Source: Fibrobacter succinogenes
GTDB lineage: Bacteria; Fibrobacterota; Fibrobacteria; Fibrobacterales; Fibrobacteraceae
NCBI GenBank assembly: GCA_902791475.1
Contig: CADAWC010000006.1
Location: 1-64,000, forward strand
DNA length: 64,000 bases
Direction: 5' to 3'
Shown: positions 1-64,000 of the stretch, piece after piece
How positions within the stretch are numbered: position 1 is the first letter of the stretch
How the letters are laid out: every line of letters begins with the position of its first letter
Made by a program: the position numbers and the translations under genes
Notes under the pieces: generated by a model
What the model saw: only the letters and a program-made list of their open reading frames with translations
Database searches by the model: none
What the model was told of the DNA's origin: nothing

Positions 1-327
1 GAAAAGTTCTTCTTGGCCGCCGTGCCTGAACTTGCGAAGCCAGGACTGTAGGCAGCTGAAGCTTATGCCGTATCTTATGGTGGTTTCGCCATAAGATAGC
101 CTTTGTTTGAGCACTGCGTCAACAGCCATCCGCTTCAATGCAGGCGTAGACTTGGTATAGGCCTTCCTTTCAATCCGCCACACACCCGTGTCGCGATATT
201 GTTCGATCCTTTGCTCAATCTCTCGTATTGCTATTCCGGTCTGCCTAGAGATTTGCGTCGGTCCACAATGCTTTTGGTAAAGTTCAAGGGCCTTGGCCCA
301 TTCCTTTTCTGCGTGTTTCTTATACAT
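1..327 (-). CDS. IS3-like transposase, helix-turn-helix subunit (partial)
   Basis: The frame is open for 109 codons from an ATG at 327 down to the window edge, so only the N-terminal part is visible. The start MYKKHAEKEWAKALELYQ, followed by a helix-turn-helix segment (GPTQISRQTGI) and a second HTH-like stretch (SYGETTIRYGISFSCLQSW), is typical of IS3-family OrfA or HTH_28 transposase subunits that bind the element ends. A perfect inverted repeat sits just upstream of the start, where the IS end would be expected. The rest of the element, including any DDE catalytic ORF, would lie left of the window. A short HTH protein of another transposase family is possible. Confidence 0.7.
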   Translation of the reverse strand, partial: MYKKHAEKEWAKALELYQKHCGPTQISRQTGIAIREIEQRIEQYRDTGVWRIERKAYTKSTPALKRMAVDAVLKQRLSYGETTIRYGISFSCLQSWLRKFRHGGQEELF

Positions 328-330
328 GAA

Positions 331-362
331 AACCCCGAAAGTTGTGTCCAACTTTCGGGGTT
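331..362. repeat. Perfect 14-bp inverted repeat beside the transposase start
   Basis: AACCCCGAAAGTTG at 331-344 and CAACTTTCGGGGTT at 349-362 are exact reverse complements around a 4-nt loop. The sequence resembles the terminal region of IS3/IS150-group elements, which often carry a CCCGAAAGTTGGAC-type motif. It may therefore be the element's end, or a hairpin that shields the transposase gene from outside transcription. Confidence 0.6.
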
Positions 363-420
363 CACATCACCTTTGGAATCGCGAGTTTTTTTTCTGTAGA
401 AATTTAAGGTTTAGTCAATG

Positions 421-490
421 GTCATTAGTTTTTTATCGTGGCGAAGCCTCCAACCATTAAGCTAAAATCTAATGACTAACGACTAATGAC
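421..490. repeat. CTAATGAC-type short repeats
   Basis: GTCATTAG at 421-428 faces two direct copies of CTAATGAC-like octamers between about 469 and 490, giving an inverted arrangement just downstream of the topoisomerase gene. The same CTAATGACTAATGAC phrase returns at 15822-15862. No coding capacity is visible. Confidence 0.5.
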
Positions 491-492
491 CT

Positions 493-2337
493 CTACAATT
501 CTTCCACGGCTTCTGCTCTCAGGTTCAGCACGATGTGTTCCTGGCGCATAGGCGTGTTGTTGCCCATGTAGTATTCCAGCATCTTGCCAAGCGAAGCGTC
601 GGGCGGAATGCTCACCGTTTCAAGGCGCATGTCCTCGTTGATGAACTGTCCGAATTCTTCCGGGCTGATTTCGCCAAGACCTTTGAATCGTGTAATCTCG
701 AGACCGGTCTTGCCGATTTCCTTTGCGGCCTTGTCGCGTTCTGCTTCGTCGTAGCAGTACTTGGTCACCTGCTTGTTGCGCACGCGGAAAAGCGGCGTCT
801 GCAAAATGTACAAGTGCTTCTGTTCCACAAGTTCCGGGAAGAACTGCAAGAAGAACGTCATGAGCAAAAGGCGAATGTGCATACCGTCCACATCAGCATC
901 GGTCGCGATAATCACTTTGTCGTAGCGCAAGTTTTCGAGACCGTTTTCGATATCGAGCGCATGCTGCAACAAGTTGAATTCTTCGTTCTCGTACACGACC
1001 TTTTTCGTCATGCCAAAGCTGTTGAGCGGCTTACCGCGGAGGCTAAACACAGCCTGCGTCTGCACGTTACGAGCCTTGGTGATAGAGCCAGATGCGGAGT
1101 CACCTTCTGTAATGAAAATCATTGATTCGCGGTTGAGCGCGTTTTTCACGTCGGTGAGGTGGATCTTGCAGTCGCGAAGCTTGCGGTTGTGCAAGTTCGC
1201 CTTCTTGGCGCGTTCGTTTGCGAGCTTCTTGATGCCTGCGATTTCCTTGCGTTCACGTTCGTTCTGCGTGATGCGGTTGAGGAGCGCCTTTTCGGTTTCG
1301 GGATTCTTGTGCAAGAAGTTGTCGAACTCGCTTGCCACGTAATCCACAACCCAGGAGCGCAACTGGGCGCCACCCGGAGCGACTGTTGTCGAGCCTAGCT
1401 TTGTCTTTGTCTGGGATTCGAAAACCGGTTCCTGGATGCGCACGGAAATGGCACCGATGATACAATTGCGCACGTCCTGCGGGTCCAGGTCCTTCTTGAA
1501 GTGATCGCGGGCGCCTTTGACAAGGCCTTCGCGGAATGCCTGCTGGTGCGTACCGCCCTGCGTGGTGTGCTGACCGTTCACAAAGCTGTAGTAATGTTCG
1601 CCGTACTGGTTCCCGTGCGTGAAGGCGCATTCGATATCCTTGCCCTTGAAGTGTATTACCGGATAGCGGATGGAATCGTCCACATGCTTGTTCAAAAGGT
1701 CCAAAAGGCCGTTCGGGCTCGTGTAGACCTTGTCGTTCATCACGAGCTGGAGGCCGTTGTTCAAGTAAGCGTAGTTCCAGACCTTTTCTTCCATGTAGGC
1801 CGGGAGGAAACGGTAGTTCTTGAAAATGTCGGCATCCGGTTCAAAGTAAATTTCGGTACCGTTCTTTTCGGTTGTGGCGCATTCCTTATAGTCCTGCACT
1901 AGCACGCCGCGGCAGAATTCGGCCTGCTTCATGCGGCCATCGCGGTAGCTCTTGACAATGAATTTGGTAGAAAGTGCGTTCACTGCCTTTGTACCCACGC
2001 CGTTCAAGCCGACGGATTTCTGGAACGCTTCGGAATCGTACTTACCACCCGTGTTGATCTTCGATACGCAGTCGATGACCTTGCCGAGAGGAATGCCACG
2101 CCCGTAGTCGCGCACGCGAGCCGCATGGTCGTCAATATTGATTTCAATCTTCTTGCCCGCACCCATCACGAATTCGTCGATGGAGTTGTCGATAATTTCC
2201 TTGACGAGCACGTAAATGCCGTCGTCCGGGCTTTGTCCGTCGCCAAGTTTACCGATGTACATACCGGGGCGCAGACGGATGTGTTCATGCCACTCTAGGG
2301 ATTTGATGCTGTCTTCTGTATATTTCGTAGCTGCCAT
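493..2337 (-). CDS. parE: DNA topoisomerase IV subunit B (ParE/GyrB family)
   Basis: ATP-binding subunit of a type IIA topoisomerase, which decatenates or relaxes chromosomes together with subunit A (encoded here at 39782-42322). The N-terminal GHKL ATPase domain shows [17 protein letters not shown] and [11 protein letters not shown]. The TOPRIM domain has [11 protein letters not shown] and the metal-binding DADVDG, and the C terminus ends in the family signature near [14 protein letters not shown]. At 614 residues it has ParE rather than long GyrB length. The start ATG at 2337 follows a region with an inverted repeat. Gyrase and topoisomerase IV B subunits are hard to tell apart by eye; the length and the C-terminal tail favour topoisomerase IV of the Bacteroidetes type. 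The partner gene lies 37 kb away, so the two do not form an operon. Confidence 0.93.
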
Positions 2338-2368
2338 TAATCAATCTCTTTAAAATTCAATTCCATAT

Positions 2369-2420
2369 ATAGCAAACGATTTTTCTGAGCAACCATAATT
2401 GTGCTTTTTGCGTTTGCTAT
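2369..2420. promoter_or_regulatory. 10-bp inverted repeat upstream of parE
   Basis: ATAGCAAACG (2369-2378) and CGTTTGCTAT (2411-2420) are perfect reverse complements 32 nt apart, in the region from which parE must be transcribed. This could be a split operator or a hairpin. A second palindrome, GTGCATTT-A-AAATGCAC, lies at 2464-2480. No binding protein can be named. Confidence 0.3.
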
Positions 2421-2495
2421 GATCGTCAATCAAATATATAAAAATTTTTAATACTGCACGTTAGTGCATTTAAAATGCACGAAATATCCGGATTT

Positions 2496-2600
2496 CTAAT
2501 TGTCCTTGATGCAGCGGACGGGGAGGAATTGCCCTTTTTCGCGCGGGTCATCTTTGCTGAAGTTGGAGCGCGTTGTGGCGATGTCGGTTTGACGTAACAG
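2496..2600 (-). pseudogene. Relic of a FISUMP-domain protein C terminus
   Basis: Between in-frame stops, the minus strand encodes 34 residues ending in FLPVRCIKDN, preceded by DIATTRSNFSKDDPREKG. FISUMP (TIGR02145) proteins of Fibrobacter end in a very similar GFSVRCVKD tail; the intact example in this window ends GFSVRCVKTEDESEE. There is no start codon or upstream domain, so this is best read as the left-over 3' end of a deleted lipoprotein gene. The assignment rests on a short match. Confidence 0.35.
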
Positions 2601-2654
2601 TTAATTTATTTTATTTTTGGTATCGGCTGTTGGGAGTTTTGAAGGAGATTTCTT

Positions 2655-2798
2655 ATGGACGCAATTCAGGTTGCGCGTGAACGATTGAAACTTATCAAGC
2701 TGCTCGCCCAAAATGGCCGTGATATTGCTATGGGCAAGGTGATCCCCCAAAAAGATGTTTTCAAGTCTTTGGACCGCGAAGCCGCTATTCTTCCGTAA
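2655..2798 (+). CDS. Small 47-residue protein, antitoxin-like C terminus
   Basis: An ATG at 2655 follows a strong AAGGAGA ribosome binding site and opens 47 codons: MDAIQVARERLKLI, LLAQNGRDIAMGKVIPQ, then KDVFKSLDREAAILP. The pattern of a short helix, DI..GKVIP and a VF.SL element resembles the C-terminal toxin-wrapping half of type II antitoxins (Phd/RelB-like, where DI.AGRV.P.EEVF is common). There is no DNA-binding N-terminal half and no toxin gene beside it. It could be a solitary antitoxin remnant that is still translated, or an unrelated small protein. The ribosome binding site is the best support for expression. Confidence 0.5.
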   Translation: MDAIQVARERLKLIKLLAQNGRDIAMGKVIPQKDVFKSLDREAAILP

Positions 2799-2918
2799 AA
2801 TTGTTGCATCATTGACCCCCGTAAAGTCTTGTTTTTTTTGACATCTAAAAAATATTAGTTATTATTTCGTTGTATTTGGCTCATGAATGTTAGCCTGCGG
2901 TTAATAACGGAGAAATTT

Positions 2919-3608
2919 ATGAAGACAATCGGTTTGATTGGCGGAATGAGCTGGGAAAGTACAATCACGTACTATGAAATTTTGAATAAGGAAATTGTCA
3001 GTGCTTTAGGTGGTTTCCATAGTGCAAAAATTTTGATGTACAGTGTCGATTTCGCTGAACTCGAAGCGAATATGTCCAATGGCAATTGGGATGGCAATGC
3101 GGCAATTCTCGCAGACGCAGCTAGGCGTCTCGAACGTGCGGGGGCTGACTTTATCGTGATTGCGACGAATACGATGCATAAGCTTGTCCCGCAAATCGAA
3201 CGTGAAATTCATATCCCGATTCTGCACATTGCCGATGCGGCTGCAACAAGCGTTATTCGCGATGGCTTTACGAAAGTCGCGCTGTTCGGTACCAAATTCA
3301 CGATGACACAGGACTTTATCAAGGACCGCCTTAAGAGCGCTGGCCTCGAAGTGATTGTGCCGGACGCTCCGGATATTGAAATTGTGAACAACGTTATTTT
3401 TAATGAACTTTGCTTGGGTAAGGTTCTCGATGCATCGCGTGCAGAATACCAGCGCATCATTGAAAGCTTGAAAGAACGTGGTGCTGAATGCGTTATTCTT
3501 GGTTGCACGGAAATCGGCATGCTTATCTCCGCAGAAGATAGCGTGCTCCCCGTGTACGATACGACCATCATCCATGCTAAAGAGGCCGCCCGACAAGCGC
3601 TAGAATAA
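2919..3608 (+). CDS. Aspartate/glutamate racemase family protein (YgeA-like)
   Basis: A cofactor-independent amino acid racemase of the Asp/Glu/hydantoin racemase superfamily, 229 residues. It tracks E. coli YgeA closely: MKTIGLIGGMSWEST at the N terminus, TNTMHK at the first catalytic strand and LGCTEIGML at the second. As in YgeA, the first catalytic position is a threonine (TNTMHK) and only the second is a cysteine (GCTE), unlike the Cys/Cys pair of glutamate racemase. YgeA is reported to act broadly on amino acids rather than in the main peptidoglycan route. The start at 2919 is preferred over 2883 because it has an ACGGAGAA site 6-8 nt upstream and matches the family start. It appears monocistronic. 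Confidence 0.88.
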   Translation: MKTIGLIGGMSWESTITYYEILNKEIVSALGGFHSAKILMYSVDFAELEANMSNGNWDGNAAILADAARRLERAGADFIVIATNTMHKLVPQIEREIHIPILHIADAAATSVIRDGFTKVALFGTKFTMTQDFIKDRLKSAGLEVIVPDAPDIEIVNNVIFNELCLGKVLDASRAEYQRIIESLKERGAECVILGCTEIGMLISAEDSVLPVYDTTIIHAKEAARQALE

Positions 3609-3619
3609 GCTTTTTTTCG

Positions 3620-3703
3620 CTGTCACGCCGGACTGTCATGCCGGACTCTATGTCATCTCGGATTTATTCCGGGACGGCATCGCCTTCTTGTATAAAGATG
3701 GAC
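3620..3703. repeat. Dispersed GTCAT...CCGGGA palindromic repeat cluster
   Basis: Contains partial copies GTCACGCCGGACT and GTCATGCCGGACT, then GTCATCTCGGATTTATTCCGGGACGG with a CGGA/TCCG hairpin and the tail ATCGCCTTCTTGTATAAAG. The same plan (GTCAT, CCGG hairpin, ATCGCCTT tail) occurs at 31861, 35258, 39669 and 55299. It lies just after the racemase gene and could also act as its terminator hairpin. Confidence 0.6.
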
Positions 3704-3848
3704 ATGTTGTTCTATATGCTACGCGATGTAGTATATGCAAAATTTTTGTGTGAAATTTTTAGAAAAATGCTTAAATTTTGCAAAAATCTTTAATTTTGTA
3801 GCATAGAAAGACTTGATTTTTGAAAAAAACGGTTTTATATTTTTTAAT

Positions 3849-4676
3849 ATGAAACCGATCGTCGAATATACCGATTTCCGCATGTTCATGCGTGATTACT
3901 ACGAGGAACGCAAGCGCTGTTCCGCGTTCTCTTGGAGAGAATTCTCCAAGAACGCCGGATTCAGTTCTCCCTCGTACATGAAGGTCGTTTGCGACGGTAA
4001 AAGCAAGTTGAGCCGTATCGGTGTAGAACGCACTGGTGTCGCCATGGGACTTGCTGGTTTCGAGATGGATTATTTCAGGGCAATGGTCAAGTTCGGCCAG
4101 GCGGAAACAGAAGAAAGTAAAAAAGCCGCCTACGAAGAAATGCTTTCCATCGCAAAGACGTACAAAGTCCGCACGATTGAAGGCGAGTTTTTCAAGTACT
4201 ACGATACATGGCACAATTCGGTTGTCAGGGAACTAGCTCCGATTATGCCGGGCGCCACTCCTGGCGAAATGGCGAAGATGTGTTATCCGCAAATTTCTGC
4301 TGCGGAGGTTCGTGATTCCCTCGACTTTCTCACGAAATCGGGACTCCTGAAAAAAGAAGATGAAAATTTTGTCCAGTCCGAAACTTCGATCAAGGGCACA
4401 ACGGATGCAACGCGACTTGCCATGAGAAATATGCACCGCCAAATGTCCAGACTTGCGACTTCGGCTCTTGAACTCCCCAAGGAAATTCGTAATTTTAGTG
4501 GAGTGACCATGGGGCTTTCGCGCGAGTCGTTCCACAGAATTGAATGTGTGCTGAATGAATGCCGTCGCCAGATTATTGCCATCGCTGCTGAAGAAAAGAA
4601 TATTGAACAGGTTTATCGCTTGAATTTGCAGCTTTTCCCCTTAACAAAAAACGTGAAGGAGAACGAAAATGTTTAG
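3849..4676 (+). CDS. TIGR02147 family protein
   Basis: A 275-residue protein of the TIGR02147 family, a paralogous set first described from Fibrobacter succinogenes and related to DUF4423. Visible marks are the start MKPIVEYTDFRMFMRDYYEE, the block SAFSWREFSKNAGFSSPSY (helix-turn-helix-like) and a C-terminal region ending in LQLFPLT. The biochemical role is unknown; the N-terminal part and its pairing with surface lipoproteins suggest regulation. The start at 3849 is chosen because the family begins MKPIxEY; no clear ribosome binding site precedes it. The stop overlaps the next gene by 8 nt (ATGTTTAG), so the two genes are probably translationally coupled. Confidence 0.8.
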   Translation: MKPIVEYTDFRMFMRDYYEERKRCSAFSWREFSKNAGFSSPSYMKVVCDGKSKLSRIGVERTGVAMGLAGFEMDYFRAMVKFGQAETEESKKAAYEEMLSIAKTYKVRTIEGEFFKYYDTWHNSVVRELAPIMPGATPGEMAKMCYPQISAAEVRDSLDFLTKSGLLKKEDENFVQSETSIKGTTDATRLAMRNMHRQMSRLATSALELPKEIRNFSGVTMGLSRESFHRIECVLNECRRQIIAIAAEEKNIEQVYRLNLQLFPLTKNVKENENV

Positions 4677-5592
4677 CTTGTACAAGCCGTTTACGCTAGT
4701 GACGATGCTTTTGATTGGATTCTTTACGAGTTGCTCTTCGGATAAAGTTGCGGGTACGTCCGAAGAAACAAATGAATTTGCCTATAGCGTTTCGTCGAGC
4801 TCCGAAGAGGAATTGTCTAGTTCGGGGGAAATGTCTTCAAGTTCTAGCAATGGTGCTCAACTTGGTTTAAAATCCTGTAGCTCGCGTGCCGTTTCGAGCA
4901 GCTCGTATGTAGCTTCAAGTAGCTCACGCGTGGCTTCTTGCAGTTCAGTGAAATCGTCGAGTTCTTCTAGTGATTCTAAATATGGTGGACATTCCAGCAG
5001 TTCTGAAAAAATAAATGACGGGAGTGCTGTGCCGAAAACGCTAGACGATTACTTGGGAATGTTCAATGTTGAAGCAGGCTCGTTTGATAATGGTATTTTG
5101 TCTACAACAATTGGTCAAATGCAAAATGTCAATTCTCAAGATCCGGCTCCGACAATGTCATCGGCATTTGATTCGCCATGGCCGTACAAAATTGGGAAGC
5201 AGGATATCAATGCCCTAAATGATTATTTCCCATCGGCTTTTAGGAAGTTCTTCAAAATCATCTCTGCGATTAATAATGAAACTTTGGATGAAAATTGCGG
5301 ACTTTATATGTACAATGTTTATAGCGATGGAATGTCTTTAGCCTATATCGTCGCAGAAATAAACGAGAATGTCATTAAAGTGATTGATATCCCGGCGGGC
5401 GATTGCAAGGGAATTCCTTCGGATAAAATGTCTAGGTTCCTGTTTTACTACTGTGGTGAACTCAATAGCCATGCCGAAACGGAACATGTGAAGGCCGACG
5501 TAGACTTGTCTCAAAAATGCCCGGTTCTTGAACCGGATGATGAATGGGTGAATGGTAAATCACCGACTTTGTCAAAAGCACTTATAAAATAA
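4669..5592 (+). CDS. Ser-rich linker lipoprotein
   Basis: A 307-residue predicted lipoprotein. The signal peptide ends in a lipobox-like GFFTSC, so Cys22 would be acylated and the protein exported to the envelope. A Ser-rich linker (about residues 40-110, with runs such as SSSSEEELSSSGEMSSSSS) separates the anchor from a globular domain of about 190 residues that contains DENCGLYMYNVYSDGMSLA and AGDCKGIPSDKM. I recognise no enzyme family. The gene overlaps the preceding TIGR02147 gene by 8 nt, and a second lipoprotein follows 12 nt downstream, so the three form one unit. It may be a surface-exposed substrate-binding or structural protein. Confidence 0.75.
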   Translation: MFSLYKPFTLVTMLLIGFFTSCSSDKVAGTSEETNEFAYSVSSSSEEELSSSGEMSSSSSNGAQLGLKSCSSRAVSSSSYVASSSSRVASCSSVKSSSSSSDSKYGGHSSSSEKINDGSAVPKTLDDYLGMFNVEAGSFDNGILSTTIGQMQNVNSQDPAPTMSSAFDSPWPYKIGKQDINALNDYFPSAFRKFFKIISAINNETLDENCGLYMYNVYSDGMSLAYIVAEINENVIKVIDIPAGDCKGIPSDKMSRFLFYYCGELNSHAETEHVKADVDLSQKCPVLEPDDEWVNGKSPTLSKALIK

Positions 5593-5604
5593 GGAGAAAA
5601 CATC

Positions 5605-6963
5605 ATGAAAAAGAACCCTTATGTCAAGGCGTTGAGCCTTGCCGTTGTGGCGGCTACCTCTTTCGCAGTCGTTGCATGTGACAGCGATACTCTCAGCGGT
5701 CCCGATTTCAACAGTGGAAACGGTGGAAAATCCTCGGCGGTTGAACAACCTGCTCCGCAGTCCTCTAGCTCAGAGGTGGTTGAAAGTTCGTCTGCCAAAA
5801 GCGAAAGTTCTTCGTCTGTTAAATTGAACATTTCCAGTTCTTCATTTTCTCAAAAACCATTGAGTTCGAGCTCCGTTGAAACGTGTCCGAATGGTCGTTG
5901 GACTACCCACTGTAATGGAATTTGGGCTCAGGAACCGGTTTGCTGTGAAGAAAAACTTGAGGAAACATGCCGTCACATCTCGGATTATGACGGCATGACC
6001 GCACAAGGTAACTGCGTGAATCAGAATGGCCGCACCGCCGTCGACTGTGTGACGGGGGAAAATTACGAATGTAAAAACAACAATTGGCAGCCGGTTGCCT
6101 GCATGGACATCAAGCCGACTGAATGCAAGCCGGGAATGGTTGGTTGTGACTATCGCCTTTGCCAGCCGGATGGCGTCCGGGAAATTGCCGACTGCGAAAG
6201 TGGCGCAATTTACGTATGCAACGGCGAAATGTGGGAAATCAAAAAAACGGAAGAAAATCAGCATTGCGCTCGCGGCGAGCTTGAATATTGCGCCGCATGT
6301 TTTGAAGAAGGTGCGTTCAATGGTCATTACAAATGCGTTCAGGGCAAATGGCTAAAAATGGGCATGGGCGACGAAATCTGCGAACATATCACCGATTTCC
6401 GGTGCGCAGAAGGAAAGACGCGCTGCAGTATAGCTTGCGATGAAAACCTGCAAAAACGTACCCAGGACTGCAAAACGGGTGAAATGTATGTCTGCCAAAG
6501 TGGTTTATGGACTTTAGAGCTTCGTGATTGTGATTCCGATGCTGACGGCTGCGGACGTGAAATTTTGCAGCCGACGTGCGATGCGCAAAATGGCGGTAAT
6601 TGTGCACTCCCGCTTATGGACTACGAACGCTGCGCTCGCGGAGAAAAGGAATTCTGCAATAGCAATAATAGCTGGTTGAGCGAGTCTTGTGAAGAAAGCG
6701 AATTGAGCAGGGACCTCCGCATTGAAATGCTGGATGGCTCTTACCGGTCTGAAAATTATATCTGCGTGAAAGGTCGCTGGGTGGAACGTTATAAATATTA
6801 CGAATGCGGTGAAAAAGAATCATGTGTCACGGCATCTGTGCGTTGCCCGAGTCTAGGTGTTGAGGGGACCGCTTGCAGTGAAAACGGTTTGTCCAAAGTT
6901 GTCGACAGTTGCGCATTTACGTGTAGCAATGGCGTCTATAAGTATACGCCTGCACCGCTGTAA
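5605..6963 (+). CDS. Cys-rich repeat lipoprotein with Ser-rich linker
   Basis: A 452-residue lipoprotein. The signal peptide MKKNPYVKALSLAVVAATSF runs into VVAC (lipobox, Cys25), followed by a Ser-rich spacer to about residue 90. The rest is cysteine-rich and built from loosely repeated modules with the pattern DC.TGE.Y.C...W, for example DCVTGENYECKNNNW, DCESGAIYVCNGEMW and DCKTGEMYVCQSGLW. Paired cysteines in an exported protein suggest disulfides and an elongated extracellular stalk or binding array. A GGAGAAAA ribosome site precedes the start. It is the last gene of the TIGR02147 unit and is followed by a terminator at 6996. No known domain was recognised. Confidence 0.75.
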   Translation: MKKNPYVKALSLAVVAATSFAVVACDSDTLSGPDFNSGNGGKSSAVEQPAPQSSSSEVVESSSAKSESSSSVKLNISSSSFSQKPLSSSSVETCPNGRWTTHCNGIWAQEPVCCEEKLEETCRHISDYDGMTAQGNCVNQNGRTAVDCVTGENYECKNNNWQPVACMDIKPTECKPGMVGCDYRLCQPDGVREIADCESGAIYVCNGEMWEIKKTEENQHCARGELEYCAACFEEGAFNGHYKCVQGKWLKMGMGDEICEHITDFRCAEGKTRCSIACDENLQKRTQDCKTGEMYVCQSGLWTLELRDCDSDADGCGREILQPTCDAQNGGNCALPLMDYERCARGEKEFCNSNNSWLSESCEESELSRDLRIEMLDGSYRSENYICVKGRWVERYKYYECGEKESCVTASVRCPSLGVEGTACSENGLSKVVDSCAFTCSNGVYKYTPAPL

Positions 6964-6995
6964 TTTTAGAATTTAAATAAATTGCAACGAAACTG

Positions 6996-7037
6996 AAAAA
7001 TCCATTGGACGTGTACGACTTCCAATGGATTTTTTTT
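6996..7037 (+). terminator. Intrinsic terminator after the lipoprotein pair
   Basis: AAAAATCCATTGGA (6996-7009) pairs with TCCAATGGATTTTT (from 7021) around an 11-nt loop and runs directly into a T8 tract. It lies 33 nt after the stop of the Cys-rich lipoprotein gene. Confidence 0.85.
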
Positions 7038-7050
7038 GTACTTTTATGTT

Positions 7051-7170
7051 GTGCTTATCAATGCCTTCAAATATGGAATCTTGCTTTTGTCGTTAGCCTT
7101 TTTTTGGATTGGCTGTACGGATTCCTATAATCATTTAGAAAATCTTTCTTTCTTTAATACGGAAAATTGA
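7051..7170 (+). CDS. Very short lipoprotein or lipoprotein relic
   Basis: A GTG at 7051 opens 39 codons reading as a complete lipoprotein signal peptide (a GILLLSLAFFWIGC lipobox) followed by only TDSYNHLENLSFFNTEN before a stop. Such a short mature part suggests either a tiny lipoprotein or the surviving 5' end of a decayed gene. There is no convincing ribosome binding site, and the terminator upstream separates it from the previous operon. Confidence 0.3.
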   Translation: MLINAFKYGILLLSLAFFWIGCTDSYNHLENLSFFNTEN

Positions 7171-7206
7171 TAGCTATCGGCGTTACGGATGGAGTAAACT
7201 TTCAGA

Positions 7207-8142
7207 ATGATGTATAGCTCAAAAAGAAATATTATTCAGACAATGTTGTGCTGTGTAATTGTGAGCCTACTTTTTGCTACTCTTACAGGTTGCACGACCC
7301 GGTTTATGAGTGTTAAGGAAGGTGATTTTGATGTCACACTTCATCCGGAATTGAAGGGCGCCGAATACAATATGAAAGAGAATTCGTCCATTCGTCGTGT
7401 TGCCGTGAATATTCATAAAATCGAAAATCAAAAGACTAAGCTTTCTAAAGTCTGGACTGGTAGAGCGTTTGTTTGTGATGGCGACCTTTATTGTAGTGAC
7501 GACGTAGCGGCGGACGAAATTCTTGAACCAGGCAGAGCTGATATCAGTTACGTATTCAAGTCCTGGCCGGTATCTATTAGCTTGGAATGGCTTGAAAAAA
7601 GACAAATCCGCTTTATTTCTTATGGCTTTGGACTTGATCCTGCGCCATATGGCAAGGTGTCTGTAGGGCTGAATGGACGATGGGGTGAAATTGGAATGGC
7701 CGCTTATTTGGGCTTTGACTATAGCAATACAAATTATGTCTATGAAGGCATTTCGGCTTCAGGTTGCAATATTCAAACATGTCCTGAACCAACCCATGAT
7801 ATCTCGTCTTATAACAATGAACAGTTCCATTTAAGGGGCGGATTTGGAGGCTATGCAAGTGCTTTCTTTGGCCCCGTCGCTTTGATGTATTCTCCTTCGG
7901 TGCAATCCCCCTGGCTTTGGACAAGTGAATTAGGAGGAGATCCTTCCGGTTTTGCAGATTGGATTCCTCCGAGTGAATATGAGCTAACGTTCGAGTTTCC
8001 GTTTTATTTTTCGCACTATTTTGGTGTCACTTGGACTTATCGAGAAAAAATGCAGTTTAGCGCAGGGCTGACTGTTGTCAATGGAATACAGCTGAAAGAA
8101 CGTTTGTATTTTGGCTCAGGGTCTATAGCTTATCTGTTTTAG
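7207..8142 (+). CDS. Predicted lipoprotein, unknown function
   Basis: A 311-residue exported protein. The signal peptide ends FATLTGC (lipobox, Cys29). The mature part is rich in aromatic residues and glycine with alternating patterns (VSVGLNGRWGEIGMAAYLGF, FHLRGGFGGYASAFFGPVAL), suggesting amphipathic beta strands; the C-terminal strand ends in YLF. This would fit a small beta-barrel or beta-sandwich, but no family was recognised. ATG codons at 7207 and 7210 are both possible starts after a GGAG about 12 nt upstream. Its 3' end overlaps the convergent gene 8123-8989 by 20 nt. Confidence 0.6.
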   Translation: MMYSSKRNIIQTMLCCVIVSLLFATLTGCTTRFMSVKEGDFDVTLHPELKGAEYNMKENSSIRRVAVNIHKIENQKTKLSKVWTGRAFVCDGDLYCSDDVAADEILEPGRADISYVFKSWPVSISLEWLEKRQIRFISYGFGLDPAPYGKVSVGLNGRWGEIGMAAYLGFDYSNTNYVYEGISASGCNIQTCPEPTHDISSYNNEQFHLRGGFGGYASAFFGPVALMYSPSVQSPWLWTSELGGDPSGFADWIPPSEYELTFEFPFYFSHYFGVTWTYREKMQFSAGLTVVNGIQLKERLYFGSGSIAYLF

Positions 8143-8989
8143 CTTGTCTTCTTCGTGAATACGTTTCACAGGGGTATTGCTGGAACCATTCTCTTGTTTT
8201 GGCGGGAGTGGGCCAATATCCACAAGTCTTTTCGTTGACGACGGGAGCGTTTCTCATGCCGAAAAATGAAGGCTCGGTGACAACGGTGTCTAGACAGAGC
8301 GTGACATCGCGGATAGGAATGGGGTAGACTTCGTCGGCTTTGTCTTCGCTTTCAAACCATACGGTTTCATTGGGCTCATCGAAACAGACTCCCGAAGAAT
8401 TGATCAGGTCTTTTTTTACGAATCCTCTGTATTTGGGGGAAGGAATTTTGTGTCCCCAGTTAATGACGAACCATCGTCTTGTAATTCTTGGTAAGGAAAT
8501 TTCCTCGAGCTTTGGTCCGTGTTTTAATTCAGGGAAGGAATCGTTCCAGAACTTATATTCCCATCGCATAGTCGTTCTTGGATTTCCGATAGCGATAGCT
8601 GGGATGAACGATACTAACGGAGCGACTAATCCAATGGGGTATGGTATAAGGACCATTCCTGCTACGGCCGTAACGGAGCCGATTGCGGTTGCAGTCTTTT
8701 GGTTTTCGTTGACTTCATCGCTAAATGAATCTTTATGCAAAGTATATGATTTTAATTCTGTTCCTTTATAGACAATCCTCAATTTTCTGCCATCTAGAGT
8801 GTCCGAAATGACTTCGTGTTTAATAGGTGTTCTGCCTATATACAGGGAATCGATATAAACAGCAAAGTTGGCGTCGCTGTAATTCATGACTTGCAGCGTG
8901 TGCTCTATTTTTGCACTTTTGCTGGAGGCACAGCCTAATAAAAAAGCTGTGGCTACCGCAAAGATGAATAAAGAGAAATAAATGCGCAT
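8123..8989 (-). CDS. Predicted lipoprotein with central hydrophobic segment
   Basis: A 288-residue lipoprotein with signal peptide and lipobox FLLGC (Cys20). The N-terminal mature domain (ANFAVYIDSLYIGRTPIKHE) resembles PEGA-like beta-sandwich modules, in which a small bound peptide or sugar-like feature is scaled (Y.G.TP). A central stretch of two hydrophobic segments (about residues 105-140, GSVTAVAGMVLIPYPIGLVA) could cross or dip into the membrane. The C-terminal half has scattered cysteines. Function unknown. The last 20 nt overlap the convergent neighbour, which leaves no room for a terminator between the genes. Confidence 0.6.
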   Translation of the reverse strand: MRIYFSLFIFAVATAFLLGCASSKSAKIEHTLQVMNYSDANFAVYIDSLYIGRTPIKHEVISDTLDGRKLRIVYKGTELKSYTLHKDSFSDEVNENQKTATAIGSVTAVAGMVLIPYPIGLVAPLVSFIPAIAIGNPRTTMRWEYKFWNDSFPELKHGPKLEEISLPRITRRWFVINWGHKIPSPKYRGFVKKDLINSSGVCFDEPNETVWFESEDKADEVYPIPIRDVTLCLDTVVTEPSFFGMRNAPVVNEKTCGYWPTPAKTREWFQQYPCETYSRRRQAKTDKL

Positions 8990-9060
8990 GTTGCTAATAT
9001 AGCATTTGTTCTAGATTAATTTTAAAGGTTGCTCTGTTGTAACGGATTTCGAATGTGCGA

Positions 9061-9088
9061 AAAAGCGGCGCCATTCGGCGTCGCTTTT
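9061..9088 (-). terminator. Hairpin terminator downstream of the small exported protein
   Basis: AAAAGCG (9061-9067) pairs with CGCTTTT, with an inner GCGCC/GGCGT extension. It lies 30-60 nt beyond the stop of the minus-strand gene 9120-9581. The T-tract on the minus strand is short, so efficiency is uncertain. Confidence 0.5.
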
Positions 9089-9119
9089 GTGTGGGTTGGT
9101 AAAATTCAAATCTTTGGTC

Positions 9120-9581
9120 TTAAAATTTAGGACCTTTGGGGAGCGGAATGTGCTCGTTTGGACGTGGAACATCGAACGGCGGGTTTTCTGGGTGCTGTTT
9201 TTCCCATTCGGCGGGGGCGTTTTCTCGCGGATCCTTTCCTGGACGGATTAAGTCTTCGCGCGAGTTGATGATGTTCTCGTTGCCCTTGAATGTGTTTATG
9301 GCGTTGTTGCTCGTTTTTTGCAAGTTGATGTCTTGCTGGATATCCTTGATTTCGGCATGGGCATTTGCCTTGATGTCCAAGAGAATTTGTTGCCGTGCTT
9401 GCTTGCGTTCTTCACGTAAGCGCTGCCAGTCTTCTTTCTGTTTCTGTCCAAGATCAGGAACGTCTTGCGAAATTTCAGACCTTTCTGCAGGCGTCGCGAT
9501 ATCGGATTCCGGTTGAGCAAACGGAACCGCCACGAATATCGAGCTAGTCAAAAGTGCAATAAGTTTGTTTGCGTTTTTCAT
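9120..9581 (-). CDS. Small exported helical protein
   Basis: A 153-residue protein with a signal peptide (MKNANKLIALLTSSIFVAVP, then FAQPES). The mature part holds a charged helix (KQKEDWQRLREERKQARQQI) similar to residues 53-75 of the neighbouring repeat protein (DFKKMREESKEARKGLLDKI), followed by a Pro-rich, low-complexity tail. The two genes are probably paralogues. The start at 9581 is preferred over 9665 because it gives a clean signal peptide, has AAGG upstream, and avoids overlap with the preceding gene. It is likely cotranscribed with 9658-10494. No function recognised; presumably periplasmic. Confidence 0.65.
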   Translation of the reverse strand: MKNANKLIALLTSSIFVAVPFAQPESDIATPAERSEISQDVPDLGQKQKEDWQRLREERKQARQQILLDIKANAHAEIKDIQQDINLQKTSNNAINTFKGNENIINSREDLIRPGKDPRENAPAEWEKQHPENPPFDVPRPNEHIPLPKGPKF

Positions 9582-9657
9582 AGCGTTAACCTTGAAAAGA
9601 CTCGGAAAAAAGAGGGCGACGGATGCTCCCGCCGCCCAGATTTTAGGAGGAAAGTCC

Positions 9658-10494
9658 TTATTCAACCTGTGCTACGGTCTTTTCTTCTTTTACAGTTTCT
9701 TTTTCAGCCTTCAAAGCTTCGCGTTCTGCTTTCTGGGCTTCACGTTCAGCCTTTTTAGCTTCCATTTCAGCCTTGCGAGCTTCACGTTCAGCCTTCAAAG
9801 CTTCTTCGCGTTCAGCCTTCAAAGCTTCTTCGCGTTCTGCGCGCTGTGCTTCGAGTTCAGCCTTCTTAGCTTCCATTTCAGCCTTGCGAGCTTCACGTTC
9901 AGCCTTCAAAGCTTCTTCGCGTTCTGCGCGCTGTGCTTCGAGTTCAGCACGCTTTGCTTCCATTTCGGCCTTCTTGGCTTCGCGTTCGGCCTTGCGGGCT
10001 TCTTCGCGTTCAGCACGCTTAGCTTCTTCTTCGGCGCGCTTGGCTTCCATTTCGGCCTTCTTAGCTTCGCGTTCAGCTTTCAAAGCTTCTTCACGTTCAG
10101 CACGCTTTGCTTCGGCTTCAGCCTTCTTTGCTTCATGTTCGGCCTTCTTGGCTTCCATTTCAGCCTTGTGAGCTTCGCGTTCTGCCTGGAGTTCTTCTTC
10201 CGTCTTCGGGGTCGGCGGGAGAATTTCCGGCTTCGGCGGCTTCGGGGCTTCTACCTTGGCTTCGTCCTTTTCGAGCTTGATCTTGTCGAGGAGACCCTTG
10301 CGGGCTTCCTTGCTTTCTTCGCGCATCTTCTTGAAGTCTGCCTTGTCGACAACTTCAGCTTGGACTTCTTCCGAAATTTCAGCGGAGATTTCGGCCTTGA
10401 CGCTCTTCATGTCAGAAGCATTGCTTTTGGCAGATGCTGTGGCAAAAAAGGCGAGCGTAGAGATTGTGAGGATTGCAATGAATTTTGATTTCAT
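9658..10494 (-). CDS. Exported protein with 29-residue Ala-Glu-Lys helical repeat
   Basis: A 278-residue protein. After a signal peptide (cleavage near ATASA-KSN) comes a short acidic region, a helical segment shared with the downstream paralogue, a Pro-rich hinge (APKPPKPEILPPTPK) and then a charged helix from about residue 104 to 268. That helix is built of AExEAKK heptads with an AEREEALK octad after every third heptad, giving units of 29 residues. The composition (Ala, Glu, Lys, Arg) predicts a long periplasmic rod, single helix or coiled coil, reminiscent of the TolA linker. It may be a spacer or envelope-spanning tether. Unknown partner. Confidence 0.75.
   Translation of the reverse strand: MKSKFIAILTISTLAFFATASAKSNASDMKSVKAEISAEISEEVQAEVVDKADFKKMREESKEARKGLLDKIKLEKDEAKVEAPKPPKPEILPPTPKTEEELQAEREAHKAEMEAKKAEHEAKKAEAEAKRAEREEALKAEREAKKAEMEAKRAEEEAKRAEREEARKAEREAKKAEMEAKRAELEAQRAEREEALKAEREARKAEMEAKKAELEAQRAEREEALKAEREEALKAEREARKAEMEAKKAEREAQKAEREALKAEKETVKEEKTVAQVE
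9691..10185 (-). repeat. Tandem 87-bp coding repeat
   Basis: DNA encoding the helical rod repeats with a unit of about 87 bp (29 codons), subdivided into 21- and 24-bp pieces such as TTCAGCCTTCAAAGCTTC and TTCAGCCTTGCGAGCTTC on the plus strand. The near identity of units suggests recent expansion by slippage or unequal crossing-over, so copy number may vary between strains. Confidence 0.8.
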
Positions 10495-10724
10495 GATTCT
10501 TCCTATGGTTGTGGGTGGATTTTTTTTGTTTCCGCCTTGTATTTAGCAAGAACCGTGCCAGTTTTTAAAAAATGCCGAAATTGCGTGAAATTCGCCACTT
10601 TTGCACGGAAATACCGATTCTTTTGCCATAAAGCCCATGAAAAAACGAGGTAATTCGCCTCAGCGGGGACAAAAGTTCCGAAAATTTTATTCCCCTTGCA
10701 ATAGTCTAAAAATGTGGGTTGGCT
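10495..10724. other. Non-coding gap
   Basis: This is the upstream region of the repeat-protein gene (minus strand). It has no supported ORF. An AT-rich segment around 10520-10570 could hold the minus-strand promoter, but no convincing -35/-10 pair was seen. Confidence 0.4.
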
Positions 10725-10874
10725 GTTAAGTGAAAAGAAAGCAGGCTGTCAGCGAGAGAATAAAGCGTCGGCCAAGGATGGGGAGGGTGCAGGGAGGGGC
10801 CCGTGCGGCCTTCGCAACTCCGAGCTTGGGCCCCGCCCGCATGCTTTTTAGTTTGCTTTATAAAAGCATTTTTT
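10725..10874 (+). ncRNA. Candidate structured RNA with terminator
   Basis: A GC-rich island in an AT-rich gap. GGGGCCC at 10796-10802 pairs perfectly with GGGCCCC at 10828-10834. The purine-rich 5' part (AAGTGAAAAGAAAGCAGGC) can pair roughly with the 3' part (GCATGCTTTTTAGTTTGC) to close the molecule, and a T6 intrinsic terminator follows at 10854-10874. No ORF of useful length fits. It does not match motifs I know for RNase P, SRP RNA, tmRNA or 6S RNA, but a divergent 6S-like RNA cannot be excluded. Strand is chosen from the terminator. Confidence 0.4.
10854..10874 (+). terminator. Intrinsic terminator of the candidate RNA
   Basis: TGCTTT (10854-10859), loop ATA, AAAGCA (10863-10868), then TTTTTT. 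It ends a GC-rich, non-coding segment and lies 160 nt upstream of the secretin gene. Confidence 0.6.
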
Positions 10875-11033
10875 GATTGATCATGTGTTTTTCATAAAAT
10901 TTTTTTCTATTTTGAGAAACACTTATTATATCGTTTCTTAGATCCTTAATATTATCCCGGGCAGGGGCCGCAATTGTAGCGCCAAAGAGCGTTCGCATTG
11001 AAAAAGCGGGCATGCGCATTTTAGGAGAATCGT

Positions 11034-12830
11034 ATGCTTCTAAGGATTCTGGGAATTTCCCTTTTGACATTGTTGTTGTCTTCGTCGCTGGCGGGCGCTT
11101 CGTCTTCGGTGGCGCGTTCTGTTAGTACGCCGAAAACGTTCTCGAGGTCTGCTCGGACTTCATCGGGGGCGGTTACGCTTGATTTTGTGGATGTTGCGCT
11201 CTCGGAGGTGGCACGGACGCTTTCGCTTGCGTATGGGACTTCCATTTTGACGGATGATGCGGGCGATGTGCGCGTGACGTTTCACTTGGAGGGGGTTAGC
11301 CTTTTCGAAGGGCTGACTTCGCTTTGCGCTGCGCATGGGCTAGATGTGGTGCTGGAGGGGCGTGTGTACCATATTCGACGATCGCGTGTGCAAAATGGTT
11401 CGATTGCGCTCTCGGATTCAGGCGTAGTCGTTGATGTCAAAAACATGAACGTGCGCGAGTTCGTGAAGGATTTTGGGCTGAACACGGGCGTGAATGTGCT
11501 TGCGGATTACAACGTGGATGGTGTGGTGAGTGGGAATCTGAGGGGAATGGTTCCGGAAATGGCGTTTCGCGTGCTGATGGAATCGAACGGTTTTAAGGTG
11601 CGTGGCGAGCGCGGGTGTTTGCGGGTTTCTCGTGCAAAAGCGGGGAACGGCGGGAAAGCTCTGAACGGTTCGCCGGATGGCGCGGAAGTTTCTGTGGAAC
11701 GTGCGGGAGACCTTTATTCGGTGGATTTGCAGTCAGCTTCGCTCAAATCGGTGCTTAAGGCAATTGCTGAAGAAGCGGGGCTCAATTTGGCGGTTTATGG
11801 CGACTTGAATGAAACAGTGCAGATGTCGTTTAAGGATGTTTCGTTGCCGGAACTTTTAGCGTCACTTTTTCGCGGAAGTGCGTTCACGTTTCGGCTAGAT
11901 TCGTCGTCGCTTTGGGTCTCGGAAGAAGGGGCGAAAGCGCTTGCCGATGTACAGGTATTCCCGCTAAAGCATGTGTCGCCTGAGAAGGCTATGGCGCAGC
12001 TTTCGAAGTTTATGAAAGGATCGGAACTGAATGTTTCGGAATATCGCGAGCAGAATTCACTGGTGCTTGGAGGTTCGCCGCGAGCGATTGCGCGTGCTGC
12101 GGAGCTCTTGAAAATGGTCGATGTGCCCCAAATGCAGGTGACGCTTGCGTGTGTGATTGTGGAGTTTCGCAAGGGACGTGGTTTTGCGATTGGTGTGCGG
12201 AGTGGGGCAACGCGAAATGTGGGAGAGCGCGATATTCAGGTACGCGGATTCTTTGATTTCTTGGGCAAGGATATTTCCAAATCGGGGGCGTTCGGAAAAA
12301 TCGGGATTTTGCCGGATCGCTTTGAACTAGAGCTTTCGTCGATGGAAGAGAACAACGAGGCAAAGGTGCTTGCGCGACCGCGCGTGACAACGTTGAACGG
12401 CAACAAGGCGGAACTCAATGTGACGAATACGGTCTATTATCTTGTCAGTCAAGTTTCTGCGGATGGGTATCCGATTACGGATTACCGCTCGTTTAACGAT
12501 GGTATTTCGCTGGAACTCACGCCCACGATGACGCAAGATGGTTTGATAACGTTGTCTGTGTCGCCGGAAATCAAGACGGCGGGCAGGAGCACTGGCGATG
12601 GGCCGCGAGACATCAGTTCTCGGAACATGAAGACAACTGTGGTGTTGCGTGATGGTGAAACTTTGTGCTTGGGCGGGCTCATTCGCAAGAACAAGACGGA
12701 GGTGCGGCAGGCGGTGCCGTTCTTGGGGAGTATTCCGTTGCTTGGGCGCTTGTTTAGCTACACCTCCGAAGAAGAGGACGAAAGTGAACTCGCGATTTTC
12801 ATTACGCCAACAGTTGAAGTTAAACGATAA
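11034..12830 (+). CDS. Secretin (GspD/PilQ family)
   Basis: Outer-membrane secretin ring subunit for a type II secretion or type IV pilus-like machine, 598 residues. After a signal peptide (MLLRILGISLLTLLLSS) it has three STN/N-type modules (about residues 45-117, 125-200 and 225-300; for example LDFVDVALSEVARTLSLAYG), an N1-like ring module (about 305-365, SPRAIARAAELLKMVD) and the secretin core from about 367. The core shows VLARPRVTTLNGNKAEL, a TTVVLRDGETLCLGGL strand and the hallmark VPFLGSIPLLGRLF near the end. The start follows AGGAGAATCGT. It leads a locus with a GspC/PilP-like protein and three pilin-like proteins. No pilotin-binding tail is evident. Confidence 0.9.
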   Translation: MLLRILGISLLTLLLSSSLAGASSSVARSVSTPKTFSRSARTSSGAVTLDFVDVALSEVARTLSLAYGTSILTDDAGDVRVTFHLEGVSLFEGLTSLCAAHGLDVVLEGRVYHIRRSRVQNGSIALSDSGVVVDVKNMNVREFVKDFGLNTGVNVLADYNVDGVVSGNLRGMVPEMAFRVLMESNGFKVRGERGCLRVSRAKAGNGGKALNGSPDGAEVSVERAGDLYSVDLQSASLKSVLKAIAEEAGLNLAVYGDLNETVQMSFKDVSLPELLASLFRGSAFTFRLDSSSLWVSEEGAKALADVQVFPLKHVSPEKAMAQLSKFMKGSELNVSEYREQNSLVLGGSPRAIARAAELLKMVDVPQMQVTLACVIVEFRKGRGFAIGVRSGATRNVGERDIQVRGFFDFLGKDISKSGAFGKIGILPDRFELELSSMEENNEAKVLARPRVTTLNGNKAELNVTNTVYYLVSQVSADGYPITDYRSFNDGISLELTPTMTQDGLITLSVSPEIKTAGRSTGDGPRDISSRNMKTTVVLRDGETLCLGGLIRKNKTEVRQAVPFLGSIPLLGRLFSYTSEEEDESELAIFITPTVEVKR

Positions 12831-12846
12831 ATGTTTTTTTTTCTTC

Positions 12847-12896
12847 GTCATCCTGAGCGAAGAACCGCAGGTTCGAAGTCAAAAGATCCAGTGAAG
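12847..12896. repeat. GTCATCCTGAGC...GATCCAGTG dispersed repeat
   Basis: GTCATCCTGAGCGAAGAACC followed by GGTTCGAAG and AAAGATCCAGTG. The same element appears in shortened or inverted form at 23584, 23998, 55299 and 59681. It lies between the secretin gene and the next real start and adds a misleading N-terminal extension to the downstream frame. Confidence 0.7.
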
Positions 12897-12917
12897 TCTA
12901 GTAAACGAAATAAAAAA

Positions 12918-14156
12918 ATGGAGGGTAAATTTTTGTTTTGGAAAAAAAGAATCGCGCCAGTTGCAGCTCGGATGATGACGTGGGAGGTAACGACGTCTTT
13001 TGACGGGACTCTCACGGAAACGGAATTGCGCAAGCGATTTGACGAAGATTTTAGAGATGTATTTAAAGCTGGTTTTGCAGATGGCGAGTGCGCGGTTTTC
13101 TTTTGGCCGCTAGTTTCGTTCAATGCGTCGGATGGACGTAAACATCGTTATCTCGTGGCGGTGGCGGATGAACCGTTGGAAAATTACCGAAAAACGTTTG
13201 ACCGTTGCTTGCCAAAACAAATTGCGTTGTATGCAATTGCTGACAAAATATTGCGAGGCGAATGGGATGGTGAGAATTGCTTGAAGTGTGATGAAACGTG
13301 CGTGGAGTGTGGCGGCGAATGTGCGGAGGTTGCGGATAATGGAAATTTGTTGTTTGTCGCGCTTTGCGAACATTGCGTGTACATCCTCGTTTTTATGGAA
13401 GGTCGTTTATGTCATTGGTCAGAAGAATACGGCTACGGAGAAACGTTTGATGACGCTTGTCGGGAACGTGTAGCGCGCTTTAAGGAATTCTTGAAAGCTG
13501 ATGAATTGTTTGCGAAAATGAATGACGTGGGGGAGTTTGTTGTTTGCTGTGAAAAAGTTGGGACTGTCGAGGAATCGCTGCATGTGAAAAATCTCTTTCA
13601 AGTGGCTGCACGCGATCCGTTTTGGTGTGGCAAGGATTTAGACGCGTGCGATTCAATGAAACCTAGCGAACGGCAACGGTGGACTATGCGTGCTGTGGCG
13701 GTTCTTATTTTGTGTGTGGCTATTTTTGCAATTTGTGATGATATGACGGATGCACTTTATGCAAAAATTATTGATGGTGAGTCGCGTAATTCGTTTGTTG
13801 ATGCTGCGCCTGTTGAATTAAGTCAGCCCGCCGCACGCGATTTGGAAATGCTTGCTTGGGCGGAGGGCCATCGCGATTTGCTCCCTGCCAAATGGACTCT
13901 CGGACGTGCGGGTTTTGTGGATGGTGTCGCATCTAGAAGTTGGCGAACTTCACGAGGAACCTGTGATTCGTCGGAATTCAGTTTGCTTGGAATTGTGGGC
14001 GGGCGAGTGGCGCTTGTGAAAACATCCGCAGGTGAAACGAAAACGCTCTCAGTCGGTGATTCGCTTTCTCGATACCGCGTGAAGCAAATTGGAATGAACG
14101 ATGTTGTGATGCGTTGTGGTCGTAAGGAGGTTCGTTATGCGCTCAAAATGCGGTAA
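12918..14156 (+). CDS. Bitopic assembly protein with GspC/PilP-like C terminus
   Basis: About 412 residues from an ATG at 12918. A cytoplasmic domain of about 250 residues is followed by one membrane span (about 257-275, MRAVAVLILCVAIFAI), a short periplasmic stretch and a C-terminal module (about 355-412: LLGIVGGRVALVKTSAGE, LSVGDSLSRYRVKQIG) that matches the GspC/PilP homology-region pattern, the part that contacts the secretin. The cytoplasmic part could play the GspL/PilM role. It contains a cysteine cluster (CLKCDETCVECGGEC, about residues 116-130) that could bind zinc. The frame is open to 12831, but the first 29 codons derive from a dispersed repeat. The fusion reading is inference; GspC-like function is the better supported part. 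Confidence 0.6.
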   Translation: MEGKFLFWKKRIAPVAARMMTWEVTTSFDGTLTETELRKRFDEDFRDVFKAGFADGECAVFFWPLVSFNASDGRKHRYLVAVADEPLENYRKTFDRCLPKQIALYAIADKILRGEWDGENCLKCDETCVECGGECAEVADNGNLLFVALCEHCVYILVFMEGRLCHWSEEYGYGETFDDACRERVARFKEFLKADELFAKMNDVGEFVVCCEKVGTVEESLHVKNLFQVAARDPFWCGKDLDACDSMKPSERQRWTMRAVAVLILCVAIFAICDDMTDALYAKIIDGESRNSFVDAAPVELSQPAARDLEMLAWAEGHRDLLPAKWTLGRAGFVDGVASRSWRTSRGTCDSSEFSLLGIVGGRVALVKTSAGETKTLSVGDSLSRYRVKQIGMNDVVMRCGRKEVRYALKMR

Positions 14157-15114
14157 CGTTCTTCCGCTTGTGTTGGGACTGCTGCTTGTGCTTTCGATTC
14201 TCGTGACATCAATGCTCCGCATGCCGGGGACGCTCCGCCGAAATGTATCGCTTGTTGCAAAAGAAACTCAGGAAATGTATTTCGCGGAATCGGCGGTGCT
14301 CGCGAAACTGAATGGCTTTCCGGACGGCTATTTTGCGGAACTTCCGATTGTCGAATCTCGGATTCTTGGGCCATGGACCGAATGGCGTGTTCGCGATAAA
14401 TTCCAGTTCATGCTGGGGAGTGAATACGGGCGATTCTCGACTTCGGAATGGGCGCGTTGTGCCATAGTGCTGGAGCAGAATTTGCATGAACGCATTTTGC
14501 ATTCAGTGGGCTTGAAAAACTTGTCGGGAAATCGTCGCTTTTTTAAACTGGATTCTTCAGATGGTCTCTCTGCAGAACGCACGATGGCGATAAATGTGAG
14601 CGCTGGCGATTTGACGTTAGATCTCGGCGAATCCCGCGCTTTTGACAGTGCTTTTGAAAATCTGCGAAGTTCGCGAAAGTCAATTCGTTCTTTTATGGCA
14701 AATGTCGAGGGCGATGTCAAGATTCGTGGGAATGTTCACTTCGATACACTTCGGATTTATGCGACTGGTTCTGTAAGCGTTCAAGGAAATGTAGCCGCTG
14801 ACTTTGCCGAAATCTTTGGGCTTGCTAGCGTGACTGTCTCGGGAAATGTATCGCTTGCGGGTTCGCTCCTCTCGAAACAGAATATTGAAATTTCTGACCG
14901 TGCACAAATGAAATTTCCGAGCGTGGCGCTTGCGGTCGGCTATCGCGAAAACCGCTTGGTGCTCCTTGAAAAGTCTGTGTTTGAAGGCTTGGCGATTGCG
15001 CCGTCTGGAACTGTTGAGCGAGATTCTTCGGCAAAAATTCTTGATTCGACGCAAGCGCTCTTACCCTTTTGCATGGACACTCGCAATGTCGTATTTTCCC
15101 GGAGGCGCTTGTGA
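14137..15114 (+). CDS. Pilin-like/PilX-like protein with beta-repeat C terminus
   Basis: A 325-residue protein. Its N terminus (MRSKCGNVLPLVLGLLLVL, then SILVTSML) resembles minor pilins of the PilX/GspK type, with a hydrophobic helix near the start but no classical GFTL.E cleavage site. The C-terminal half has repeating short strands (GDVKIRGNVHFDTLRIYATG, SVSVQGNVAADFAEIFG, SVTVSGNVSLAGSL) resembling a bactofilin-like beta-solenoid. The start at 14137 is fixed by AAGGAGG 7 nt upstream; the stop overlaps the next gene at GTGA. It would be a tip or assembly-priming component. The beta-helix reading is inference. Confidence 0.6.
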   Translation: MRSKCGNVLPLVLGLLLVLSILVTSMLRMPGTLRRNVSLVAKETQEMYFAESAVLAKLNGFPDGYFAELPIVESRILGPWTEWRVRDKFQFMLGSEYGRFSTSEWARCAIVLEQNLHERILHSVGLKNLSGNRRFFKLDSSDGLSAERTMAINVSAGDLTLDLGESRAFDSAFENLRSSRKSIRSFMANVEGDVKIRGNVHFDTLRIYATGSVSVQGNVAADFAEIFGLASVTVSGNVSLAGSLLSKQNIEISDRAQMKFPSVALAVGYRENRLVLLEKSVFEGLAIAPSGTVERDSSAKILDSTQALLPFCMDTRNVVFSRRRL

Positions 15115-15416
15115 CTCAATCTCGTCATGGGTTTACGTTGCCCGAAGTTTGCGTGGCACTCACGATCTTTCTCGTTGGAACAACAGCTCTCCTTGGCGGT
15201 TGGAATTTCTTCAATTGCGAAGTGGCTGACGAACGTATGCGCTTGGACGAGTTTTACGACGCGCTGGGTACAATGGAATCTTTGATTACGAATCGCCCGA
15301 ATTGCGCGGACTCTCTGTCGATTCGCCTCACTCGTGTTCCTGGCAGTTCACATTTGGCGTGGGCGGTTGTTGCGAGTGAACATTATTCTCTCAAACGCCT
15401 CGTGCGTTGTCGATGA
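15111..15416 (+). CDS. Prepilin-type N-terminal cleavage protein
   Basis: A short pilin or pseudopilin of 101 residues with a textbook prepilin peptidase site and hydrophobic helix: SRHGFTLPEVCVALTIFLVG. Cleavage would follow the Gly before FTLPE. The start is a GTG at 15111, supported by GGAGG six nt upstream and by 4-nt overlap (GTGA) with the previous stop. The globular part is small, with two or three cysteines. It probably adds to the pseudopilus of the adjacent secretin machine. No prepilin peptidase gene is present in the window. Confidence 0.75.
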   Translation: MTQSRHGFTLPEVCVALTIFLVGTTALLGGWNFFNCEVADERMRLDEFYDALGTMESLITNRPNCADSLSIRLTRVPGSSHLAWAVVASEHYSLKRLVRCR

Positions 15417-15435
15417 GGTTCGGAGGCATTCTTAT

Positions 15436-15720
15436 TTGCAAATGAATCTAGCTGAGCCTAAAACTTCTCGTCACGGCTTTACTCTCTTGGAAATGCTTAT
15501 CGCCATGACTGTGGCCGCGATCCTTACAACCGTCTCGTTGAACGTCTATTCGATGTTCCATCATGGCATTGTTGCAACTTCGGACAACTATGTCCACTTT
15601 GCGACCGGGAAAGCTCAAGAACTCTGTTGCCGCACCCGCTTTGTGCGTGGCCTCCCGCCTTGCGACACTACCTCGGGCGCATCTCGTGCATTCCGTGATT
15701 CCATCCGATTGCGCTACTAG
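15436..15720 (+). CDS. Prepilin-type N-terminal cleavage protein (second)
   Basis: A pilin-like protein of about 94 residues with the site SRHGFTLLEMLIAMTVAAIL, including the conserved Glu at +5 after cleavage. Either the TTG at 15436 (GGAGG 9 nt upstream) or the ATG at 15442 (spacing 15 nt) may initiate; the TTG has the better spacing. The last gene of the secretin locus, 19 nt after the previous stop. The C-terminal part is short and Arg/Cys-rich, so it may be a truncated pseudopilin. Confidence 0.7.
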   Translation: MQMNLAEPKTSRHGFTLLEMLIAMTVAAILTTVSLNVYSMFHHGIVATSDNYVHFATGKAQELCCRTRFVRGLPPCDTTSGASRAFRDSIRLRY

Positions 15721-15821
15721 TATAACTGGATGTCTCGTTTTTCGAACTCGACATGACGAAGGGTGGTGCGACTTCTTGCCTCGCATTTGCTGCTTTCCCC
15801 GCGATTCTCGAAAAAACACTA

Positions 15822-15862
15822 ACAAATGACTAATGACTAGTGACTAATGACCAATAACCAAC
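15822..15862. repeat. CTAATGAC-type direct repeats
   Basis: Three near-identical units in a row (AATGACTAATGACTAGTGAC, TAATGACCAATAACC). They resemble 421-490, suggesting a dispersed low-complexity intergenic repeat. Confidence 0.55.
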
Positions 15863-15870
15863 AACTAAAA

Positions 15871-15897
15871 CAAAAAAGCCCCGCGCTTGCGGGGCCT
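15871..15897 (-). terminator. Intrinsic terminator for the GT2 gene
   Basis: GCCCCGC (15878-15884) and GCGGGGC (15889-15895) form a tight GC hairpin with a 4-nt loop. Read on the minus strand it is followed by a T6 run. It lies 50 nt beyond the GT2 stop codon. Confidence 0.85.
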
Positions 15898-15945
15898 CTT
15901 GAATAGCGTTCGGCGAATTTCGCCGCATCTTGCGTAAACTATAGT

Positions 15946-17499
15946 TTAGTTCGTTGCCTGTTCTTCGACGCATTCAGAGCACTTAATGGCTTTGCGAACT
16001 TCGAAAATGTTGCTGATGTAATGCATAAAGCTAAGTACGCTCACCGAGAGGAATCCGATTGCATAAAGGGCGAGGAACGGTCCGATGATGTACTTGCTGG
16101 CGTTGATGTATTCGAGCAAACCGAAAATGCAGTAGACGCCGACGAGGAGTTCGATAAGTGCCATCCACGGGAACTTTTGTGCGTAATGGCTCTTGGCCTT
16201 CTTCTTGGCGCCACCGCTTTTCGGGGTACGGACGAAGCTGCCCTTTGTGCCGAGAACTGCGGCAAACACTGCGCGGGAGTTGCTGACTGCGATGCCAACG
16301 CCGAGGGCCATCAAGATGGGGAGCGAGAGCAAGCGGATCTTCCAACCGGTGTAGCCGGAGCAACGCTGGGCGACAAAGTAAAGAACAGAAGGCGCGATTG
16401 CGGCGAGGAAGATGAATGCGAAACCAACCGTGTATGCCCAAGTGGGGAGATGTCCGACCGGTTCAAAGAATGCAAGCAACGGCCAAGCGCAGAGTGCGGT
16501 GAACAACATGCAGGGGTGGATCGAGTAGTGCGTCGTGTGGAGGATGGCGCCAATCTTCACGCGGAGCGGAACCTTGGAGCGCAAAACCTTCGGCAAAATC
16601 TTGATAGCGGTCTGGATGGAGCCCTTTGCCCAACGGAACTGCTGAGCCTTGAATGCATTGATGTCGTTCGGGAGTTCAGCCGGAACAATCACGTCGAACA
16701 CAAACTTCATCTTCCAACCGGCAAGCTGAGAACGGTAAGAAAGGTCCATGTCTTCGGTGAGCGTATCGCCTTCCCAGCCGCCACCGCCGTAAATTGCGGC
16801 CTTGCGCCAGACACCAGCGGTACCGTTGAAGTTCATAAAGAGCTTGCCCCAGCTACGTGCGGACTGTTCCACCACGAAGTGGCCGTCGATACCGATAGAC
16901 TGGGCGAGCGTAAGACCGGATTCGGTGCGGTTCAAGTGACCCCAGCGACCTTGGACAAGGCCGACCTGCGGATCCATGACCAAGTACGGGACGGTCTTCA
17001 GGAGGAAGTCTTTTTCAGGAACGAAGTCGGCATCGAAGATGGCGAGGAATTCACCCTTTGCGACTGCCATGCCTTCCTTGAGGGCGCCAGCCTTGAAATC
17101 CTTGCGGTTCGTGCGGTGGATGAGCTTGATGTCATAACCGCGGGCGGCGAGTTCAGCAACTTTCTTCTTGGTGACTTCGTAGCACTCGTCCGTGGAGTCG
17201 TCCAAGACCTGGATTTCGTGCTTGTCCTTGGGGTAGTCGATGGCGCAGACGGCTTCGAGGAGACGTTCAACGCAGTTGGCTTCGTTAAAAACCGGGAGCT
17301 GGGTCGTGACCTGCGGGAGGTCTGCGAGCGAATGCTCGCGGTAGTACTTCAAGATCGCTTTGCGGTCTGAAAGTCGCGTCTTGCGGCTGTTCTTGAGGAA
17401 CAGGTAGATGCTATAGTAGCAACTGAACCCGTAAATCACCAATCCCACGCCTGCGATAACGTAGACGACGAACATTGCGTATAGTAGTATAGTACTCAT
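15946..17499 (-). CDS. Family 2 glycosyltransferase, cellulose-synthase-like
   Basis: A processive-type GT2 membrane enzyme of 517 residues that would polymerise a sugar nucleotide into a beta-linked glycan at the inner membrane. The start segment MSTILLYAMFVVYVIAGVG is a membrane span. The catalytic core shows QLPVFNE, LDDSTDE, FDADF (the DxD motif), TEDMDLSYR and QQFRWAKGS (the Q-x-x-R-W motif). Further membrane helices lie at about residues 330-440 and 470-510. The pattern is close to CslA/glucomannan-synthase-like enzymes. The start at 17499 is preferred over 17553 because the upstream codons are not membrane-like. No BcsB/BcsC or cyclic-di-GMP PilZ partner is adjacent. The product is unknown. 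Confidence 0.85.
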   Translation of the reverse strand: MSTILLYAMFVVYVIAGVGLVIYGFSCYYSIYLFLKNSRKTRLSDRKAILKYYREHSLADLPQVTTQLPVFNEANCVERLLEAVCAIDYPKDKHEIQVLDDSTDECYEVTKKKVAELAARGYDIKLIHRTNRKDFKAGALKEGMAVAKGEFLAIFDADFVPEKDFLLKTVPYLVMDPQVGLVQGRWGHLNRTESGLTLAQSIGIDGHFVVEQSARSWGKLFMNFNGTAGVWRKAAIYGGGGWEGDTLTEDMDLSYRSQLAGWKMKFVFDVIVPAELPNDINAFKAQQFRWAKGSIQTAIKILPKVLRSKVPLRVKIGAILHTTHYSIHPCMLFTALCAWPLLAFFEPVGHLPTWAYTVGFAFIFLAAIAPSVLYFVAQRCSGYTGWKIRLLSLPILMALGVGIAVSNSRAVFAAVLGTKGSFVRTPKSGGAKKKAKSHYAQKFPWMALIELLVGVYCIFGLLEYINASKYIIGPFLALYAIGFLSVSVLSFMHYISNIFEVRKAIKCSECVEEQATN

Positions 17500-17653
17500 T
17501 CTACTGTAACCTTTGCATTTATTGAATGCTTGCGGCCAAATATAGAAACGCAATGTGACCTTTGCTACATTTTTCAGGAATTTTGGCCCATTTTTTGCTT
17601 TGGAAAGTGTATTTTTACATAGGTATGATTAGACTTTTTTACAATGGCGAAAT

Positions 17654-18202
17654 ATGCAAAAAATGGCAGATGAACGCAAGAAAAATTTAACATCTCCAAT
17701 CGCTCGCTGGATTGAAGCGAACCGCGAAACCGCAGGTTTTACAGAATCTTTACGTAAATTGTTAATGTACGCATGCGTGGAATGGATCCGCCGCGGTACA
17801 TCGGCGCTCCTCACCCCCGAAGAGGCTCTATCTAAAATAGTATGTTGCGGTCTTTCGGAGTTCCCGGTGGGGGAATGGGCTGAAAATCCCGAAAATTACA
17901 CCGACGAAATCGCCGATTTCTGTGAAAAAGTGAAAGTTTTGCCATTACCAGCCGCCCTCCAGGGCGAAATTCCCTCCCTTTTGGACCTCCGTGGCGTAAA
18001 ATGCCCCCTCAATTCCGTCCGTTCGCGAATCGTCATGTCCGGTTATCCGGCAGGCCGAACGCTCAAAATTTGGCTCGATGAGGGCTCACCAATCGAAAAT
18101 GTGCCCGGATCGCTCATTGCAGACGGCCATAAAGTGCTTTCACGCGAAAAAAAAGGCAGTTATTGGGAAATCTCTGTGGTCAAATCGGATTCTAAAGTAT
18201 AG
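17654..18202 (+). CDS. TusA/SirA-domain protein with extra N-terminal domain
   Basis: A 182-residue protein. The C-terminal 70 residues are a TusA/SirA fold (SLLDLRGVKCPLNSVRSRIV, then ENVPGSLIADGHKVL) with the conserved Cys-Pro that carries persulfide sulfur in TusA. The N-terminal ~110 residues (ARWIEANRETAGFTESLRK, LTPEEALSKIVCCGLSEFP) are helical and not recognised. Ordinary TusA is about 80 residues, so this is a fusion that could couple a sulfur carrier to a partner. Starts at 17654 and 17663 are both possible. It heads a compact three-gene unit (next start 10 nt downstream). Confidence 0.75.
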   Translation: MQKMADERKKNLTSPIARWIEANRETAGFTESLRKLLMYACVEWIRRGTSALLTPEEALSKIVCCGLSEFPVGEWAENPENYTDEIADFCEKVKVLPLPAALQGEIPSLLDLRGVKCPLNSVRSRIVMSGYPAGRTLKIWLDEGSPIENVPGSLIADGHKVLSREKKGSYWEISVVKSDSKV

Positions 18203-18211
18203 ATTGTTTAT

Positions 18212-18802
18212 GTGGAAAACAGAGTATTAGTTATAGGCGATGAATTATTTGGGCCAAAGGGCGAAGCGGCGAACCGTTTTGTGGAAGCCGTGCTGTGCCG
18301 GGAACCTAGCCGACCTATACAGTTTTCCGTAAATGTGCCTGTTGCGGTCTCGTTATCGCAAATCAAAGCGCGTCTTTCTTCCGATGTCATTGGTAAAAAT
18401 GCCGGCCGCATTATCATGGGGCTTGGGCTGCGTGAACTGAACCACGGCGGTACCGATGGCTCCTCGATTGCTTCGCTTTACGAAACGCTTGTGAACGAAC
18501 TCGTGAACAAGACGCAGTCGCGACTTTTTTTGCTCACGATTCCCCCGGAAATGTTTCCGATTGCGGTAAGCGAGGTGGAATATTTAAATACTATGATTCG
18601 CGAAGTCTGTGCGGCGAACGCTCCCCGCGCAACACTCCTCGATTTTGCGAAATTTGCCGAGACGTTCAAGGAAAAACAGATGGAACGCGGCAAGTTCGGG
18701 CGCTCCCTCTTTATGGAAGACGGCTCTGCCACGTCGCTTTGCTGCATGCTTTTAGCGCTATATTTGCAGGATAAACTTGTAGAAGATTTAAAGGAGATGT
18801 AA
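18212..18802 (+). CDS. SGNH/GDSL-hydrolase-like protein
   Basis: A 196-residue cytosolic protein. RVLVIGDELFGPKGE at the N terminus looks like SGNH block I with the catalytic Ser replaced (GDEL instead of GDSL). GRIIMGLGLRELNHGG could be block III and FLLTIPPEMFP the following strand. The missing nucleophile makes enzymatic activity doubtful; it may be a degenerate fold kept for binding. Initiation is probably at the GTG (18212). It follows the TusA-domain gene by 9 nt and precedes a small zinc-finger-like protein by 2 nt. The family call is tentative. Confidence 0.5.
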   Translation: MENRVLVIGDELFGPKGEAANRFVEAVLCREPSRPIQFSVNVPVAVSLSQIKARLSSDVIGKNAGRIIMGLGLRELNHGGTDGSSIASLYETLVNELVNKTQSRLFLLTIPPEMFPIAVSEVEYLNTMIREVCAANAPRATLLDFAKFAETFKEKQMERGKFGRSLFMEDGSATSLCCMLLALYLQDKLVEDLKEM

Positions 18803-18804
18803 TT

Positions 18805-19146
18805 ATGGGTCTTTTTGACAATCGTTTTGCTAGTAAAAATGCGGCCATGAGCCGTGCTTTCTCCATTGATTCCGAAAAGGACAAGCAGAAGCGCAATTCT
18901 CCCCGCGAGCCAGCCGCCCCCAAGATGGGCATTTGCGACAAGTGCCACAAGGAAGCCTTGCTGCGCTCTTACCGCACCCGTGAAATGTCTGTGTCCGACG
19001 GAGCCGCGAGTTTTGGGACGGTGGTGAAGCACCTCTGCGAAGATTGTGCCCCGCGTTCCAAGCGCTTCGAAGACGCAAACGTGCCTGCGATGGACAAAAA
19101 GCAAGTCAAGAACTTGATGAAGTTTGCGAAGAAGGGACTGCTGTAG
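18805..19146 (+). CDS. Small zinc-finger-like protein
   Basis: A 113-residue basic protein with a CDKCHK knuckle (about residue 44) and a second pair CEDCAP (about residue 73), which could hold one zinc ion. A strong AAAGGAGATG ribosome site lies before the ATG, 2 nt after the previous stop. Start MGLFDNRFASKNAAM and tail KKQVKNLMKFAKKGLL are not recognised. Third gene of the TusA-domain unit, followed by a terminator. It may bind RNA or protein; no function is assigned. Confidence 0.65.
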   Translation: MGLFDNRFASKNAAMSRAFSIDSEKDKQKRNSPREPAAPKMGICDKCHKEALLRSYRTREMSVSDGAASFGTVVKHLCEDCAPRSKRFEDANVPAMDKKQVKNLMKFAKKGLL

Positions 19147-19180
19147 TAAAAACAAGCTGAAATTAGAGTTTTGAACTTTA

Positions 19181-19214
19181 AAGGGATATGCCCGCGAAGG
19201 CGGGCGTATCCTTT
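19181..19214 (+). terminator. Hairpin terminator of the TusA-domain unit
   Basis: AAGGGATATGCCCGC pairs with GCGGGCGTATCCTTT around GAAG. It lies between the small zinc-finger gene and the convergent gene 19213-19851 and is long enough to serve both; the T tract is weak. Confidence 0.6.
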
Positions 19215-19851
19215 AATATTTAATGATATGACAATTGTTGCTTGTCGAAAATCGCCCGCTAGCGTCTCGATTGAACGTCTTTGACTTTGAATCTTTTGCG
19301 GTGCGCAATCGATGAATTGTTTGCGTCTGATTCCCCTGAATAACGGTGTATTCGCCTACTGCAGAAAGCTTGGGTACGTAATCGCAATGTGTATTTTCGT
19401 CCCATACGTTGTAATATAATGCAGAGTAGTTTTTGACGTAAAGCGTATCACCGATATTTAACTCAAGATCGCTTGGGTAGAGAATCCATGTTGAGTCTGC
19501 GACCTTTGACATAAGGGTTTCTTTTTCGGAATGAATTTTAAAATTGTGTAGTACTGCTCGAGCACCGCGACTTGTTTTTGCGGATTCACTTTGAGTGTAT
19601 TTTACGGTAACGTTGCAACCGGGAATTGCTTTCATGCAAATTGGATCCGTACTGAGGTTAATATTCGCTTCAGCGACAATGCCTGAAATATCTACGGTGT
19701 TGCCCAAATTAGGGAATGAGGACATGTCTGTGTTTTCGGTAGGCAATTCATTCTGAATCTGCATTCCTTTGGGAGTGCTGCTGATTTTGCAGGACTGAGC
19801 CATAGCTTCGCCCAATGCAATAAGAATGAGTATAAAGGAAATTTTTTTCAT
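19213..19851 (-). CDS. Exported protein of unknown function
   Basis: A 212-residue protein with a signal peptide (MKKISFILILIALGEAMAQS, cleavage near AMA-QS). The mature part has beta-rich features, four to six cysteines likely in disulfides (CMKAIPGCNVTVKY, THCDY, NCHIIKY), and the short C-terminal phrase DASGRFSTSNN that may be a decayed sorting tail. No family recognised. The 3' end overlaps the terminator shared with the convergent unit. Confidence 0.6.
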   Translation of the reverse strand: MKKISFILILIALGEAMAQSCKISSTPKGMQIQNELPTENTDMSSFPNLGNTVDISGIVAEANINLSTDPICMKAIPGCNVTVKYTQSESAKTSRGARAVLHNFKIHSEKETLMSKVADSTWILYPSDLELNIGDTLYVKNYSALYYNVWDENTHCDYVPKLSAVGEYTVIQGNQTQTIHRLRTAKDSKSKTFNRDASGRFSTSNNCHIIKY

Positions 19852-19962
19852 ACATATAATGTATTTTTAATTGAGATAAAGTTCAAGATGTTCAATTTGT
19901 GTTTTGGGTAAATTATAATAAATTGCGAAAATTTTACACAAAAAATGTGGGCCAAAATCTCG

Positions 19963-19982
19963 AAAAAAGCGTGTTAATATAA
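19963..19982 (+). promoter_or_regulatory. 20-nt motif shared by both Rpn-type genes
   Basis: AAAAAAGCGTGTTAATATAA lies 47 nt before the first Rpn-type gene. The same 20 nt with one change (AATGTAA) stand at 29323-29342 before the second. Sharing of an upstream motif by two paralogues 9 kb apart suggests a common promoter or regulator site, or the boundary of a duplicated element. Confidence 0.5.
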
Positions 19983-20028
19983 AGGGGCGTGTTTAAATCC
20001 GCTCCGCTTCACGTAAACAGGGGATCAA

Positions 20029-21066
20029 ATGGACGTTCAAAATAAAAAATGTGCAGACCCGATTCTTGAAAAACTTGGACTCGGGCGTTTTTACCATGGA
20101 GATAAACCGCTAGTTTGGATCGCTGATTCTCCGAAGTCGAATAAACTTCACGAAGATGTTGCCTCGTATAATGCCGAAGCATGCGTTTTATCGCAGTATT
20201 TTGCCAAGGAAGGTGAATTTGGACCTTATGCAAGCCTTTTGTACGACAAGACTTTTAAGAAGACGTTTTCTCCGGATTCAAGGCGCGGGAAACGAAATTT
20301 GTTGAATCTGTTGAACGATATTCTTGAGGGACAGATCCCGCAAAAGATTATGGATGTAGCTTCGCAACAGCCGGAACTCAATGATTCCGGTAGCAAGGTT
20401 TCCAAATCTTCAATTCTTGATTTGCATTGTCGCGATGAACATGATAATTTTATTGAAATAGAGGTGCAGATTCAGCGGGAAACGAATTTTTTGAAGCGTT
20501 TGGTGTTTTATTCAAGTCAGATGATTGTGCAACAGGGTGAACCAGGTCCCGATTGGGATTACGATGTCAAGCCTGTCTATGTCATTTCTTTTGCTCGTTT
20601 TCGGGTGTTTGATGATGATAGGCCACTTCACCGTGCCGGAATTCTTGATTATGAAACCGCGGAGCAGTTAGTTGACTGTGCGAATTTTACGATTATTGAG
20701 CTCCCGAAGGTTAAGAGGATGATTCGCCCAAGTGATTCGGAAATCGCCAAGTGGCTATTCATGTTCCGCTATTTGGACCGCCTCAAGGAGCTTCCACCTG
20801 CTCTGAAATCGGAAAAGCTCGAGGGCTTGCTTCCGTATGCCGAACTAGCTAGATTTAATAAAAAGGAACTTAGAAGGTACAGGTATATTATGCACTTAAA
20901 ATGGGATAGATACGCTCAACAGTTGGCTTTTGCAGAAGATAACCCTGATTTCGTGAAGAAAATCGAGGAAAAGGTGTTAAATGCGGTAAGGCAAAATATG
21001 CGTAAAGACGGAGTTTCTTCTGATAAAATTCAGTCTTATTTGAATGTTTTAGAAAATGCCAAGTAG
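20029..21066 (+). CDS. PD-(D/E)XK nuclease family transposase (Rpn-like)
   Basis: A 345-residue member of the PF12784/Rpn group, nucleases related to recombination-promoting transposase-like proteins. The family core is visible from about residue 64: FGPYASLLYDKTFKKTFSPD, LLNLLNDILEGQI, then the catalytic strand ILDLHCRDEHDNFIEIEVQ with Asp and ExQ of the PD-(D/E)XK fold. The N-terminal ~60 residues are an extension not seen in the paralogue at 29407. The C terminus (FNKKELRRYRYIMHLKWDRY) is repeated directly after the stop. Such genes often occur in many copies in Fibrobacter and can move. A 20-nt upstream motif is shared with the paralogue. Confidence 0.85.
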   Translation: MDVQNKKCADPILEKLGLGRFYHGDKPLVWIADSPKSNKLHEDVASYNAEACVLSQYFAKEGEFGPYASLLYDKTFKKTFSPDSRRGKRNLLNLLNDILEGQIPQKIMDVASQQPELNDSGSKVSKSSILDLHCRDEHDNFIEIEVQIQRETNFLKRLVFYSSQMIVQQGEPGPDWDYDVKPVYVISFARFRVFDDDRPLHRAGILDYETAEQLVDCANFTIIELPKVKRMIRPSDSEIAKWLFMFRYLDRLKELPPALKSEKLEGLLPYAELARFNKKELRRYRYIMHLKWDRYAQQLAFAEDNPDFVKKIEEKVLNAVRQNMRKDGVSSDKIQSYLNVLENAK

Positions 21067-21184
21067 GTTTATTTAATAAAAAGGAACTTAAAAGGTACAG
21101 GTATATTATGCACTTGAAATGGGACAGATATGCTCAAGAATTGGCATTTGCAGAAGATCACCCTGATTTCGTTAAGAAAATAGG
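20854..21184 (+). repeat. Direct duplication of the Rpn gene 3' segment
   Basis: About 113 nt at 20854-20966 recur, with scattered changes, at 21072-21184. Both encode FNKKELxRYRYIMHLKWDRY followed by AQxLAFAED.PDFVKKI. After the repeat the sequences diverge, so the second copy carries a different tail. Confidence 0.85.
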
Positions 21185-21299
21185 GGACGAAGCTGTTGAA
21201 AAGGCTTTGAACCTTGTTGAACGAATGTTAAAGAAGGGTGCTTCGATGGATAAAATTCGAGCTTCTTTAGGTCTTTCCGAGAATACAAAGACCGCGTAA
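21069..21299 (+). pseudogene. Alternative C-terminal fragment of the Rpn-type gene
   Basis: A reading frame (in a different phase from the upstream gene) encodes a second version of the Rpn C terminus: FNKKELKRYRYIMHLKWDRY, then a distinct tail ending SLGLSENTKTA. An ATG at 21108 lies within it. It has no catalytic core and probably no ribosome binding site. It looks like a displaced C-terminal cassette left by recombination, or part of a paralogue lost by deletion. Confidence 0.6.
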
Positions 21300-21388
21300 A
21301 ATATATTTTATAAAAAAATCTTATCCCCCTTAACGAAATTGGGGTAAATTCCTAAATTTGGGTCTCGAATTTAATATGGAGACCTTCA

Positions 21389-23296
21389 ATGTCTGATATT
21401 CACGCCAAGGAATCCGTCAAGCAGTATTTGACAGGCGTCGTTTCGACAATCACCCCGGAAATCGTTCGTAGCTTCAAGCGCGGCTACACTCGCAAGGATT
21501 TCACAAGCGACTTGATGTCGGGCTTGATTGTTGGCATTTTGGCTCTCCCCTTGGCGATTGCGTTTGCTATCGCTTCTGGCGTGGGTCCGGAACGAGGCCT
21601 TTACACCGCCATTATCGCGGGCTTCATCATCTCGCTGTTGGGCGGTTCCCGCTTCCAGATTGGCGGCCCGACGGGCGCATTCATCGTGATTGTCTACGGC
21701 ATCGTGAGCCAGTACGGTTACGATGGACTTGCCTCGGCAACACTTTTGGCGGGTATTTTCCTCGTCATTTTCGGTCTTGCTAAATTCGGTGCGATTATCA
21801 AGTTCATTCCGTACCCGGTGACGGTGGGCTTTACGGCGGGTATCGCTATTATTATTGCGCTTGGTCAGGTTCCGAACTTCTTTGGCCTCACGTTTGCGGG
21901 CGCTGACCCGGCTGACGCCGTGGGCAAAATCAAGCTTTACGTTTCTTCTTTCGGTTCCATGAACGTCTACTCTGTGATTGTGGGTGTTGTCGCTCTTGCG
22001 GTCTGCATTTTGTGGCCGAAGATTACTACTAAGGTTCCGGGTTCCCTCATTGCGATTATCGTTGCGACGGTGATGGTGAAGGTCCTTGGCTGGGACGATC
22101 CGGTGAACGGTCACGGCGTGGTGACGATTGGCATGAAGAACCACATTCCGAGCGGATTCCCGGTGCCGCACCTCCCGAATATCAGCCTCGAAATGATGCA
22201 AAAGGTGTTCCAGCCGGCACTTACGATTGCTATGCTCGGCGCTATCGAATCGCTCCTTTCTGCAGTGGTGGCTGACGGTATGACGAGTACAAAGCACCGC
22301 TCTAATACGGAACTTTTCGGTCAGGGTGTCGCAAATATCTTGAGCCCGATTTTTGGCGGTATCCCGGCAACGGGTGCTATTGCCCGTACCGCAACGAACA
22401 TTCGTAACGGTGCCGTGAGCCCGGTTTCTGGCCTTGTTCACGCTGTCGTTCTATTGCTTATCATGCTCGTGCTTGGCAAGTATGCCGAAATGATCCCGAT
22501 GGCAGCCCTTGCCGCAGTGCTTTTCCAGGTGGCTTTCAATATGTGCGGTTACCGCAGCGTCATCAAGATGTTCAAGGCTCCGAAGAGCGACGTGACGGTG
22601 ATGCTTGTTGCATTCTTCCTCACGGTGATTATCGACCTTACGGTTGCTATCGAAGTGGGCGTGCTCCTTGCTGCAGTGCTTTTCATCAAGCGCATGAGCG
22701 ATGTGGCCGAAGTCGAAGCGGTTTCTTCTGCCTTGAAGGACGACGATGACGAAGCAGCCCGCAATACTCTCGGACGCCAGGTGCCGAAGGGCGTGCTTGT
22801 GTACGAACTTGCCGGTTCGCTCTTCTTTGGTGCAGTGGACAAGTTCAAGGAAACGATGAACCGCATCTCTGAAAAGCCGAAGATCTTGATTTTGCGCATG
22901 CGTAGCGTCTCTAGCATTGACGCTGCCGGTATCAACATGATTGAAGACTTGCTCAAGCGTTGCAAGAGCGAAGGGACGCAGCTCCTCTTGAGTGGTGTGC
23001 ATGCCCAGCCGGTGGTGGCTTTGACCCGTGCCGGAGTGCTTGCCCAGCTTGGCGAAGAAAACGCTCTCGGTAACATTGATGCTGCCCTCAACCGCGCCCG
23101 CGAACTCCTTGGCCTCCCGATTGTGGATGCTTCTCACGAAGAAGTTCAAGCACCGACTGTGTCTTGGGAAAAGAGTCTCGACAAGCCGTGGATGCCGGAA
23201 GAATCGAACGCTGCCGTGGCTGAAGAAACTCCGGAAGTCATTGCTGAACGCATGATGGACGAACCCATCAAGAAGATTGAAGAAAGCAAAAAGTAA
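21389..23296 (+). CDS. SulP-family anion transporter with STAS domain
   Basis: A 635-residue inner-membrane permease of the SLC26/SulP family (sulfate, bicarbonate or other anions). The hydrophobic half shows LIVGILALPLAIAFAIASGV, the SulP signature GPTGAFIVIVYG (family pattern GPxxx), and a series of about ten to twelve helices. The STAS domain spans about residues 470-560 (GVLVYELAGSLFFGAVDKFK, LRMRSVSSIDAAGINMIEDL). A charged tail follows. The start follows TGGAGACC. It seems to be monocistronic. Substrate cannot be read from sequence; bicarbonate and sulfate are the usual options. Confidence 0.92.
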   Translation: MSDIHAKESVKQYLTGVVSTITPEIVRSFKRGYTRKDFTSDLMSGLIVGILALPLAIAFAIASGVGPERGLYTAIIAGFIISLLGGSRFQIGGPTGAFIVIVYGIVSQYGYDGLASATLLAGIFLVIFGLAKFGAIIKFIPYPVTVGFTAGIAIIIALGQVPNFFGLTFAGADPADAVGKIKLYVSSFGSMNVYSVIVGVVALAVCILWPKITTKVPGSLIAIIVATVMVKVLGWDDPVNGHGVVTIGMKNHIPSGFPVPHLPNISLEMMQKVFQPALTIAMLGAIESLLSAVVADGMTSTKHRSNTELFGQGVANILSPIFGGIPATGAIARTATNIRNGAVSPVSGLVHAVVLLLIMLVLGKYAEMIPMAALAAVLFQVAFNMCGYRSVIKMFKAPKSDVTVMLVAFFLTVIIDLTVAIEVGVLLAAVLFIKRMSDVAEVEAVSSALKDDDDEAARNTLGRQVPKGVLVYELAGSLFFGAVDKFKETMNRISEKPKILILRMRSVSSIDAAGINMIEDLLKRCKSEGTQLLLSGVHAQPVVALTRAGVLAQLGEENALGNIDAALNRARELLGLPIVDASHEEVQAPTVSWEKSLDKPWMPEESNAAVAEETPEVIAERMMDEPIKKIEESKK

Positions 23297-23416
23297 TAAA
23301 CGGTGCGCGTCTGCCTGTATACAGTTGTGTAAAAATATTTAAAAAGTGCGTTCCACTTTGGATTAAAATATGTTAAATTAATCTATGTAGAAATAATCTA
23401 CAGGGATTGAGTTGAA

Positions 23417-23545
23417 ATGGGATACTGGGACGAAAACCATTGCACGGATGAAGATCCGAAGCGGACTGCTTTTGAAGAGTTCGTGGTGAACTTTGTGGTC
23501 GCCTTTAGCGGTTGCGCGCTGTTGTTCTTAGTGAACATGATGTAA
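23417..23545 (+). CDS. Small one-span membrane protein (42 aa)
   Basis: ATG at 23417 opens MGYWDENHCTDEDPKRTAFE followed by a C-terminal hydrophobic helix (FVVNFVVAFSGCALLFLVNM). It is bounded by a good intrinsic terminator 13 nt downstream. A 6-bp dyad (TGTAGA...TCTACA, 23386-23402) precedes it, possibly an operator. The upstream AGGG is 11 nt from the ATG. Short tail-anchored proteins are easily missed; the terminator and dyad support a real transcription unit. Function unknown. Confidence 0.55.
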   Translation: MGYWDENHCTDEDPKRTAFEEFVVNFVVAFSGCALLFLVNMM

Positions 23546-23557
23546 GACCTTTAAATT

Positions 23558-23582
23558 TCCCGCTTTCGCGGGATTTTTTTTT
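23558..23582 (+). terminator. Intrinsic terminator of the small membrane gene
   Basis: TCCCGC-TTTC-GCGGGA followed by a T9 tract; textbook form. Confidence 0.9.
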
Positions 23583-23583
23583 G

Positions 23584-23607
23584 TCATCCTGAGCGAAGCG
23601 GATGACA
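23584..23607. repeat. Short GTCATCCTGAGCGAAGC repeat
   Basis: GTCATCCTGAGCGAAGCGGATGAC: both ends are complementary (GTCATCC/GGATGAC), making this the minimal palindromic form of the dispersed element family. Confidence 0.65.
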
Positions 23608-23876
23608 ACTCAGAAGGCGAGTGTTGCAAAAATGAGCTTGCTCATTTTTATAACCGAGCCAAAGAGTTGGGGCTTTAGCCCAATCCAGTTAAATCTTGTT
23701 TTTGAAAAAGCATTATTCCGACTTGGAACTTTCTTGTTTGGATGTTGCTTTTGAAAATATTTTTAGCGCGCCCTTGATTTCTCGTATACATTTATAAATG
23801 TGCCGGTGGTAGCCCACTGGTACAAAAAGGAAGAAGGGAAAAATTAGGGTGTTTGGGATGTTTGGGGTGTGTGGGT
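23608..23876. other. Non-coding gap, one hairpin
   Basis: No supported gene. A 10-bp hairpin GTGCCGGTGG-TAGC-CCACTGGTAC (with two G-U pairs as RNA) lies at about 23801-23824. A 93-codon minus-strand frame (23713-23994) runs through this gap and the candidate RNA but has no protein-like composition. Confidence 0.35.
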
Positions 23877-23987
23877 ACATTGCTCGTGAGTTCTGTCGCA
23901 GCTGAGGCTGCGATTCGGGAATGAAAGGTATGAGAGTTCTCACAGCAATGTAAAAATCCGCCGGAGATTTCTCCGACGGATTTTTTT
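23877..23987 (+). ncRNA. Candidate structured RNA with terminator
   Basis: ACATTGCT-C-GTGAG (23877-23890) pairs with CTCAC-AGCAATGT (23939-23951), a 13-bp helix with one bulge. Inside lies a 7-bp hairpin TCGCAGC-TGAG-GCTGCGA (23896-23913). A terminator hairpin (AAAATCCGCCGGAG / CTCCGACGGATTTT plus T7, 23952-23987) follows at once. Nested, perfectly paired helices before a terminator in a non-coding gap are good evidence for a small structured RNA or a leader. Strand is ambiguous because the terminator works both ways. No known class recognised. Confidence 0.5.
23952..23987 (+). terminator. Bidirectional intrinsic terminator
   Basis: AAAATCCGCCGGAG pairs with CTCCGACGGATTTTTTT around ATTT, with an A run on the 5' side. 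It can end both the candidate RNA and the minus-strand gene 24039-24887. Confidence 0.85.
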
Positions 23988-23997
23988 GTCCCAATTT

Positions 23998-24030
23998 GTC
24001 ATCCTCGAAGCGAAGCGTCGGGGATCCATT
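23998..24030. repeat. GTCATCCTCGAAGCGAAGC...GGATCC repeat
   Basis: A short copy of the dispersed family with the GTCATCCT start and GGGGATCCATT end, located between the terminator and the exported-protein gene. Confidence 0.6.
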
Positions 24031-24038
24031 ATTTTTCT

Positions 24039-24887
24039 TTAGCGCTTGATTATAAAAATGTGCTTGTTCTTGGCGGGGCGGCCGAGCAGGTCGAAGTCCT
24101 TTGATTTTGCCGGATTCAATTTGGGGCGACGTTTGCCAGATATAATGGCTGTGGAGTATTTTTCACTAGGGACGAAGAATATTATGAGTGTATTTCTGTA
24201 GCCTCCGTGAATTTTTTTGGTGGCGGTAAGCGTGTCGCCTCTCATTTCGTATTCGTAAGTGGTGCGAATTTCTTTTTGGGGGTAATCGTCGTATTCGTAA
24301 CACTTGCTTTCGTTTGCTGAATCACGAACGATATAGGCCTTTATTCCTGATTCGGTTGTGTATAAAGTATCGTTTCGGATGTAAACTCTGTGTTCGTAGG
24401 TATTTAGACCATCGGGGCTTTTATTTCCTGATGAATCGAGATATGAAACAACGTAAAAGACGGAGTCTTTTGTTTCGTAAATCAGGTATTCAGTGATTGG
24501 TGGATTACCTTTGCCTTGTTGGCGGACTCTTTTGAAATCGCCCTCTTGTGTAATGGTGGTCTTGACTCCATAGGCTTCAAGAGTTAACTCTTCTGGACTT
24601 AGGACTTTGATTTCCCAATTGTCGGAGCCGTGTTCTTTGGTGTAGGTCTTGGCACTGTCAACATGAGTGCCTGTGTAGTAATACTTATTGTTGTCGAACT
24701 CTGTGCTATGGCGAGTTTCCGCATAATGGAGGTAAATGCTATCTACAAAAAAATTTTTGTAAATCGCTATTGTAGGCTCACTAGATGTTGGGTATTCTTT
24801 GGAGAAAATGTCAAAGGTGGAGCGGAGGCAATCGATAGCGAATGCGTTCAATGCTCCCAAAGTAATGATAAGGATAAATTTTTTCAT
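24039..24887 (-). CDS. Exported protein with C-terminal sorting-like tail
   Basis: A 282-residue protein with a signal peptide (MKKFILIITLGALNAFA-ID). The mature domain is rich in Tyr and Thr with repeating beta hairpins (EYLIYETKDSVFYVVSYLD, VYIRNDTLYTTESGIKAYIV) reminiscent of tandem strands in a secreted beta-solenoid. The C terminus, FDLLGRPAKNKHIFIIKR, resembles the type IX secretion sorting tail used by Fibrobacter (FDLLGR...GIF.IK..). Cell-surface location is likely. No enzymatic motif seen. Confidence 0.65.
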   Translation of the reverse strand: MKKFILIITLGALNAFAIDCLRSTFDIFSKEYPTSSEPTIAIYKNFFVDSIYLHYAETRHSTEFDNNKYYYTGTHVDSAKTYTKEHGSDNWEIKVLSPEELTLEAYGVKTTITQEGDFKRVRQQGKGNPPITEYLIYETKDSVFYVVSYLDSSGNKSPDGLNTYEHRVYIRNDTLYTTESGIKAYIVRDSANESKCYEYDDYPQKEIRTTYEYEMRGDTLTATKKIHGGYRNTLIIFFVPSEKYSTAIISGKRRPKLNPAKSKDFDLLGRPAKNKHIFIIKR

Positions 24888-24969
24888 ATAGAAGAATATA
24901 CAAAAATCTTATTTGCATAAATAAAATAAGGCGACCGAAGCCGCCTTTTGAATGTGATGTAATGTGTTC

Positions 24970-25001
24970 CTAATCCCTGAAACCTATTACCTAACCCCTA
25001 G
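24970..25001. repeat. ACCTAAAACCT-type low-complexity repeat
   Basis: CTAATCCCTGAAACCTATTACCTAACCCCTAG: short degenerate units (A)CCT(A/G)AAACCT as at 32585-32702 and, inside the HrpA frame, 35307-35341. It overlaps the last codons of sufD. Confidence 0.45.
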
Positions 25002-26057
25002 TTCCGCCATCAGTCGCTTTTTCGCGGGGCTGTCCGGGAGCGGGAGGAATGTCTCTTGTGCGAACGAGCGCATGAGCATTTCCTGGGCGGCCTTTTTCGG
25101 GATGCCGCGGCTCACGAGGTAGAACATCTGTTCTGCATCCAGTTCGCCGACGGTGTTGCCGTGCGTGCATTCCACGTCATCGTGATAAATCTTGAGGACG
25201 GGCTTCACGGAGACGCTAGCATCTTCGCTCATGAGAATGGTATTCACGAGCTGGCTCGAGTTGACGCCTGTGCAGTCGTAACCGACGATAACGCTTCCGT
25301 CGTAGCTCACGCGTGCAGAACCCGAAAGCAGGTTGCGGGCAAGCTGGGTGCTCGTGGTGCGCGGGGCTTCGTGGTAGATGGTGAGGCGGCTGTGCTGCGA
25401 GGCTTCGCCATCGAGAACGTGGAGGCTGCGGTAATCGAAGTTCGCGCCTTCACCTTTGAGGTGGCATTCGATGCTCACGCGGCCAATTGCCGTATCCTTG
25501 CAGATGCTAGAGAATCGGACGGTGGAGCCTGCGGCTTCGTGAATGTTGAAATGCCTAAAGCGGAGCGGCAAATCGCAAGCCGGATTTGCAAAGAAGATTT
25601 CCACGTCTGCATTTTCGCCAACGTTGATGTCAAAGCGCTCGGCGGCAATGTCGTGGGTGACCTTGTTGTCGAGAATTTCGAGGCTCACCTTGGCGCCTTT
25701 GCCGATGTCGAGGACGGTGTGGCCAAAGTCGTTGTTGCACTTGAGCATGGCCATTTCGGCGGCGCCTGCCACGATTTCGCGAATCATGGGGCGGGCGTTG
25801 TTTGCAATCGGGAGGAGGGCGGCAAAGTCGGTCTCTTGGTTGGCCGGGGCGGCTGTTGTTGCCGTGGCTGCCGTGGGGGCTGCCGGAGATGTTGCGGGGG
25901 ATGCTGCAAAATTCGTGCCCATAAATTCCGGAGTCGGGATTTTGGCGACCGGGAAGAACGACCAAAGTTCGTTATTGCGCTTGGGCATGCCGAGTTCGCG
26001 GAGACGTGCAATTGCCTGTTCCGCGGTGGGCAAGTTCTGTATAAATTCAGCGTTCAT
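24987..26057 (-). CDS. sufD: Fe-S cluster assembly protein SufD
   Basis: A 356-residue SufB/SufD-family scaffold that works with SufC ATPase and SufB to build and deliver iron-sulfur clusters. The C-terminal right-handed beta-helix is visible (LKIYHDDVECTHGNTVGELD, FYLVSRGIPKKAAQEMLMRS, the SufBD signature). The N terminus carries an Ala/Thr/Pro-rich insertion (about residues 50-75, SPATSPAAPTAATATTAAP) not usual in the family, probably a flexible linker. The ATG at 26057 is 15 nt after sufC. sufB, sufS and sufE are not in the window. Confidence 0.9.
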   Translation of the reverse strand: MNAEFIQNLPTAEQAIARLRELGMPKRNNELWSFFPVAKIPTPEFMGTNFAASPATSPAAPTAATATTAAPANQETDFAALLPIANNARPMIREIVAGAAEMAMLKCNNDFGHTVLDIGKGAKVSLEILDNKVTHDIAAERFDINVGENADVEIFFANPACDLPLRFRHFNIHEAAGSTVRFSSICKDTAIGRVSIECHLKGEGANFDYRSLHVLDGEASQHSRLTIYHEAPRTTSTQLARNLLSGSARVSYDGSVIVGYDCTGVNSSQLVNTILMSEDASVSVKPVLKIYHDDVECTHGNTVGELDAEQMFYLVSRGIPKKAAQEMLMRSFAQETFLPLPDSPAKKRLMAELGVR

Positions 26058-26072
26058 TATGCGTCCTCGACT

Positions 26073-26822
26073 TTACTTGGCTTCTTCAATCCAGTCGTAG
26101 CCTTGATCTTCGAGCTTGAGGGCAAGTTCTGGGCCACCGCTCAAGATGATTTTGCCGTGACGGAGCACGTGAACGTAAGTGGGCTTGATGTAGTCCAAAA
26201 GACGCTGGTAATGCGTCACGAGAATCACAGCCTTTTCTGGCGACATGATGTGATTGATGCCGTTTGCCACGATGCGGAGGGCGTCAATGTCGAGGCCGGA
26301 GTCCGTTTCGTCGAGAAAGCTTACCTTCGGGTCGAGAATAGCCATCTGGAGGATTTCGTTACGCTTCTTTTCGCCACCGCTCATGCCGTCGTTCACGCCG
26401 CGTTCACGATAGCGTTCGTCCATTTCGAGCAAGTTCATCTTTTCTTCGCAGAGTTTTTTGAAATCTTCGTCGCTCATTTCGGGCTGGCCGAGGAACGCGC
26501 GCTTGCTGTTGAGCGCCATCTTCAAGAATTCCACGTTGTTCACGCCCGGAATTTCGGTCGGGTACTGCGTGCTGATAAAGAGGCCGGAGTTGGCGCGTTC
26601 GTTGATTTCCATTTCGAGCAAGTTCTTGCCGTTGAGTTCTACGGAACCGCCATCGACATGGTAAGCGGGGTGACCTGCAATCACTTTGGAGAGCGTGCTT
26701 TTGCCGGAGCCATTCGGGCCCATGATGGCGTGGACTTCTCCCGGCTTGACCTCCAGATTGATCCCTTTCAGGATTTGGGTGCCGTCTTCGATACTTGCTT
26801 TAAGGTTCTTGATGGATAACAT
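26073..26822 (-). CDS. sufC: Fe-S cluster assembly ATPase SufC
   Basis: ABC-type ATPase of the SUF system, 249 residues. Walker A GPNGSGKSTLSKVIAG, signature MSGGEKKRNEILQMA, Walker B VSFLDETDSGLD (the SufC DETDSGLD form) and the H-loop VTHYQ are all visible. It would bind SufB and SufD. Located immediately downstream of dnaG (31-nt gap) and upstream of sufD, all on the minus strand, so the three may share a transcript. Confidence 0.96.
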   Translation of the reverse strand: MLSIKNLKASIEDGTQILKGINLEVKPGEVHAIMGPNGSGKSTLSKVIAGHPAYHVDGGSVELNGKNLLEMEINERANSGLFISTQYPTEIPGVNNVEFLKMALNSKRAFLGQPEMSDEDFKKLCEEKMNLLEMDERYRERGVNDGMSGGEKKRNEILQMAILDPKVSFLDETDSGLDIDALRIVANGINHIMSPEKAVILVTHYQRLLDYIKPTYVHVLRHGKIILSGGPELALKLEDQGYDWIEEAK

Positions 26823-26853
26823 ATTTCCTCTTTAATTTTAAAATCTTGTGGGC

Positions 26854-29025
26854 TTAGCCGAAATCGTCCATGGCTCCAAAGTCATCGTCGGGAACATAGG
26901 GCTCGTCTTCGTTTGGGTCGTACGGTGCTTCTTCGGGAGGTTCGCTCGATGCGAATTGCTCATCGCTTTCGAATGGAGGCGGGGCTTCCATCTCCGGGGG
27001 CATTTCGTTTGGTTGCACCGGGGGCTGCGCGGGTTGAGCAGTGAACTGCGGCGAACTTGGCTGTGCTGCGGTCGTGGCTTGCGGAATTGCAAACTGCGCG
27101 TTGTTGAACTGCGCGGTAGTGGATTGCGCGGCGCCCGATGACAAATCGTTAATTGATGTGTAAAGCTCGATGAGCGGTGTTTTGCTCTGGATAATCTGCT
27201 CGGCGAAAACGTCCGGCGTAATGGCCGAAATCTTGCGCTTCTTGGAAATCGTTTGGATGCCCTGCGTGAACTTGTTCAACTGCATACGGAGACGCATGCC
27301 CGCTTCGGAATCAAGCGGAATGAGTTTTTTATAGCGGTCACACAGATTAAGGGTGAGCACGGCAAGCGTGTCGTAAAATTCCAAAATTTCGTTCGGCGTT
27401 TTCCACGTTTCGTCGGGGAGCTGTTCCAAGAAAAGCTGCAACTGCGGCGAAAGCGATTCGTACAAGGTTCTCGGCGAGAACGCACCCGTTTCGGCGTACT
27501 GCGCGAGAATCGACTGGATAAATTCATCGATGAGCGGAGAATCAAAAATTTGGATTCCGCTGGCGGCAAAGTCCATGTCGAAATATTCTGCGGCACGGTC
27601 GAGAAGGGTGGGGTTGCGGTAAAGAAGGTTTGCAAAACGCACTTCAATCGGCGACAACAGTTCCCACGGGACGCTTACTTGCGGTGCTGCGGGCTGTTCG
27701 GCAGTGGGCGTTTTTTCGCGTTTCGGGTGTGCCACCTTGATGCCTGCGAGCGAGCGCGTTGTGCTGTAACGCTCGGAAACGAGCTTTAAATACTGGTTGC
27801 GAAGCTCCGGATTCTCGATGCTCTTGATAAGCGTCTTTGCTTGCGTGATGAATGCGGCTCGGTCTTCGGGACTGTTGTTCGGCATGGTTCGCCCAAGATA
27901 GCTGAGCCAGTCTTCGGCGGTGCGGAGCGCTCTTCTGAAGGCGTCCGGACCTTGCTCGTTTACGAAGTTGTCCGGGTCAATCTTGGTGCCGTCCGGTCGC
28001 GAGAGTGCAAAAACTTTTGGCGAAAGGCCCTTGGGGAGCACAATTTCGAGACTGCGGCGCGTGGCATTTTGCCCGGCGGCATCTCCGTCAAAAACAAGGT
28101 AAGCCGTTTTCGCATAGCGGGCGAGAATGCTGGCGTGATTCTCGGTAAGTGCCGTACCCGAGGCGGCCACGACGTTCTGCACACCGCTTTGGTAAAGGCT
28201 GATGAGGTCAAAATATCCTTCGACGATAATGACCGCATTTTCCTTCATGATGGCGTTTCGGCTGTGGTTCAGCCCGAAGAGAATATCGCGCTTGCTGTAA
28301 AGGGCGGTTTCTGGGCTGTTCATGTACTTGGCTAGCTTTATTCCGTTGTGCGATGCGGGGTCGCTCAAGTCTCGACCGCCAAAGGCGACAACGACTCCCG
28401 AGAGATTCTGGATGGCAATCATTAAGCGATCGCGGAACTTGTCTGCGATACCGCCATTTTCTTTTTCGACGGCAAGCCCTGCCTTGACGCAGTCACGCGG
28501 CGAAAACCCGTTGCGGGCGGCGTAGCCGATTAAGCCTTCTCGCCCTGTCGGGGCGTAGCCGATGTGGAACTGTTTGCGCGTCTCGGGCGAAACATGACGC
28601 TTGTTCAGATACTCTAAAGCTTTGGGACTTAACGTGAGCTGTTGCTCGAACCATTCGCAGGCAAGCTCGTTCAGCTTGCGGACCATCGTGCGTTCTTCGA
28701 GCACTTCGGTATTGACGTTGTTGCCGAGGTTCGGAAGTGCAAAACCCACAAAGTTTGCAACCCATTCTACAGCGCCCTTGAAGTCGAGTCTTTCGTGTTC
28801 TTGGATGAACTTGAAAACATCGCCACCCGCACCGCATGCAAAGCACTTGTAAATGCCCAGCGTGGAATTTACCGACATGGACGGGGAGTGGTCATCGTGG
28901 AATGGGCACACGCCGACGTATTTGTTGACCCCGCTTTTTTTGAGCGGCAAGAACTGCTGAATGACCAGTGCGATATCCGCCTGGTTCTTGAGTTCTTGGA
29001 TGATTTCGTCGGAGTAGAAAGGCAT
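26854..29025 (-). CDS. dnaG: DNA primase DnaG
   Basis: Makes RNA primers for the replisome with DnaB helicase. The N-terminal zinc-binding domain (CPFHDDHSPS...CFACG, CHC2 type), the RNA polymerase core, and the TOPRIM segment (VIIVEGYFDLISLYQSGV, FDGDAAG) are visible. The helicase-binding C-terminal domain is followed by a long low-complexity tail (Ala, Gln, Pro and acidic residues, about residues 640-723) that is longer than usual for the 600-residue enzyme. The tail may be a disordered interaction arm. Start at 29025, upstream gap AT-rich. Confidence 0.95.
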   Translation of the reverse strand: MPFYSDEIIQELKNQADIALVIQQFLPLKKSGVNKYVGVCPFHDDHSPSMSVNSTLGIYKCFACGAGGDVFKFIQEHERLDFKGAVEWVANFVGFALPNLGNNVNTEVLEERTMVRKLNELACEWFEQQLTLSPKALEYLNKRHVSPETRKQFHIGYAPTGREGLIGYAARNGFSPRDCVKAGLAVEKENGGIADKFRDRLMIAIQNLSGVVVAFGGRDLSDPASHNGIKLAKYMNSPETALYSKRDILFGLNHSRNAIMKENAVIIVEGYFDLISLYQSGVQNVVAASGTALTENHASILARYAKTAYLVFDGDAAGQNATRRSLEIVLPKGLSPKVFALSRPDGTKIDPDNFVNEQGPDAFRRALRTAEDWLSYLGRTMPNNSPEDRAAFITQAKTLIKSIENPELRNQYLKLVSERYSTTRSLAGIKVAHPKREKTPTAEQPAAPQVSVPWELLSPIEVRFANLLYRNPTLLDRAAEYFDMDFAASGIQIFDSPLIDEFIQSILAQYAETGAFSPRTLYESLSPQLQLFLEQLPDETWKTPNEILEFYDTLAVLTLNLCDRYKKLIPLDSEAGMRLRMQLNKFTQGIQTISKKRKISAITPDVFAEQIIQSKTPLIELYTSINDLSSGAAQSTTAQFNNAQFAIPQATTAAQPSSPQFTAQPAQPPVQPNEMPPEMEAPPPFESDEQFASSEPPEEAPYDPNEDEPYVPDDDFGAMDDFG

Positions 29026-29322
29026 GCGCCAAATGTAGAAATTTTTGGGGCGCGGAAACGTCGCTACATGCCTTTGGTGCGCTTTGCTTTGGTTTTGAAA
29101 TCGCTTGCTGATGTGGAAATTTTCTTATTATATTGCCATTTATAGTTTTTGTCTATTAAGATTTTATTTAAGTAAATTTAATTTGTACTTAAATAATAGT
29201 TCTAGTTGATTGTTGTTGGCTAATAGGAAAATTGTTTGGTATTCTTGTTGGACTTATTGCTTATCTCAGTGGCAATTGTAAAATTTCATTTTAAGTCGAA
29301 AAATTAGTGAAATATTTTTTCC
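29026..29322. other. AT-rich divergent gap without gene
   Basis: Between divergent dnaG and the second Rpn-type gene. Very AT-rich with several short TTTAAGTA-like repeats, no supported ORF. Promoters for both directions must lie here or in 29323-29406. Confidence 0.4.
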
Positions 29323-29342
29323 AAAAAAGCGTGTTAATGTAA
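29323..29342 (+). promoter_or_regulatory. 20-nt motif shared with the other Rpn-type gene
   Basis: AAAAAAGCGTGTTAATGTAA, one base different from 19963-19982. A short ACCCGA-CATTAT-TCGGGT hairpin follows at about 29371-29388, just before the start codon region. Confidence 0.5.
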
Positions 29343-29406
29343 TGGACAGGGAGCGGTTTTCTGTCTATGAACCCGACATTATCGGGTGTTTTAACACTGG
29401 AAAAAT

Positions 29407-30363
29407 ATGGGAAATAATATTGAGACCGAAACAAAAAATGGCCATGGTGAAATGATTAGCGAGGCCAAAACTTTCGAAGAATTCAAGGGCGCGGGTGTAT
29501 TCGCGGACCTTCTTCTCGACAGAACTTTTAAGAAAGCCTTCAATCCTGACTCGCAGAACAAAGTATGTTTGATTGCGCTTTTGAACGCCGTACTTGAAGG
29601 CGAAATCGCGTCGCCGATTGTCGATGTGCAGTCCCGCGACAAGGAATATAACGATGGCTCGAATGAAAATCGGACTTCTGTATTTGACTTACATTGCATT
29701 GATTCGGAACGGCGGCGGTTCATCATCGAGGTGCAGATTCTTTTTCAGGAAAATATTGTCAATCGTGCGATTTATTACGCCTCGCAGACGATTATCGCGC
29801 AAGGCGAACGCGGACAAAAGTACAATTACGAATTGAGCCCTGTCGTTACGGTTGTGTTCATGGAATTCAATGTGTTTGCCGATGACCGCTACATCCGTCG
29901 GGCAAAGCTTCGCGAAATCAATGGATCTTGCATCAGCGATGCTCTCAATTTTGCATTTGTGGAACTGCCGAAGTTCAACAAGCCTTTGGACGAGCTGGAA
30001 ACGACGCTCGACAAGGGGCTTTACGCTCTCAAGAATATGAAGAATATGACGCAGATGCCTAAGCAGTATGTGAACACGGTGTTCGAACTCTTGTTTTCGA
30101 CGGCAAAATTGGCTAAATTATCGAAAGAGGAACAGAAGATGATTGACGAAGCACAGAAAGCCAAGTGGGACAATTACGCCATTCATAAAGCGGCTGTTGA
30201 TAGCGGCTTGCAGCAAGGTCTTGAACAGGGTCGCAATCAAAGAAATTGCGAAATTGCGAAGAAAATGCTGTTGAAAAACAAGCCCATCGAAGAAATTACG
30301 GAGTTCACAGAGCTTTCTGAAGCTGATGTTTTGGCAATTAAGGCCACTCTCGGCCAATCATAA
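29407..30363 (+). CDS. PD-(D/E)XK nuclease family transposase (Rpn-like), second copy
   Basis: A 318-residue paralogue of 20029-21066. Core: AGVFADLLLDRTFKKAFNPD, LIALLNAVLEGEIASPIVD, catalytic VFDLHCIDSERRRFIIEVQ (Asp and ExQ), then AIYYASQTIIAQGE. The C-terminal tail has a glycine-spaced helix GLQQGLEQGRN and the repeat-type end IEEITEFTELSEADVLAIK common to this family. The N terminus lacks the 60-residue extension of the paralogue. It is followed by a terminator. These proteins are thought to promote recombination or act as nucleases; the in vivo role here is inference. Confidence 0.88.
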   Translation: MGNNIETETKNGHGEMISEAKTFEEFKGAGVFADLLLDRTFKKAFNPDSQNKVCLIALLNAVLEGEIASPIVDVQSRDKEYNDGSNENRTSVFDLHCIDSERRRFIIEVQILFQENIVNRAIYYASQTIIAQGERGQKYNYELSPVVTVVFMEFNVFADDRYIRRAKLREINGSCISDALNFAFVELPKFNKPLDELETTLDKGLYALKNMKNMTQMPKQYVNTVFELLFSTAKLAKLSKEEQKMIDEAQKAKWDNYAIHKAAVDSGLQQGLEQGRNQRNCEIAKKMLLKNKPIEEITEFTELSEADVLAIKATLGQS

Positions 30364-30390
30364 ATGACAATGTTTTTCGTTTATTGAATG

Positions 30391-30416
30391 AGTCCGGCAT
30401 TTTCGCCGGACTTTTT
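30391..30416 (+). terminator. Intrinsic terminator after the Rpn-type gene
   Basis: GTCCGGC (30392-30398), loop ATTTTC, GCCGGAC, then TTTTT. It lies between this gene and the convergent MATE gene. Confidence 0.85.
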
Positions 30417-30421
30417 GCTTT

Positions 30422-31756
30422 CTAAACCACCGCTTTGCTTTTCCAGCGGCCGCTCTTCCAGCGCCAAATGTTGGCAAACGAGCGGTAGAATTCGTCGGCG
30501 GCCATGCCTAGCCAAAGGCCGGGGAGCCCAAGTCCAACGACAAATGCGAGGATAAGCGAGGTTGCAAGGCCGAGCGTCCACATCATGCCGCTACCCACGA
30601 GTGCCGGGAATTTGGAATCGCCTGCGGCACGGAGCGATGTGGTGACGATAAAGTTTACGGCTTTGAAGGGTTGCACGGCGACGTCGCACCAGAGGCAGAT
30701 CTTGCCGAGGCGGAGGACTTCGGGGTTGTCGGTGTAGAGCCTGAGCAGGTGTTCGCCGAGGAGCGCGACCGCGACGGATAGCAAGAATCCGCTGGTGATG
30801 CCCACGGCGAGGGTTTGGTGCACGCGGCGGTTTGCTTTGACGTAGTCATGTGCACCGACGAGGTGCGCCACGAGAATCTGGTTTCCGCTGCCGAGGCCAA
30901 CTCCGAGAATGACGGAGAGCGCCGCGAAGTTCCCCGCGAACACGCGGGCGGTCATTGCGGTTGTGCCGATGTAAACGACCATTGCGGTGATGAACACCTG
31001 GAAAAGTTGGAAACTGATGGGTTCTGCGGCGGCGGGGAGTCCGATGCGAATCCAGTCGGGCAAAAGAACGCGTGTACGTTTCCAGTCGCGAATTTTGCTG
31101 TGGTGGTGCACTTTGAACTTGAGCACAAGCCAAAGGATTCCCGAAGAAATGAGCCAGGAAAGAGCAGTTGCGAGGGCGACACCGTGAACGCCCATTTTCG
31201 GGAGTCCAAAAAGTCCTTCGAGGAATACAACATTCAAGGCGGCGTTTGTGGCGATCGTGAGCGTGTTACCTACAAAGTTCCAAATGGTGAGTCCGTGCGT
31301 CGCGATGAGGGCGGTCAAAATGGTTTGCAGAGCGCGGAAGGCAAACCCGAACGAAACGACGCTCAAAAATTGCGTGGCGTATGCGGCGGGGGCTTCGGTG
31401 AGTCCCATCCATTGCGGAATGTTTCCGGATAGCGGATAGACAATAAGCGTGAGTGAAATGCCGAGCAGGACGCTCCCGAAGAGGACCATCGTTTGTGTGC
31501 TGCTTGCGTGGCTGTTCTGCTTTGCGCCGATGTACTGCGAGACGATGCTTGCGCCCGATTGCGAAAATGCGTGGAGCGCGGTGAAAAGAGCCCCGAGAAT
31601 CGGGAGCATGGCGCCGACGCCTGCGGCTGCGGTTTCGGAAGTGCGCGACAAGAACCAGCTGTCCATCATGGGCTGGATCATGCTCACGGCAAACGTGAGG
31701 ATTAGCGGCCACGAAAGGCTGATGAGCGAGCGGTCTTTGACATCTACCTGTTTCAT
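30422..31756 (-). CDS. MATE-family efflux transporter
   Basis: A 444-residue, twelve-helix inner-membrane antiporter of the MATE family (NorM/DinF-type), which exports cationic compounds using Na+ or H+. The N-terminal pattern SLISLSWPLILTFAVSMIQP and MMDSWFLS are characteristic; the centre and end keep the two-bundle organisation. Initiation at the ATG 31756 (MKQVDVKDRS). Substrate unknown. It appears to be monocistronic. Confidence 0.9.
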   Translation of the reverse strand: MKQVDVKDRSLISLSWPLILTFAVSMIQPMMDSWFLSRTSETAAAGVGAMLPILGALFTALHAFSQSGASIVSQYIGAKQNSHASSTQTMVLFGSVLLGISLTLIVYPLSGNIPQWMGLTEAPAAYATQFLSVVSFGFAFRALQTILTALIATHGLTIWNFVGNTLTIATNAALNVVFLEGLFGLPKMGVHGVALATALSWLISSGILWLVLKFKVHHHSKIRDWKRTRVLLPDWIRIGLPAAAEPISFQLFQVFITAMVVYIGTTAMTARVFAGNFAALSVILGVGLGSGNQILVAHLVGAHDYVKANRRVHQTLAVGITSGFLLSVAVALLGEHLLRLYTDNPEVLRLGKICLWCDVAVQPFKAVNFIVTTSLRAAGDSKFPALVGSGMMWTLGLATSLILAFVVGLGLPGLWLGMAADEFYRSFANIWRWKSGRWKSKAVV

Positions 31757-31860
31757 GTGTAAAAATCTAGAAACAACAAAAGCCCCGTCAAAGGGTCGTT
31801 TTTAATAAAATGTTTTCGACTGTATCCAGTGTTTTTTAGACGAGAGAATAAAATTCCTTT

Positions 31861-31890
31861 GTCATCCCGGACTTGTTCCGGGACGAGAGA
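31861..31890. repeat. GTCATCCCGG...CCGGGACGAG repeat
   Basis: GTCATCCCGGACTTGTTCCGGGACGAGAGA, a CCCGGA/TCCGGG hairpin. Same form as the copies at 3660, 35258 and 55359. It may serve as a terminator between two minus-strand genes. Confidence 0.65.
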
Positions 31891-31894
31891 GAAT

Positions 31895-32380
31895 TTATTT
31901 GTTTTCTAGAGCTGTCAAAAGTTTTTTCTTAGCATCGCGGCGGATGCCGGCTTCTTCGTAGCGGCGGATTTCGTCCTCTGTTTCGGGGATGACGGAAGGA
32001 ATCGGGGTTGGCTTTCCGTTATCATCAATCGCGACAAATGTCATATAGGCATGGCAGATGACTTCGGGTTTCCACGATACTTGCGGATGGACTCCCATGA
32101 CCTTGACGCCGACTTCCATGGAGGTGTTGAAGGCGCGGTTTACGGAAGCCTTGATGGTGAGGATGGTGCCGACTGTAGCTGGCTTGAAAAAACGTACGTT
32201 GTCAATCGAAACCGTTGTCACTCTGCATCTAGCGTGTGTGTAGGCGGCAATGCAGGCGGCCTTGTCGAGAAGCGATGTCAAGTGTCCGCCGAATACGTAA
32301 TTGTAGGCGTTGACGTCGGAAGGGTGAACGATGTCGCGGGTTTCGACTTGAGATTGCTTGACTGTCTTTGCGTTTTCCAT
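31895..32380 (-). CDS. Acyl-CoA thioesterase (hotdog fold, YciA-like)
   Basis: A 161-residue single-hotdog-domain enzyme that hydrolyses acyl-CoA. YNYVFGGHLTSLLDKAACIA carries the conserved catalytic Asp in a GG..LL.D.A pattern, and the strand DNVRFFKPATVGTILTIKAS is typical of the BFIT/BACH/YciA group. The C-terminal tail is charged. Start MENAKTVKQS at 32380. Physiological substrate unknown. Confidence 0.88.
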   Translation of the reverse strand: MENAKTVKQSQVETRDIVHPSDVNAYNYVFGGHLTSLLDKAACIAAYTHARCRVTTVSIDNVRFFKPATVGTILTIKASVNRAFNTSMEVGVKVMGVHPQVSWKPEVICHAYMTFVAIDDNGKPTPIPSVIPETEDEIRRYEEAGIRRDAKKKLLTALENK

Positions 32381-32441
32381 ATCCGAAAAATAAATATTGT
32401 TGTGGGCGTGTTGGGCGCTGAATTTCTATATTCAGGTTATT

Positions 32442-32582
32442 ATGGAAGAAAAAAAGACTTATAGAGAAGTAATGCCGGGAGAACTCCCGTGCGAGGTGCC
32501 GGAATGTGACGGCGTGATGGTCGTAGACCCCGATAACAGCTACAAACTCACCTGCGACAAATGCGGGCATATTAAGGAATAG
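32442..32582 (+). CDS. Small zinc-ribbon protein (46 aa)
   Basis: From the ATG at 32442: MEEKKTYREVMPGELPCEVP, then CDG, a hydrophobic strand, and TCDKCGHIKE. Two Cys pairs (CEVPEC and CDKC) form a mini zinc ribbon. The sequence upstream of 32442 is non-coding in composition, so the longer frame is not used. It may be a regulatory or structural accessory protein. No recognised family. Confidence 0.6.
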   Translation: MEEKKTYREVMPGELPCEVPECDGVMVVDPDNSYKLTCDKCGHIKE

Positions 32583-32584
32583 GA

Positions 32585-32702
32585 ATTAGGCGTTAGGGGT
32601 TAGGTTATAGGATTTATAATCGCGACTCCGTCGCCCGTTTTATAGATGCACGAAGTGCATGAAATTAACCTAATACCTAAAACCTGTAACCTGAAACCTA
32701 TA
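32585..32702. repeat. Low-complexity inverted TTAGG/CCTAA repeat tract
   Basis: TTAGGCGTTAGGGGTTAGGTTATAGG at 32586-32611 faces CCTAATACCTAAAACCTGTAACCTGAAACCTATAG at 32669-32703, with a TGCACGAAGTGCA hairpin and a CGCGACTCCGTCGCG-like hairpin between. It fills the gap before hrpA. Confidence 0.6.
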
Positions 32703-32704
32703 GA

Positions 32705-35700
32705 ATGATTTTGTCTGATTTGAAGATTGAATATCCGGAGCTTCCCGTTGTTGAACATCGGGAGGAGTTTTTTGAGCTTTTAGAAAAACATCAAGTTATC
32801 ATCGTCAAGGCTGATACCGGTTCCGGCAAATCGACGCAATTACCGAAGTTTTTGTTGGAGTGGTTTTTAAGTCAGCAAAATAACGCTGTCATTCTGGAGG
32901 GGCAAGGCCCCGATAGAATCCAAAAAATAATGGATCCTATCGCCTCTCGGCTCCAGGATGACAAACGCTTGTGCTCAGAGCACGAAGTGCGACTCTTTAA
33001 GATTGGCGTGACAGAGCCTCGTCGTTTGGCGGCAATTTCCATTGCCGACCGCTTGCGCGAAGAACTCAAGGACGAAGAACTTGTCTCGACGAAAATTCGT
33101 TTCTGGGAACAAGGTACAAATGAAGCCCCCATCAAGGTGATGACGGACGGTATCTTGTTGCAGGAGTTCCGCAAGGACCGCTTGTTCCGGCAGTATAATG
33201 CCATCATGATTGACGAAGCGCATGAACGCTCGTTGAACATCGATATCTTGCTTGGCATTTTCAAGACGGTACTTTCTCGTCGTCCGGATTTCAAGTTGAT
33301 AGTTGCATCGGCAACGCTTGACGCAAAACTTTTTGAAGAATTTTATGACAACAGCTGTGTGATGGAGGCTGAAGGCCGCACGTACCCTGTGGATGTGGAG
33401 TATTATTTCGGCGGTTCGGCAGGCTCACCGACCTTCAGTTCCCTGAGCTTGTCGAAGGGAAATGAGTCGAAGGATTTCCGCGATATCAGTGGCAAGGGCG
33501 ATTCGGGGTTGATTGAAGAGGCTCGCGATGCAATTCTCGATTTGGAAACGCGACACCGCGACCACTTGCTTTGCTTTTTACCGACGGAACGCGACATTCA
33601 GGATTTGGCGGGCGAACTTGCGCACGAACTAGATGCTGCAACTTTTGACGTGCTCCCGCTTTACGGACGCATGAGTCCTGACGAGCAGCGACGCATTTTC
33701 AAGCACACGGGCAAGACGCGAGTGGTCTTGGCGACGAACATTGCCGAAACGTCTCTCACAATTCCGGGAATTGCTTACGTTGTCGATACGGGTATGGCCC
33801 GAATCTCGCGCTACAATGCGCAGGCGAGAATCCAGGGGCTTCCCGTCGAAGAAATTTCGAAGGCCAGCGCGCGGCAGCGCACTGGACGCGCGGGGCGCGT
33901 GAAGCCCGGCGTGTGCATTCGCCTTTACTCTCCCGAGAATTTTGAAAAGCGCGATGAATTCACGGAGCCGGAAATTCGCCGTAGCAATCTCGCAAACGTG
34001 GTGCTGCAACTCCGCAGTCTCGGGCTTGAACTCGAAAACTTCCCGTTCTTGCAGTCGCCACCGCATTCGGCATTCCGTGGCGCTTACAAGACGTTGTTTG
34101 AACTTGGCGCACTCACGGCAGACAATTCTAGCGGTCATGTGACCAAGCTTGGCTGCGATATGACGCGGCTCCCGATGGACGTCTCGCTTTCGGCGGTGCT
34201 TTTGCGCGCCCGTGATTTGGGCGTTTTGCAGCCTGCGCTTATCGTGTGCTCGGCTCTTAGCATTCAGGATCCGCGTGTGGTGCCGAACGATGAACCGGAA
34301 CGCACTCGCATCCGTCAGCTGCACCGCAAATTCTGCGGTCACAAGAGCGATTTCCTCGTTTATGTTTCAATGTGGAATGCGTTCTGCACGGATTGGGACG
34401 GAAAAACTTGGAACAAACTCCGCAAGTTCTGCGACAAGAACAGCATGCACTTTTTGCGCTTGCGTGAATGGGTGGATTTGTACGAACAGTTCAGCCGCAT
34501 TCTCGAAGTAAAGTTTGAAAATAAAGTTTGTCCGTTCGATTCGTTCCATCGCGACAATTTGCACATTGCGCTCCTCTCCGGATTCTTGGGCGGGATTGCG
34601 CACCGCGATATCGAAAATGGCTGTTACCGCTTGGTGAGCGGTCGCGAAACGCATGTGTTCCCGGGCAGCGATTTGTACGCCAAGAGCGTGGAATGGCTTT
34701 TCAGTGCCGAAGTGCGCGAAACGAGCCGCACGTTCCTCACGAAGGCTGCCGAAATCAAGCCGGAATGGATTTTGCAAGTGGCAGAACCGTTCTGCACTCG
34801 TCGCTGGTTTGAACCGACGTGGAATAAAGAACGTGGCTTTGTAGAAGCGGTCGAAGAAGTAAGCTTTAGAGGGCTTGTGATTAGCCGTGGCCATCGTATC
34901 GATTACGCCCGCGTGAATCCCGAAGACTGCGCCCAGATTTTCTGGCGCGAAGCGGTAGTGATGGGCGAGGTGGCAAGGCCTTTCGATTTCATGAAGCACA
35001 ACGAACGGGTCGTCGAAAATCTCCATGCGCTCGAAGCTCGTAAACGCCAGTTCGGGCTTGCTCCGAGTGAAGATGCGCTTGTGGAATACTATACGCGAAT
35101 TGCGGGGAACGTCAATTCCATCAAGACGCTCAAAAGCTACATCTATGAGCATACCGACCAGTTCTTGAAATTCGATGAAAAGTATTGGTTGGATCAGTTG
35201 GATGGCGGCACGAGTGGAACCTCTTGGACAAGTGATGAAAAAGGAGTCAATCGCATTGTCATTCCGGGCTCTGTCCCGGAATCGCCTTCTCGTTGGAATA
35301 AGAAAAACCTAACACCTAAAACCTATGACCTAAAACCTGTTAATGGCGGTTCCATCGAGCATTTCCGCATTGGCGAGCGCGTTGTCACAGGCGAAATGGT
35401 CTTTGACGCCACTCGCGATTGCGATGGCATTACGCTCTCGTTGCCTTATGACTTGCTGACTGAAATTTCTCCGGCAAAATTTGCGATGAGCATCCAGCAG
35501 TGGCGCGAATGGATGATTGAATCCGTGATTCGCGAAATGCCTAAGAGCGTTAAGAAATTGCTCGAAGCCAAGCGCACGGCGATTGATGACGAATTTTTTG
35601 CGGCACTTGACAACTTCCCGCATAAAGCTCCGCTTCTGTTGCTTTACGAAGTCCTTTCGAATACAAAGGAAATCCGCTCGGGTGCAAACGGCGCTAGCAT

Positions 35701-36811
35701 CGACGTTCCGACGGTGAATCCGGACAAAGAAAATCATTTGCGTTTGCATTTGGTCGTTTCAAAGCCTGGTTTCCCGGAACCTTATAAACTCGAAATTTCT
35801 CCGGAATGGGGCTCTTACCGCATGTTCTTGGCGGTCCGTCCGGCGTTGGTGACGTTTGGCATCGATTTTCCGCTTGAAGGGATGCGCTTTGGCTGGCGTC
35901 TTGGGCAATCGGCGTTGATGGTGTCGGATGAATCCCGTTTTTGGCAAGCTTTCCGCAAGCGTGTTGAGGGCGCGCATCTTGAATCCGCTGCGCATCCCGA
36001 AACTGCGGCGCATCCCGCATCGCAAAAAACATCACTCTCCGAAGAGAAAAAACAGCTCATTGCCGACCGGTTGAACTTGCTTGAAATGGGCGGTGTCTTT
36101 GCTGATAACTTTGAAACGGCTCTCAAGATTTGGGTGGCAAAATCGCTTGCTGCTGATGGCCTTGATGCAACCCGCTGTGTGCGCTTTACAGGGCTTGAAT
36201 TTTCGCGTGGCAAAAAGATTCGCGACTTCAAGAGCCTTGCTGCCAATACCCGTAGCGAAGATGAAGAAATCCGCCTCTCGCTCGTGCGTGCTACATACGA
36301 ATCGGGCCTTATCGGTGCTGAAGCTTTTGTAAAGAACTGGAATTTGCTTAAAGATTTTAGCGTGGAAATGCGAGGTGGGTGCGGCAAACTGACCTTAAAA
36401 AATAAAACCATAATAGCGATCCATACGGCGTACCAAAAAGAACTTACTTTGTTTGAACGCCTGCGTGTTCTTGCAGAACTTTTCAACATAGAACTCCCAT
36501 TTGGCGCATCTCGCGAATTCGTGTCCCGCGAAAACACGGAACTTTCGGCGGGTACCCTCCGCGAGTATTTCCGCCCGTATCTCAAGGCTCGTTACCTCAA
36601 GGACCACGAACTGAAAAATGCTCGTGAACTCCTTGGAAAAATCGACCGTACGCCAACGGATGACCCTGAATTTGCGGAACTTTACTTGCAGGCGAAGGCT
36701 CTGCTCGAAGATTTCGAAATTCTCAAGTACAAGCGCAAGGGGGGTGATGCCGAAGATATCGTTGAAGAAGACGCTTTAGCAAGGCTGAAAGGTCGTTTTG
36801 GAAGGCTTTAA
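32705..36811 (+). CDS. hrpA: ATP-dependent RNA helicase HrpA
   Basis: A 1368-residue DEAH-box helicase of the HrpA group, which acts on mRNA or stalled ribosomes. Motif I TGSGKSTQLPKF (about 38-49), motif Ia VTEPRRLAA, motif II IDEAHERS (about 169-176), motif III VASATLDAKLF, motif V VLATNIAETSLTIPGI and motif VI QRTGRAGRVKPG are all present, followed by the HA2/OB-type region and the long DUF3418 C-terminal domain. At three places (about residues 62-86, 237-252 and 852-880) the reading frame contains dispersed palindromic repeats that are intergenic elsewhere in the window. The insertions keep frame, and all helicase motifs are intact, so the protein is probably functional. Confidence 0.93.
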   Translation: MILSDLKIEYPELPVVEHREEFFELLEKHQVIIVKADTGSGKSTQLPKFLLEWFLSQQNNAVILEGQGPDRIQKIMDPIASRLQDDKRLCSEHEVRLFKIGVTEPRRLAAISIADRLREELKDEELVSTKIRFWEQGTNEAPIKVMTDGILLQEFRKDRLFRQYNAIMIDEAHERSLNIDILLGIFKTVLSRRPDFKLIVASATLDAKLFEEFYDNSCVMEAEGRTYPVDVEYYFGGSAGSPTFSSLSLSKGNESKDFRDISGKGDSGLIEEARDAILDLETRHRDHLLCFLPTERDIQDLAGELAHELDAATFDVLPLYGRMSPDEQRRIFKHTGKTRVVLATNIAETSLTIPGIAYVVDTGMARISRYNAQARIQGLPVEEISKASARQRTGRAGRVKPGVCIRLYSPENFEKRDEFTEPEIRRSNLANVVLQLRSLGLELENFPFLQSPPHSAFRGAYKTLFELGALTADNSSGHVTKLGCDMTRLPMDVSLSAVLLRARDLGVLQPALIVCSALSIQDPRVVPNDEPERTRIRQLHRKFCGHKSDFLVYVSMWNAFCTDWDGKTWNKLRKFCDKNSMHFLRLREWVDLYEQFSRILEVKFENKVCPFDSFHRDNLHIALLSGFLGGIAHRDIENGCYRLVSGRETHVFPGSDLYAKSVEWLFSAEVRETSRTFLTKAAEIKPEWILQVAEPFCTRRWFEPTWNKERGFVEAVEEVSFRGLVISRGHRIDYARVNPEDCAQIFWREAVVMGEVARPFDFMKHNERVVENLHALEARKRQFGLAPSEDALVEYYTRIAGNVNSIKTLKSYIYEHTDQFLKFDEKYWLDQLDGGTSGTSWTSDEKGVNRIVIPGSVPESPSRWNKKNLTPKTYDLKPVNGGSIEHFRIGERVVTGEMVFDATRDCDGITLSLPYDLLTEISPAKFAMSIQQWREWMIESVIREMPKSVKKLLEAKRTAIDDEFFAALDNFPHKAPLLLLYEVLSNTKEIRSGANGASIDVPTVNPDKENHLRLHLVVSKPGFPEPYKLEISPEWGSYRMFLAVRPALVTFGIDFPLEGMRFGWRLGQSALMVSDESRFWQAFRKRVEGAHLESAAHPETAAHPASQKTSLSEEKKQLIADRLNLLEMGGVFADNFETALKIWVAKSLAADGLDATRCVRFTGLEFSRGKKIRDFKSLAANTRSEDEEIRLSLVRATYESGLIGAEAFVKNWNLLKDFSVEMRGGCGKLTLKNKTIIAIHTAYQKELTLFERLRVLAELFNIELPFGASREFVSRENTELSAGTLREYFRPYLKARYLKDHELKNARELLGKIDRTPTDDPEFAELYLQAKALLEDFEILKYKRKGGDAEDIVEEDALARLKGRFGRL
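32888..32962. repeat. 75-bp palindromic repeat inside hrpA (residues 62-86)
   Basis: GTCATTCTGGAG (32888-32899) and CTCCAGGATGAC (32951-32962) are near-perfect inverted ends; the centre has GATAGAATCC / GGATCCTATC. The length is exactly 25 codons and no stop is introduced. It encodes VILEGQGPDRIQKIMDPIAS then RLQDD, inserted between helicase motifs I and Ia. Confidence 0.8.
33415..33459. repeat. TTCGRCARGCTCA palindrome inside hrpA
   Basis: TTCGGCAGGCTCA (33415-33427) faces TGAGCTTGTCGAA (33444-33456). Read in the hrpA frame it codes for GGSAGSPTFSSLSLSKG, unlike typical helicase sequence. Confidence 0.75.
35258..35341. repeat. Composite repeat inside hrpA (residues about 852-879)
   Basis: GTCATTCCGGGCTCTGTCCCGGAATCGCCTTCTCG (35258-35292) is a full copy of the GTCATTCCCGG type repeat. 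It is followed by ACCTAACACCTAAAACCTATGACCTAAAACCTGTT (35308-35342), a copy of the low-complexity type found just upstream of the gene. Together they encode VIPGSVPESPSRWNKKNLTP and KTYDLKPV. Confidence 0.8.
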
Positions 36812-36848
36812 GTACTCTCTCGGCTTCGAATTTGCTAAATTTGTCGCG

Positions 36849-37652
36849 ATGAAATCTCTTATTCGCATATTGCTTGTCTTCAGTTTGGCGATGATGGCCG
36901 GCTGTAAGACAAAAGACCCTGTTGTTGTTACTGTGGGCGATTCCAAGTTGCACCAGTCGGAGCTATACACGTACGCTCCTGATTGGGATTCCTGGGGCGA
37001 CCGTGAGCGCATTCTTTTTTTGCAGCATTGGATTGATGAAGAACTCGTCTACCAACAGGCGGTCAAAGCGGGCGCGTTGAATGATTCTGCGCTTATCCGC
37101 ATGATTGAACGCACAAAGCGCAAAATTGTCGCTGACTATTTCATGCAGACGTTCCTCGATACGATGATTGTAAGCGATGTCGAAAAAATTGATTTTTACC
37201 ATAAGAATCAGAACCTGTACTTGAACGGGAAAACTTCGGTTTCTGGCGCAATCCTCACGTTTGCCGACTGGAAATCTGCCGTGCTGTATTACAAGGAATT
37301 CAAGAATACCAAGTTTGAATCGATTCCGCCTAACCATCGCTTGGTAAAGCGCATGAGGGAATTTGATGGTGTCGATATGACTCCGGATCCGTGCATGATT
37401 CCGTCTATTCGCCGTGCTGTGGTGGGCCGCATTACTCCGATGAAGGTTTGCGATGGCGCCGCTAAGATTGCCGTGGTGACAAACCGCCTGGACTCTGCTG
37501 ACGCCCGTCCGCTTGACGAAGTGATTGAAGATGTCTCTATGCAGGCTTGGATGGAACACCAGAATACTGTTTTAAAGCGTCTCAAGGACGAATGGAAAAC
37601 GGGAATTCCCATAATTACGAAGATGAACGTATTTAGTGAAAAGGAAAAATAA
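36849..37652 (+). CDS. Parvulin-family-like lipoprotein
   Basis: A 267-residue predicted lipoprotein. Signal MKSLIRILLVFSLAMMAGC ends in a lipobox (Cys19). The mature part has the organisation of a SurA/PrsA-like chaperone N-lobe (VVTVGDSKLHQSELYTYA, then HWIDEELVYQQAVKAG), but the rotamase core is poorly conserved. Overlaps the next gene by 1 nt (TAATG), so it is coupled to the SurA-like gene. It is probably a periplasmic folding factor for outer-membrane proteins. Start at 36849 gives the only signal peptide; an upstream ATG at 36798 overlaps hrpA. Confidence 0.65.
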   Translation: MKSLIRILLVFSLAMMAGCKTKDPVVVTVGDSKLHQSELYTYAPDWDSWGDRERILFLQHWIDEELVYQQAVKAGALNDSALIRMIERTKRKIVADYFMQTFLDTMIVSDVEKIDFYHKNQNLYLNGKTSVSGAILTFADWKSAVLYYKEFKNTKFESIPPNHRLVKRMREFDGVDMTPDPCMIPSIRRAVVGRITPMKVCDGAAKIAVVTNRLDSADARPLDEVIEDVSMQAWMEHQNTVLKRLKDEWKTGIPIITKMNVFSEKEK

Positions 37653-38935
37653 TGATCAGTAATCGAATTGCCTCTTTAGTTTTTGCCCTCTCAGTCGGTT
37701 GCTTTGCTGAGCCCGTGTTGATGGAGGGTATTGCTGCCGTTGTTGATGGCAAGCCGATTATGCGTTCGGAATTCATGAACAACCTTTACAGGTTCCAGGA
37801 AACTCCCGAAGCTGCGAACATGACCGAACAGCAACAGAAAGATGCTGTGTTGAATCGCATGATTGAAGAAAAGGTTTTGTTAAGCCGCATCGATCGCGAC
37901 TCAATTGTGATTACGGAAAACGAAGTAGACCAGCGTGTGACTTCTCATCTTCAGTCTATTGCTGCAAGCCAGAAAATCGATATGGCAACGCTCGAAAAGG
38001 CTGTGCGTGCCCAGCTCGGTCTTTCGATGATCCAGTACCGCGAACAGCTCGGTAAGCAGATTCGCAGTCACATGGAAATTTCCCGTGTGCGTCAGCTCCA
38101 CGTGGGCACGATCCACCCGACCAAGAAAGAAGTGGATGCGTTCTACAAGGATTACAAGGATTCTCTCCCGCGTCAGTTCAACTGCGTTTTGTTGAGCCAT
38201 ATCCAGATTCCGGTCAAGCCCGATTCCATGATTGTGGATTCTGTGAAGCATGTTGCTGAATCTTTGATTGATAGCCTCAACCTCGGTATCAAATTTGAAC
38301 TTTTGGCTCAGCGCCATTCGCAGGACAGCTCTGCTGCAAAGGGTGGCGATCTCGGTTACTTTAAGCGTGGTCTCTTGGACCCTGCTTTCGAAAAGGCTAT
38401 TGAACATTTGAAGAACGGTCACTATGCCTCGACTCCGGTCAAGACGGACTTAGGTTGGCACATTGCTCGCGTGCTTGGCCGTAAGGAAGATGGTGTTCGC
38501 TCCGCACAAATTCTCTTGCGCACGATTCCGACCGCAAAGGATTCTGCTGCTGTGGTGGCTCTCGCCGATTCCCTCCGCAAGAATATTAAGACGAAGGATG
38601 AATTTGCCAAGGCCGCAAAGAAGTACAGTGAAGACAAGTCCAGCAACTTCCAGGGCGGTTTGCTCGGCTGGTTCCAGCGTAACGAAATGGAACCCGCTTA
38701 TGTGGATCCGGTGGCAAACTTGAACGTCGGTGAAATTTCTGAACCGGTTGTGATTGATGGCGCTTACCACTTGTTCCGTCTCGATGATTCTCGCCAGGTG
38801 CGCGAACTTACGCTCGAAGAAGATTACGGCAAGATTGAACTCATGGCCGCAACGCATTTGGAAAATGAAAAGCTCCAGAAGCTTATCCAGAAGTGGCGCA
38901 AGGAAGTTCTCGTCGAAATCAGAATGACAGAATAA
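37652..38935 (+). CDS. SurA-like peptidyl-prolyl isomerase
   Basis: A periplasmic chaperone of 427 residues for outer-membrane protein folding. After a short signal peptide (cleavage near CFA-EP) is a SurA_N helical region (VVDGKPIMRSEFMNNLYRFQ, VLNRMIEEKVLLSRI). Two parvulin-type modules follow, at about residues 175-270 (FNCVLLSHIQIP, GDLGYFKRGLLDPAFEKA) and 280-375 (VRSAQILLRTIP, GGLLGWFQRNEMEPAY). The start overlaps the preceding stop by 1 nt. It is cotranscribed with the lipoprotein upstream and, 1 nt later, ftsE. Confidence 0.88.
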   Translation: MISNRIASLVFALSVGCFAEPVLMEGIAAVVDGKPIMRSEFMNNLYRFQETPEAANMTEQQQKDAVLNRMIEEKVLLSRIDRDSIVITENEVDQRVTSHLQSIAASQKIDMATLEKAVRAQLGLSMIQYREQLGKQIRSHMEISRVRQLHVGTIHPTKKEVDAFYKDYKDSLPRQFNCVLLSHIQIPVKPDSMIVDSVKHVAESLIDSLNLGIKFELLAQRHSQDSSAAKGGDLGYFKRGLLDPAFEKAIEHLKNGHYASTPVKTDLGWHIARVLGRKEDGVRSAQILLRTIPTAKDSAAVVALADSLRKNIKTKDEFAKAAKKYSEDKSSNFQGGLLGWFQRNEMEPAYVDPVANLNVGEISEPVVIDGAYHLFRLDDSRQVRELTLEEDYGKIELMAATHLENEKLQKLIQKWRKEVLVEIRMTE

Positions 38936-38936
38936 T

Positions 38937-39626
38937 ATGATCCATTTTACTCACGTCACGAAATCTTACGAAGCCAACTGGAAGGCGTTGAACAACGTCA
39001 CTTTCCGTATTAACAAGGGCGAGTTTGTTTTCTTGACGGGGCATTCCGGCGCCGGAAAATCGACGGTGCTGAAACTCATCTACATGGACGAACGTCCGGA
39101 CGAACAGCGTGGTGGCCAGGTGATGGTCAAGTTCTCGGACAACATCTTGTACGATAGCAAGAACACTCCGGACGAAAAAATCCAGGCGCTCCGCCGCAAG
39201 ATGGGAATTATTTTCCAGGACTTTAAGCTGTTGCCGGACCGCAATGTTTTCGAGAATGTGGCGCTGGCGCTCCGCATTGTGGGGACTCCGAGCAACAAGA
39301 TTAACGCGGCTGTTTTTGACGCGCTTGCGCTCGTGGGCATTAGCCAAAAGCGCTTTGCAATGCCTTACACGCTCTCGGGCGGTGAACAGCAGCGCGTGGC
39401 GATTGCCCGCGCGATGGTGCATAATCCGTACTTGCTCTTGGCGGACGAACCGACTGGTAACTTGGACCCGAAAAACGCTGAAGAAGTGTTCTGCATTTTC
39501 AAGGAAATCAACGCCCGCGGAACAACCATCCTCATGGCAACGCATAATCCGGACTTTTATCTGAACAGCCCCTTCCGCCGCCTGGAACTCAGCCACGGCG
39601 AATTACTTAACAGAGATATTCTGTAA
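38937..39626 (+). CDS. ftsE: Cell-division ABC ATPase FtsE
   Basis: A 229-residue ABC ATPase that pairs with FtsX to regulate septal cell-wall hydrolases. [20 protein letters not shown] is the FtsE start; Walker [17 protein letters not shown], signature [15 protein letters not shown] and Walker [14 protein letters not shown] are clear. It starts 1 nt after surA. No ftsX follows; the next genes are repeats and a minus-strand gene, so FtsX would be elsewhere. LolD-type ATPases look similar; the N-terminal pattern favours FtsE. Confidence 0.85.
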
Positions 39627-39668
39627 ATACTGAAACGCGGCGAAATGCCGCGAATCTTGCTTAACACA

Positions 39669-39765
39669 TTGTCATTCCCGTTGCGTTGTCATTCCCGATT
39701 TAATCGGGAATCTCCTTCTCGTCTTATAAAAAGGAGATGCCCGCTCGAAGGCGGGCATGACATTG
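39669..39765. repeat. Large GTCATTCCCG...GGCATGAC palindromic repeat
   Basis: GTCATTCCCG appears twice, the second leading to the GATTTAATC hairpin and GGGAATCTCCTTCTCG, then AAGGAGATGCCCGC-TCGAAG-GCGGGCATGAC. The ends GTCAT/ATGAC and inner ATCTCCTT/AAGGAGAT are complementary. It separates ftsE from the convergent topoisomerase gene and should block transcription both ways. Confidence 0.75.
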
Positions 39766-39781
39766 AAGCGGAGCGTCCTTT

Positions 39782-42322
39782 TTAGAACAAGCTCGGATCT
39801 TCGCTAGAACCTTCGCTTTCACCGCTTCCGTCGCTAAACGGGTCTGCCGGCGAAATGCGGCTCACGCGCTTGATCTTCTTGGCGGTGAACTTGCTGCCGA
39901 GAGCCTTGTAGCCTTTGACTTCTGCCACTTCCGTCAAGTCGAGTTCTTCCTTCTGGACTTCGCGGCCCACCTGGTATTCCATCAGTTCGCGCGCGTCATC
40001 TGTTGCAAAGAGTTCGATGAACTTCGTGTCCTTGTGGTCGGATACAACGCTGAATTCCGTCGTCATGGGGCAGCCTTCGAGGTTGAAGCGCTTGACCATG
40101 TAGTTGAAATTCGAACCTTCGAAGTAGAGCACCGTAAAGACCTGCGCGGGGTCGTACTTGTGCAGATACTTGATGTTCGAACCGACAAGAATCGGGTCTG
40201 CCATGTTGTGGACGCGAGCGCTACCATCTTGCTTGATAATCAAGAGCTTATCGTTTTCGCCAAATTCACCGAGGCAATCGCCCTTCTTCTGCGTCGAGAC
40301 GATACCGCTCGGAGCATCGAAGTAAAGCACTCTTGCGCCAAGCGTCGAAACGCCCTTGCGGAGTCTCTTGACCGTCTTAATCGGGTACTTCGAAACGATA
40401 TTGCCGAGAGCGCCACGGCCCTTGACTTCGACTTCGCTGAAGTCTACTTCAAAGTTCAGCTTGATGCGCGGACGCGGCTTCAAGATAACTTCGACCACTT
40501 CGGCTTCGCCGTTCATGTTGCTCGACATGTAAAGAATCTTGCTACCGGGCTTGTTCTTGCCCATGTAGTAATCCTTGTCGCGGGTCACGCCGCCGACGTT
40601 GAAACGCTTGATGTAAGCGTAGCCGTCCTTGCCATCCTGGTGGATGACGTTGTAGATATGGCGTTCGTCGTCCTTGTTGAACTTTTCAACGAGAATGATA
40701 TCCTTACCGACAAAGTCCTTGTCGCTGACCTTCACGACCTTGAAGCTTCCGTCGGCCTTGAACACGATCAAGTCGTCGTATTCCGACACGTCGAAGAGGT
40801 ATTCTTCCTTCTTCATGCCCGTGCCCACGAAACCTTCCTTGCGGTTCACATAAAGCTTCTGGTTTGCAAGAGCCACGTGTACGGCGTTCACCTTACCGAA
40901 TTCAGCAATCTGCGTGCGGCGTTCCTTGCCTTCGCCGTACTTCTTCAAGATGTTCTTGAAGTGGTTCACGGCGTAATCGATAATGTGTTCCTGGTTGTAC
41001 TTGCACTTTGCAATGTTTTCTTCGAGTTCCTGCAAAAGCTGGTCGGCCTTTTCGCGGTCGTAATGGCTTATGCGACGGATCGGAATTTCAATGAGCTTGC
41101 CGATTTCTTCGTCCGTAACGGTCTGGCGGTGCAGACGCTTGAGGTACGGCGTGAGGCCTTCGCGAACGAGGCGGATAATTTGTTCACGGTCCTTTGCCTT
41201 CTTGATGACCTCGTAGACTTCCTTCTCGATAAAGATTTTTTCGAGCGTGGTCATGTGCCACTTGTCTTCGAGGTGCTTGAGCTCGTTGGCGAGTTCCCAT
41301 TCCAAAAGCTTCACGGTGTGTTCCGTGTTGAGCTTCAAGATGTCAGAAACACCGACAAATTTCGGGTGCTTGTCGATAATGACGCACGTGCAAGGAGAGA
41401 GCGACTTTTCGCAGTCCGTAAAGGCGTAGAGCGCGTCAATGGCCACCTGCGGGTCTGTCCCCGGCTGCAAGTGCACGAGAATTTCGACGCCCTGGCTCGT
41501 GTTGTCGTCCACGTGCTTGATCTTGATTTTGCCCTTGTCGTTTGCCTTGACAATGCTTTCAATCAAGCTCACGGTCGTGGTGCCGTACGGGATTTCGCGG
41601 ATGGCGAGCGTCTTGTTATCGACCTTTTCAATCTTCGCGCGGACCTTGACCTTGCCCCCGCGTTGACCGTCGTTGTAGTCCGTGACGTCGATAATGCCGC
41701 CCGTGAAAAAGTCCGGGTAAAGCGTAAACTTCTTGCCGCGCAAACAGGCGATGCTAGCCTCGCAGAGTTCGCGGAAGTTGTGGGGGAGGATGGATGTCGA
41801 GAGTCCAACTGCAATACCATCGACGCCCTGAGCCAAGAGCAGCGGGAACTTGACCGGGAGAGTCACCGGTTCCTGGCTACGGCCATCGTAACTCGGAATC
41901 CATTCTGTCGTTTCGGGGTTGAACACGACATCGACAGCGAACGGCGTAAGGCGGCCTTCGATATAACGGGGTGCGGCAGCGCGGTCGCCCGTGTAGGGGT
42001 TGCCCCAGTTACCCTGGGTGTCGATGAGCAAATTCTTCTGACCGAGACCCACAAGTGCATCGCCGATGGAGGCGTCACCATGCGGGTGGTAAGCCATCGT
42101 TCGACCGACGATCGTAGCCACCTTCTGGTAGCGTCCGTCGTGGTTTTCGAACATGGAATGCAAAATACGGCGCTGAACAGGCTTCAGGCCATCTTCAAAG
42201 TACGGGACCGCACGGTCCAAAATCACATAGCTGGCGTAATCGAGGAACCAGCCGTCATAAAGTCGTTCTAGGTGATTGACGTTAGATAAACCTAGAGTAG
42301 TATCGGGTGTTTCTTGATTCAT
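39782..42322 (-). CDS. parC: DNA topoisomerase IV subunit A (ParC/GyrA family)
   Basis: DNA-breakage subunit of a type IIA topoisomerase, 846 residues, partner of the B subunit at 493-2337. The start DTTLGLSNVNHLERLYDGW leads into YASYVILDRAVPYFEDGLKP and the DNA-binding region containing the active-site tyrosine (RAAAPRYIEGRLTPFAVDVV). The C-terminal region is a beta-pinwheel-like domain, as in the Bacteroidetes-type ParC, and ends in an acidic low-complexity tail. The quinolone-resistance region reads HPHGDASIGDALV. Confidence 0.92.
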   Translation of the reverse strand: MNQETPDTTLGLSNVNHLERLYDGWFLDYASYVILDRAVPYFEDGLKPVQRRILHSMFENHDGRYQKVATIVGRTMAYHPHGDASIGDALVGLGQKNLLIDTQGNWGNPYTGDRAAAPRYIEGRLTPFAVDVVFNPETTEWIPSYDGRSQEPVTLPVKFPLLLAQGVDGIAVGLSTSILPHNFRELCEASIACLRGKKFTLYPDFFTGGIIDVTDYNDGQRGGKVKVRAKIEKVDNKTLAIREIPYGTTTVSLIESIVKANDKGKIKIKHVDDNTSQGVEILVHLQPGTDPQVAIDALYAFTDCEKSLSPCTCVIIDKHPKFVGVSDILKLNTEHTVKLLEWELANELKHLEDKWHMTTLEKIFIEKEVYEVIKKAKDREQIIRLVREGLTPYLKRLHRQTVTDEEIGKLIEIPIRRISHYDREKADQLLQELEENIAKCKYNQEHIIDYAVNHFKNILKKYGEGKERRTQIAEFGKVNAVHVALANQKLYVNRKEGFVGTGMKKEEYLFDVSEYDDLIVFKADGSFKVVKVSDKDFVGKDIILVEKFNKDDERHIYNVIHQDGKDGYAYIKRFNVGGVTRDKDYYMGKNKPGSKILYMSSNMNGEAEVVEVILKPRPRIKLNFEVDFSEVEVKGRGALGNIVSKYPIKTVKRLRKGVSTLGARVLYFDAPSGIVSTQKKGDCLGEFGENDKLLIIKQDGSARVHNMADPILVGSNIKYLHKYDPAQVFTVLYFEGSNFNYMVKRFNLEGCPMTTEFSVVSDHKDTKFIELFATDDARELMEYQVGREVQKEELDLTEVAEVKGYKALGSKFTAKKIKRVSRISPADPFSDGSGESEGSSEDPSLF

Positions 42323-42439
42323 GGCTCGAAATGTAGTAAAAATTTTTTGGCAGAAAAAATCGTACTGCTCATTAGGGCAAAAATTGAAAGGCCATTTGAC
42401 GAATCAACAGCCCGTTTCTTGATTTGCTATATTCAGAGT

Positions 42440-42634
42440 ATGGCATTTATTTTATTTCTGCTGTCGATTTATTTCTTAATAGAAGCTCTTGTGAAAAAAG
42501 AGACTAAGCTTTTTGGGGCTCCAGTCGTTACAAAAAAGGATCGTCCCCAAACATATAAGCTTTATTTGGTTTCCTATTGTATCATTGTTCTTTTTTCAAT
42601 TCTTGGGATGACAGGTCTTTTGGACGAATTCTGA
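42440..42634 (+). CDS. Small two-span membrane protein (64 aa)
   Basis: From the ATG at 42440: MAFILFLLSIYFLIEALV (first span), a charged loop KKETKLFGAPVVTKKDR, and a second span YLVSYCIIVLFSILGMTGLL. The frame upstream to 42314 is not protein-like and overlaps parC on the other strand. Divergent from parC. No function recognised. Confidence 0.6.
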   Translation: MAFILFLLSIYFLIEALVKKETKLFGAPVVTKKDRPQTYKLYLVSYCIIVLFSILGMTGLLDEF

Positions 42635-42674
42635 TTGCTTGCAATTACTTTGCAAACGATATATATTCGATTGT

Positions 42675-42857
42675 ATGAGTTCCGTACCAAAAAATTTCCG
42701 CATTGATTCTGATTTGAATGATCAAGCGACAGCATTGTTGGAAGGGTTAGGCCATTCCATGTCTCAAGCGGTATCCGAAGCGGAACGCCTGGAGGCTGAT
42801 CCGAACACAAAACGATATACGGATATGAACGAAATGTGGGCGGACCTTGACAAATGA
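42675..42857 (+). CDS. Truncated RelB/DinJ-like antitoxin
   Basis: Sixty residues: MSSVPKNFRIDSDLNDQATA is a ribbon-helix-helix start as in RelB/DinJ antitoxins, LLEGLGHSMSQAVS continues it, and the rest (EAERLEADPNTKRYTDMNEM) matches the antitoxin C terminus. The usual 20-30 residues between the two parts (FLKQAVRE..IPFEI) are missing, so the gene appears to have suffered an in-frame deletion. No RelE-like toxin is adjacent. Probably a non-functional remnant or an orphan DNA-binding antitoxin. Confidence 0.6.
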   Translation: MSSVPKNFRIDSDLNDQATALLEGLGHSMSQAVSEAERLEADPNTKRYTDMNEMWADLDK

Positions 42858-42867
42858 TATTCAATTT

Positions 42868-42887
42868 CGACTTGTTTTCGAAATAAC
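42868..42887 (+). repeat. 20-bp direct repeat, left copy
   Basis: CGACTTGTTTTCGAAATAAC, found again exactly at 49295-49314, the two copies flanking the 6.4-kb accessory block. Possibly att-like, or simply a dispersed repeat. Confidence 0.55.
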
Positions 42888-43082
42888 ACTCTGAGTCTTT
42901 ATTATGTAGGGGAAGGAATCCCCCTGGTTCGCACTTCGTTGCTCTCCACCCTCTCTAGCGGGTGTTCAGTCGCCGCACCCGCAACGCCCGGCTTTCCCCG
43001 CCCACTCGCCCTAATATACAAAACACCCTGTCTTACGACAGGGGGGGGCCTTTAAAATGTTGCTCGAAAAATTTTTATTCTA
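42888..43082. other. C-rich non-coding gap
   Basis: Between the antitoxin remnant and the YhcG-type gene. A strand-biased C-rich tract (42905-43010) contains no supported ORF. A CCCTGTC-TTAC-GACAGGG hairpin lies at 43026-43043. The tract is unlike any RNA class I recognise. Confidence 0.4.
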
Positions 43083-43111
43083 TTGACAAAGGGAATTTTT
43101 GAAATTATATT
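43083..43111 (+). promoter_or_regulatory. Sigma-70-type promoter of the YhcG-like gene
   Basis: TTGACA at 43083-43088, a 17-nt spacer and TATATT at 43106-43111, close to consensus, 70 nt before the start codon. Confidence 0.65.
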
Positions 43112-43180
43112 GTTTAGTGCTCAAAAGAGCATGTATTAAACTCCGCAGTTTCAGCATGTCTGCGGGGAAGGGAGTAAAAG

Positions 43181-44323
43181 ATGAGTAAGCGTGTATCGTC
43201 TAATTTTAGGGCTGATGTAACAACTTTTGAAAACCTTGCTGAACAGGTAAAAAATGTTCATAATGCGACAAGTTCCGTTGCTAAAGGTGCTGTAAACCAG
43301 CTGTTAACTATACGAAATTGGGCTATCGGCTGTTATATAGTCGAATATGAGCAAGATGGGTGCGATCGAGCCAAGTACGGGAATCGTCTATTGCAGAATT
43401 TGGCGGACAAATTGTCCATCAAGGGGCTAGACCGTTCCATGCTTAATGTATGTAGGCTGTTCTATATCAGGTATCCACAGATTTGTGCGACAGTGTCGCA
43501 CAAATTGCAAGGAATAGATTATTTCCCGGAAAAATTGGCTATCATTGAGAAAAAACTTAGGAGATCAATTTGCGAGACATCGTCTCGCAAATTTGAAACG
43601 CCTTCGGAATTACTTGTAACTCGGCTTTCTTTTTCGCACATTAAAGAAATAATCCCCATCGATGATCCTATGGAGAGGTTCTTCTACGAATTGGAATGCA
43701 TTAAAGGAACATGGAATGTGAGGGAACTTCGTCGACAAATCGATACGAAACTCTATTTCAGAAGCGGAATAAGCAAAAAGCCGGAACTCTTGCTGCAAAA
43801 GGTGGAAAAAGGCGGTGTTAGCGCAGTATTGTCAATCAAGAATGCGTATACCCTCGACTTTTTAGATTTGGATGCTAAGGATGAAATCTCTGAAACAGAA
43901 TTAGAACAGGCCATCATGAACCATTTGCAGGAGTTCCTGTTGGAGATGGGCAAGGGGTTCTGTTTTGAGGCTCGGCAAAAACGCATTATCATAGATGACG
44001 AATATTATTTTATCGATTTGGTGCTTTATAATCGTCTATTGCACTGCAATGTGATTGTGGAGTTGAAGGTCGGTAAATTCCGCATTGAACACGCTGCTCA
44101 ATTGAATGCCTACATCTCCTATTTTAAAGATTGCGAGATGGTGGATGGGGATAATCCCCCGATTGGAATTTTGCTCTGTACAGAAAAAGGACCAAAAATG
44201 GTGCAGTATGTACTAAATGGCATGGATGAGAAATTGTTTGTCTCGACATACAAACTTCAGCTTCCCGACAAAGAACAGTTGGAAAACTTCTTGATAAAAG
44301 AAGTGAAGGAAATGGGATTGTAA
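43181..44323 (+). CDS. YhcG/DUF1016-family PD-(D/E)XK nuclease
   Basis: A 380-residue nuclease-like protein. The N-terminal domain has the DUF1016 pattern (NQLLTIRNWAIGCYIVEYEQ, LSIKGLDRSMLNVCRLFYI); the C-terminal domain carries a PD-(D/E)XK core, Asp in YYFIDLVLYNRLLHCNVIVE and ELK in VELKVGKF. Such genes occur as solitary accessory genes and next to restriction or defence genes, often in variable regions. Two perfect palindromes in the middle of the coding sequence code for ICATVSHKL and ICETSSRKFE. A near-consensus promoter lies upstream. The exact role is unknown. Confidence 0.85.
   Translation: MSKRVSSNFRADVTTFENLAEQVKNVHNATSSVAKGAVNQLLTIRNWAIGCYIVEYEQDGCDRAKYGNRLLQNLADKLSIKGLDRSMLNVCRLFYIRYPQICATVSHKLQGIDYFPEKLAIIEKKLRRSICETSSRKFETPSELLVTRLSFSHIKEIIPIDDPMERFFYELECIKGTWNVRELRRQIDTKLYFRSGISKKPELLLQKVEKGGVSAVLSIKNAYTLDFLDLDAKDEISETELEQAIMNHLQEFLLEMGKGFCFEARQKRIIIDDEYYFIDLVLYNRLLHCNVIVELKVGKFRIEHAAQLNAYISYFKDCEMVDGDNPPIGILLCTEKGPKMVQYVLNGMDEKLFVSTYKLQLPDKEQLENFLIKEVKEMGL
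43481..43505. repeat. Perfect 12-bp palindrome inside the YhcG-like gene
   Basis: ATTTGTGCGACA-G-TGTCGCACAAAT; the second, looser one at 43568-43592 is ATTTGCGAGA-CATCG-TCTCGCAAAT. The two share the ATTTG(T/C)G core and lie 87 nt apart, suggesting that they are related insertions or recombination sites within the frame. Confidence 0.75.
43568..43592. repeat. Perfect 10-bp palindrome inside the YhcG-like gene
   Basis: ATTTGCGAGA-CATCG-TCTCGCAAAT. It resembles the palindrome at 43481-43505, codes for ICETSSRKF in frame, and is not explained by the protein family. Confidence 0.7.
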
Positions 44324-44465
44324 TAACGCGGCTTTGTCCAAATCTAGACCATTCAACTCATGGCTAACCCTGCCCCAGAAGAAAAAAAATGCAGCCTCAT
44401 TTGTGTCTGCTTCTTTTGGCAATAGAAATCGTTTTGAAAATTGAGATACAATTACATTGTAAACA

Positions 44466-44648
44466 TCATCTTGCGACGTTGTATTTCTGCCTTAATTCCT
44501 GAAATACCGATGTTGCAGGTTCCGTTCTCCCGGCTTGGACATCTCGTTCAGAAAGTTGAATGATTTTAAGCAGATTAAAGGTCATTGCATTGTCAATGTA
44601 GGAATTGATATCTGAGTCGGTTTTTATGCATTCGCATACATCAAGCAT
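44466..44648 (-). CDS. Small antitoxin-like protein (60 aa)
   Basis: From ATG 44648: MLDVCECIKTDSDINSYIDN, then AMTFNLLKIIQLSERDVQAG, RTEPATSVFQELRQKYNVAR. The C-terminal half (ERDVQAGRTEPATSVFQELR) has the antitoxin pattern seen in RelB/Phd-type proteins (E.DV.AGR...VF..L). GAGGC upstream could serve as ribosome site. No toxin in either direction. Probably an orphan or decaying antitoxin; the longer frame to 44720 includes a dubious Cys-rich leader. Confidence 0.45.
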   Translation of the reverse strand: MLDVCECIKTDSDINSYIDNAMTFNLLKIIQLSERDVQAGRTEPATSVFQELRQKYNVAR

Positions 44649-44723
44649 ATGTTGCCTCGGTTGAGCGTTCCTTCTAAAGATACCTTTTTGCCCACACAAA
44701 AGGCATCCCCCCCCTTTCAAGTG

Positions 44724-45160
44724 GAATAGTCCTCTTCCTTTACAATTTGGCTCAAAAACGCCATTTCTATCACAAAATTGAATTCTCTTGTAAATTTTCT
44801 TTGAACTTGGTTTGATTTTAAGTTATTTTTTAGAATGGACATATTAGAGAGTTTAGCTCTTGTTCTCTAGATGAAATCTGCAAATTTCAAATTACCGAGG
44901 ACAAGGCGAACGCTCACGCAGGTATGCCGTTTTACGGTGTATCTCGGTTTGCTGTACCGACTTCTTGGTCGGTCTTTGGCTTATAGCCAAAGGGCAACAG
45001 CCCTTTCGGGGCGTGGGTCGTTTGCGTTTATCGGTAATAGGCATTGCAGAGCCTCATCTAGGTAAATTGCAACGATCTACGCCTTTCTTGTATTCATACA
45101 AATTTGGCTTGATTCATTACGGTTCAACAGGGGCGGACTCCAAGGAATTTAACCAAGGAG
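44724..45160 (+). promoter_or_regulatory. Leader with tandem hairpins before the surface-protein gene
   Basis: A 440-nt gap. Between 44956 and 45006 three hairpins follow each other: ACCGAC-TTCTTG-GTCGGT (44956-44973), CTTTGGC-TTATA-GCCAAAG (44974-44992), then GGGC-AACA-GCCC. They could shape a 5' leader or be an intergenic repeat. A 64-codon frame (44871-45065) across them is Arg/Ser-rich and unlikely to be a protein. Not a riboswitch class I recognise. Confidence 0.35.
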
Positions 45161-45166
45161 TTAATT

Positions 45167-47866
45167 ATGATGACTGTCAAGGAAAAAATTCTTGTTCTTC
45201 TCCTTGCATTGGCGTTTAATGCCTTTGCTGCGGCATGGACAGGTTCAACATCAGAACCCGAGAATATGAAAAAGATTGATGGTAAGGCGTTCTATGTTAT
45301 CACTACGGCAGATGAACTAGCTTGGTTTGCGGCCCGAGTTAATGCAGGTCAAACTACAATTAATGCTGTTCTTGGAAACGACATTCTCTTTGGGGCTAGT
45401 ATTACAAAAAGAAGTTCGCAGAGATGGATACCTATAGGAAAGGATTCTAGCCATATATTTAATGGTATCTTAGATGGTGCTGGAAAAACTATCTACGGAC
45501 TATTTGCGACAAATGAAAAATTTTTGGGGCTGATTGGAATTGTTGGCTCAAGTGGCATTGTCCGCAATCTTAGTCTCAAAAATGGCAAAAGATCGTTTGT
45601 CTCGTATGTACCCAAGTGGGTCTCGGGTATTGCGGCGTTAAATTCTGGTAAAATATCTAATTGTGAAAATGGAGATACAATCTCATTTTCTGCAACGAAT
45701 GATTTTAAAGATGACTTTGACCCTGTAATCGGTGGGGTTGTAGCTGAGAATAAGGGAAATGTTGAAGATTGTGTCAACGGCGGCTTGCTTGATGTGACTG
45801 TCGATAGCTATTACTATACATATTTGGGAGGCGTATCAGGACGAAATTCGGGAAATGTAGTTCATTCTGAAAATAAAGCCTCTTTAAAATTTGTCGATAA
45901 AAATACAAATAGTGGGGGAACGTATTATACAGATATAGGTGGTTCGGTTGGTGGGTGTATTGGTCTAAATAAAAAAAATATAAATGCGTGCAAAAATATT
46001 GGAGCCATTAATGCAACCGCGCATTACATTCAGACTGGTGGAATTTTAGGGTATAATAGTGGAACTATAACGAACTGTGCTAATCATGGAATGATTAGTA
46101 TAGCTTCTCGTTATAGTGGAGGAAGAAAAAATGTCGGAGGTGTTGTGGGTGTTAATTCTTCTCAAAATTTTTCAAATTCATATAGTGTCGCAAATATTGA
46201 TTCAAAAAATAGCGTAGGTACTGTGAATGTAGGTGGTGTTGTAGGTTTGAATCGTAAATCTGTGAAAAATAGTTTCTTTAATTCGACAGTATTTGCAAAA
46301 GGTAGTTCCATTGGAATTGATTCTGGTTCAGTAAATAATGTCTCCGGTATGACGACAGCCAATATGCAAAAAGACCAGTTCGCTTGGGTTTTGAATACTA
46401 CAAATGGAACCACATCCAATAGTGGAGTTTGGAGTCGAAATGGTGGATATCCGATTTTTGCAGATGCGTCAAATCGTGCGATTTATAAAATTGTCTTTAA
46501 CGACGAAGGAGTGACATCGAATCGTTATAACTCAAATAAGGGAACAGTAGTTTTCCCAAATGATCCCGAACCAGCAGAAGGTCTTGTTTTTACGGGTTGG
46601 TATAATTCTAGTGATGTTAGAGTCAAACCAACAACCGTGTTTTCGGCTGACCAAACAGTAAATGCGGTGTATGTCGATGCAAGTGAAGTATTTTGGACTA
46701 TAAACTTTTATAACACGGATGCTAAGTCTACATTGCTAGAAACAAAATCCTATCAGCATGGAAGTGTAGTTGCATATAATGGTGACATGCCAACTAAAGA
46801 AACAACTGCCCAATACACCTATACCTTTAAGGGTTGGGATGTTGAACCTACAAATGCCGTAGAAGATTTTGACTATCATGCGGTTTATGATTCTACGATA
46901 CGTTCGTATGTCATTACATTCAATAATTTTGATGGTTCAAAGATAGAAAGCGAAACTTTCGAATATGGTAAAATGCCTAGTTGCACTAAGACTCCTTCTC
47001 GTGCGACTACCGCTGAATGGAAATATACGCATAAGGGATGGAAGCCCACTATTGATTATGTTACTGAAGCCGCTTCTTATACGGCAACATTCGATTCCAG
47101 TAAGGTTGAATATAAGGTAACGTTCGTGAACGGCACGACTGTTATTGACGAACAGATGGTTCCTTATGGTGGTGCCGCAGTGGCTCCTATGAATGTAACT
47201 CGTGAAGGTTATGAATTTGTTGGTTGGAATACCTCTTTTACGAAGGTGACTGAAAATCTGACAGTTAAGGCTTTGTTTGAGGAAATAATCGCCTATATCG
47301 TTAAAGTTGTTGGACCAAATAATGAGAAGATAGATAGTGTTAAGGTTGACAAAAATGCAACATATGTTTTGCCGATTGCGCCTAAAAAAGATGGTTATAC
47401 ATTTGATGCTTATTACAATGGTGAAAATAAAATTGGAATCGCTGGAACCGAAGTCTCTGTTGTAAGTGACATTGTCTTCACTGCAAAGTATTCTAAAAAT
47501 CCTGAAAGTAGTTCTAGTAGTGTAGCAAAGTCAAGTTCAAGTAGTGTCCCCAAATCTTCTTCGAGTTCCGTTAAGAGTAGCAGTTCTGTCAAAAGGTCCT
47601 CTAGCAGTGTTAAATCGTCTAGTTCAAAGGGCAAGACTTCTATAGCTATACAAAATTCGGTGCCCAAATTTAGGGTGTTTGTGAATTCTCGTAGCATACA
47701 GCTTTCGGGAGCTGTTGCTGGTTCGTCCTATGTGTTGTTTGATATGCAAGGACTCGTGGTACAGAAAGGTCGTGTCGAGACGGCGAATTTCAATATAGCA
47801 GTGCAAAATGCTGGATTATATTTTGTCAAAATAGGTAATCAAATCAGGAATATAATGGTGAATTAA
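45167..47866 (+). CDS. Secreted GLUG/InlB-repeat protein with sorting tail
   Basis: An 899-residue secreted protein. A signal peptide (MMTVKEKILVLLLALAFNAF-AA) is followed by GLUG-like blocks (FNGILDGAGKTIYGLFATNE, GGVVGLNRKSVKNSFFNSTV), then four InlB B-repeat/Listeria-Bacteroides units (TIKEGLVFTGWYN-like modules such as YTFKGWDVEPTNAVEDF), a Ser-rich linker and a C-terminal sorting-like end (SYVLFDMQGLVVQKGRVETA, NFNIAVQNAGLYFVKIGNQI). Adhesin-like, cell-surface location likely. AACCAAGGAGTTAATT gives a good ribosome site. The SIR2-like gene follows 14 nt downstream. Confidence 0.85.
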   Translation: MMTVKEKILVLLLALAFNAFAAAWTGSTSEPENMKKIDGKAFYVITTADELAWFAARVNAGQTTINAVLGNDILFGASITKRSSQRWIPIGKDSSHIFNGILDGAGKTIYGLFATNEKFLGLIGIVGSSGIVRNLSLKNGKRSFVSYVPKWVSGIAALNSGKISNCENGDTISFSATNDFKDDFDPVIGGVVAENKGNVEDCVNGGLLDVTVDSYYYTYLGGVSGRNSGNVVHSENKASLKFVDKNTNSGGTYYTDIGGSVGGCIGLNKKNINACKNIGAINATAHYIQTGGILGYNSGTITNCANHGMISIASRYSGGRKNVGGVVGVNSSQNFSNSYSVANIDSKNSVGTVNVGGVVGLNRKSVKNSFFNSTVFAKGSSIGIDSGSVNNVSGMTTANMQKDQFAWVLNTTNGTTSNSGVWSRNGGYPIFADASNRAIYKIVFNDEGVTSNRYNSNKGTVVFPNDPEPAEGLVFTGWYNSSDVRVKPTTVFSADQTVNAVYVDASEVFWTINFYNTDAKSTLLETKSYQHGSVVAYNGDMPTKETTAQYTYTFKGWDVEPTNAVEDFDYHAVYDSTIRSYVITFNNFDGSKIESETFEYGKMPSCTKTPSRATTAEWKYTHKGWKPTIDYVTEAASYTATFDSSKVEYKVTFVNGTTVIDEQMVPYGGAAVAPMNVTREGYEFVGWNTSFTKVTENLTVKALFEEIIAYIVKVVGPNNEKIDSVKVDKNATYVLPIAPKKDGYTFDAYYNGENKIGIAGTEVSVVSDIVFTAKYSKNPESSSSSVAKSSSSSVPKSSSSSVKSSSSVKRSSSSVKSSSSKGKTSIAIQNSVPKFRVFVNSRSIQLSGAVAGSSYVLFDMQGLVVQKGRVETANFNIAVQNAGLYFVKIGNQIRNIMVN

Positions 47867-47880
47867 AAAGGAGTTGACTG

Positions 47881-49140
47881 ATGTGTAATATTAAATCGAC
47901 AATATTGCTTGGGGCTGGAGCTGCAATAGAAATTGGGGGCAAAAAAACGGAAGTAATTACGAATGGAATAATTCAGCCAAAAAGGTATAAGAATTATTCA
48001 ACTAAGGATATTTATGGAAAATTTCCATATTTTACGGTCGTTTCAAAAGTGTATGATCGTTTAAAGGAAAAATATCCCAATGAACCAAATTTTGAACAGA
48101 TTTTCCACGTGCTAGAAATGTTGGAGTCGTATAATAGAGTTTGGTCTAATGAACGTGTAAATTCAAGAATGTTCCCGCCGTTTGCTCCATTTGTTGTGCC
48201 AGAAACTAATATTGTTTCTCACTTAGAATGGGGTAATTTATCGTCTTTGATAAGTCAATGTCAAGTTGATATTATGAAAATGATAAATGAGTATGATGCT
48301 GAATATAAGATAAAGAAGGATTCTGTTTATAAATGGTATAAAGATTTTTGGAATAAATTCAGTGGCTTTGACTTGTTTAATCTCAACTATGATACGACCA
48401 TAGAGGAAAGTTTGCCTTGCTATTGTGACGGATTTGTTGATTCCGATGATTCTCGTTTTCAAAAATTTAATCCGAGAGTATTGTGTGATGAAAAATCCAA
48501 ATATAAAATCTGCCACATGCATGGTTGTATCTTATATTGCCGTCAAAGCTATAAAGATATAAATCATGAAATATATGAATATCACTATAGTGATATGTAT
48601 AAGTGGAAAGATTATAGCTCAGTAGAAAAAATGCTGCAGAATTCTTCTGGATCAAATTCTTCTTGTCAAAGTGGTGAAACACTACAGATTGGTTCAATAA
48701 TTACGGGTCTTCGAAAAACGGATAAGGTTACGGTGTTTCCGTACAACTATTATCATTATTATCTCAATACAGCTATTTTGAATAACAAGTCGTTACTTGT
48801 TGTTGGATATTCTTTTGGTGATTTTTATATAAATGACTTGATTGAACGAGTGAATGTTCTTTATGGTAAAAATAAGAGAATTGTTGTTGTGACATATTGG
48901 TCGCATAAAGATTCTTTTGCGGAAAAAGATTGGGATTCGGAAAATTTAAACGAAAATGAATTGTTGTTTTTAAAGCGGATGATGCATGATGATAGTTTCC
49001 AATATCGATGGTTGGATGAAACCATTCGAAATGAGGATGCGTATATTTCTAAAGATGGGGATGTGATGCTTTTTGTATATGGCTTTGAAAGTGCTGTTAG
49101 AAAGCATGGTGAACAAATTGTGAAATTTCTTGAAAGTTGA
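47881..49140 (+). CDS. SIR2-like domain protein
   Basis: A 419-residue cytosolic protein with a SIR2_2-type core: LLGAGAAIE (residues 10-17, the Gly-Ala-Gly NAD loop), FNLNYDTT (about 166-173), CHMHGCI (His214) and VVGYSFGD (307-314). In defence systems such SIR2 domains degrade NAD upon phage infection; a deacetylase role is less likely because the core is diverged. The region between about 230 and 300 is Tyr-rich and unrecognised and may be the sensor part. A/T-rich composition and the accessory setting support acquisition by transfer. Only 14 nt separate it from the surface-protein gene, so it may be cotranscribed, although a toxin-like gene under a surface-protein promoter would be odd. 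Confidence 0.8.
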   Translation: MCNIKSTILLGAGAAIEIGGKKTEVITNGIIQPKRYKNYSTKDIYGKFPYFTVVSKVYDRLKEKYPNEPNFEQIFHVLEMLESYNRVWSNERVNSRMFPPFAPFVVPETNIVSHLEWGNLSSLISQCQVDIMKMINEYDAEYKIKKDSVYKWYKDFWNKFSGFDLFNLNYDTTIEESLPCYCDGFVDSDDSRFQKFNPRVLCDEKSKYKICHMHGCILYCRQSYKDINHEIYEYHYSDMYKWKDYSSVEKMLQNSSGSNSSCQSGETLQIGSIITGLRKTDKVTVFPYNYYHYYLNTAILNNKSLLVVGYSFGDFYINDLIERVNVLYGKNKRIVVVTYWSHKDSFAEKDWDSENLNENELLFLKRMMHDDSFQYRWLDETIRNEDAYISKDGDVMLFVYGFESAVRKHGEQIVKFLES

Positions 49141-49171
49141 TTTGAATAATCATTCCTCATAATTACAAGAA

Positions 49172-49207
49172 AAGCCTCGGCATTGAACTGCCGAGGTCTT
49201 TAAGTTT
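49172..49207 (+). terminator. Bidirectional terminator after the SIR2-like gene
   Basis: CCTCGGCA-TTGAAC-TGCCGAGG followed by TCTTTAAGTTTT; A/T-rich flanks on both sides let it stop both the SIR2-like gene and the convergent GH10 gene. Confidence 0.8.
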
Positions 49208-49252
49208 TATGGATTGCTTCGGGACTGAAGCCCATCGCAATGACGAGTCTGG

Positions 49253-49289
49253 CTATCCAATGTGAGTACTTGCACTCGCTTTGGATAAC
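49253..49289. repeat. Inverted repeat between terminator and direct repeat
   Basis: TATCCAA and TTGGATA frame GTGAGTACTTGCACTC, itself a GAGT/ACTC hairpin. It sits next to the right-hand copy of the 20-bp direct repeat. Confidence 0.55.
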
Positions 49290-49294
49290 CTACG

Positions 49295-49314
49295 CGACTT
49301 GTTTTCGAAATAAC
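49295..49314 (+). repeat. 20-bp direct repeat, right copy
   Basis: CGACTTGTTTTCGAAATAAC, identical to 42868-42887; 12 nt before the end of the GH10 gene's stop-side flank. Confidence 0.55.
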
Positions 49315-49325
49315 TCCGAGCCTTC

Positions 49326-51617
49326 CTATCTCACAACTCTAACGCTCTGCATCTTGCCGGTGGCACGGCTCCTCAAAAAGTAGATTCCCGAGGTTTTTAC
49401 GACGTTGGCAGACTTGAGCCTTGTTGAGGCATCGCTAAAGCCGTAGGCTGAGAGCTTGCCCAAGCGTACGCCTTGCACATCAAATACATCGTAATTCTGG
49501 AGCGTGTTCTGTTCTAAGTGAATCTTGTTGCCGAATTTGCCGCCTCTATCGTCAATGGCAATCGGCGGTTCCAAAGCGATTGAATCAAGCGAATCTAGCG
49601 GATGTCTCGTGATGCCTCTATTGTACGACATGTTCTTGCTTTCCGCCCAATGCTCCTTGAAATATTCCTTGAGCCATGTCATTGCAGGGCGATCCACGCC
49701 GCCCTTAATAAGTCCGGGATTCGATTCGTCGGCCCATACGCTTGCTCCGGTTTCGTAAAGGTATCCCCAAAGGTTGACGCCTGCAATGTATTCCGATTCC
49801 ATAAAGAGCGGAATATGCTCGGAGTAGCATGCTTTTTGGAGGCTGTCGTTGCTTGTGCCGACGCTATATTCAGTGATAAACAATGGGAGTTTTATTTTGT
49901 CGTAGATTTCCTGAATGCCGCTTTGGATGCGTTCGGTGCTAAAACATTGCGCTTCCGGGCCGGAGCCTTGGACGAGGGGCGCGAAAATGATTTGGTACGC
50001 ATCGACGGGTGCGCCCTGCTCCTGGATTTTTTTGATAACTTCGGCGCCTTGATTGTTTTTCCAGCCGTAATCATCGTAGTCGTTCAAAGTTAGGATTGCT
50101 TTGGGCCAGCGCTTGCGAGCCATCTTGAACGCCGTGGCTATGAATTTGTAGTCATCATTGTCGCCACCGAGAGCTTCGATAATTTTATTGCCGCTCCCGA
50201 ATCCAGAATGATAATGACCATAGCTGTCGCGGGAACCTCCGTTTACCACCTCGATCATGTAAGGTGCGGGGTAACGCATGGCGGCTTTGTCAAACCAATT
50301 TTCAACGGCCTTCCTGGTTTCGTCGACATCAAGGTTGTTCAGCCAATTGGGGGTGTGGGTTCCCCAAAGCAAACTGCGGAAATTGAATGACATTTTTTTT
50401 GTCTGTGCCCAGTAATAGACATTATCGCAGCCTGTCCAATCGTACTTGCCGCGTTCTTTTTCGATGACCGTCCACGTGCATGCATTTTCGGGCGAAACTT
50501 GGTTCCAGTAGGCTTGAAAATCTTCGGGGATTTCTTGGTTGTCGGCAATCATATTGCCAAGAAACTTTTCTGCACCATTGGCGAGCCCGTGGCCATAGCG
50601 GGATGCGTTCGGATTATTGAAATATTCCTTGAGCCATGTCATTGCCGCTCGTTCGACACCGTCTTTGATAAGGCCGGAACAACCTTGTTCTAAACCGTTA
50701 CAAGAAAGCCAAGTTTTGCCATAAATGTATCCCCAAAGCGTTATGCCGGCAACATAATCCGTTTCCATCAGGATTGGGAGATGTTCTTGGTAGCACTTTT
50801 TTTGAAATTCATCGTCTATGGAACCGACATCGTATTGAGTAATATATATGGGGAGTCCTGTCTGTTCGTGTGCTTCGTAAAGGGAGCGTTTGAGTAAGGA
50901 TGTATTTAGGCAATAATAGCCTGTCCCTTGTGCGGTTGTTTCGTGGAACTGCATTCCGTAAGCGTCAACTGGCGCCCCCTGGGCCTTTATTTTCTTGAGA
51001 AGGTCGATACCCTCTACTTTTTGCCATTGGATGGTATTGTAATCGTTGTAAATCAGGATGGCTTCTGGCCAGCGTTCACGTGCCATTTTGAACGCCGTGA
51101 CCACGAATTCGTAGTTTCCGCTATCGCCGCCGAGAGCCTCAACCAGTTTGGAAGAGGTAAAACTGGAGTGATAGTTGTTGCCCGATTTGACAGCCTCATT
51201 GACCACTTCAATCATTTCGAGGTCGGGGTAATGTTCTTTTACCGCATCAATCCAATCAGTCCAAGCCTTTTTTGTTTCGTCAACATCGAGTTTGATCAAC
51301 CACTGCGGGTTTTGCGAACCCCACAAAAGTGTATGGAACGTGAAATGAGCGTTGTTTGCTTTGGCCCAGTTGTAGGCGAGGTCGCAACCCGTCCAGTCGT
51401 ACTCACCACGCGTTTTTTCGACATGGCCCCAAACACATTCGTTCTCGGGGGTAATCTGGTTCCAGTAAGTTCCATAGTCGTCGGGGATTTCGCCAAAGGT
51501 AGTGGTGTTGCCTAAAAATTTGGTAGCTCCATCGGCCATGCCTACGCTTGCAAACGAAAATGTCGATGCGGCGAATGTAAAAGCGAGTGCCTTAAATACC
51601 GTTGATTTTATACTCAT
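49326..51617 (-). CDS. Tandem GH10-like protein with degenerate active sites
   Basis: A 763-residue secreted protein with signal peptide, two GH10-type barrels (about residues 25-335 and 345-665) and a C-terminal sorting-like tail (QNYDVFDVQGVRLGKLS, TSGIYFLRSRATGKMQSVRV). GH10 xylanases use two glutamates. In barrel 1 the acid/base position is intact (VVNEAV, Glu141) but the nucleophile position reads ITQYDVGS, Gln261. In barrel 2 the nucleophile is intact (ITEYSVGT, Glu583) but the acid/base position reads VVNGGS, Gly460. Barrel 2 also has FRSLLWG where barrel 1 has FHTLLWG. Loss of complementary residues suggests binding or accessory function rather than normal hydrolysis. Export via type IX-like secretion is inferred from the tail. 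Confidence 0.88.
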   Translation of the reverse strand: MSIKSTVFKALAFTFAASTFSFASVGMADGATKFLGNTTTFGEIPDDYGTYWNQITPENECVWGHVEKTRGEYDWTGCDLAYNWAKANNAHFTFHTLLWGSQNPQWLIKLDVDETKKAWTDWIDAVKEHYPDLEMIEVVNEAVKSGNNYHSSFTSSKLVEALGGDSGNYEFVVTAFKMARERWPEAILIYNDYNTIQWQKVEGIDLLKKIKAQGAPVDAYGMQFHETTAQGTGYYCLNTSLLKRSLYEAHEQTGLPIYITQYDVGSIDDEFQKKCYQEHLPILMETDYVAGITLWGYIYGKTWLSCNGLEQGCSGLIKDGVERAAMTWLKEYFNNPNASRYGHGLANGAEKFLGNMIADNQEIPEDFQAYWNQVSPENACTWTVIEKERGKYDWTGCDNVYYWAQTKKMSFNFRSLLWGTHTPNWLNNLDVDETRKAVENWFDKAAMRYPAPYMIEVVNGGSRDSYGHYHSGFGSGNKIIEALGGDNDDYKFIATAFKMARKRWPKAILTLNDYDDYGWKNNQGAEVIKKIQEQGAPVDAYQIIFAPLVQGSGPEAQCFSTERIQSGIQEIYDKIKLPLFITEYSVGTSNDSLQKACYSEHIPLFMESEYIAGVNLWGYLYETGASVWADESNPGLIKGGVDRPAMTWLKEYFKEHWAESKNMSYNRGITRHPLDSLDSIALEPPIAIDDRGGKFGNKIHLEQNTLQNYDVFDVQGVRLGKLSAYGFSDASTRLKSANVVKTSGIYFLRSRATGKMQSVRVVR

Positions 51618-51778
51618 TGCGAACCCTGAAATTTGATGGCTACAGCATGTAATGATAAAACTACCTCGAAAACGTAGGAAAATTACTCTTATCTAGAAAT
51701 CTTTCATTGACAAAATATCTATTATTGCATAAATCCACGTAAATATACATTGCTTTGTATACTCAATTTAGGGATAAT

Positions 51779-54004
51779 ATGAAAAAGAATAGACTTGCAT
51801 TGCTTCCGTTTATCTCGGCATTACTTTTAGTGGGCTGCGGTGAAGATTCCCCGTCTGAACCTTCTTCCGTATCCAATAATGTTCCTGCGGACGGATTAAG
51901 TGTGGAGTCTATTTTTGACTTAGGTAAGTGTACATCCGATAGGGATGGCACGGTCATTTTTGTTGAGGATGAAGAAATAGACTATCGTTGCCTAGATAAA
52001 AAGTGGGAAAAAGTTGAGAAATTATCTAGTTCCAGTGATGAAAAGACTTCTTCGTCTTCAAAGAAATCCTCCGATTCGAAGAATAGCTCCTCTTCGTCTA
52101 AGGAAGAATCGGCTGGGTCTAAGGATAAATCCTCTTCTTCTAAGAACAGTTCTTCGTCATCGAAGATAACTTCGTCTGATTCAGGCAACAAAAAATCCTC
52201 GTCGTCTAAGTCTGTTTCTTCTGATTCTCGCGATAAGTCCAGTAGCTCACAAAAATCAAGTTCTAGTGTCACACCTGAATCGAGTTCTAGTGTTGTTGGT
52301 TCTGGAGAAAATGTAAAGACGATTGCAATTAATAAGAAATCCTTTAAGGGGGTTGCTGAAAAGGGACCTTTTGCGGTGGGAAGTACCGTTAAATTGTCTG
52401 AACTTGATGGTGAGCTTGATTTAACCGGAACGAACTTTGAATGGGAAGTGACTGGTAAACAGGGGGGCTATACCTCTCCAAAGGTTACGTTGTCTAGTCA
52501 ATATGCTCAGTTACAAGTCAATGGCAATTACTATAATGAAAACTTGTTCAAAAATTCAACATCGCCGGTGACTTTGCGTGGTATTGTTGACTTGAAAGAT
52601 CGAGAATGCGTAAACATCAATGTGCTGATGCATTTGGCTTATAAGCGTGTGGTCTATCTTTTTACCAAGAGTGGCGAGTATAAAAATGTTCCTGCGGCAA
52701 AGGCTGCCGCTGAACAGGAAATCATGAAGGCTTTTGGTTTTGGTGGTGCTAACCATCCTTTTGAGGATTTGACGATTTTTGGTAAAACATCGGACGATGC
52801 CAAATTGCTTGCCGCATCGATTCTTTTGCAGGGAGATTTGGAAGAAACGGATTTGTTGAGTCGTCTTACGAGCATTGCTAATAATATTGAAGAAGATGGC
52901 ACTTGGGACAACAGTGAAAAAATGCGAGTTTCTATGGCAGACTGGATTATGTCCTATTCGTATGGGATGGTCGGCATTCGCCAGATGCTCGAAGAATTCA
53001 ATCCTCAAGTACCGGCATTCGAAAAGTATGTAAGCTTGTTTGTTGGTGAAGCATATGGCTTCGGTGCGTGCACGGATGAAAATGATGGTGATTATGTTCA
53101 GCTGAAAAATGGTAATAGCAAGAATCTCGGTGAATACTATGTCTGTGAAGATAATGTATGGCGAATGATGTTCTCCACTGAAAAACTTTATGAAAGAGCT
53201 TGTACTGCCAAGAGGGCTGGAGAGTTTATGACGACCCCGCGCAATGAAATTTATATCTGCGATGGGGGCTATGGATATTGGCGCCCAGCAACGACTTACG
53301 ACCATCCGAAAGAATACTACATGAATGATGAAGTGGATTACGGCAAGTTAAAGGATACCCGTGATGGCAAGGAATATAAGACGGTCGTTATTGGTACTCA
53401 GACTTGGATGGCTGAAAATCTGAACTATTACGATAAGGATAATTATAATTTGGTCGGTAATGCCAAGTGCTATCAGGAAGAAGATAAAAACTGCGATGTT
53501 GGAGGTAGGCTTTATTCGTGGACCGCTGCGATGAATATCTCTACGAAGTATAGACTCAGTTGGTATGATAAAGATATTCAATATCCGCATCAGGGAATTT
53601 GCCCAGATGGTTGGCATATCCCTGATTCTACTGAATGGCGTACTTTAGCAGATTATGTAAAAAAGGTTGACGGTTCTTCGGGACTTTTGATGTCATCTAA
53701 GGGTTGGAAAGCTTCAGGCTATAAGCCGTCGACAGATCCCTATGGATTTTCTGTAATTCCGGTGGGCGCCTATTATGGAAGATATGCCGATGCTCATGCG
53801 GATTTCAGTCAAACGGAATTTGATGATGACGGTTTGTTTGCGAACTTCTGGTCTGCCGAGGAAGGTAAAGAATTTAATTTAGCGGTTTATGTCTTCTTTG
53901 ATTATAGAAGAGATTATATGTCGATGACTGCTAGTGTTTATAACGAAAAGGAACGTGGATTTTCTGTTCGCTGCGTAAAGACTGAGGATGAATCCGAAGA
54001 GTAG
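51779..54004 (+). CDS. FISUMP-domain lipoprotein
   Basis: A 741-residue lipoprotein. Signal MKKNRLALLPFISALLLVGC ends in a lipobox (Cys20). A Ser/Lys-rich low-complexity linker (about residues 85-180) leads to a middle domain with YAQLQVNGNYYNENLFK and LRGIVDLKDRECVNINVLM, and the C-terminal FISUMP (TIGR02145) domain with KTVVIGTQTWMAENLNYYDK, CPDGWHIPDSTEWRTLADYV and GFSVRCVKTED. FISUMP proteins are numerous in Fibrobacter and are thought to be surface proteins; activity is unknown. The start at 51779 (not 51755) has AGGGA 5 nt upstream. Possible -35 TTGACA at 51708-51713. Divergent from the GH10-like gene. Confidence 0.85.
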   Translation: MKKNRLALLPFISALLLVGCGEDSPSEPSSVSNNVPADGLSVESIFDLGKCTSDRDGTVIFVEDEEIDYRCLDKKWEKVEKLSSSSDEKTSSSSKKSSDSKNSSSSSKEESAGSKDKSSSSKNSSSSSKITSSDSGNKKSSSSKSVSSDSRDKSSSSQKSSSSVTPESSSSVVGSGENVKTIAINKKSFKGVAEKGPFAVGSTVKLSELDGELDLTGTNFEWEVTGKQGGYTSPKVTLSSQYAQLQVNGNYYNENLFKNSTSPVTLRGIVDLKDRECVNINVLMHLAYKRVVYLFTKSGEYKNVPAAKAAAEQEIMKAFGFGGANHPFEDLTIFGKTSDDAKLLAASILLQGDLEETDLLSRLTSIANNIEEDGTWDNSEKMRVSMADWIMSYSYGMVGIRQMLEEFNPQVPAFEKYVSLFVGEAYGFGACTDENDGDYVQLKNGNSKNLGEYYVCEDNVWRMMFSTEKLYERACTAKRAGEFMTTPRNEIYICDGGYGYWRPATTYDHPKEYYMNDEVDYGKLKDTRDGKEYKTVVIGTQTWMAENLNYYDKDNYNLVGNAKCYQEEDKNCDVGGRLYSWTAAMNISTKYRLSWYDKDIQYPHQGICPDGWHIPDSTEWRTLADYVKKVDGSSGLLMSSKGWKASGYKPSTDPYGFSVIPVGAYYGRYADAHADFSQTEFDDDGLFANFWSAEEGKEFNLAVYVFFDYRRDYMSMTASVYNEKERGFSVRCVKTEDESEE

Positions 54005-54047
54005 TCCTTTTTTTGAAGTGCGAAATTTTCTATCTTTGCGTTCAAAT

Positions 54048-54088
54048 CTGTCAGTTCGAAACCCATCCTGACTTAAAACAAAACTAGG
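54048..54088 (+). promoter_or_regulatory. Likely preQ1-I riboswitch
   Basis: GTCAG (54050-54054) pairs with CTGAC (54068-54072) around a loop TTCGAAACCCATC, followed by an A-rich tail TTAAAACAAAACTAGGAG that includes the ribosome binding site. This matches the compact preQ1 class I layout (stem, C-containing loop, A-tail folding into the stem minor groove), and very closely the translational type seen upstream of other queuosine genes. Ligand binding would hide AGGAG. It precedes queF and a queuosine precursor transporter, the expected regulon. The loop pairing was judged by eye. Confidence 0.7.
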
Positions 54089-54095
54089 AGACTTT

Positions 54096-54572
54096 ATGCG
54101 TTCAGAAGCTGAACTCGAAGGTGTTACGCTCTTGGGCAACAACAAGACCCAGTACAAGACCACTTACAGCCCCGAAGTGCTCGAAAAGTTCCCGAATAAG
54201 CATCCGGGTAACGATTACATGGTCACGTTCAACTGCCCGGAATTCACGAGCCTTTGCCCGAAAACCGGCCAGCCGGATTTTGCCGAAATCAAGATCAACT
54301 ACATTCCGGATCAGTATTTGGTGGAATCCAAGTCGCTCAAGCTTTACATGTTCTCGTTCCGCAACCACGGGGATTTCCACGAAGACTGCGTGAACATCAT
54401 CATGAAGGACTTGGTGAAATTGCTCGACCCGAAGTACATCGAAGTCGAAGGCATCTTTATGCCGCGCGGTGGCATTTCTCTTTACCCGTTCGCAAACTAC
54501 GGCAAGCCGGGTACCGAATTCGAAGCTATCGCCAAGACGCGCCTCTTCGCCGCTATCGATAGGAGAAAGTAA
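54096..54572 (+). CDS. queF: NADPH-dependent preQ0 reductase QueF
   Basis: Reduces 7-cyano-7-deazaguanine to 7-aminomethyl-7-deazaguanine in queuosine synthesis. 158 residues, the short unimodular type. Catalytic Cys54 in [11 protein letters not shown], Glu77 in VESKSLKLY and Asp/His in RNHGDFHED are conserved. Its ribosome site AGGAG is part of the predicted riboswitch; the transporter gene follows after 2 nt. Confidence 0.95.
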
Positions 54573-54574
54573 TC

Positions 54575-55285
54575 GTGCAAAACGAACTCCTTATGATAGC
54601 CTCCATTTTCGTGTTCTTTGGAGGCTTGGTTGCTTTTTTCCGTTTTTTCGGTAAGCAGGGCATTTTTGCCTGGACCGTCATTGCAACGATTGCCGCAAAT
54701 ATTGAAGTCTTGATTCTCGTGCACGCCTTTGGCCTCGACACGACGCTCGGCAATGTCATTTTCGCATCCTCCTTCCTCGCAACGGACATGATGAGCGAAA
54801 TCTATGGCAAAAAAGAGGCGAGCCGCTGCGTGAAAATCGGCATTCTCGCGAATGTGACGTTTATTCTCATTTCGCAGAGCTGGTTCTTGTACATCCCTGC
54901 TGCAGGCGATACGATGGCGGAACCGATCCGTACGGTGTTCTCGAATACGCCGCGCGTGATGCTCGCGAGCTTGTTTGCATACGCAATTTGCGAAATGTTC
55001 GACGTTTGGGCGTATCACGCCTGGTGGAAGTGGACCGAGAAAAGATTCAAGGATAAGAAGGGTTACCTGTGGGTCCGCAACAATGGGTCGACTCTTGTAA
55101 GCCAGCTCATAAATGTGCTTGTGTTCAACTTGCTTGCGTTTGCGGGCGTTTTCCCATGGGATACCATTGGCGAAATTCTTGTATTTGGCTACGGCATCTT
55201 TGTCATCACGACTTTTATGGACACTCCGTTTGTGTACCTTGCACGCCACATCTCCGAAAAACACCCGGAACTGCTGAAAGATTAA
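54575..55285 (+). CDS. yhhQ: Queuosine precursor transporter (YhhQ family)
   Basis: A 236-residue membrane protein of the YhhQ/DUF165 family, which imports queuosine precursors (preQ0/preQ1). ASSFLATDMMSEIYGKKEAS is the characteristic conserved stretch, followed by several helices and RNNGSTLVSQLINVLVFNLL. Start is a GTG at 54575 after AGGAGAAAG, 2 nt after queF, so both are translated from one mRNA and would share the riboswitch. QueT-type transporters are unrelated; the motif pattern here is of the YhhQ type. Confidence 0.9.
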   Translation: MQNELLMIASIFVFFGGLVAFFRFFGKQGIFAWTVIATIAANIEVLILVHAFGLDTTLGNVIFASSFLATDMMSEIYGKKEASRCVKIGILANVTFILISQSWFLYIPAAGDTMAEPIRTVFSNTPRVMLASLFAYAICEMFDVWAYHAWWKWTEKRFKDKKGYLWVRNNGSTLVSQLINVLVFNLLAFAGVFPWDTIGEILVFGYGIFVITTFMDTPFVYLARHISEKHPELLKD

Positions 55286-55298
55286 ATTTTAGGGCTGT

Positions 55299-55393
55299 GT
55301 CATCCTGAGCGGAGTGCAACGGAGTCGAAGGATCCAGAGCCATCTCGTCGCACATTGTCATCCCGGCCTTAGTGCCGGGATCGCCTTTTTATA
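55299..55393. repeat. Two adjacent dispersed repeats
   Basis: GTCATCCTGAGCGGAGTGCA...GAAGGATCCAGAG (55299-55340) followed by GTCATCCCGGCCTTAGTGCCGGGATCGCCTTTT (55358-55391). The second has a CCCGGC/GCCGGG hairpin and a T-rich end, so it may also terminate the queF unit. Confidence 0.75.
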
Positions 55394-55396
55394 GAG

Positions 55397-55421
55397 CAAA
55401 AAAATCCCGCTTTCGCGGGAA
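55397..55421 (-). terminator. Terminator of the minus-strand barrel gene
   Basis: TCCCGC-TTTC-GCGGGA with a T7 run on the minus strand, 10 nt beyond the stop of 55430-56272. Confidence 0.85.
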
Positions 55422-55429
55422 TGATGGGA

Positions 55430-56272
55430 TTAAAGTTCAATTCCAAGTTTTAGACTTGCGTCTGTGTAGAATAGAGGCTCAATGTCTTCAACCATTTGAA
55501 GTGCTATTCCTGATTGGAGCGAAAAATCTATGAAGAATCTGTTGTTGAAGCGTAATGTGTAACCGCCTGTCAGAGCGAACGTATATTGAGTTAGGGGCAA
55601 ATCGAGTTTTCGATAAATATAATTATAATAATAATCGTAGTTGCTGTAGCCATAGGAATCTGTGTTTCGAGAGTATTTGTCTTGGAAATTAAAATCCAAT
55701 CCGTAAGATTCGTAGGCTTTCATTGTTGCTATTTCAAATAGAAACCCTGCATGCCAGTTTCCATGGGTTGTGGCGAATAGTTTGCTGAATTCCAAACCTA
55801 TGCCGAAACCTTGATCGTAATAGTAATTGTGGAATTCGTCAGACAGAGGAAAATCTTCGTTGTAGTATCTTACGTGGGCTTTGATATCGAAATTAGTTCC
55901 CATGCGAATTACAACACCGAGCATAGGTCCCCATTGAGCCAAACCTAGCGGATCCATCCAGAATCCTAGCTTAGTTTCCCTTGCTTTTGTCCACCAAACG
56001 GAATTTGGATTTTTATCAGGAGAGGTGGCTTTTGCTTGATTGAAAATTTCTTTTGAACCGTTTTTGTAGCGGATTTCGCTGATGGTTTCTTTCTTTGCGG
56101 TGTAGGTCGGTCCGTCAGGATTGTTGAATTTTTTGTAACGAACGGAGTTGTCGTCGACTTCAATGACTTTAGCGTCAACGCTTGTTCCGTTTTTTAAGAT
56201 GACGATGTCCTGTGCAAACGACGGGATGGCAACAGCAGCTGCTAATGCGAGTGAGAGTAGTATTTTTCCCAT
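55430..56272 (-). CDS. Predicted outer-membrane beta-barrel protein
   Basis: A 280-residue protein with a signal peptide (MGKILLSLALAAAVAIPSF, then AQ). The N-terminal part (DIVILKNGTSVDAKVIEVDD, NSVRYKKFNNPDGPTYTAKK) is a small beta-domain common in Fibrobacter and Bacteroidetes exported proteins. The rest has alternating aromatic/hydrophobic strands (IDFSLQSGIALQMVEDI) and ends with a hydrophobic residue (LKLGIEL), typical for a barrel. Function unknown; a porin-like or structural role is likely. Own terminator downstream. Confidence 0.7.
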   Translation of the reverse strand: MGKILLSLALAAAVAIPSFAQDIVILKNGTSVDAKVIEVDDNSVRYKKFNNPDGPTYTAKKETISEIRYKNGSKEIFNQAKATSPDKNPNSVWWTKARETKLGFWMDPLGLAQWGPMLGVVIRMGTNFDIKAHVRYYNEDFPLSDEFHNYYYDQGFGIGLEFSKLFATTHGNWHAGFLFEIATMKAYESYGLDFNFQDKYSRNTDSYGYSNYDYYYNYIYRKLDLPLTQYTFALTGGYTLRFNNRFFIDFSLQSGIALQMVEDIEPLFYTDASLKLGIEL

Positions 56273-56455
56273 AAAAGTTCCTGGTAAAGGGTATTTTTGA
56301 ATTTGGTGAATTGTAAAAATTTTACAAATATACGTAAACTACACAAATGGGCAATTTTTGCCAGGTTTTGCCGCCTTGTGATGGCGCTTAAATCTTTTTA
56401 AACTTTAAATTTGTATATTGTTGCCATTGAACTTTAAACTTGAGAAGAGGATTTT

Positions 56456-56890
56456 ATGAAGTTTTCCCATGCTTTGATTTTGGCTAGCTCCCTTGCTTTC
56501 TTTGCTTGCGGTGGTGATGACGATTCTCCGTCTGCAGCTCCGTCCACTCCGACTTATGATTGCACCGTTTCGGACGGTATTAAGGTCGTATCTCCGGCTG
56601 GTGGTGAAACGTTCAAGGTCGGCGAAGAAATCACGGTCGTTTTTGGAACGGATATTGTAGATGCTAGCTACAGAATTGGTTTCAAGAACAGCTCTGGCGT
56701 TCAGGCTTTAGATTTGACTGACGATGGCTCTGTTGATGCTGTAATTGATGGAAAGACTTGTAATGTATATAAAATCAAGCTTTCTGCAGACTATGGCGTA
56801 GAACCGACCGAGACAGGCTTTATCCGTATTGCTCCATACAACAAGCAGAACAAGGGCGTTGATTCTAAGTCCTTCGTTGTCAAGGAATGA
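56456..56890 (+). CDS. Small lipoprotein with Ig-like domain
   Basis: A 144-residue lipoprotein: signal MKFSHALILASSLAFFAC (lipobox Cys18), a short acidic/Ser spacer and one beta-sandwich domain (KVVSPAGGETFKVGEEITVV, NSSGVQALDLTDDG, YKIKLSADYG). The SPAGGETF.VGE.I.V pattern resembles Ser-Thr-rich GPI-anchored-type (PF10342) domains. The stop overlaps the next gene by 4 nt (ATGA), which ties this lipoprotein to the epimerase and glycosyltransferase. Confidence 0.7.
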   Translation: MKFSHALILASSLAFFACGGDDDSPSAAPSTPTYDCTVSDGIKVVSPAGGETFKVGEEITVVFGTDIVDASYRIGFKNSSGVQALDLTDDGSVDAVIDGKTCNVYKIKLSADYGVEPTETGFIRIAPYNKQNKGVDSKSFVVKE

Positions 56891-57960
56891 TTCCTCAATT
56901 CAATGACCAAAGTATCACCGTAGCCATTGTCGGTTGCGGTGGTTTTATTGGTTGTCACCTTCTTGACGCCATTTTGACGCGCACTAAGTGGCGCGTTTTT
57001 GGCGTTGATTTGGATTTTTATAGAATCCAGCACCGACTGAATGACGAACGTTGCGAGTTCATGGTCGCAGACCTCGCCGATAAGAGCGTCGTTGAACGTA
57101 TTGCTAAATACCCGATTGTCGTGAATTTGGCGGCAATTTGCACGCCGAGCCGCTACATGGCGGAGGCCCCTGAAGTTATCCGCAGCAATTACGACCATCC
57201 GGCAGCGTTGGCTGATGCTTGCGCAAAGTCGGGTTCCTGGTTGATTCATTTTTCGACGTCCGAGATTTACGGGCGCACGTCGGCGGATTCGGACTTGCTT
57301 GTTGAAGACGAATCCGAGCTGACTTTTGGACCGGTGACGGCGAGCCGTTGGAGCTATGCAACTGCGAAGCTTTTGACGGAACGTTATATCGCGGGCCTCA
57401 AGAATTTGAAGTGGACCGTGGTTCGACCGTTCAACTTTGTCGGACCGTACATGGACTTTATGCCGGGCGTCGATGGTTCGGGTATTCCGCGTGTGCTCGC
57501 AAATTTCTCCTCGGCTCTTGTGCGTGGCGAGCCGCTGAAGCTTGTGAATGGCGGTGTTGCAAAGCGCAGTTTCACGAGTGTATTTGATGCGGTCGATTTT
57601 ATGTTCGCGCTGTTTGAAGCGGAACTCTCGACAAGTGCAACAGAAAATGCCGCGGAAAAATCGCCGCTGTCACAGGCGTTTAACATCGGGAATCCGGAAA
57701 ACGAACTTACGATTGCGGAACTCGCCAATAAAATGCGCAAGATTTTTGCCGAAATCAAGGGCGTAAGTGTTGATACAATTCCTGAACCGGAAGAAGTTTC
57801 TGGCGTAGAATATTACGGCGAAGGTTACGAAGATTCCATGCGCCGTTTGCCGTCTGTCGAAAAGGCGGAACGTTTGCTGGGCTTTAAGGCTAAAACTCCG
57901 ATTGACGTCGTTCTGCGCGAATCGCTCGAATGGTTTGTTGGACATTATTCTAATGGCTAG
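56887..57960 (+). CDS. NAD-dependent epimerase/dehydratase (SDR)
   Basis: A 357-residue extended short-chain dehydrogenase/reductase acting on nucleotide sugars. VAIVGCGGFIGCHLLDA carries the GxxGxxG cofactor motif; STSEIYG and SYATAKLLTER give the Ser-Tyr-x3-Lys triad; the C-terminal substrate part has VRPFNFVGPYMDF and FNIGNPENELTIAEL. Closest in pattern to ArnA C-terminal decarboxylase/UDP-glucuronate-type or ArnA-like epimerases. The next gene (a GT2) overlaps by 8 nt, so the pair likely modifies and transfers a sugar. Confidence 0.85.
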   Translation: MIPQFNDQSITVAIVGCGGFIGCHLLDAILTRTKWRVFGVDLDFYRIQHRLNDERCEFMVADLADKSVVERIAKYPIVVNLAAICTPSRYMAEAPEVIRSNYDHPAALADACAKSGSWLIHFSTSEIYGRTSADSDLLVEDESELTFGPVTASRWSYATAKLLTERYIAGLKNLKWTVVRPFNFVGPYMDFMPGVDGSGIPRVLANFSSALVRGEPLKLVNGGVAKRSFTSVFDAVDFMFALFEAELSTSATENAAEKSPLSQAFNIGNPENELTIAELANKMRKIFAEIKGVSVDTIPEPEEVSGVEYYGEGYEDSMRRLPSVEKAERLLGFKAKTPIDVVLRESLEWFVGHYSNG

Positions 57961-58708
57961 CGACTACTTTATTTTCGTTCCTGCGTACAACGTAGAGAAT
58001 ACGCTTGGTGATGTCCTCTCCAAAATTGATGAATCTGTTTTGTCGCGTGCACACGTGCTTGTGATTGACGATGGCTCGCGTGATGGAACGGCTCAAGCGT
58101 ATGAACGCTTTATGTCGAATTACGCGGAAAATGCGGAAAGTGCGGGAAATGCATGCGGCCTCAAATCGCGTTTTGAATATTTTAAGTTTGAACAAAATAG
58201 CGGCTACGGTGCCGTTGTCAAAAAGGGCCTTGCGGAAGGAATAGCTTCTGGTGCGGCATTTGTCGCTTGTTTGCACGGAGACGGGCAATACCCTGCTGAA
58301 AAGTTGGGCGAGTTCTTTGATGAAATGGAAAACTGCAATCTCGACTTGTTGCAGGGCTCGCGCCATGCGGTTGCGGGGGAGGCAAAACGCGGCGGCATGC
58401 CTTTTTACAAGCGACTCGGCGGGGCATTCCTTACGGCGCTTGAAAATAGGGCGTTCCGCGTAAAGCTGACGGACCGCCATAGCGGTTTTATCGTTTATTC
58501 CTCACGCTTCTTGAAAACGGTCAATTTGAACCGTTTGAGCCCGTCATTTGATATTGACTTGGAACTGATTTCCATTGCCGATGCTCGCCATTTTGCCATA
58601 GCAGAACTTCCGATTCCGACGCGTTACGCCGATGAAAGATCGAACCTTAATGTGATTACTTACGGTATGCGCGTGCTAAGGCAAATCTGGCGAAGACTGC
58701 TTTTTTAG
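57953..58708 (+). CDS. Family 2 glycosyltransferase
   Basis: A 251-residue GT2 (GT-A fold): YFIFVPAYNVENTLGDVLSK, VLVIDDGSRDGT, GYGAVVKKGL, and the DxD in CLHGDGQYP. It ends near a short basic segment without membrane anchor. The pattern is like the dolichyl/undecaprenyl-phosphate mannose or glucose synthases of the DPM1/ArnC type but without C-terminal helices. The ATG at 57953 overlaps the SDR gene by 8 nt. Sugar and acceptor unknown. Confidence 0.85.
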   Translation: MASDYFIFVPAYNVENTLGDVLSKIDESVLSRAHVLVIDDGSRDGTAQAYERFMSNYAENAESAGNACGLKSRFEYFKFEQNSGYGAVVKKGLAEGIASGAAFVACLHGDGQYPAEKLGEFFDEMENCNLDLLQGSRHAVAGEAKRGGMPFYKRLGGAFLTALENRAFRVKLTDRHSGFIVYSSRFLKTVNLNRLSPSFDIDLELISIADARHFAIAELPIPTRYADERSNLNVITYGMRVLRQIWRRLLF

Positions 58709-58762
58709 TATTTTCTCTCGTCTTTCTTCTCTCGTCTTTCTTCTAAAACATATATTATAAGC

Positions 58763-59674
58763 ATGGTTAAAGATTTAATTCATGCTTTGAATAGTGTTCT
58801 GCTTGGTAAGCAGGACCAGGTGGAAATGCTTGTGATGGCGCTTTTGGCCGATGGTCATGTGCTCATCGAGGATGTGCCGGGAACGGGCAAGACGACGATT
58901 GCGAAAGCGCTTGCGGCGGCTATCGGGGCGGACTTTGCGCGCATCCAGTTTACGCCGGACTTGTTGCCCGCCGATGTGACGGGCGGTGCCGTGTTTAAGG
59001 CGAATACGGGTGAGTTCGAAATTCGCAAGGGACCTGTGTTTACGCAAGTGCTGTTGGCGGATGAAATCAACCGCGCGTCCCCGCGAACGCAAAGTGCGCT
59101 TTTGGAAGCGATGGAAGAACGCCAGGTTTCGCTGGAAGGTGAACGCCATGCGCTCCCGAAGCTTTTCATGGTGCTTGCGACAGAAAACCCTGTGGAATTC
59201 CATGGCGTGTTCCCGCTCCCCGAAGCGCAGATGGACCGATTCTTGGTGCGCTTGTCGCTTGGGTATCCGACGGCGGAGACGGAACTGAACATTTTGCGTG
59301 CGCATCGTGACGGGCGTCCGCTCGATACGCTTACGGCAGTGACGACTCCTGATGAAATTATTGCGGTGCGGAACGATGTCCGCAAAATTCACATTGATGA
59401 ATCTCTTGAAATGTACGTGGTTTCGCTGGTACAGGCGACGCGTACGAATCCGGCGGTGCGCTTGGCGGCAAGCCCGCGTGCAGGTATCAACCTCATCAAG
59501 ATGGCGCAAGCTTGCGCGTATGTCGCGGGCCGTGATTTCGTGAATCCTGATGACATCCAGCACGTGTTCTTCCCGGTGATGGAACATCGCGTGTTCGCCA
59601 AGGATTCCAATACGCCCGGTGCTTCCAGACAAATTCTCGAAGGCATCCTGAAACAGGTGAAGATTCCGAAGTAA
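58763..59674 (+). CDS. MoxR-family AAA ATPase
   Basis: A 303-residue chaperone-like AAA ATPase. EDVPGTGKTTIAKALAAAIG (Walker A), FTPDLLPADVTGG and LLADEINRASPRTQSALLEA (Walker B with DEIN) and the MEERQVSLEG stretch are typical of MoxR. It is usually encoded with DUF58 and transglutaminase-like genes, as here. The cytoplasmic protein may insert cofactors or regulate the DUF58 partner. No ribosome binding site is obvious. Confidence 0.92.
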   Translation: MVKDLIHALNSVLLGKQDQVEMLVMALLADGHVLIEDVPGTGKTTIAKALAAAIGADFARIQFTPDLLPADVTGGAVFKANTGEFEIRKGPVFTQVLLADEINRASPRTQSALLEAMEERQVSLEGERHALPKLFMVLATENPVEFHGVFPLPEAQMDRFLVRLSLGYPTAETELNILRAHRDGRPLDTLTAVTTPDEIIAVRNDVRKIHIDESLEMYVVSLVQATRTNPAVRLAASPRAGINLIKMAQACAYVAGRDFVNPDDIQHVFFPVMEHRVFAKDSNTPGASRQILEGILKQVKIPK

Positions 59675-59680
59675 AAACTT

Positions 59681-59768
59681 CACTGGATCCTGCTCCTTCG
59701 AACCTAAGAATTGTAGGGTAATAAATTACCAACAATTCTATATCAGCCCTACAGGCTTCAGGATGACG
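59681..59768. repeat. Inverted dispersed repeat with internal cruciform
   Basis: CACTGGATCCTGCTCCTTCG (59681-59700) and TTCAGGATGACG (59757-59768) are the reverse-complement ends of the GTCATCCTGA...GGATCCAGTG repeat. Inside, AGAATTGT (59707-59714) pairs with ACAATTCT (59732-59739) and GGTAAT with ATTACC. It separates moxR from the DUF58 gene. Confidence 0.75.
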
Positions 59769-59848
59769 TTCTTTTTACATGAACCTCTACTTCCCACTTC
59801 TAACTTCCTACTAAGTTCTAAGCTTTAAGTTCTGCCAACTAATCCCCC

Positions 59849-61180
59849 ATGTCCCTTTTCCATTTCTTTATAAACGCAATTCCTCGGAGTCCCAAGCGCA
59901 AGGGACTCTTGATGCGTTTGTACTACATTTGGCAAGAAGGCTTTACGCAGGTGGGGCATGCGGCGGCAGCGCTGATGCTGTTCTCGATGTTTGCGGGAGC
60001 GGTGCCTGGATTCTGGGCGGCGTGGGTGTTTTGCGGCTTGGATTTCATGTATTTTTTGGCGCTTGTACCATGCCTCTTCATGACCGCACGCAAGAGCAAG
60101 TTTAAGGCGGGCGACATCGCTGTACGAAATGTCTATGAAGGGGAAATCGCGACAGTTAGCTTACAAGTTCATGCTATAGATAAGCTAAATGCGGTTTCGC
60201 TTGGATGTTTCCGTATGGATCCATCGCTCAAGTGCGAAGAGTCCGCACTTGTTGCGATTGCTGCGGGCGAAACGGCGAAACTCACTTGCAAAATTCAGAC
60301 GAAAAAGCGCGGTGCATTTGAAATCCCAAAAGTTTCTGTAATCAACCCGGAAATCAATGGCGCTTTGCGTTATGCGGCAAATGTCGGGAAAGCGGAATTG
60401 CTTGTGTTCCCGCGACCGTTGCGGGTGAGCGCATTTCCGTTTTTGACATCGGGTGCAAGCGGCGTTGTGTTCGCTCCGCTTTTGATGCCGAGTCTTACGC
60501 GGGGGATGGATTTTGTGGGTGTGCGTGAATACCGCGAGGGCGATTCCTTGCGCGATTTGCATCACAAGGCTTTTGCACGTTACGGAAAGCCATTCACGAA
60601 AGAATTTGAGACGGAACGCGGTGCTGGTGCGATTCTTGTGCTGGATGTGACGGCACGTAGTTTGCGCGAAAAATCGGCTGTTGAAATGCTGATTCGCTTG
60701 GCGGCTGGCGTAGGCTTGTGGCTTTTGGAGCGCAAGGCGCTTGGGCGATTCTTCATTGGCGATGACGAAATTGCGCTTGTAGAGGGCGATGGTGGCGTGA
60801 GCTTCTTGGAAGCGCTTGCGCGAATCCCGGCATCATCTTGGCTAGAGGCGCGCACTTCGAAAGGTCCGCGTGCATCTCGAAATACTGTAAATTCTCGAAG
60901 TGCGACAAGTGCGCCAAAACTTTGGTCGCCGGCGGCACGCCCGCTTGGCCCTGTGCTCCGCATGGGGCTTTCCGCGACTGAAGATCCGCTTGTGCATAAG
61001 CAGGTGATTTTAGATGCGCATTCCAAGTTGACAAATGAGTCGAAGACCGCAATTTCTGACGATATTTTGTCTGTGAACGCGGCGCGTCTCGAAAAAACTT
61101 TTCTTGAACGTTTACGTAATGAACGAGCGCATTCCGAGCGTCCACTTGGAAATTCTCGCGAAGCGGAGGTAAGTTTATGA
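59849..61180 (+). CDS. DUF58 domain protein
   Basis: A 443-residue membrane protein. Two N-terminal helices (about residues 33-70) precede a von Willebrand A-like DUF58 domain with the signature PSLTRGMDFVGVREYREGDS, then LRDLHHKAFARYGKPFTKEF. The C-terminal third is diverged and carries long unstructured stretches. Companion of the MoxR ATPase upstream and TgpA-like protein downstream; such trios are linked to peptidoglycan or exopolysaccharide control, but no function is proven. The end overlaps the next gene by 4 nt. Confidence 0.9.
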   Translation: MSLFHFFINAIPRSPKRKGLLMRLYYIWQEGFTQVGHAAAALMLFSMFAGAVPGFWAAWVFCGLDFMYFLALVPCLFMTARKSKFKAGDIAVRNVYEGEIATVSLQVHAIDKLNAVSLGCFRMDPSLKCEESALVAIAAGETAKLTCKIQTKKRGAFEIPKVSVINPEINGALRYAANVGKAELLVFPRPLRVSAFPFLTSGASGVVFAPLLMPSLTRGMDFVGVREYREGDSLRDLHHKAFARYGKPFTKEFETERGAGAILVLDVTARSLREKSAVEMLIRLAAGVGLWLLERKALGRFFIGDDEIALVEGDGGVSFLEALARIPASSWLEARTSKGPRASRNTVNSRSATSAPKLWSPAARPLGPVLRMGLSATEDPLVHKQVILDAHSKLTNESKTAISDDILSVNAARLEKTFLERLRNERAHSERPLGNSREAEVSL

Positions 61181-63267
61181 TGAACTTCCGTGAAATTTGC
61201 AAGACGATTTTCTTCTGTATTGTCTCCATCAATTTGGGCGTTTCAAGTGGACTTGAAATTCTTGGCTTTGTTTTTGCAGCCTTGTTTATCGCGATTCACG
61301 TCAAACAATATTTGCTTTCAAAGTCTGCGACGAACCAGAGAAAAATCCCGCGTTACAAAAAAATTTTCGCATACGGTGCGATTGTCCCATGTGCGTTGTG
61401 GTGGGTGCTCACGCCGAGCGTTGAAATGGGCGTCTCGCCGTACTTGGTCTTTATTCCGGCTTGGTACTTACTTTATTTGGCGTGGCTGCAAAAAAGAAGT
61501 CTCGGAAATGGCGGCTACGAAGTCTTTGTCGTGTTCAATGGCGTTGCCGCACTTTTCATGGGGCTATTCCAAGCGCCTCGTGCAAGTGTCATCAGTGCTG
61601 TTGTGGCGCTATTGCTTGCGGTATATGCGTTTGGCCGTCCGCACGTTGCTCTTTACAAGCGGCTGCTTTTCGTTTTACTTTATGCGAGTCTGTGCGGCTC
61701 GTCGTATCTCGGTTTTAAATATTGGAAGAGTAATCGCTATTACAGTGGTCGCTGGGCCGAAGAGTATTATGTGAAAAATCGCGTGATGGGATTTGATCCC
61801 GTGGCTGCATTGGGCTCCTTCTCTAGTAATTACAATTCCAAGTACAATAGCGAAATTGTCCTCCGAGTTTGGGATACGCTTGCACCCACGTATCTGCGTG
61901 CTGCCGCCTATGAAAAGTATGTGGCTGGCATTTGGAAGCTCCCGACGAAGGCCGAAAAGAAACTTTATCCATCGCGTTATCGAGTGGATTATGCAGTCTT
62001 TGAATCGGAAGATTCCGCGGCGGCAGCGCCAAACGTCAAGGACGTTTGGGTGCAAGCGACACTCAACAATTTTGGTTTTATGTTTGCACCTGCGAATGTT
62101 GTGGGCGTGGCATGCAAAAATGCAGACTCCCTAGATTACTATTCGACGAACATTTTTGCGGGCGCGAATGGAACTCGTAGCGACTGGTATTATTACGTGC
62201 CGGATTCTGCGGAAACACTTGCGATTACGGCGCATTTATCAGCGGATTCCTCGGCATCATCTTCGGTTGACTCTTCAAAAACATCTTCGACTGCGTTAGA
62301 ACATCTATCCGCTTTTTTGCAAATCCCGAGCAAAGAAAACGCGCTCTTGGATACAATAGCCGCAGCAATGTCTCTCCCGGCCGCGCATCTCGATACAGAT
62401 TCGTCGAATCTCGCAAACAGAACTCTTGACCCCTCGCAATTTGCGGTTCAGAATCTAAAGACTATAGAATCCTATTTTATCCATAATTTCAAATACTCGT
62501 ACATCGTTCCCGGTAGGACTGCAAATTCAAAAACTGACCCCATAGCTATTTTTTGGAAAAATAAAGAAGGCTATTGCGAGTACTACGCAACGCTTGCGAC
62601 ACTCCTTTTGCGCTATCAGGGAATTCCCGCTCGCTACGTGACTGGCTTTGCTCATCCCGAACATGTTGCGGGTCGTCCGTACGCAACATTCCGCCGTCGT
62701 CATAGCCATGCCTGGGTCGAAGTTTATATAGACCGTAAGTGGTATATTTTTGACCCGACGCCACCATTGACCGAAATGACTTTTGGAAAAACCTCTTGGC
62801 TTTCAATAAAGCTTGAAGGCGTGAAGGGGCGTTTCTCTTACGTGATGCATTTGCTCAAGGATGGTGAGTGGCGCCGTATTGTGGATAGCTGGCAAACCGC
62901 TTCGGAACGTGTCGTTTCTAGCCCCGTGCTTTACGTTGTACTTGTTGTTTTGCTCTTTGTTTTTGCGTTACTTAAGTTCCGTAGACATCGTCGCCAATTA
63001 ACTCAACAAAAAGTCTCGAAATATGCGACCCAATGGATTGCGCTCCTTGCTGATGCCGAAAAGCGCCTTGCACGCTTCGGCTTCAATCGAGCTCCTGGCG
63101 AGACGGTTTCCGTTTTTGCCAAGCGAGTGGAACAGGCTTTAAATACTATGCGAACGACTGAGCAAACAACAAAAAAGGCGAGCCACAAGGACTCGCGCTT
63201 TGAACAAAATTTGTCGGCCGCTTTAGAGCAGTTGCGAGAATACGAACGCAACCGCTGGCGTATTTAG
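61177..63267 (+). CDS. TgpA-like transglutaminase-domain membrane protein
   Basis: A 696-residue protein with about five N-terminal helices, a long periplasmic transglutaminase-like domain and a further helix near residue 580 (SSPVLYVVLVVLLFVFALL). The catalytic triad is visible: Cys467 in EGYCEYYATLATLLLRYQG, His511 in RRRHSHAWVEVY and Asp526 in WYIFDPTPPLTEM. Third gene of the MoxR/DUF58 unit (ATGA overlap). TgpA-type proteins probably process peptides on the outside of the membrane. The end overlaps the convergent gene 63264-63818 by 4 nt. Confidence 0.92.
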   Translation: MMNFREICKTIFFCIVSINLGVSSGLEILGFVFAALFIAIHVKQYLLSKSATNQRKIPRYKKIFAYGAIVPCALWWVLTPSVEMGVSPYLVFIPAWYLLYLAWLQKRSLGNGGYEVFVVFNGVAALFMGLFQAPRASVISAVVALLLAVYAFGRPHVALYKRLLFVLLYASLCGSSYLGFKYWKSNRYYSGRWAEEYYVKNRVMGFDPVAALGSFSSNYNSKYNSEIVLRVWDTLAPTYLRAAAYEKYVAGIWKLPTKAEKKLYPSRYRVDYAVFESEDSAAAAPNVKDVWVQATLNNFGFMFAPANVVGVACKNADSLDYYSTNIFAGANGTRSDWYYYVPDSAETLAITAHLSADSSASSSVDSSKTSSTALEHLSAFLQIPSKENALLDTIAAAMSLPAAHLDTDSSNLANRTLDPSQFAVQNLKTIESYFIHNFKYSYIVPGRTANSKTDPIAIFWKNKEGYCEYYATLATLLLRYQGIPARYVTGFAHPEHVAGRPYATFRRRHSHAWVEVYIDRKWYIFDPTPPLTEMTFGKTSWLSIKLEGVKGRFSYVMHLLKDGEWRRIVDSWQTASERVVSSPVLYVVLVVLLFVFALLKFRRHRRQLTQQKVSKYATQWIALLADAEKRLARFGFNRAPGETVSVFAKRVEQALNTMRTTEQTTKKASHKDSRFEQNLSAALEQLREYERNRWRI

Positions 63268-63818
63268 TTGGCCGTTTCGAACTTGTAGATTTCGGAAGTG
63301 CCCTGCTTGTCAACAGCGTCGGCCTGCTTCATTTCCGGTTCCATGAAGAAAATGGACGGGAGCGTTAAAGTAACGTCATTGCCACTGACAACAATGGATG
63401 GGGTGACCGTAATGGAGCTCTTTTCCATGCATTCGTTGCCGATTTTTGCAACGAGCGTGAGCGATGTGCCTGCGATGCTCCAGTCGCCGTAGGTCTTTCC
63501 GGTGCCGGTGATGCAATCGGCCTTGCTCAAACTGGAGTTGACAAATTCGAATTTATTGACGTTCTTGGCATCGACATAGAACTTGAGCGTTGCCGGGCTT
63601 GCGGTTAAGTCGTGGCTCGGGTCGATGATGTGCACGACGTCTTCTCCAACGGCTCTTGTGATGGTCGGTCCGTTGATGCTCCAGGTGCCCATAAGGCAAT
63701 CTGCAGAAAGTCCTGCGGAGCACTGCTGTGCTTTGGACGGAGGGGTGGTTGTCGAATCATCGCCGCAAGCGACGAGCATGGCGGCTGTAGCAAGGGTTGC
63801 CAAAATTTTGATTGTCAT
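63264..63818 (-). CDS. Predicted lipoprotein
   Basis: A 184-residue lipoprotein with signal MTIKILATLATAAMLVAC (lipobox Cys18). An acidic, Thr-rich spacer leads to a lipocalin-like or beta-sandwich domain (LMGTWSINGPTITRAVGEDV, DWSIAGTSLTLVAKIGNECM) with four cysteines, two of them in a CxxxxxxC spacing. Converges with the transglutaminase gene, overlapping by 4 nt. No family recognised. Confidence 0.65.
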   Translation of the reverse strand: MTIKILATLATAAMLVACGDDSTTTPPSKAQQCSAGLSADCLMGTWSINGPTITRAVGEDVVHIIDPSHDLTASPATLKFYVDAKNVNKFEFVNSSLSKADCITGTGKTYGDWSIAGTSLTLVAKIGNECMEKSSITVTPSIVVSGNDVTLTLPSIFFMEPEMKQADAVDKQGTSEIYKFETAN

Positions 63819-63940
63819 AAAATCCTCTTTTTAGTGGGAATATATATAAAAAATTCAATGTTGCAGAACCCTACAACGCGATTTTCCAAAGATTTAACAT
63901 TCACTTGTGAATTGAAAATATATTAAGGGGTGTTGTTGGG

Positions 63941-63958
63941 AGGCTTTTTTGCGCCTCA
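63941..63958. other. Small hairpin before the last start codon
   Basis: GAGGC-TTTTTTGC-GCCTC. It may be the end of an upstream transcript or a leader hairpin for the partial gene at 63970. Confidence 0.4.
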
Positions 63959-63969
63959 AGGAGTGTTAG

Positions 63970-64000
63970 ATGAAAGTCTTGCGTTTCGTGAGCTTGTTTT
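63970..64000 (+). CDS. Partial CDS at window edge, exported protein start
   Basis: ATG at 63970 after AAGGAGTG, reading MKVLRFVSLF before the window ends. A basic-then-hydrophobic beginning suggests a signal peptide. Nothing else can be said. Confidence 0.55.
   Translation, partial: MKVLRFVSLF

Follow-up and report, generated by a model that had tools for sequence, protein, structure and literature searches.

Organization of the Locus

The window, a stretch of 64,000 nucleotides from Fibrobacter succinogenes, contains an Rpn gene whose 3′ end is partially repeated just downstream of its stop codon. The features of the locus are as follows:

19146–21295, no strand: stretch that related species with an empty site lack; on the right it ends in coincidence with the stand-alone tail's stop
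20029–21066, + strand: Rpn nuclease gene (RpnL), 345 aa, delimited by its open reading frame and profile matches
20854–20961, + strand: shared segment, copy 1, comprising the end of the Rpn body and the start of the tail
20875–20883, + strand: proposed internal ribosome-binding site AGG-TAC-AGG, copy 1
20890–21066, + strand: predicted intragenic short product (RpnS-like, 58 aa) of the gene's own tail, from comparative evidence
20962–21063, + strand: variable end of the Rpn gene's own tail
21071–21184, + strand: shared segment, copy 2, with homology beginning 5 nt past the stop of the Rpn gene
21093–21101, + strand: proposed ribosome-binding site AGG-TAC-AGG of the stand-alone tail, copy 2
21108–21299, + strand: stand-alone tail ORF, RpnS-like, with a type-B end, 63 aa

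The first gene is an Rpn nuclease, exceeding in profile searches the curated cut-offs of both PF12784 (E = 3.5e-36; 125.5 bits against a cut-off of 27.4) and TIGR01784 (E = 8.1e-18; 65.2 bits against 52.1). Asp131, Glu145 and Gln147 (20419–20421, 20461–20463 and 20467–20469), which we take to be the PD-(D/E)XK active site, are invariant in all 12 aligned full-length Rpn sequences. When 12 full-length Rpn sequences were searched as a profile against solved structures, nothing matched at E ≤ 0.01, and a structure model of the full-length protein (pLDDT 42.3) was too poor for use.

Comparison of 20843–20969 with 21061–21187 reveals 88% identity across 127 nt at a spacing of 218 nt, and the BLAST match between the two repeat copies (115 of 130 positions identical; E = 2e-44) excludes chance. 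The earlier note had reported that 20854–20966 recurs at 21072–21184 in another phase, and this is borne out: the offset of 218 nt is not divisible by 3, thereby placing the second copy in a different frame from the Rpn gene. Starting at about 21030, the frame of the second copy stays open, with no internal stop or frameshift, up to its stop codon at 21297–21299, and it contains an ATG at 21108. The different downstream tail that the note had ascribed to the second copy is likewise real. Identity falls from 91.7% over the 108 nt of the shared segment (20854–20961) to 60.6% over the next 99 nt, and thus the 3′ ends of the two copies truly differ. The longest exact runs shared by the copies in the BLAST alignment are about 20–24 nt, and the onset of the repeat lies just 5′ of a conserved internal start codon.

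At synonymous sites, the copies differ at 6.0 of 19.7 within the shared part and at 15.7 of 21.7 within the variable part. Because this divergence is much higher in the variable part, simple duplication in tandem of the tail that the gene itself carries was rejected as insufficient; recombination at the shared segment, rather than such duplication, would account for the contrast.

Signatures of a Predicted Internal Start at the Tail Boundary

In Escherichia coli, Rpn genes have been shown to contain internal starts that yield RpnS; this small protein, made from the tail, blocks RpnL, the toxic full-length product (Zhong et al., PMC10327210). We looked at the codons around the tail boundary across Fibrobacter, counting related sequences as independent and giving no formal p-value for the counts. 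First, the tail-boundary codon was found to be a start codon in all 64 distinct sequences (ATG in 49 and GTG in 15), a set that combines rpn genes and tail pieces and in which full-length genes make up 36 of the 64. Second, wherever this codon specifies valine it is GTG (15 of 15), against a background of 34.7% in full-length genes. Third, in the type-1 sequences, the type found in the window, both upstream arginine codons are AGG in 13 of 13 instances (background 11.3%). In the type-2 sequences, the glutamate codon that forms the AGG is GAG in 46 of 47 instances (background 29.4%), with the adjacent glutamate codon being GAA in 47 of 50. Such retention of the synonymous AGG and of the start codon is the trace expected of an internal gene. 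On this codon-level evidence, the Rpn gene very likely also encodes a short RpnS-like tail protein from 20890, and by analogy with the E. coli proteins this tail is probably an antitoxin translated on its own.

The shared segment also occurs in an E/H variant (QELAFAEDHPDF), which we observed in three tails (L001 2580–2768, L027 and L005), all of them in orphan or broken genes; where genes with this tail type are intact, they have Q/N in place of E/H.

The Stand-Alone Second Tail

The variable end of the stand-alone tail shows 82% identity to the tail of an intact gene in the sister genome G047 and about 80% to those of C6:69k, a paralogue in the same genome, and G018, against 60.6% to the adjoining Rpn gene. 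Since the variable ends of the two neighbors do not match, the orphan tail may not act on the adjoining nuclease. Within the same interval, the orphan and G047 tails are four residues longer than those of C6:69k and G018. The pairwise dN/dS between the orphan tail and its G047 counterpart is 0.13, a value that cannot be assigned to the period since the orphan tail became a separate unit.

A search of the stand-alone tail against Pfam recovered no family above cut-off, and PF14261 (DUF4351) was not listed at E ≤ 1. A structure model of the tail displays three helices (pLDDT 80.7); a Foldseek search with this model gave no match at E ≤ 0.001, with RpnA (7th0) absent and one irrelevant match listed. 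The second copy is most likely a stand-alone RpnS-like tail protein, a known arrangement, here with a non-matching tail. The earlier note had treated the second copy as donor DNA and missed that its importance may also lie in a small protein.

Exchange of Tails among Fibrobacter Rpn Genes

The body of the Rpn gene in the window is closest to that of G047 (89.0, 93.3 and 88.4% identity in three blocks). The G047 gene has a tail of the orphan's type and the gene in the window bears another. The paralogue C6:95k is a further mosaic: immediately ahead of the shared segment it agrees with C6:69k at 98.2%, and beyond the segment its identity to G075 is 100%. Tail variation among Rpn genes, which the earlier note had suggested following, was indeed found across the genus in both directions, with the same head joined to different ends and the reverse. 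The heads of L157 and L158 are identical over 66 of 66 bases and their ends are 64% alike. Conversely, the end of L158 is common to L128 and L174 over 78 of 78 bases with heads at 79%, and L034 and L048 have ends at 100% and heads at 73%. Some pairs with seemingly different ends, such as L112 with L137 or L138, are length artefacts of the stop-anchored alignment and were set aside.

These patterns support C-terminal tail exchange as a part of the history of these genes. The exchangeable C-terminal cassette that the earlier note had put forward thus stands over evolution, in the form of the mosaic tails and the G047-like body with another tail; the analysis revealed neither a dedicated recombination site nor a recombinase. 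A fusion between the two copies in the window would remain in frame, joining 275 codons to a further 75 codons up to the stop at 21299.

The Insertion Site

The transporter gene downstream served as the anchor for a comparison of 29 loci (L055–L083). An empty site was found in five of them (L059, L061, L062, L064 and L065), where the ORF ending at about 19145 is joined straight to 21296. On its right side, the insert ends where the second tail has its stop, and thus it is the distal tail that forms the outer edge of the inserted stretch. Two other genomes, G001 and G046, retain 19683–19985 with a different rpn alongside, and G008 has another insert at the site. The earlier note had reasoned that an identical arrangement in all strains, with frameshifts building up in the second copy, would count against exchange. 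In a comparison set of one genome per species, the sites of the relatives are instead empty or hold another rpn or another insert, and the second copy in the window is intact.

The gap before the transporter gene holds inserts that vary by species (this rpn, another rpn or unrelated sequence; window 19146–21295, L055, L058 and L060), and it may be a favored insertion spot.

Solitary and Decayed Tails across the Genus

We surveyed 80 genomes for partial Rpn loci. Away from contig ends, the matches listed include at least 17 loci with only the C-terminal part (the tail) and none with only the N-terminal part (the nuclease); the 17 are not independent, their flanks showing common origins for G022/G013, G046/G008, G060/G012 and G061/G022/G060/G013. 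Loci at contig ends (among the matches listed, at least eight N-only and at least three C-only) were set aside from this comparison. Also set aside were at least three middle pieces among the matches listed, broken genes with both parts, G062:C19 (residues 107–307, with stops) and G060:C10:3239 (the native start fused to the tail). The preponderance of C-only over N-only pieces among the non-edge matches listed suggests that tails outlive nucleases, as expected of an antitoxin. G022 has a full rpn 0.8 kb ahead of a solitary tail; at the corresponding position in G013, the tail is present and the rpn is missing.

Several solitary tails are themselves decayed by stops, frameshifts or deletions, and G061, G022, G060 and G013 have a frameshifted tail remnant in common. 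Comparisons of orthologous solitary tails (Nd 4.0/160.8 with Sd 2.0/43.2; Nd 4.5/156.2 with Sd 2.5/41.8) revealed no clear purifying selection.

Other partial loci take a range of forms. The same-genome paralogues C6:69k and C6:95k (L023 at about 1575 and L024 at about 1408) have internal deletions with a frame break in the nuclease part; these sit at short repeats near TGTGC/GTGC, and the tail frame is still open. At L022 82–520 (G000:C15, minus strand), two further tail-like ORFs without a nuclease follow the paralogue C15:544–1563. The second shows 44% identity over 52 residues to the end of another rpn and the first was judged by eye; this may possibly be an array of left-over tails. On the reverse strand of L114, at about 3236–3586 (G060:C10:3239–3544), the nuclease part is deleted, so that an rpn start and its first residues lead straight into a tail in the same frame.

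Probable Origin and Possible Role of the Second Tail

We favor, at a probability of about 0.62, the reading that the locus pairs an Rpn toxin–antitoxin gene with an extra, free-standing copy of that gene's antitoxin-like tail, with the antitoxin role being predicted from sequence and from the E. coli precedent. The long product would be the nuclease with its tail, and translation from the internal start at 20890 would probably yield the tail by itself as well. With a putative ribosome-binding site and a start codon of its own, the ORF at 21108–21299 would provide a second tail, of a different type. On the simplest order of events, the starting state would have been a G047-like gene with a type-B tail at the edge of the insertion. 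Recombination at the shared segment then most likely joined a new tail to the older gene and left the old tail standing apart as a gene of its own. If this leftover tail behaves as RpnS does in E. coli, it would bind any Rpn nuclease whose tail matches and silence it. It would also constitute a reservoir, from which in-frame recombination could restore the gene's former tail.

It is rather unlikely that the second copy is a remnant with no present function, namely the 3′ end left over when a second, tandem rpn was lost or an exchange failed. Decaying rpn pieces are indeed common, as in C6:69k, C6:95k and the frameshifted tail of G061/G022/G060/G013, and the solitary orthologues show no clear selection. 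However, the second copy has an open frame, a start codon and a putative ribosome-binding site, and E. coli independently has the same compact geometry of a stop followed by a site. The non-edge matches listed, with at least 17 C-only loci against 0 N-only, also speak against it.

Less probable still is the model of the earlier note, by which the second copy would be a silent donor kept mainly as DNA for exchange of the nuclease tail. An in-frame fusion is possible, mosaic tails exist, and one-copy E. coli strains bear the distal end on rpnE; yet the second copy has its own start and site, and the locus offers no visible dedicated recombination site or recombinase and exact runs of only about 20–24 nt. 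Self-driven diversification, in which Rpn would cut near the shared segment and provoke the exchange, is very improbable, and this part of the earlier note's idea found no support here. The discussion in PMC10327210 suggests that such a mechanism might operate, and E. coli Rpn is reported to raise recombination (PMC5350276), but ordinary homologous recombination is enough.

Returning to the favored reading of a toxin–antitoxin gene with a second antitoxin-like tail, we tentatively extend it, as a possibility well short of an even chance, to a more general proposal. The Rpn tail might be a joint specificity and antitoxin cassette, the displaced tail then becoming a downstream antitoxin against nucleases of the old type that could be retaken by in-frame recombination. 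As nuclease and inhibitor would be encoded on the same DNA, a new tail would bring its own antitoxin and could thus be swapped in without self-poisoning. If true, this would explain how the toxin changes specificity while never being without an antitoxin, and the solitary tails across the genus would represent a repertoire of immunities.

Comparison with Known Systems

The closest parallels to the locus are found among the E. coli Rpn genes. Zhong et al. describe that RpnS may come from a gene of its own and that rpnE and rpnC may each be followed by a second copy, and they already mention fusion and loss (PMC10327210). Our own inspection of K-12 showed that the tail copy, annotated as the pseudogene ypaA, begins at the base right after the rpnE stop, at AAGGAG, so that the duplicated part sets in with the ribosome-binding site. 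Both rpnE–ypaA (rpnES) and rpnC with rpnCS resemble the window in having an rpn with an internal RpnS start, followed by a separate tail with its own site and start. In rpnE–ypaA, as in the window, the two copies differ at the 3′ end. The geometries are comparably tight: the window has the stop at 21066, the onset of homology at 21071 and the ATG at 21108, and the copy in rpnE–ypaA starts at the next base. There are also differences. The Fibrobacter Rpn is of the PF12784 type, whereas that of E. coli is of the PF04754 type (PMC5350276). Further, unlike in rpnE–ypaA, the downstream tail in the window fits another rpn allele better than its neighbor's.

At the level of the tails, an hhalign comparison of 50 Fibrobacter tails with YpaA gave a probability of 76% (E = 2.2e-5; 36 columns). 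The tail model has three helices, the number described for RpnAS, but its Foldseek search gave no match at E ≤ 0.001. The length shift of four residues between the orphan/G047 and C6:69k/G018 tails matches the variable tail of RpnL/RpnS with its four-residue steps. A YpaA profile finds RpnA (7th0) weakly (E = 0.058), with designed proteins scoring higher.

Among 5426 E. coli genomes, the distal (ypaA-type) end is present in 5363 and the proximal (K-12 rpnE-type) end in 3101. Four of six strains have both copies, and the one-copy strains, IAI1 and an O157:H7 strain, bear the distal end on rpnE. Of 20 evenly spaced rows of the E. coli set, 10 have the distal end annotated as belonging to rpnE, and the other 10 have it within a gene annotated separately. 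Judging from these sequences, genes with this layout do undergo tail exchange, in E. coli in one direction or the other. The second-tail layout is now seen outside E. coli, the idea of an intragenic antitoxin is extended with codon-level evidence to the PF12784 branch of Rpn, and tail exchange becomes countable across thousands of E. coli genomes. Our searches found no literature on a recombination-promoting nuclease in Fibrobacter.

Two further classes of systems offer partial parallels. CDI and Rhs systems deploy a secreted effector delivered by contact, with a separate immunity gene. Their orphan toxin ends, as described, resemble the arrangement in the window in that an old C-terminal module is left behind after recombination at a shared segment; unlike in those systems, the tail in the window would, by analogy with RpnS, itself be the antitoxin. 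Orphan antitoxins and anti-addiction modules resemble the solitary tails in being an antitoxin-like part without a toxin; unlike them, the putative antitoxin here is a piece of the toxin gene.
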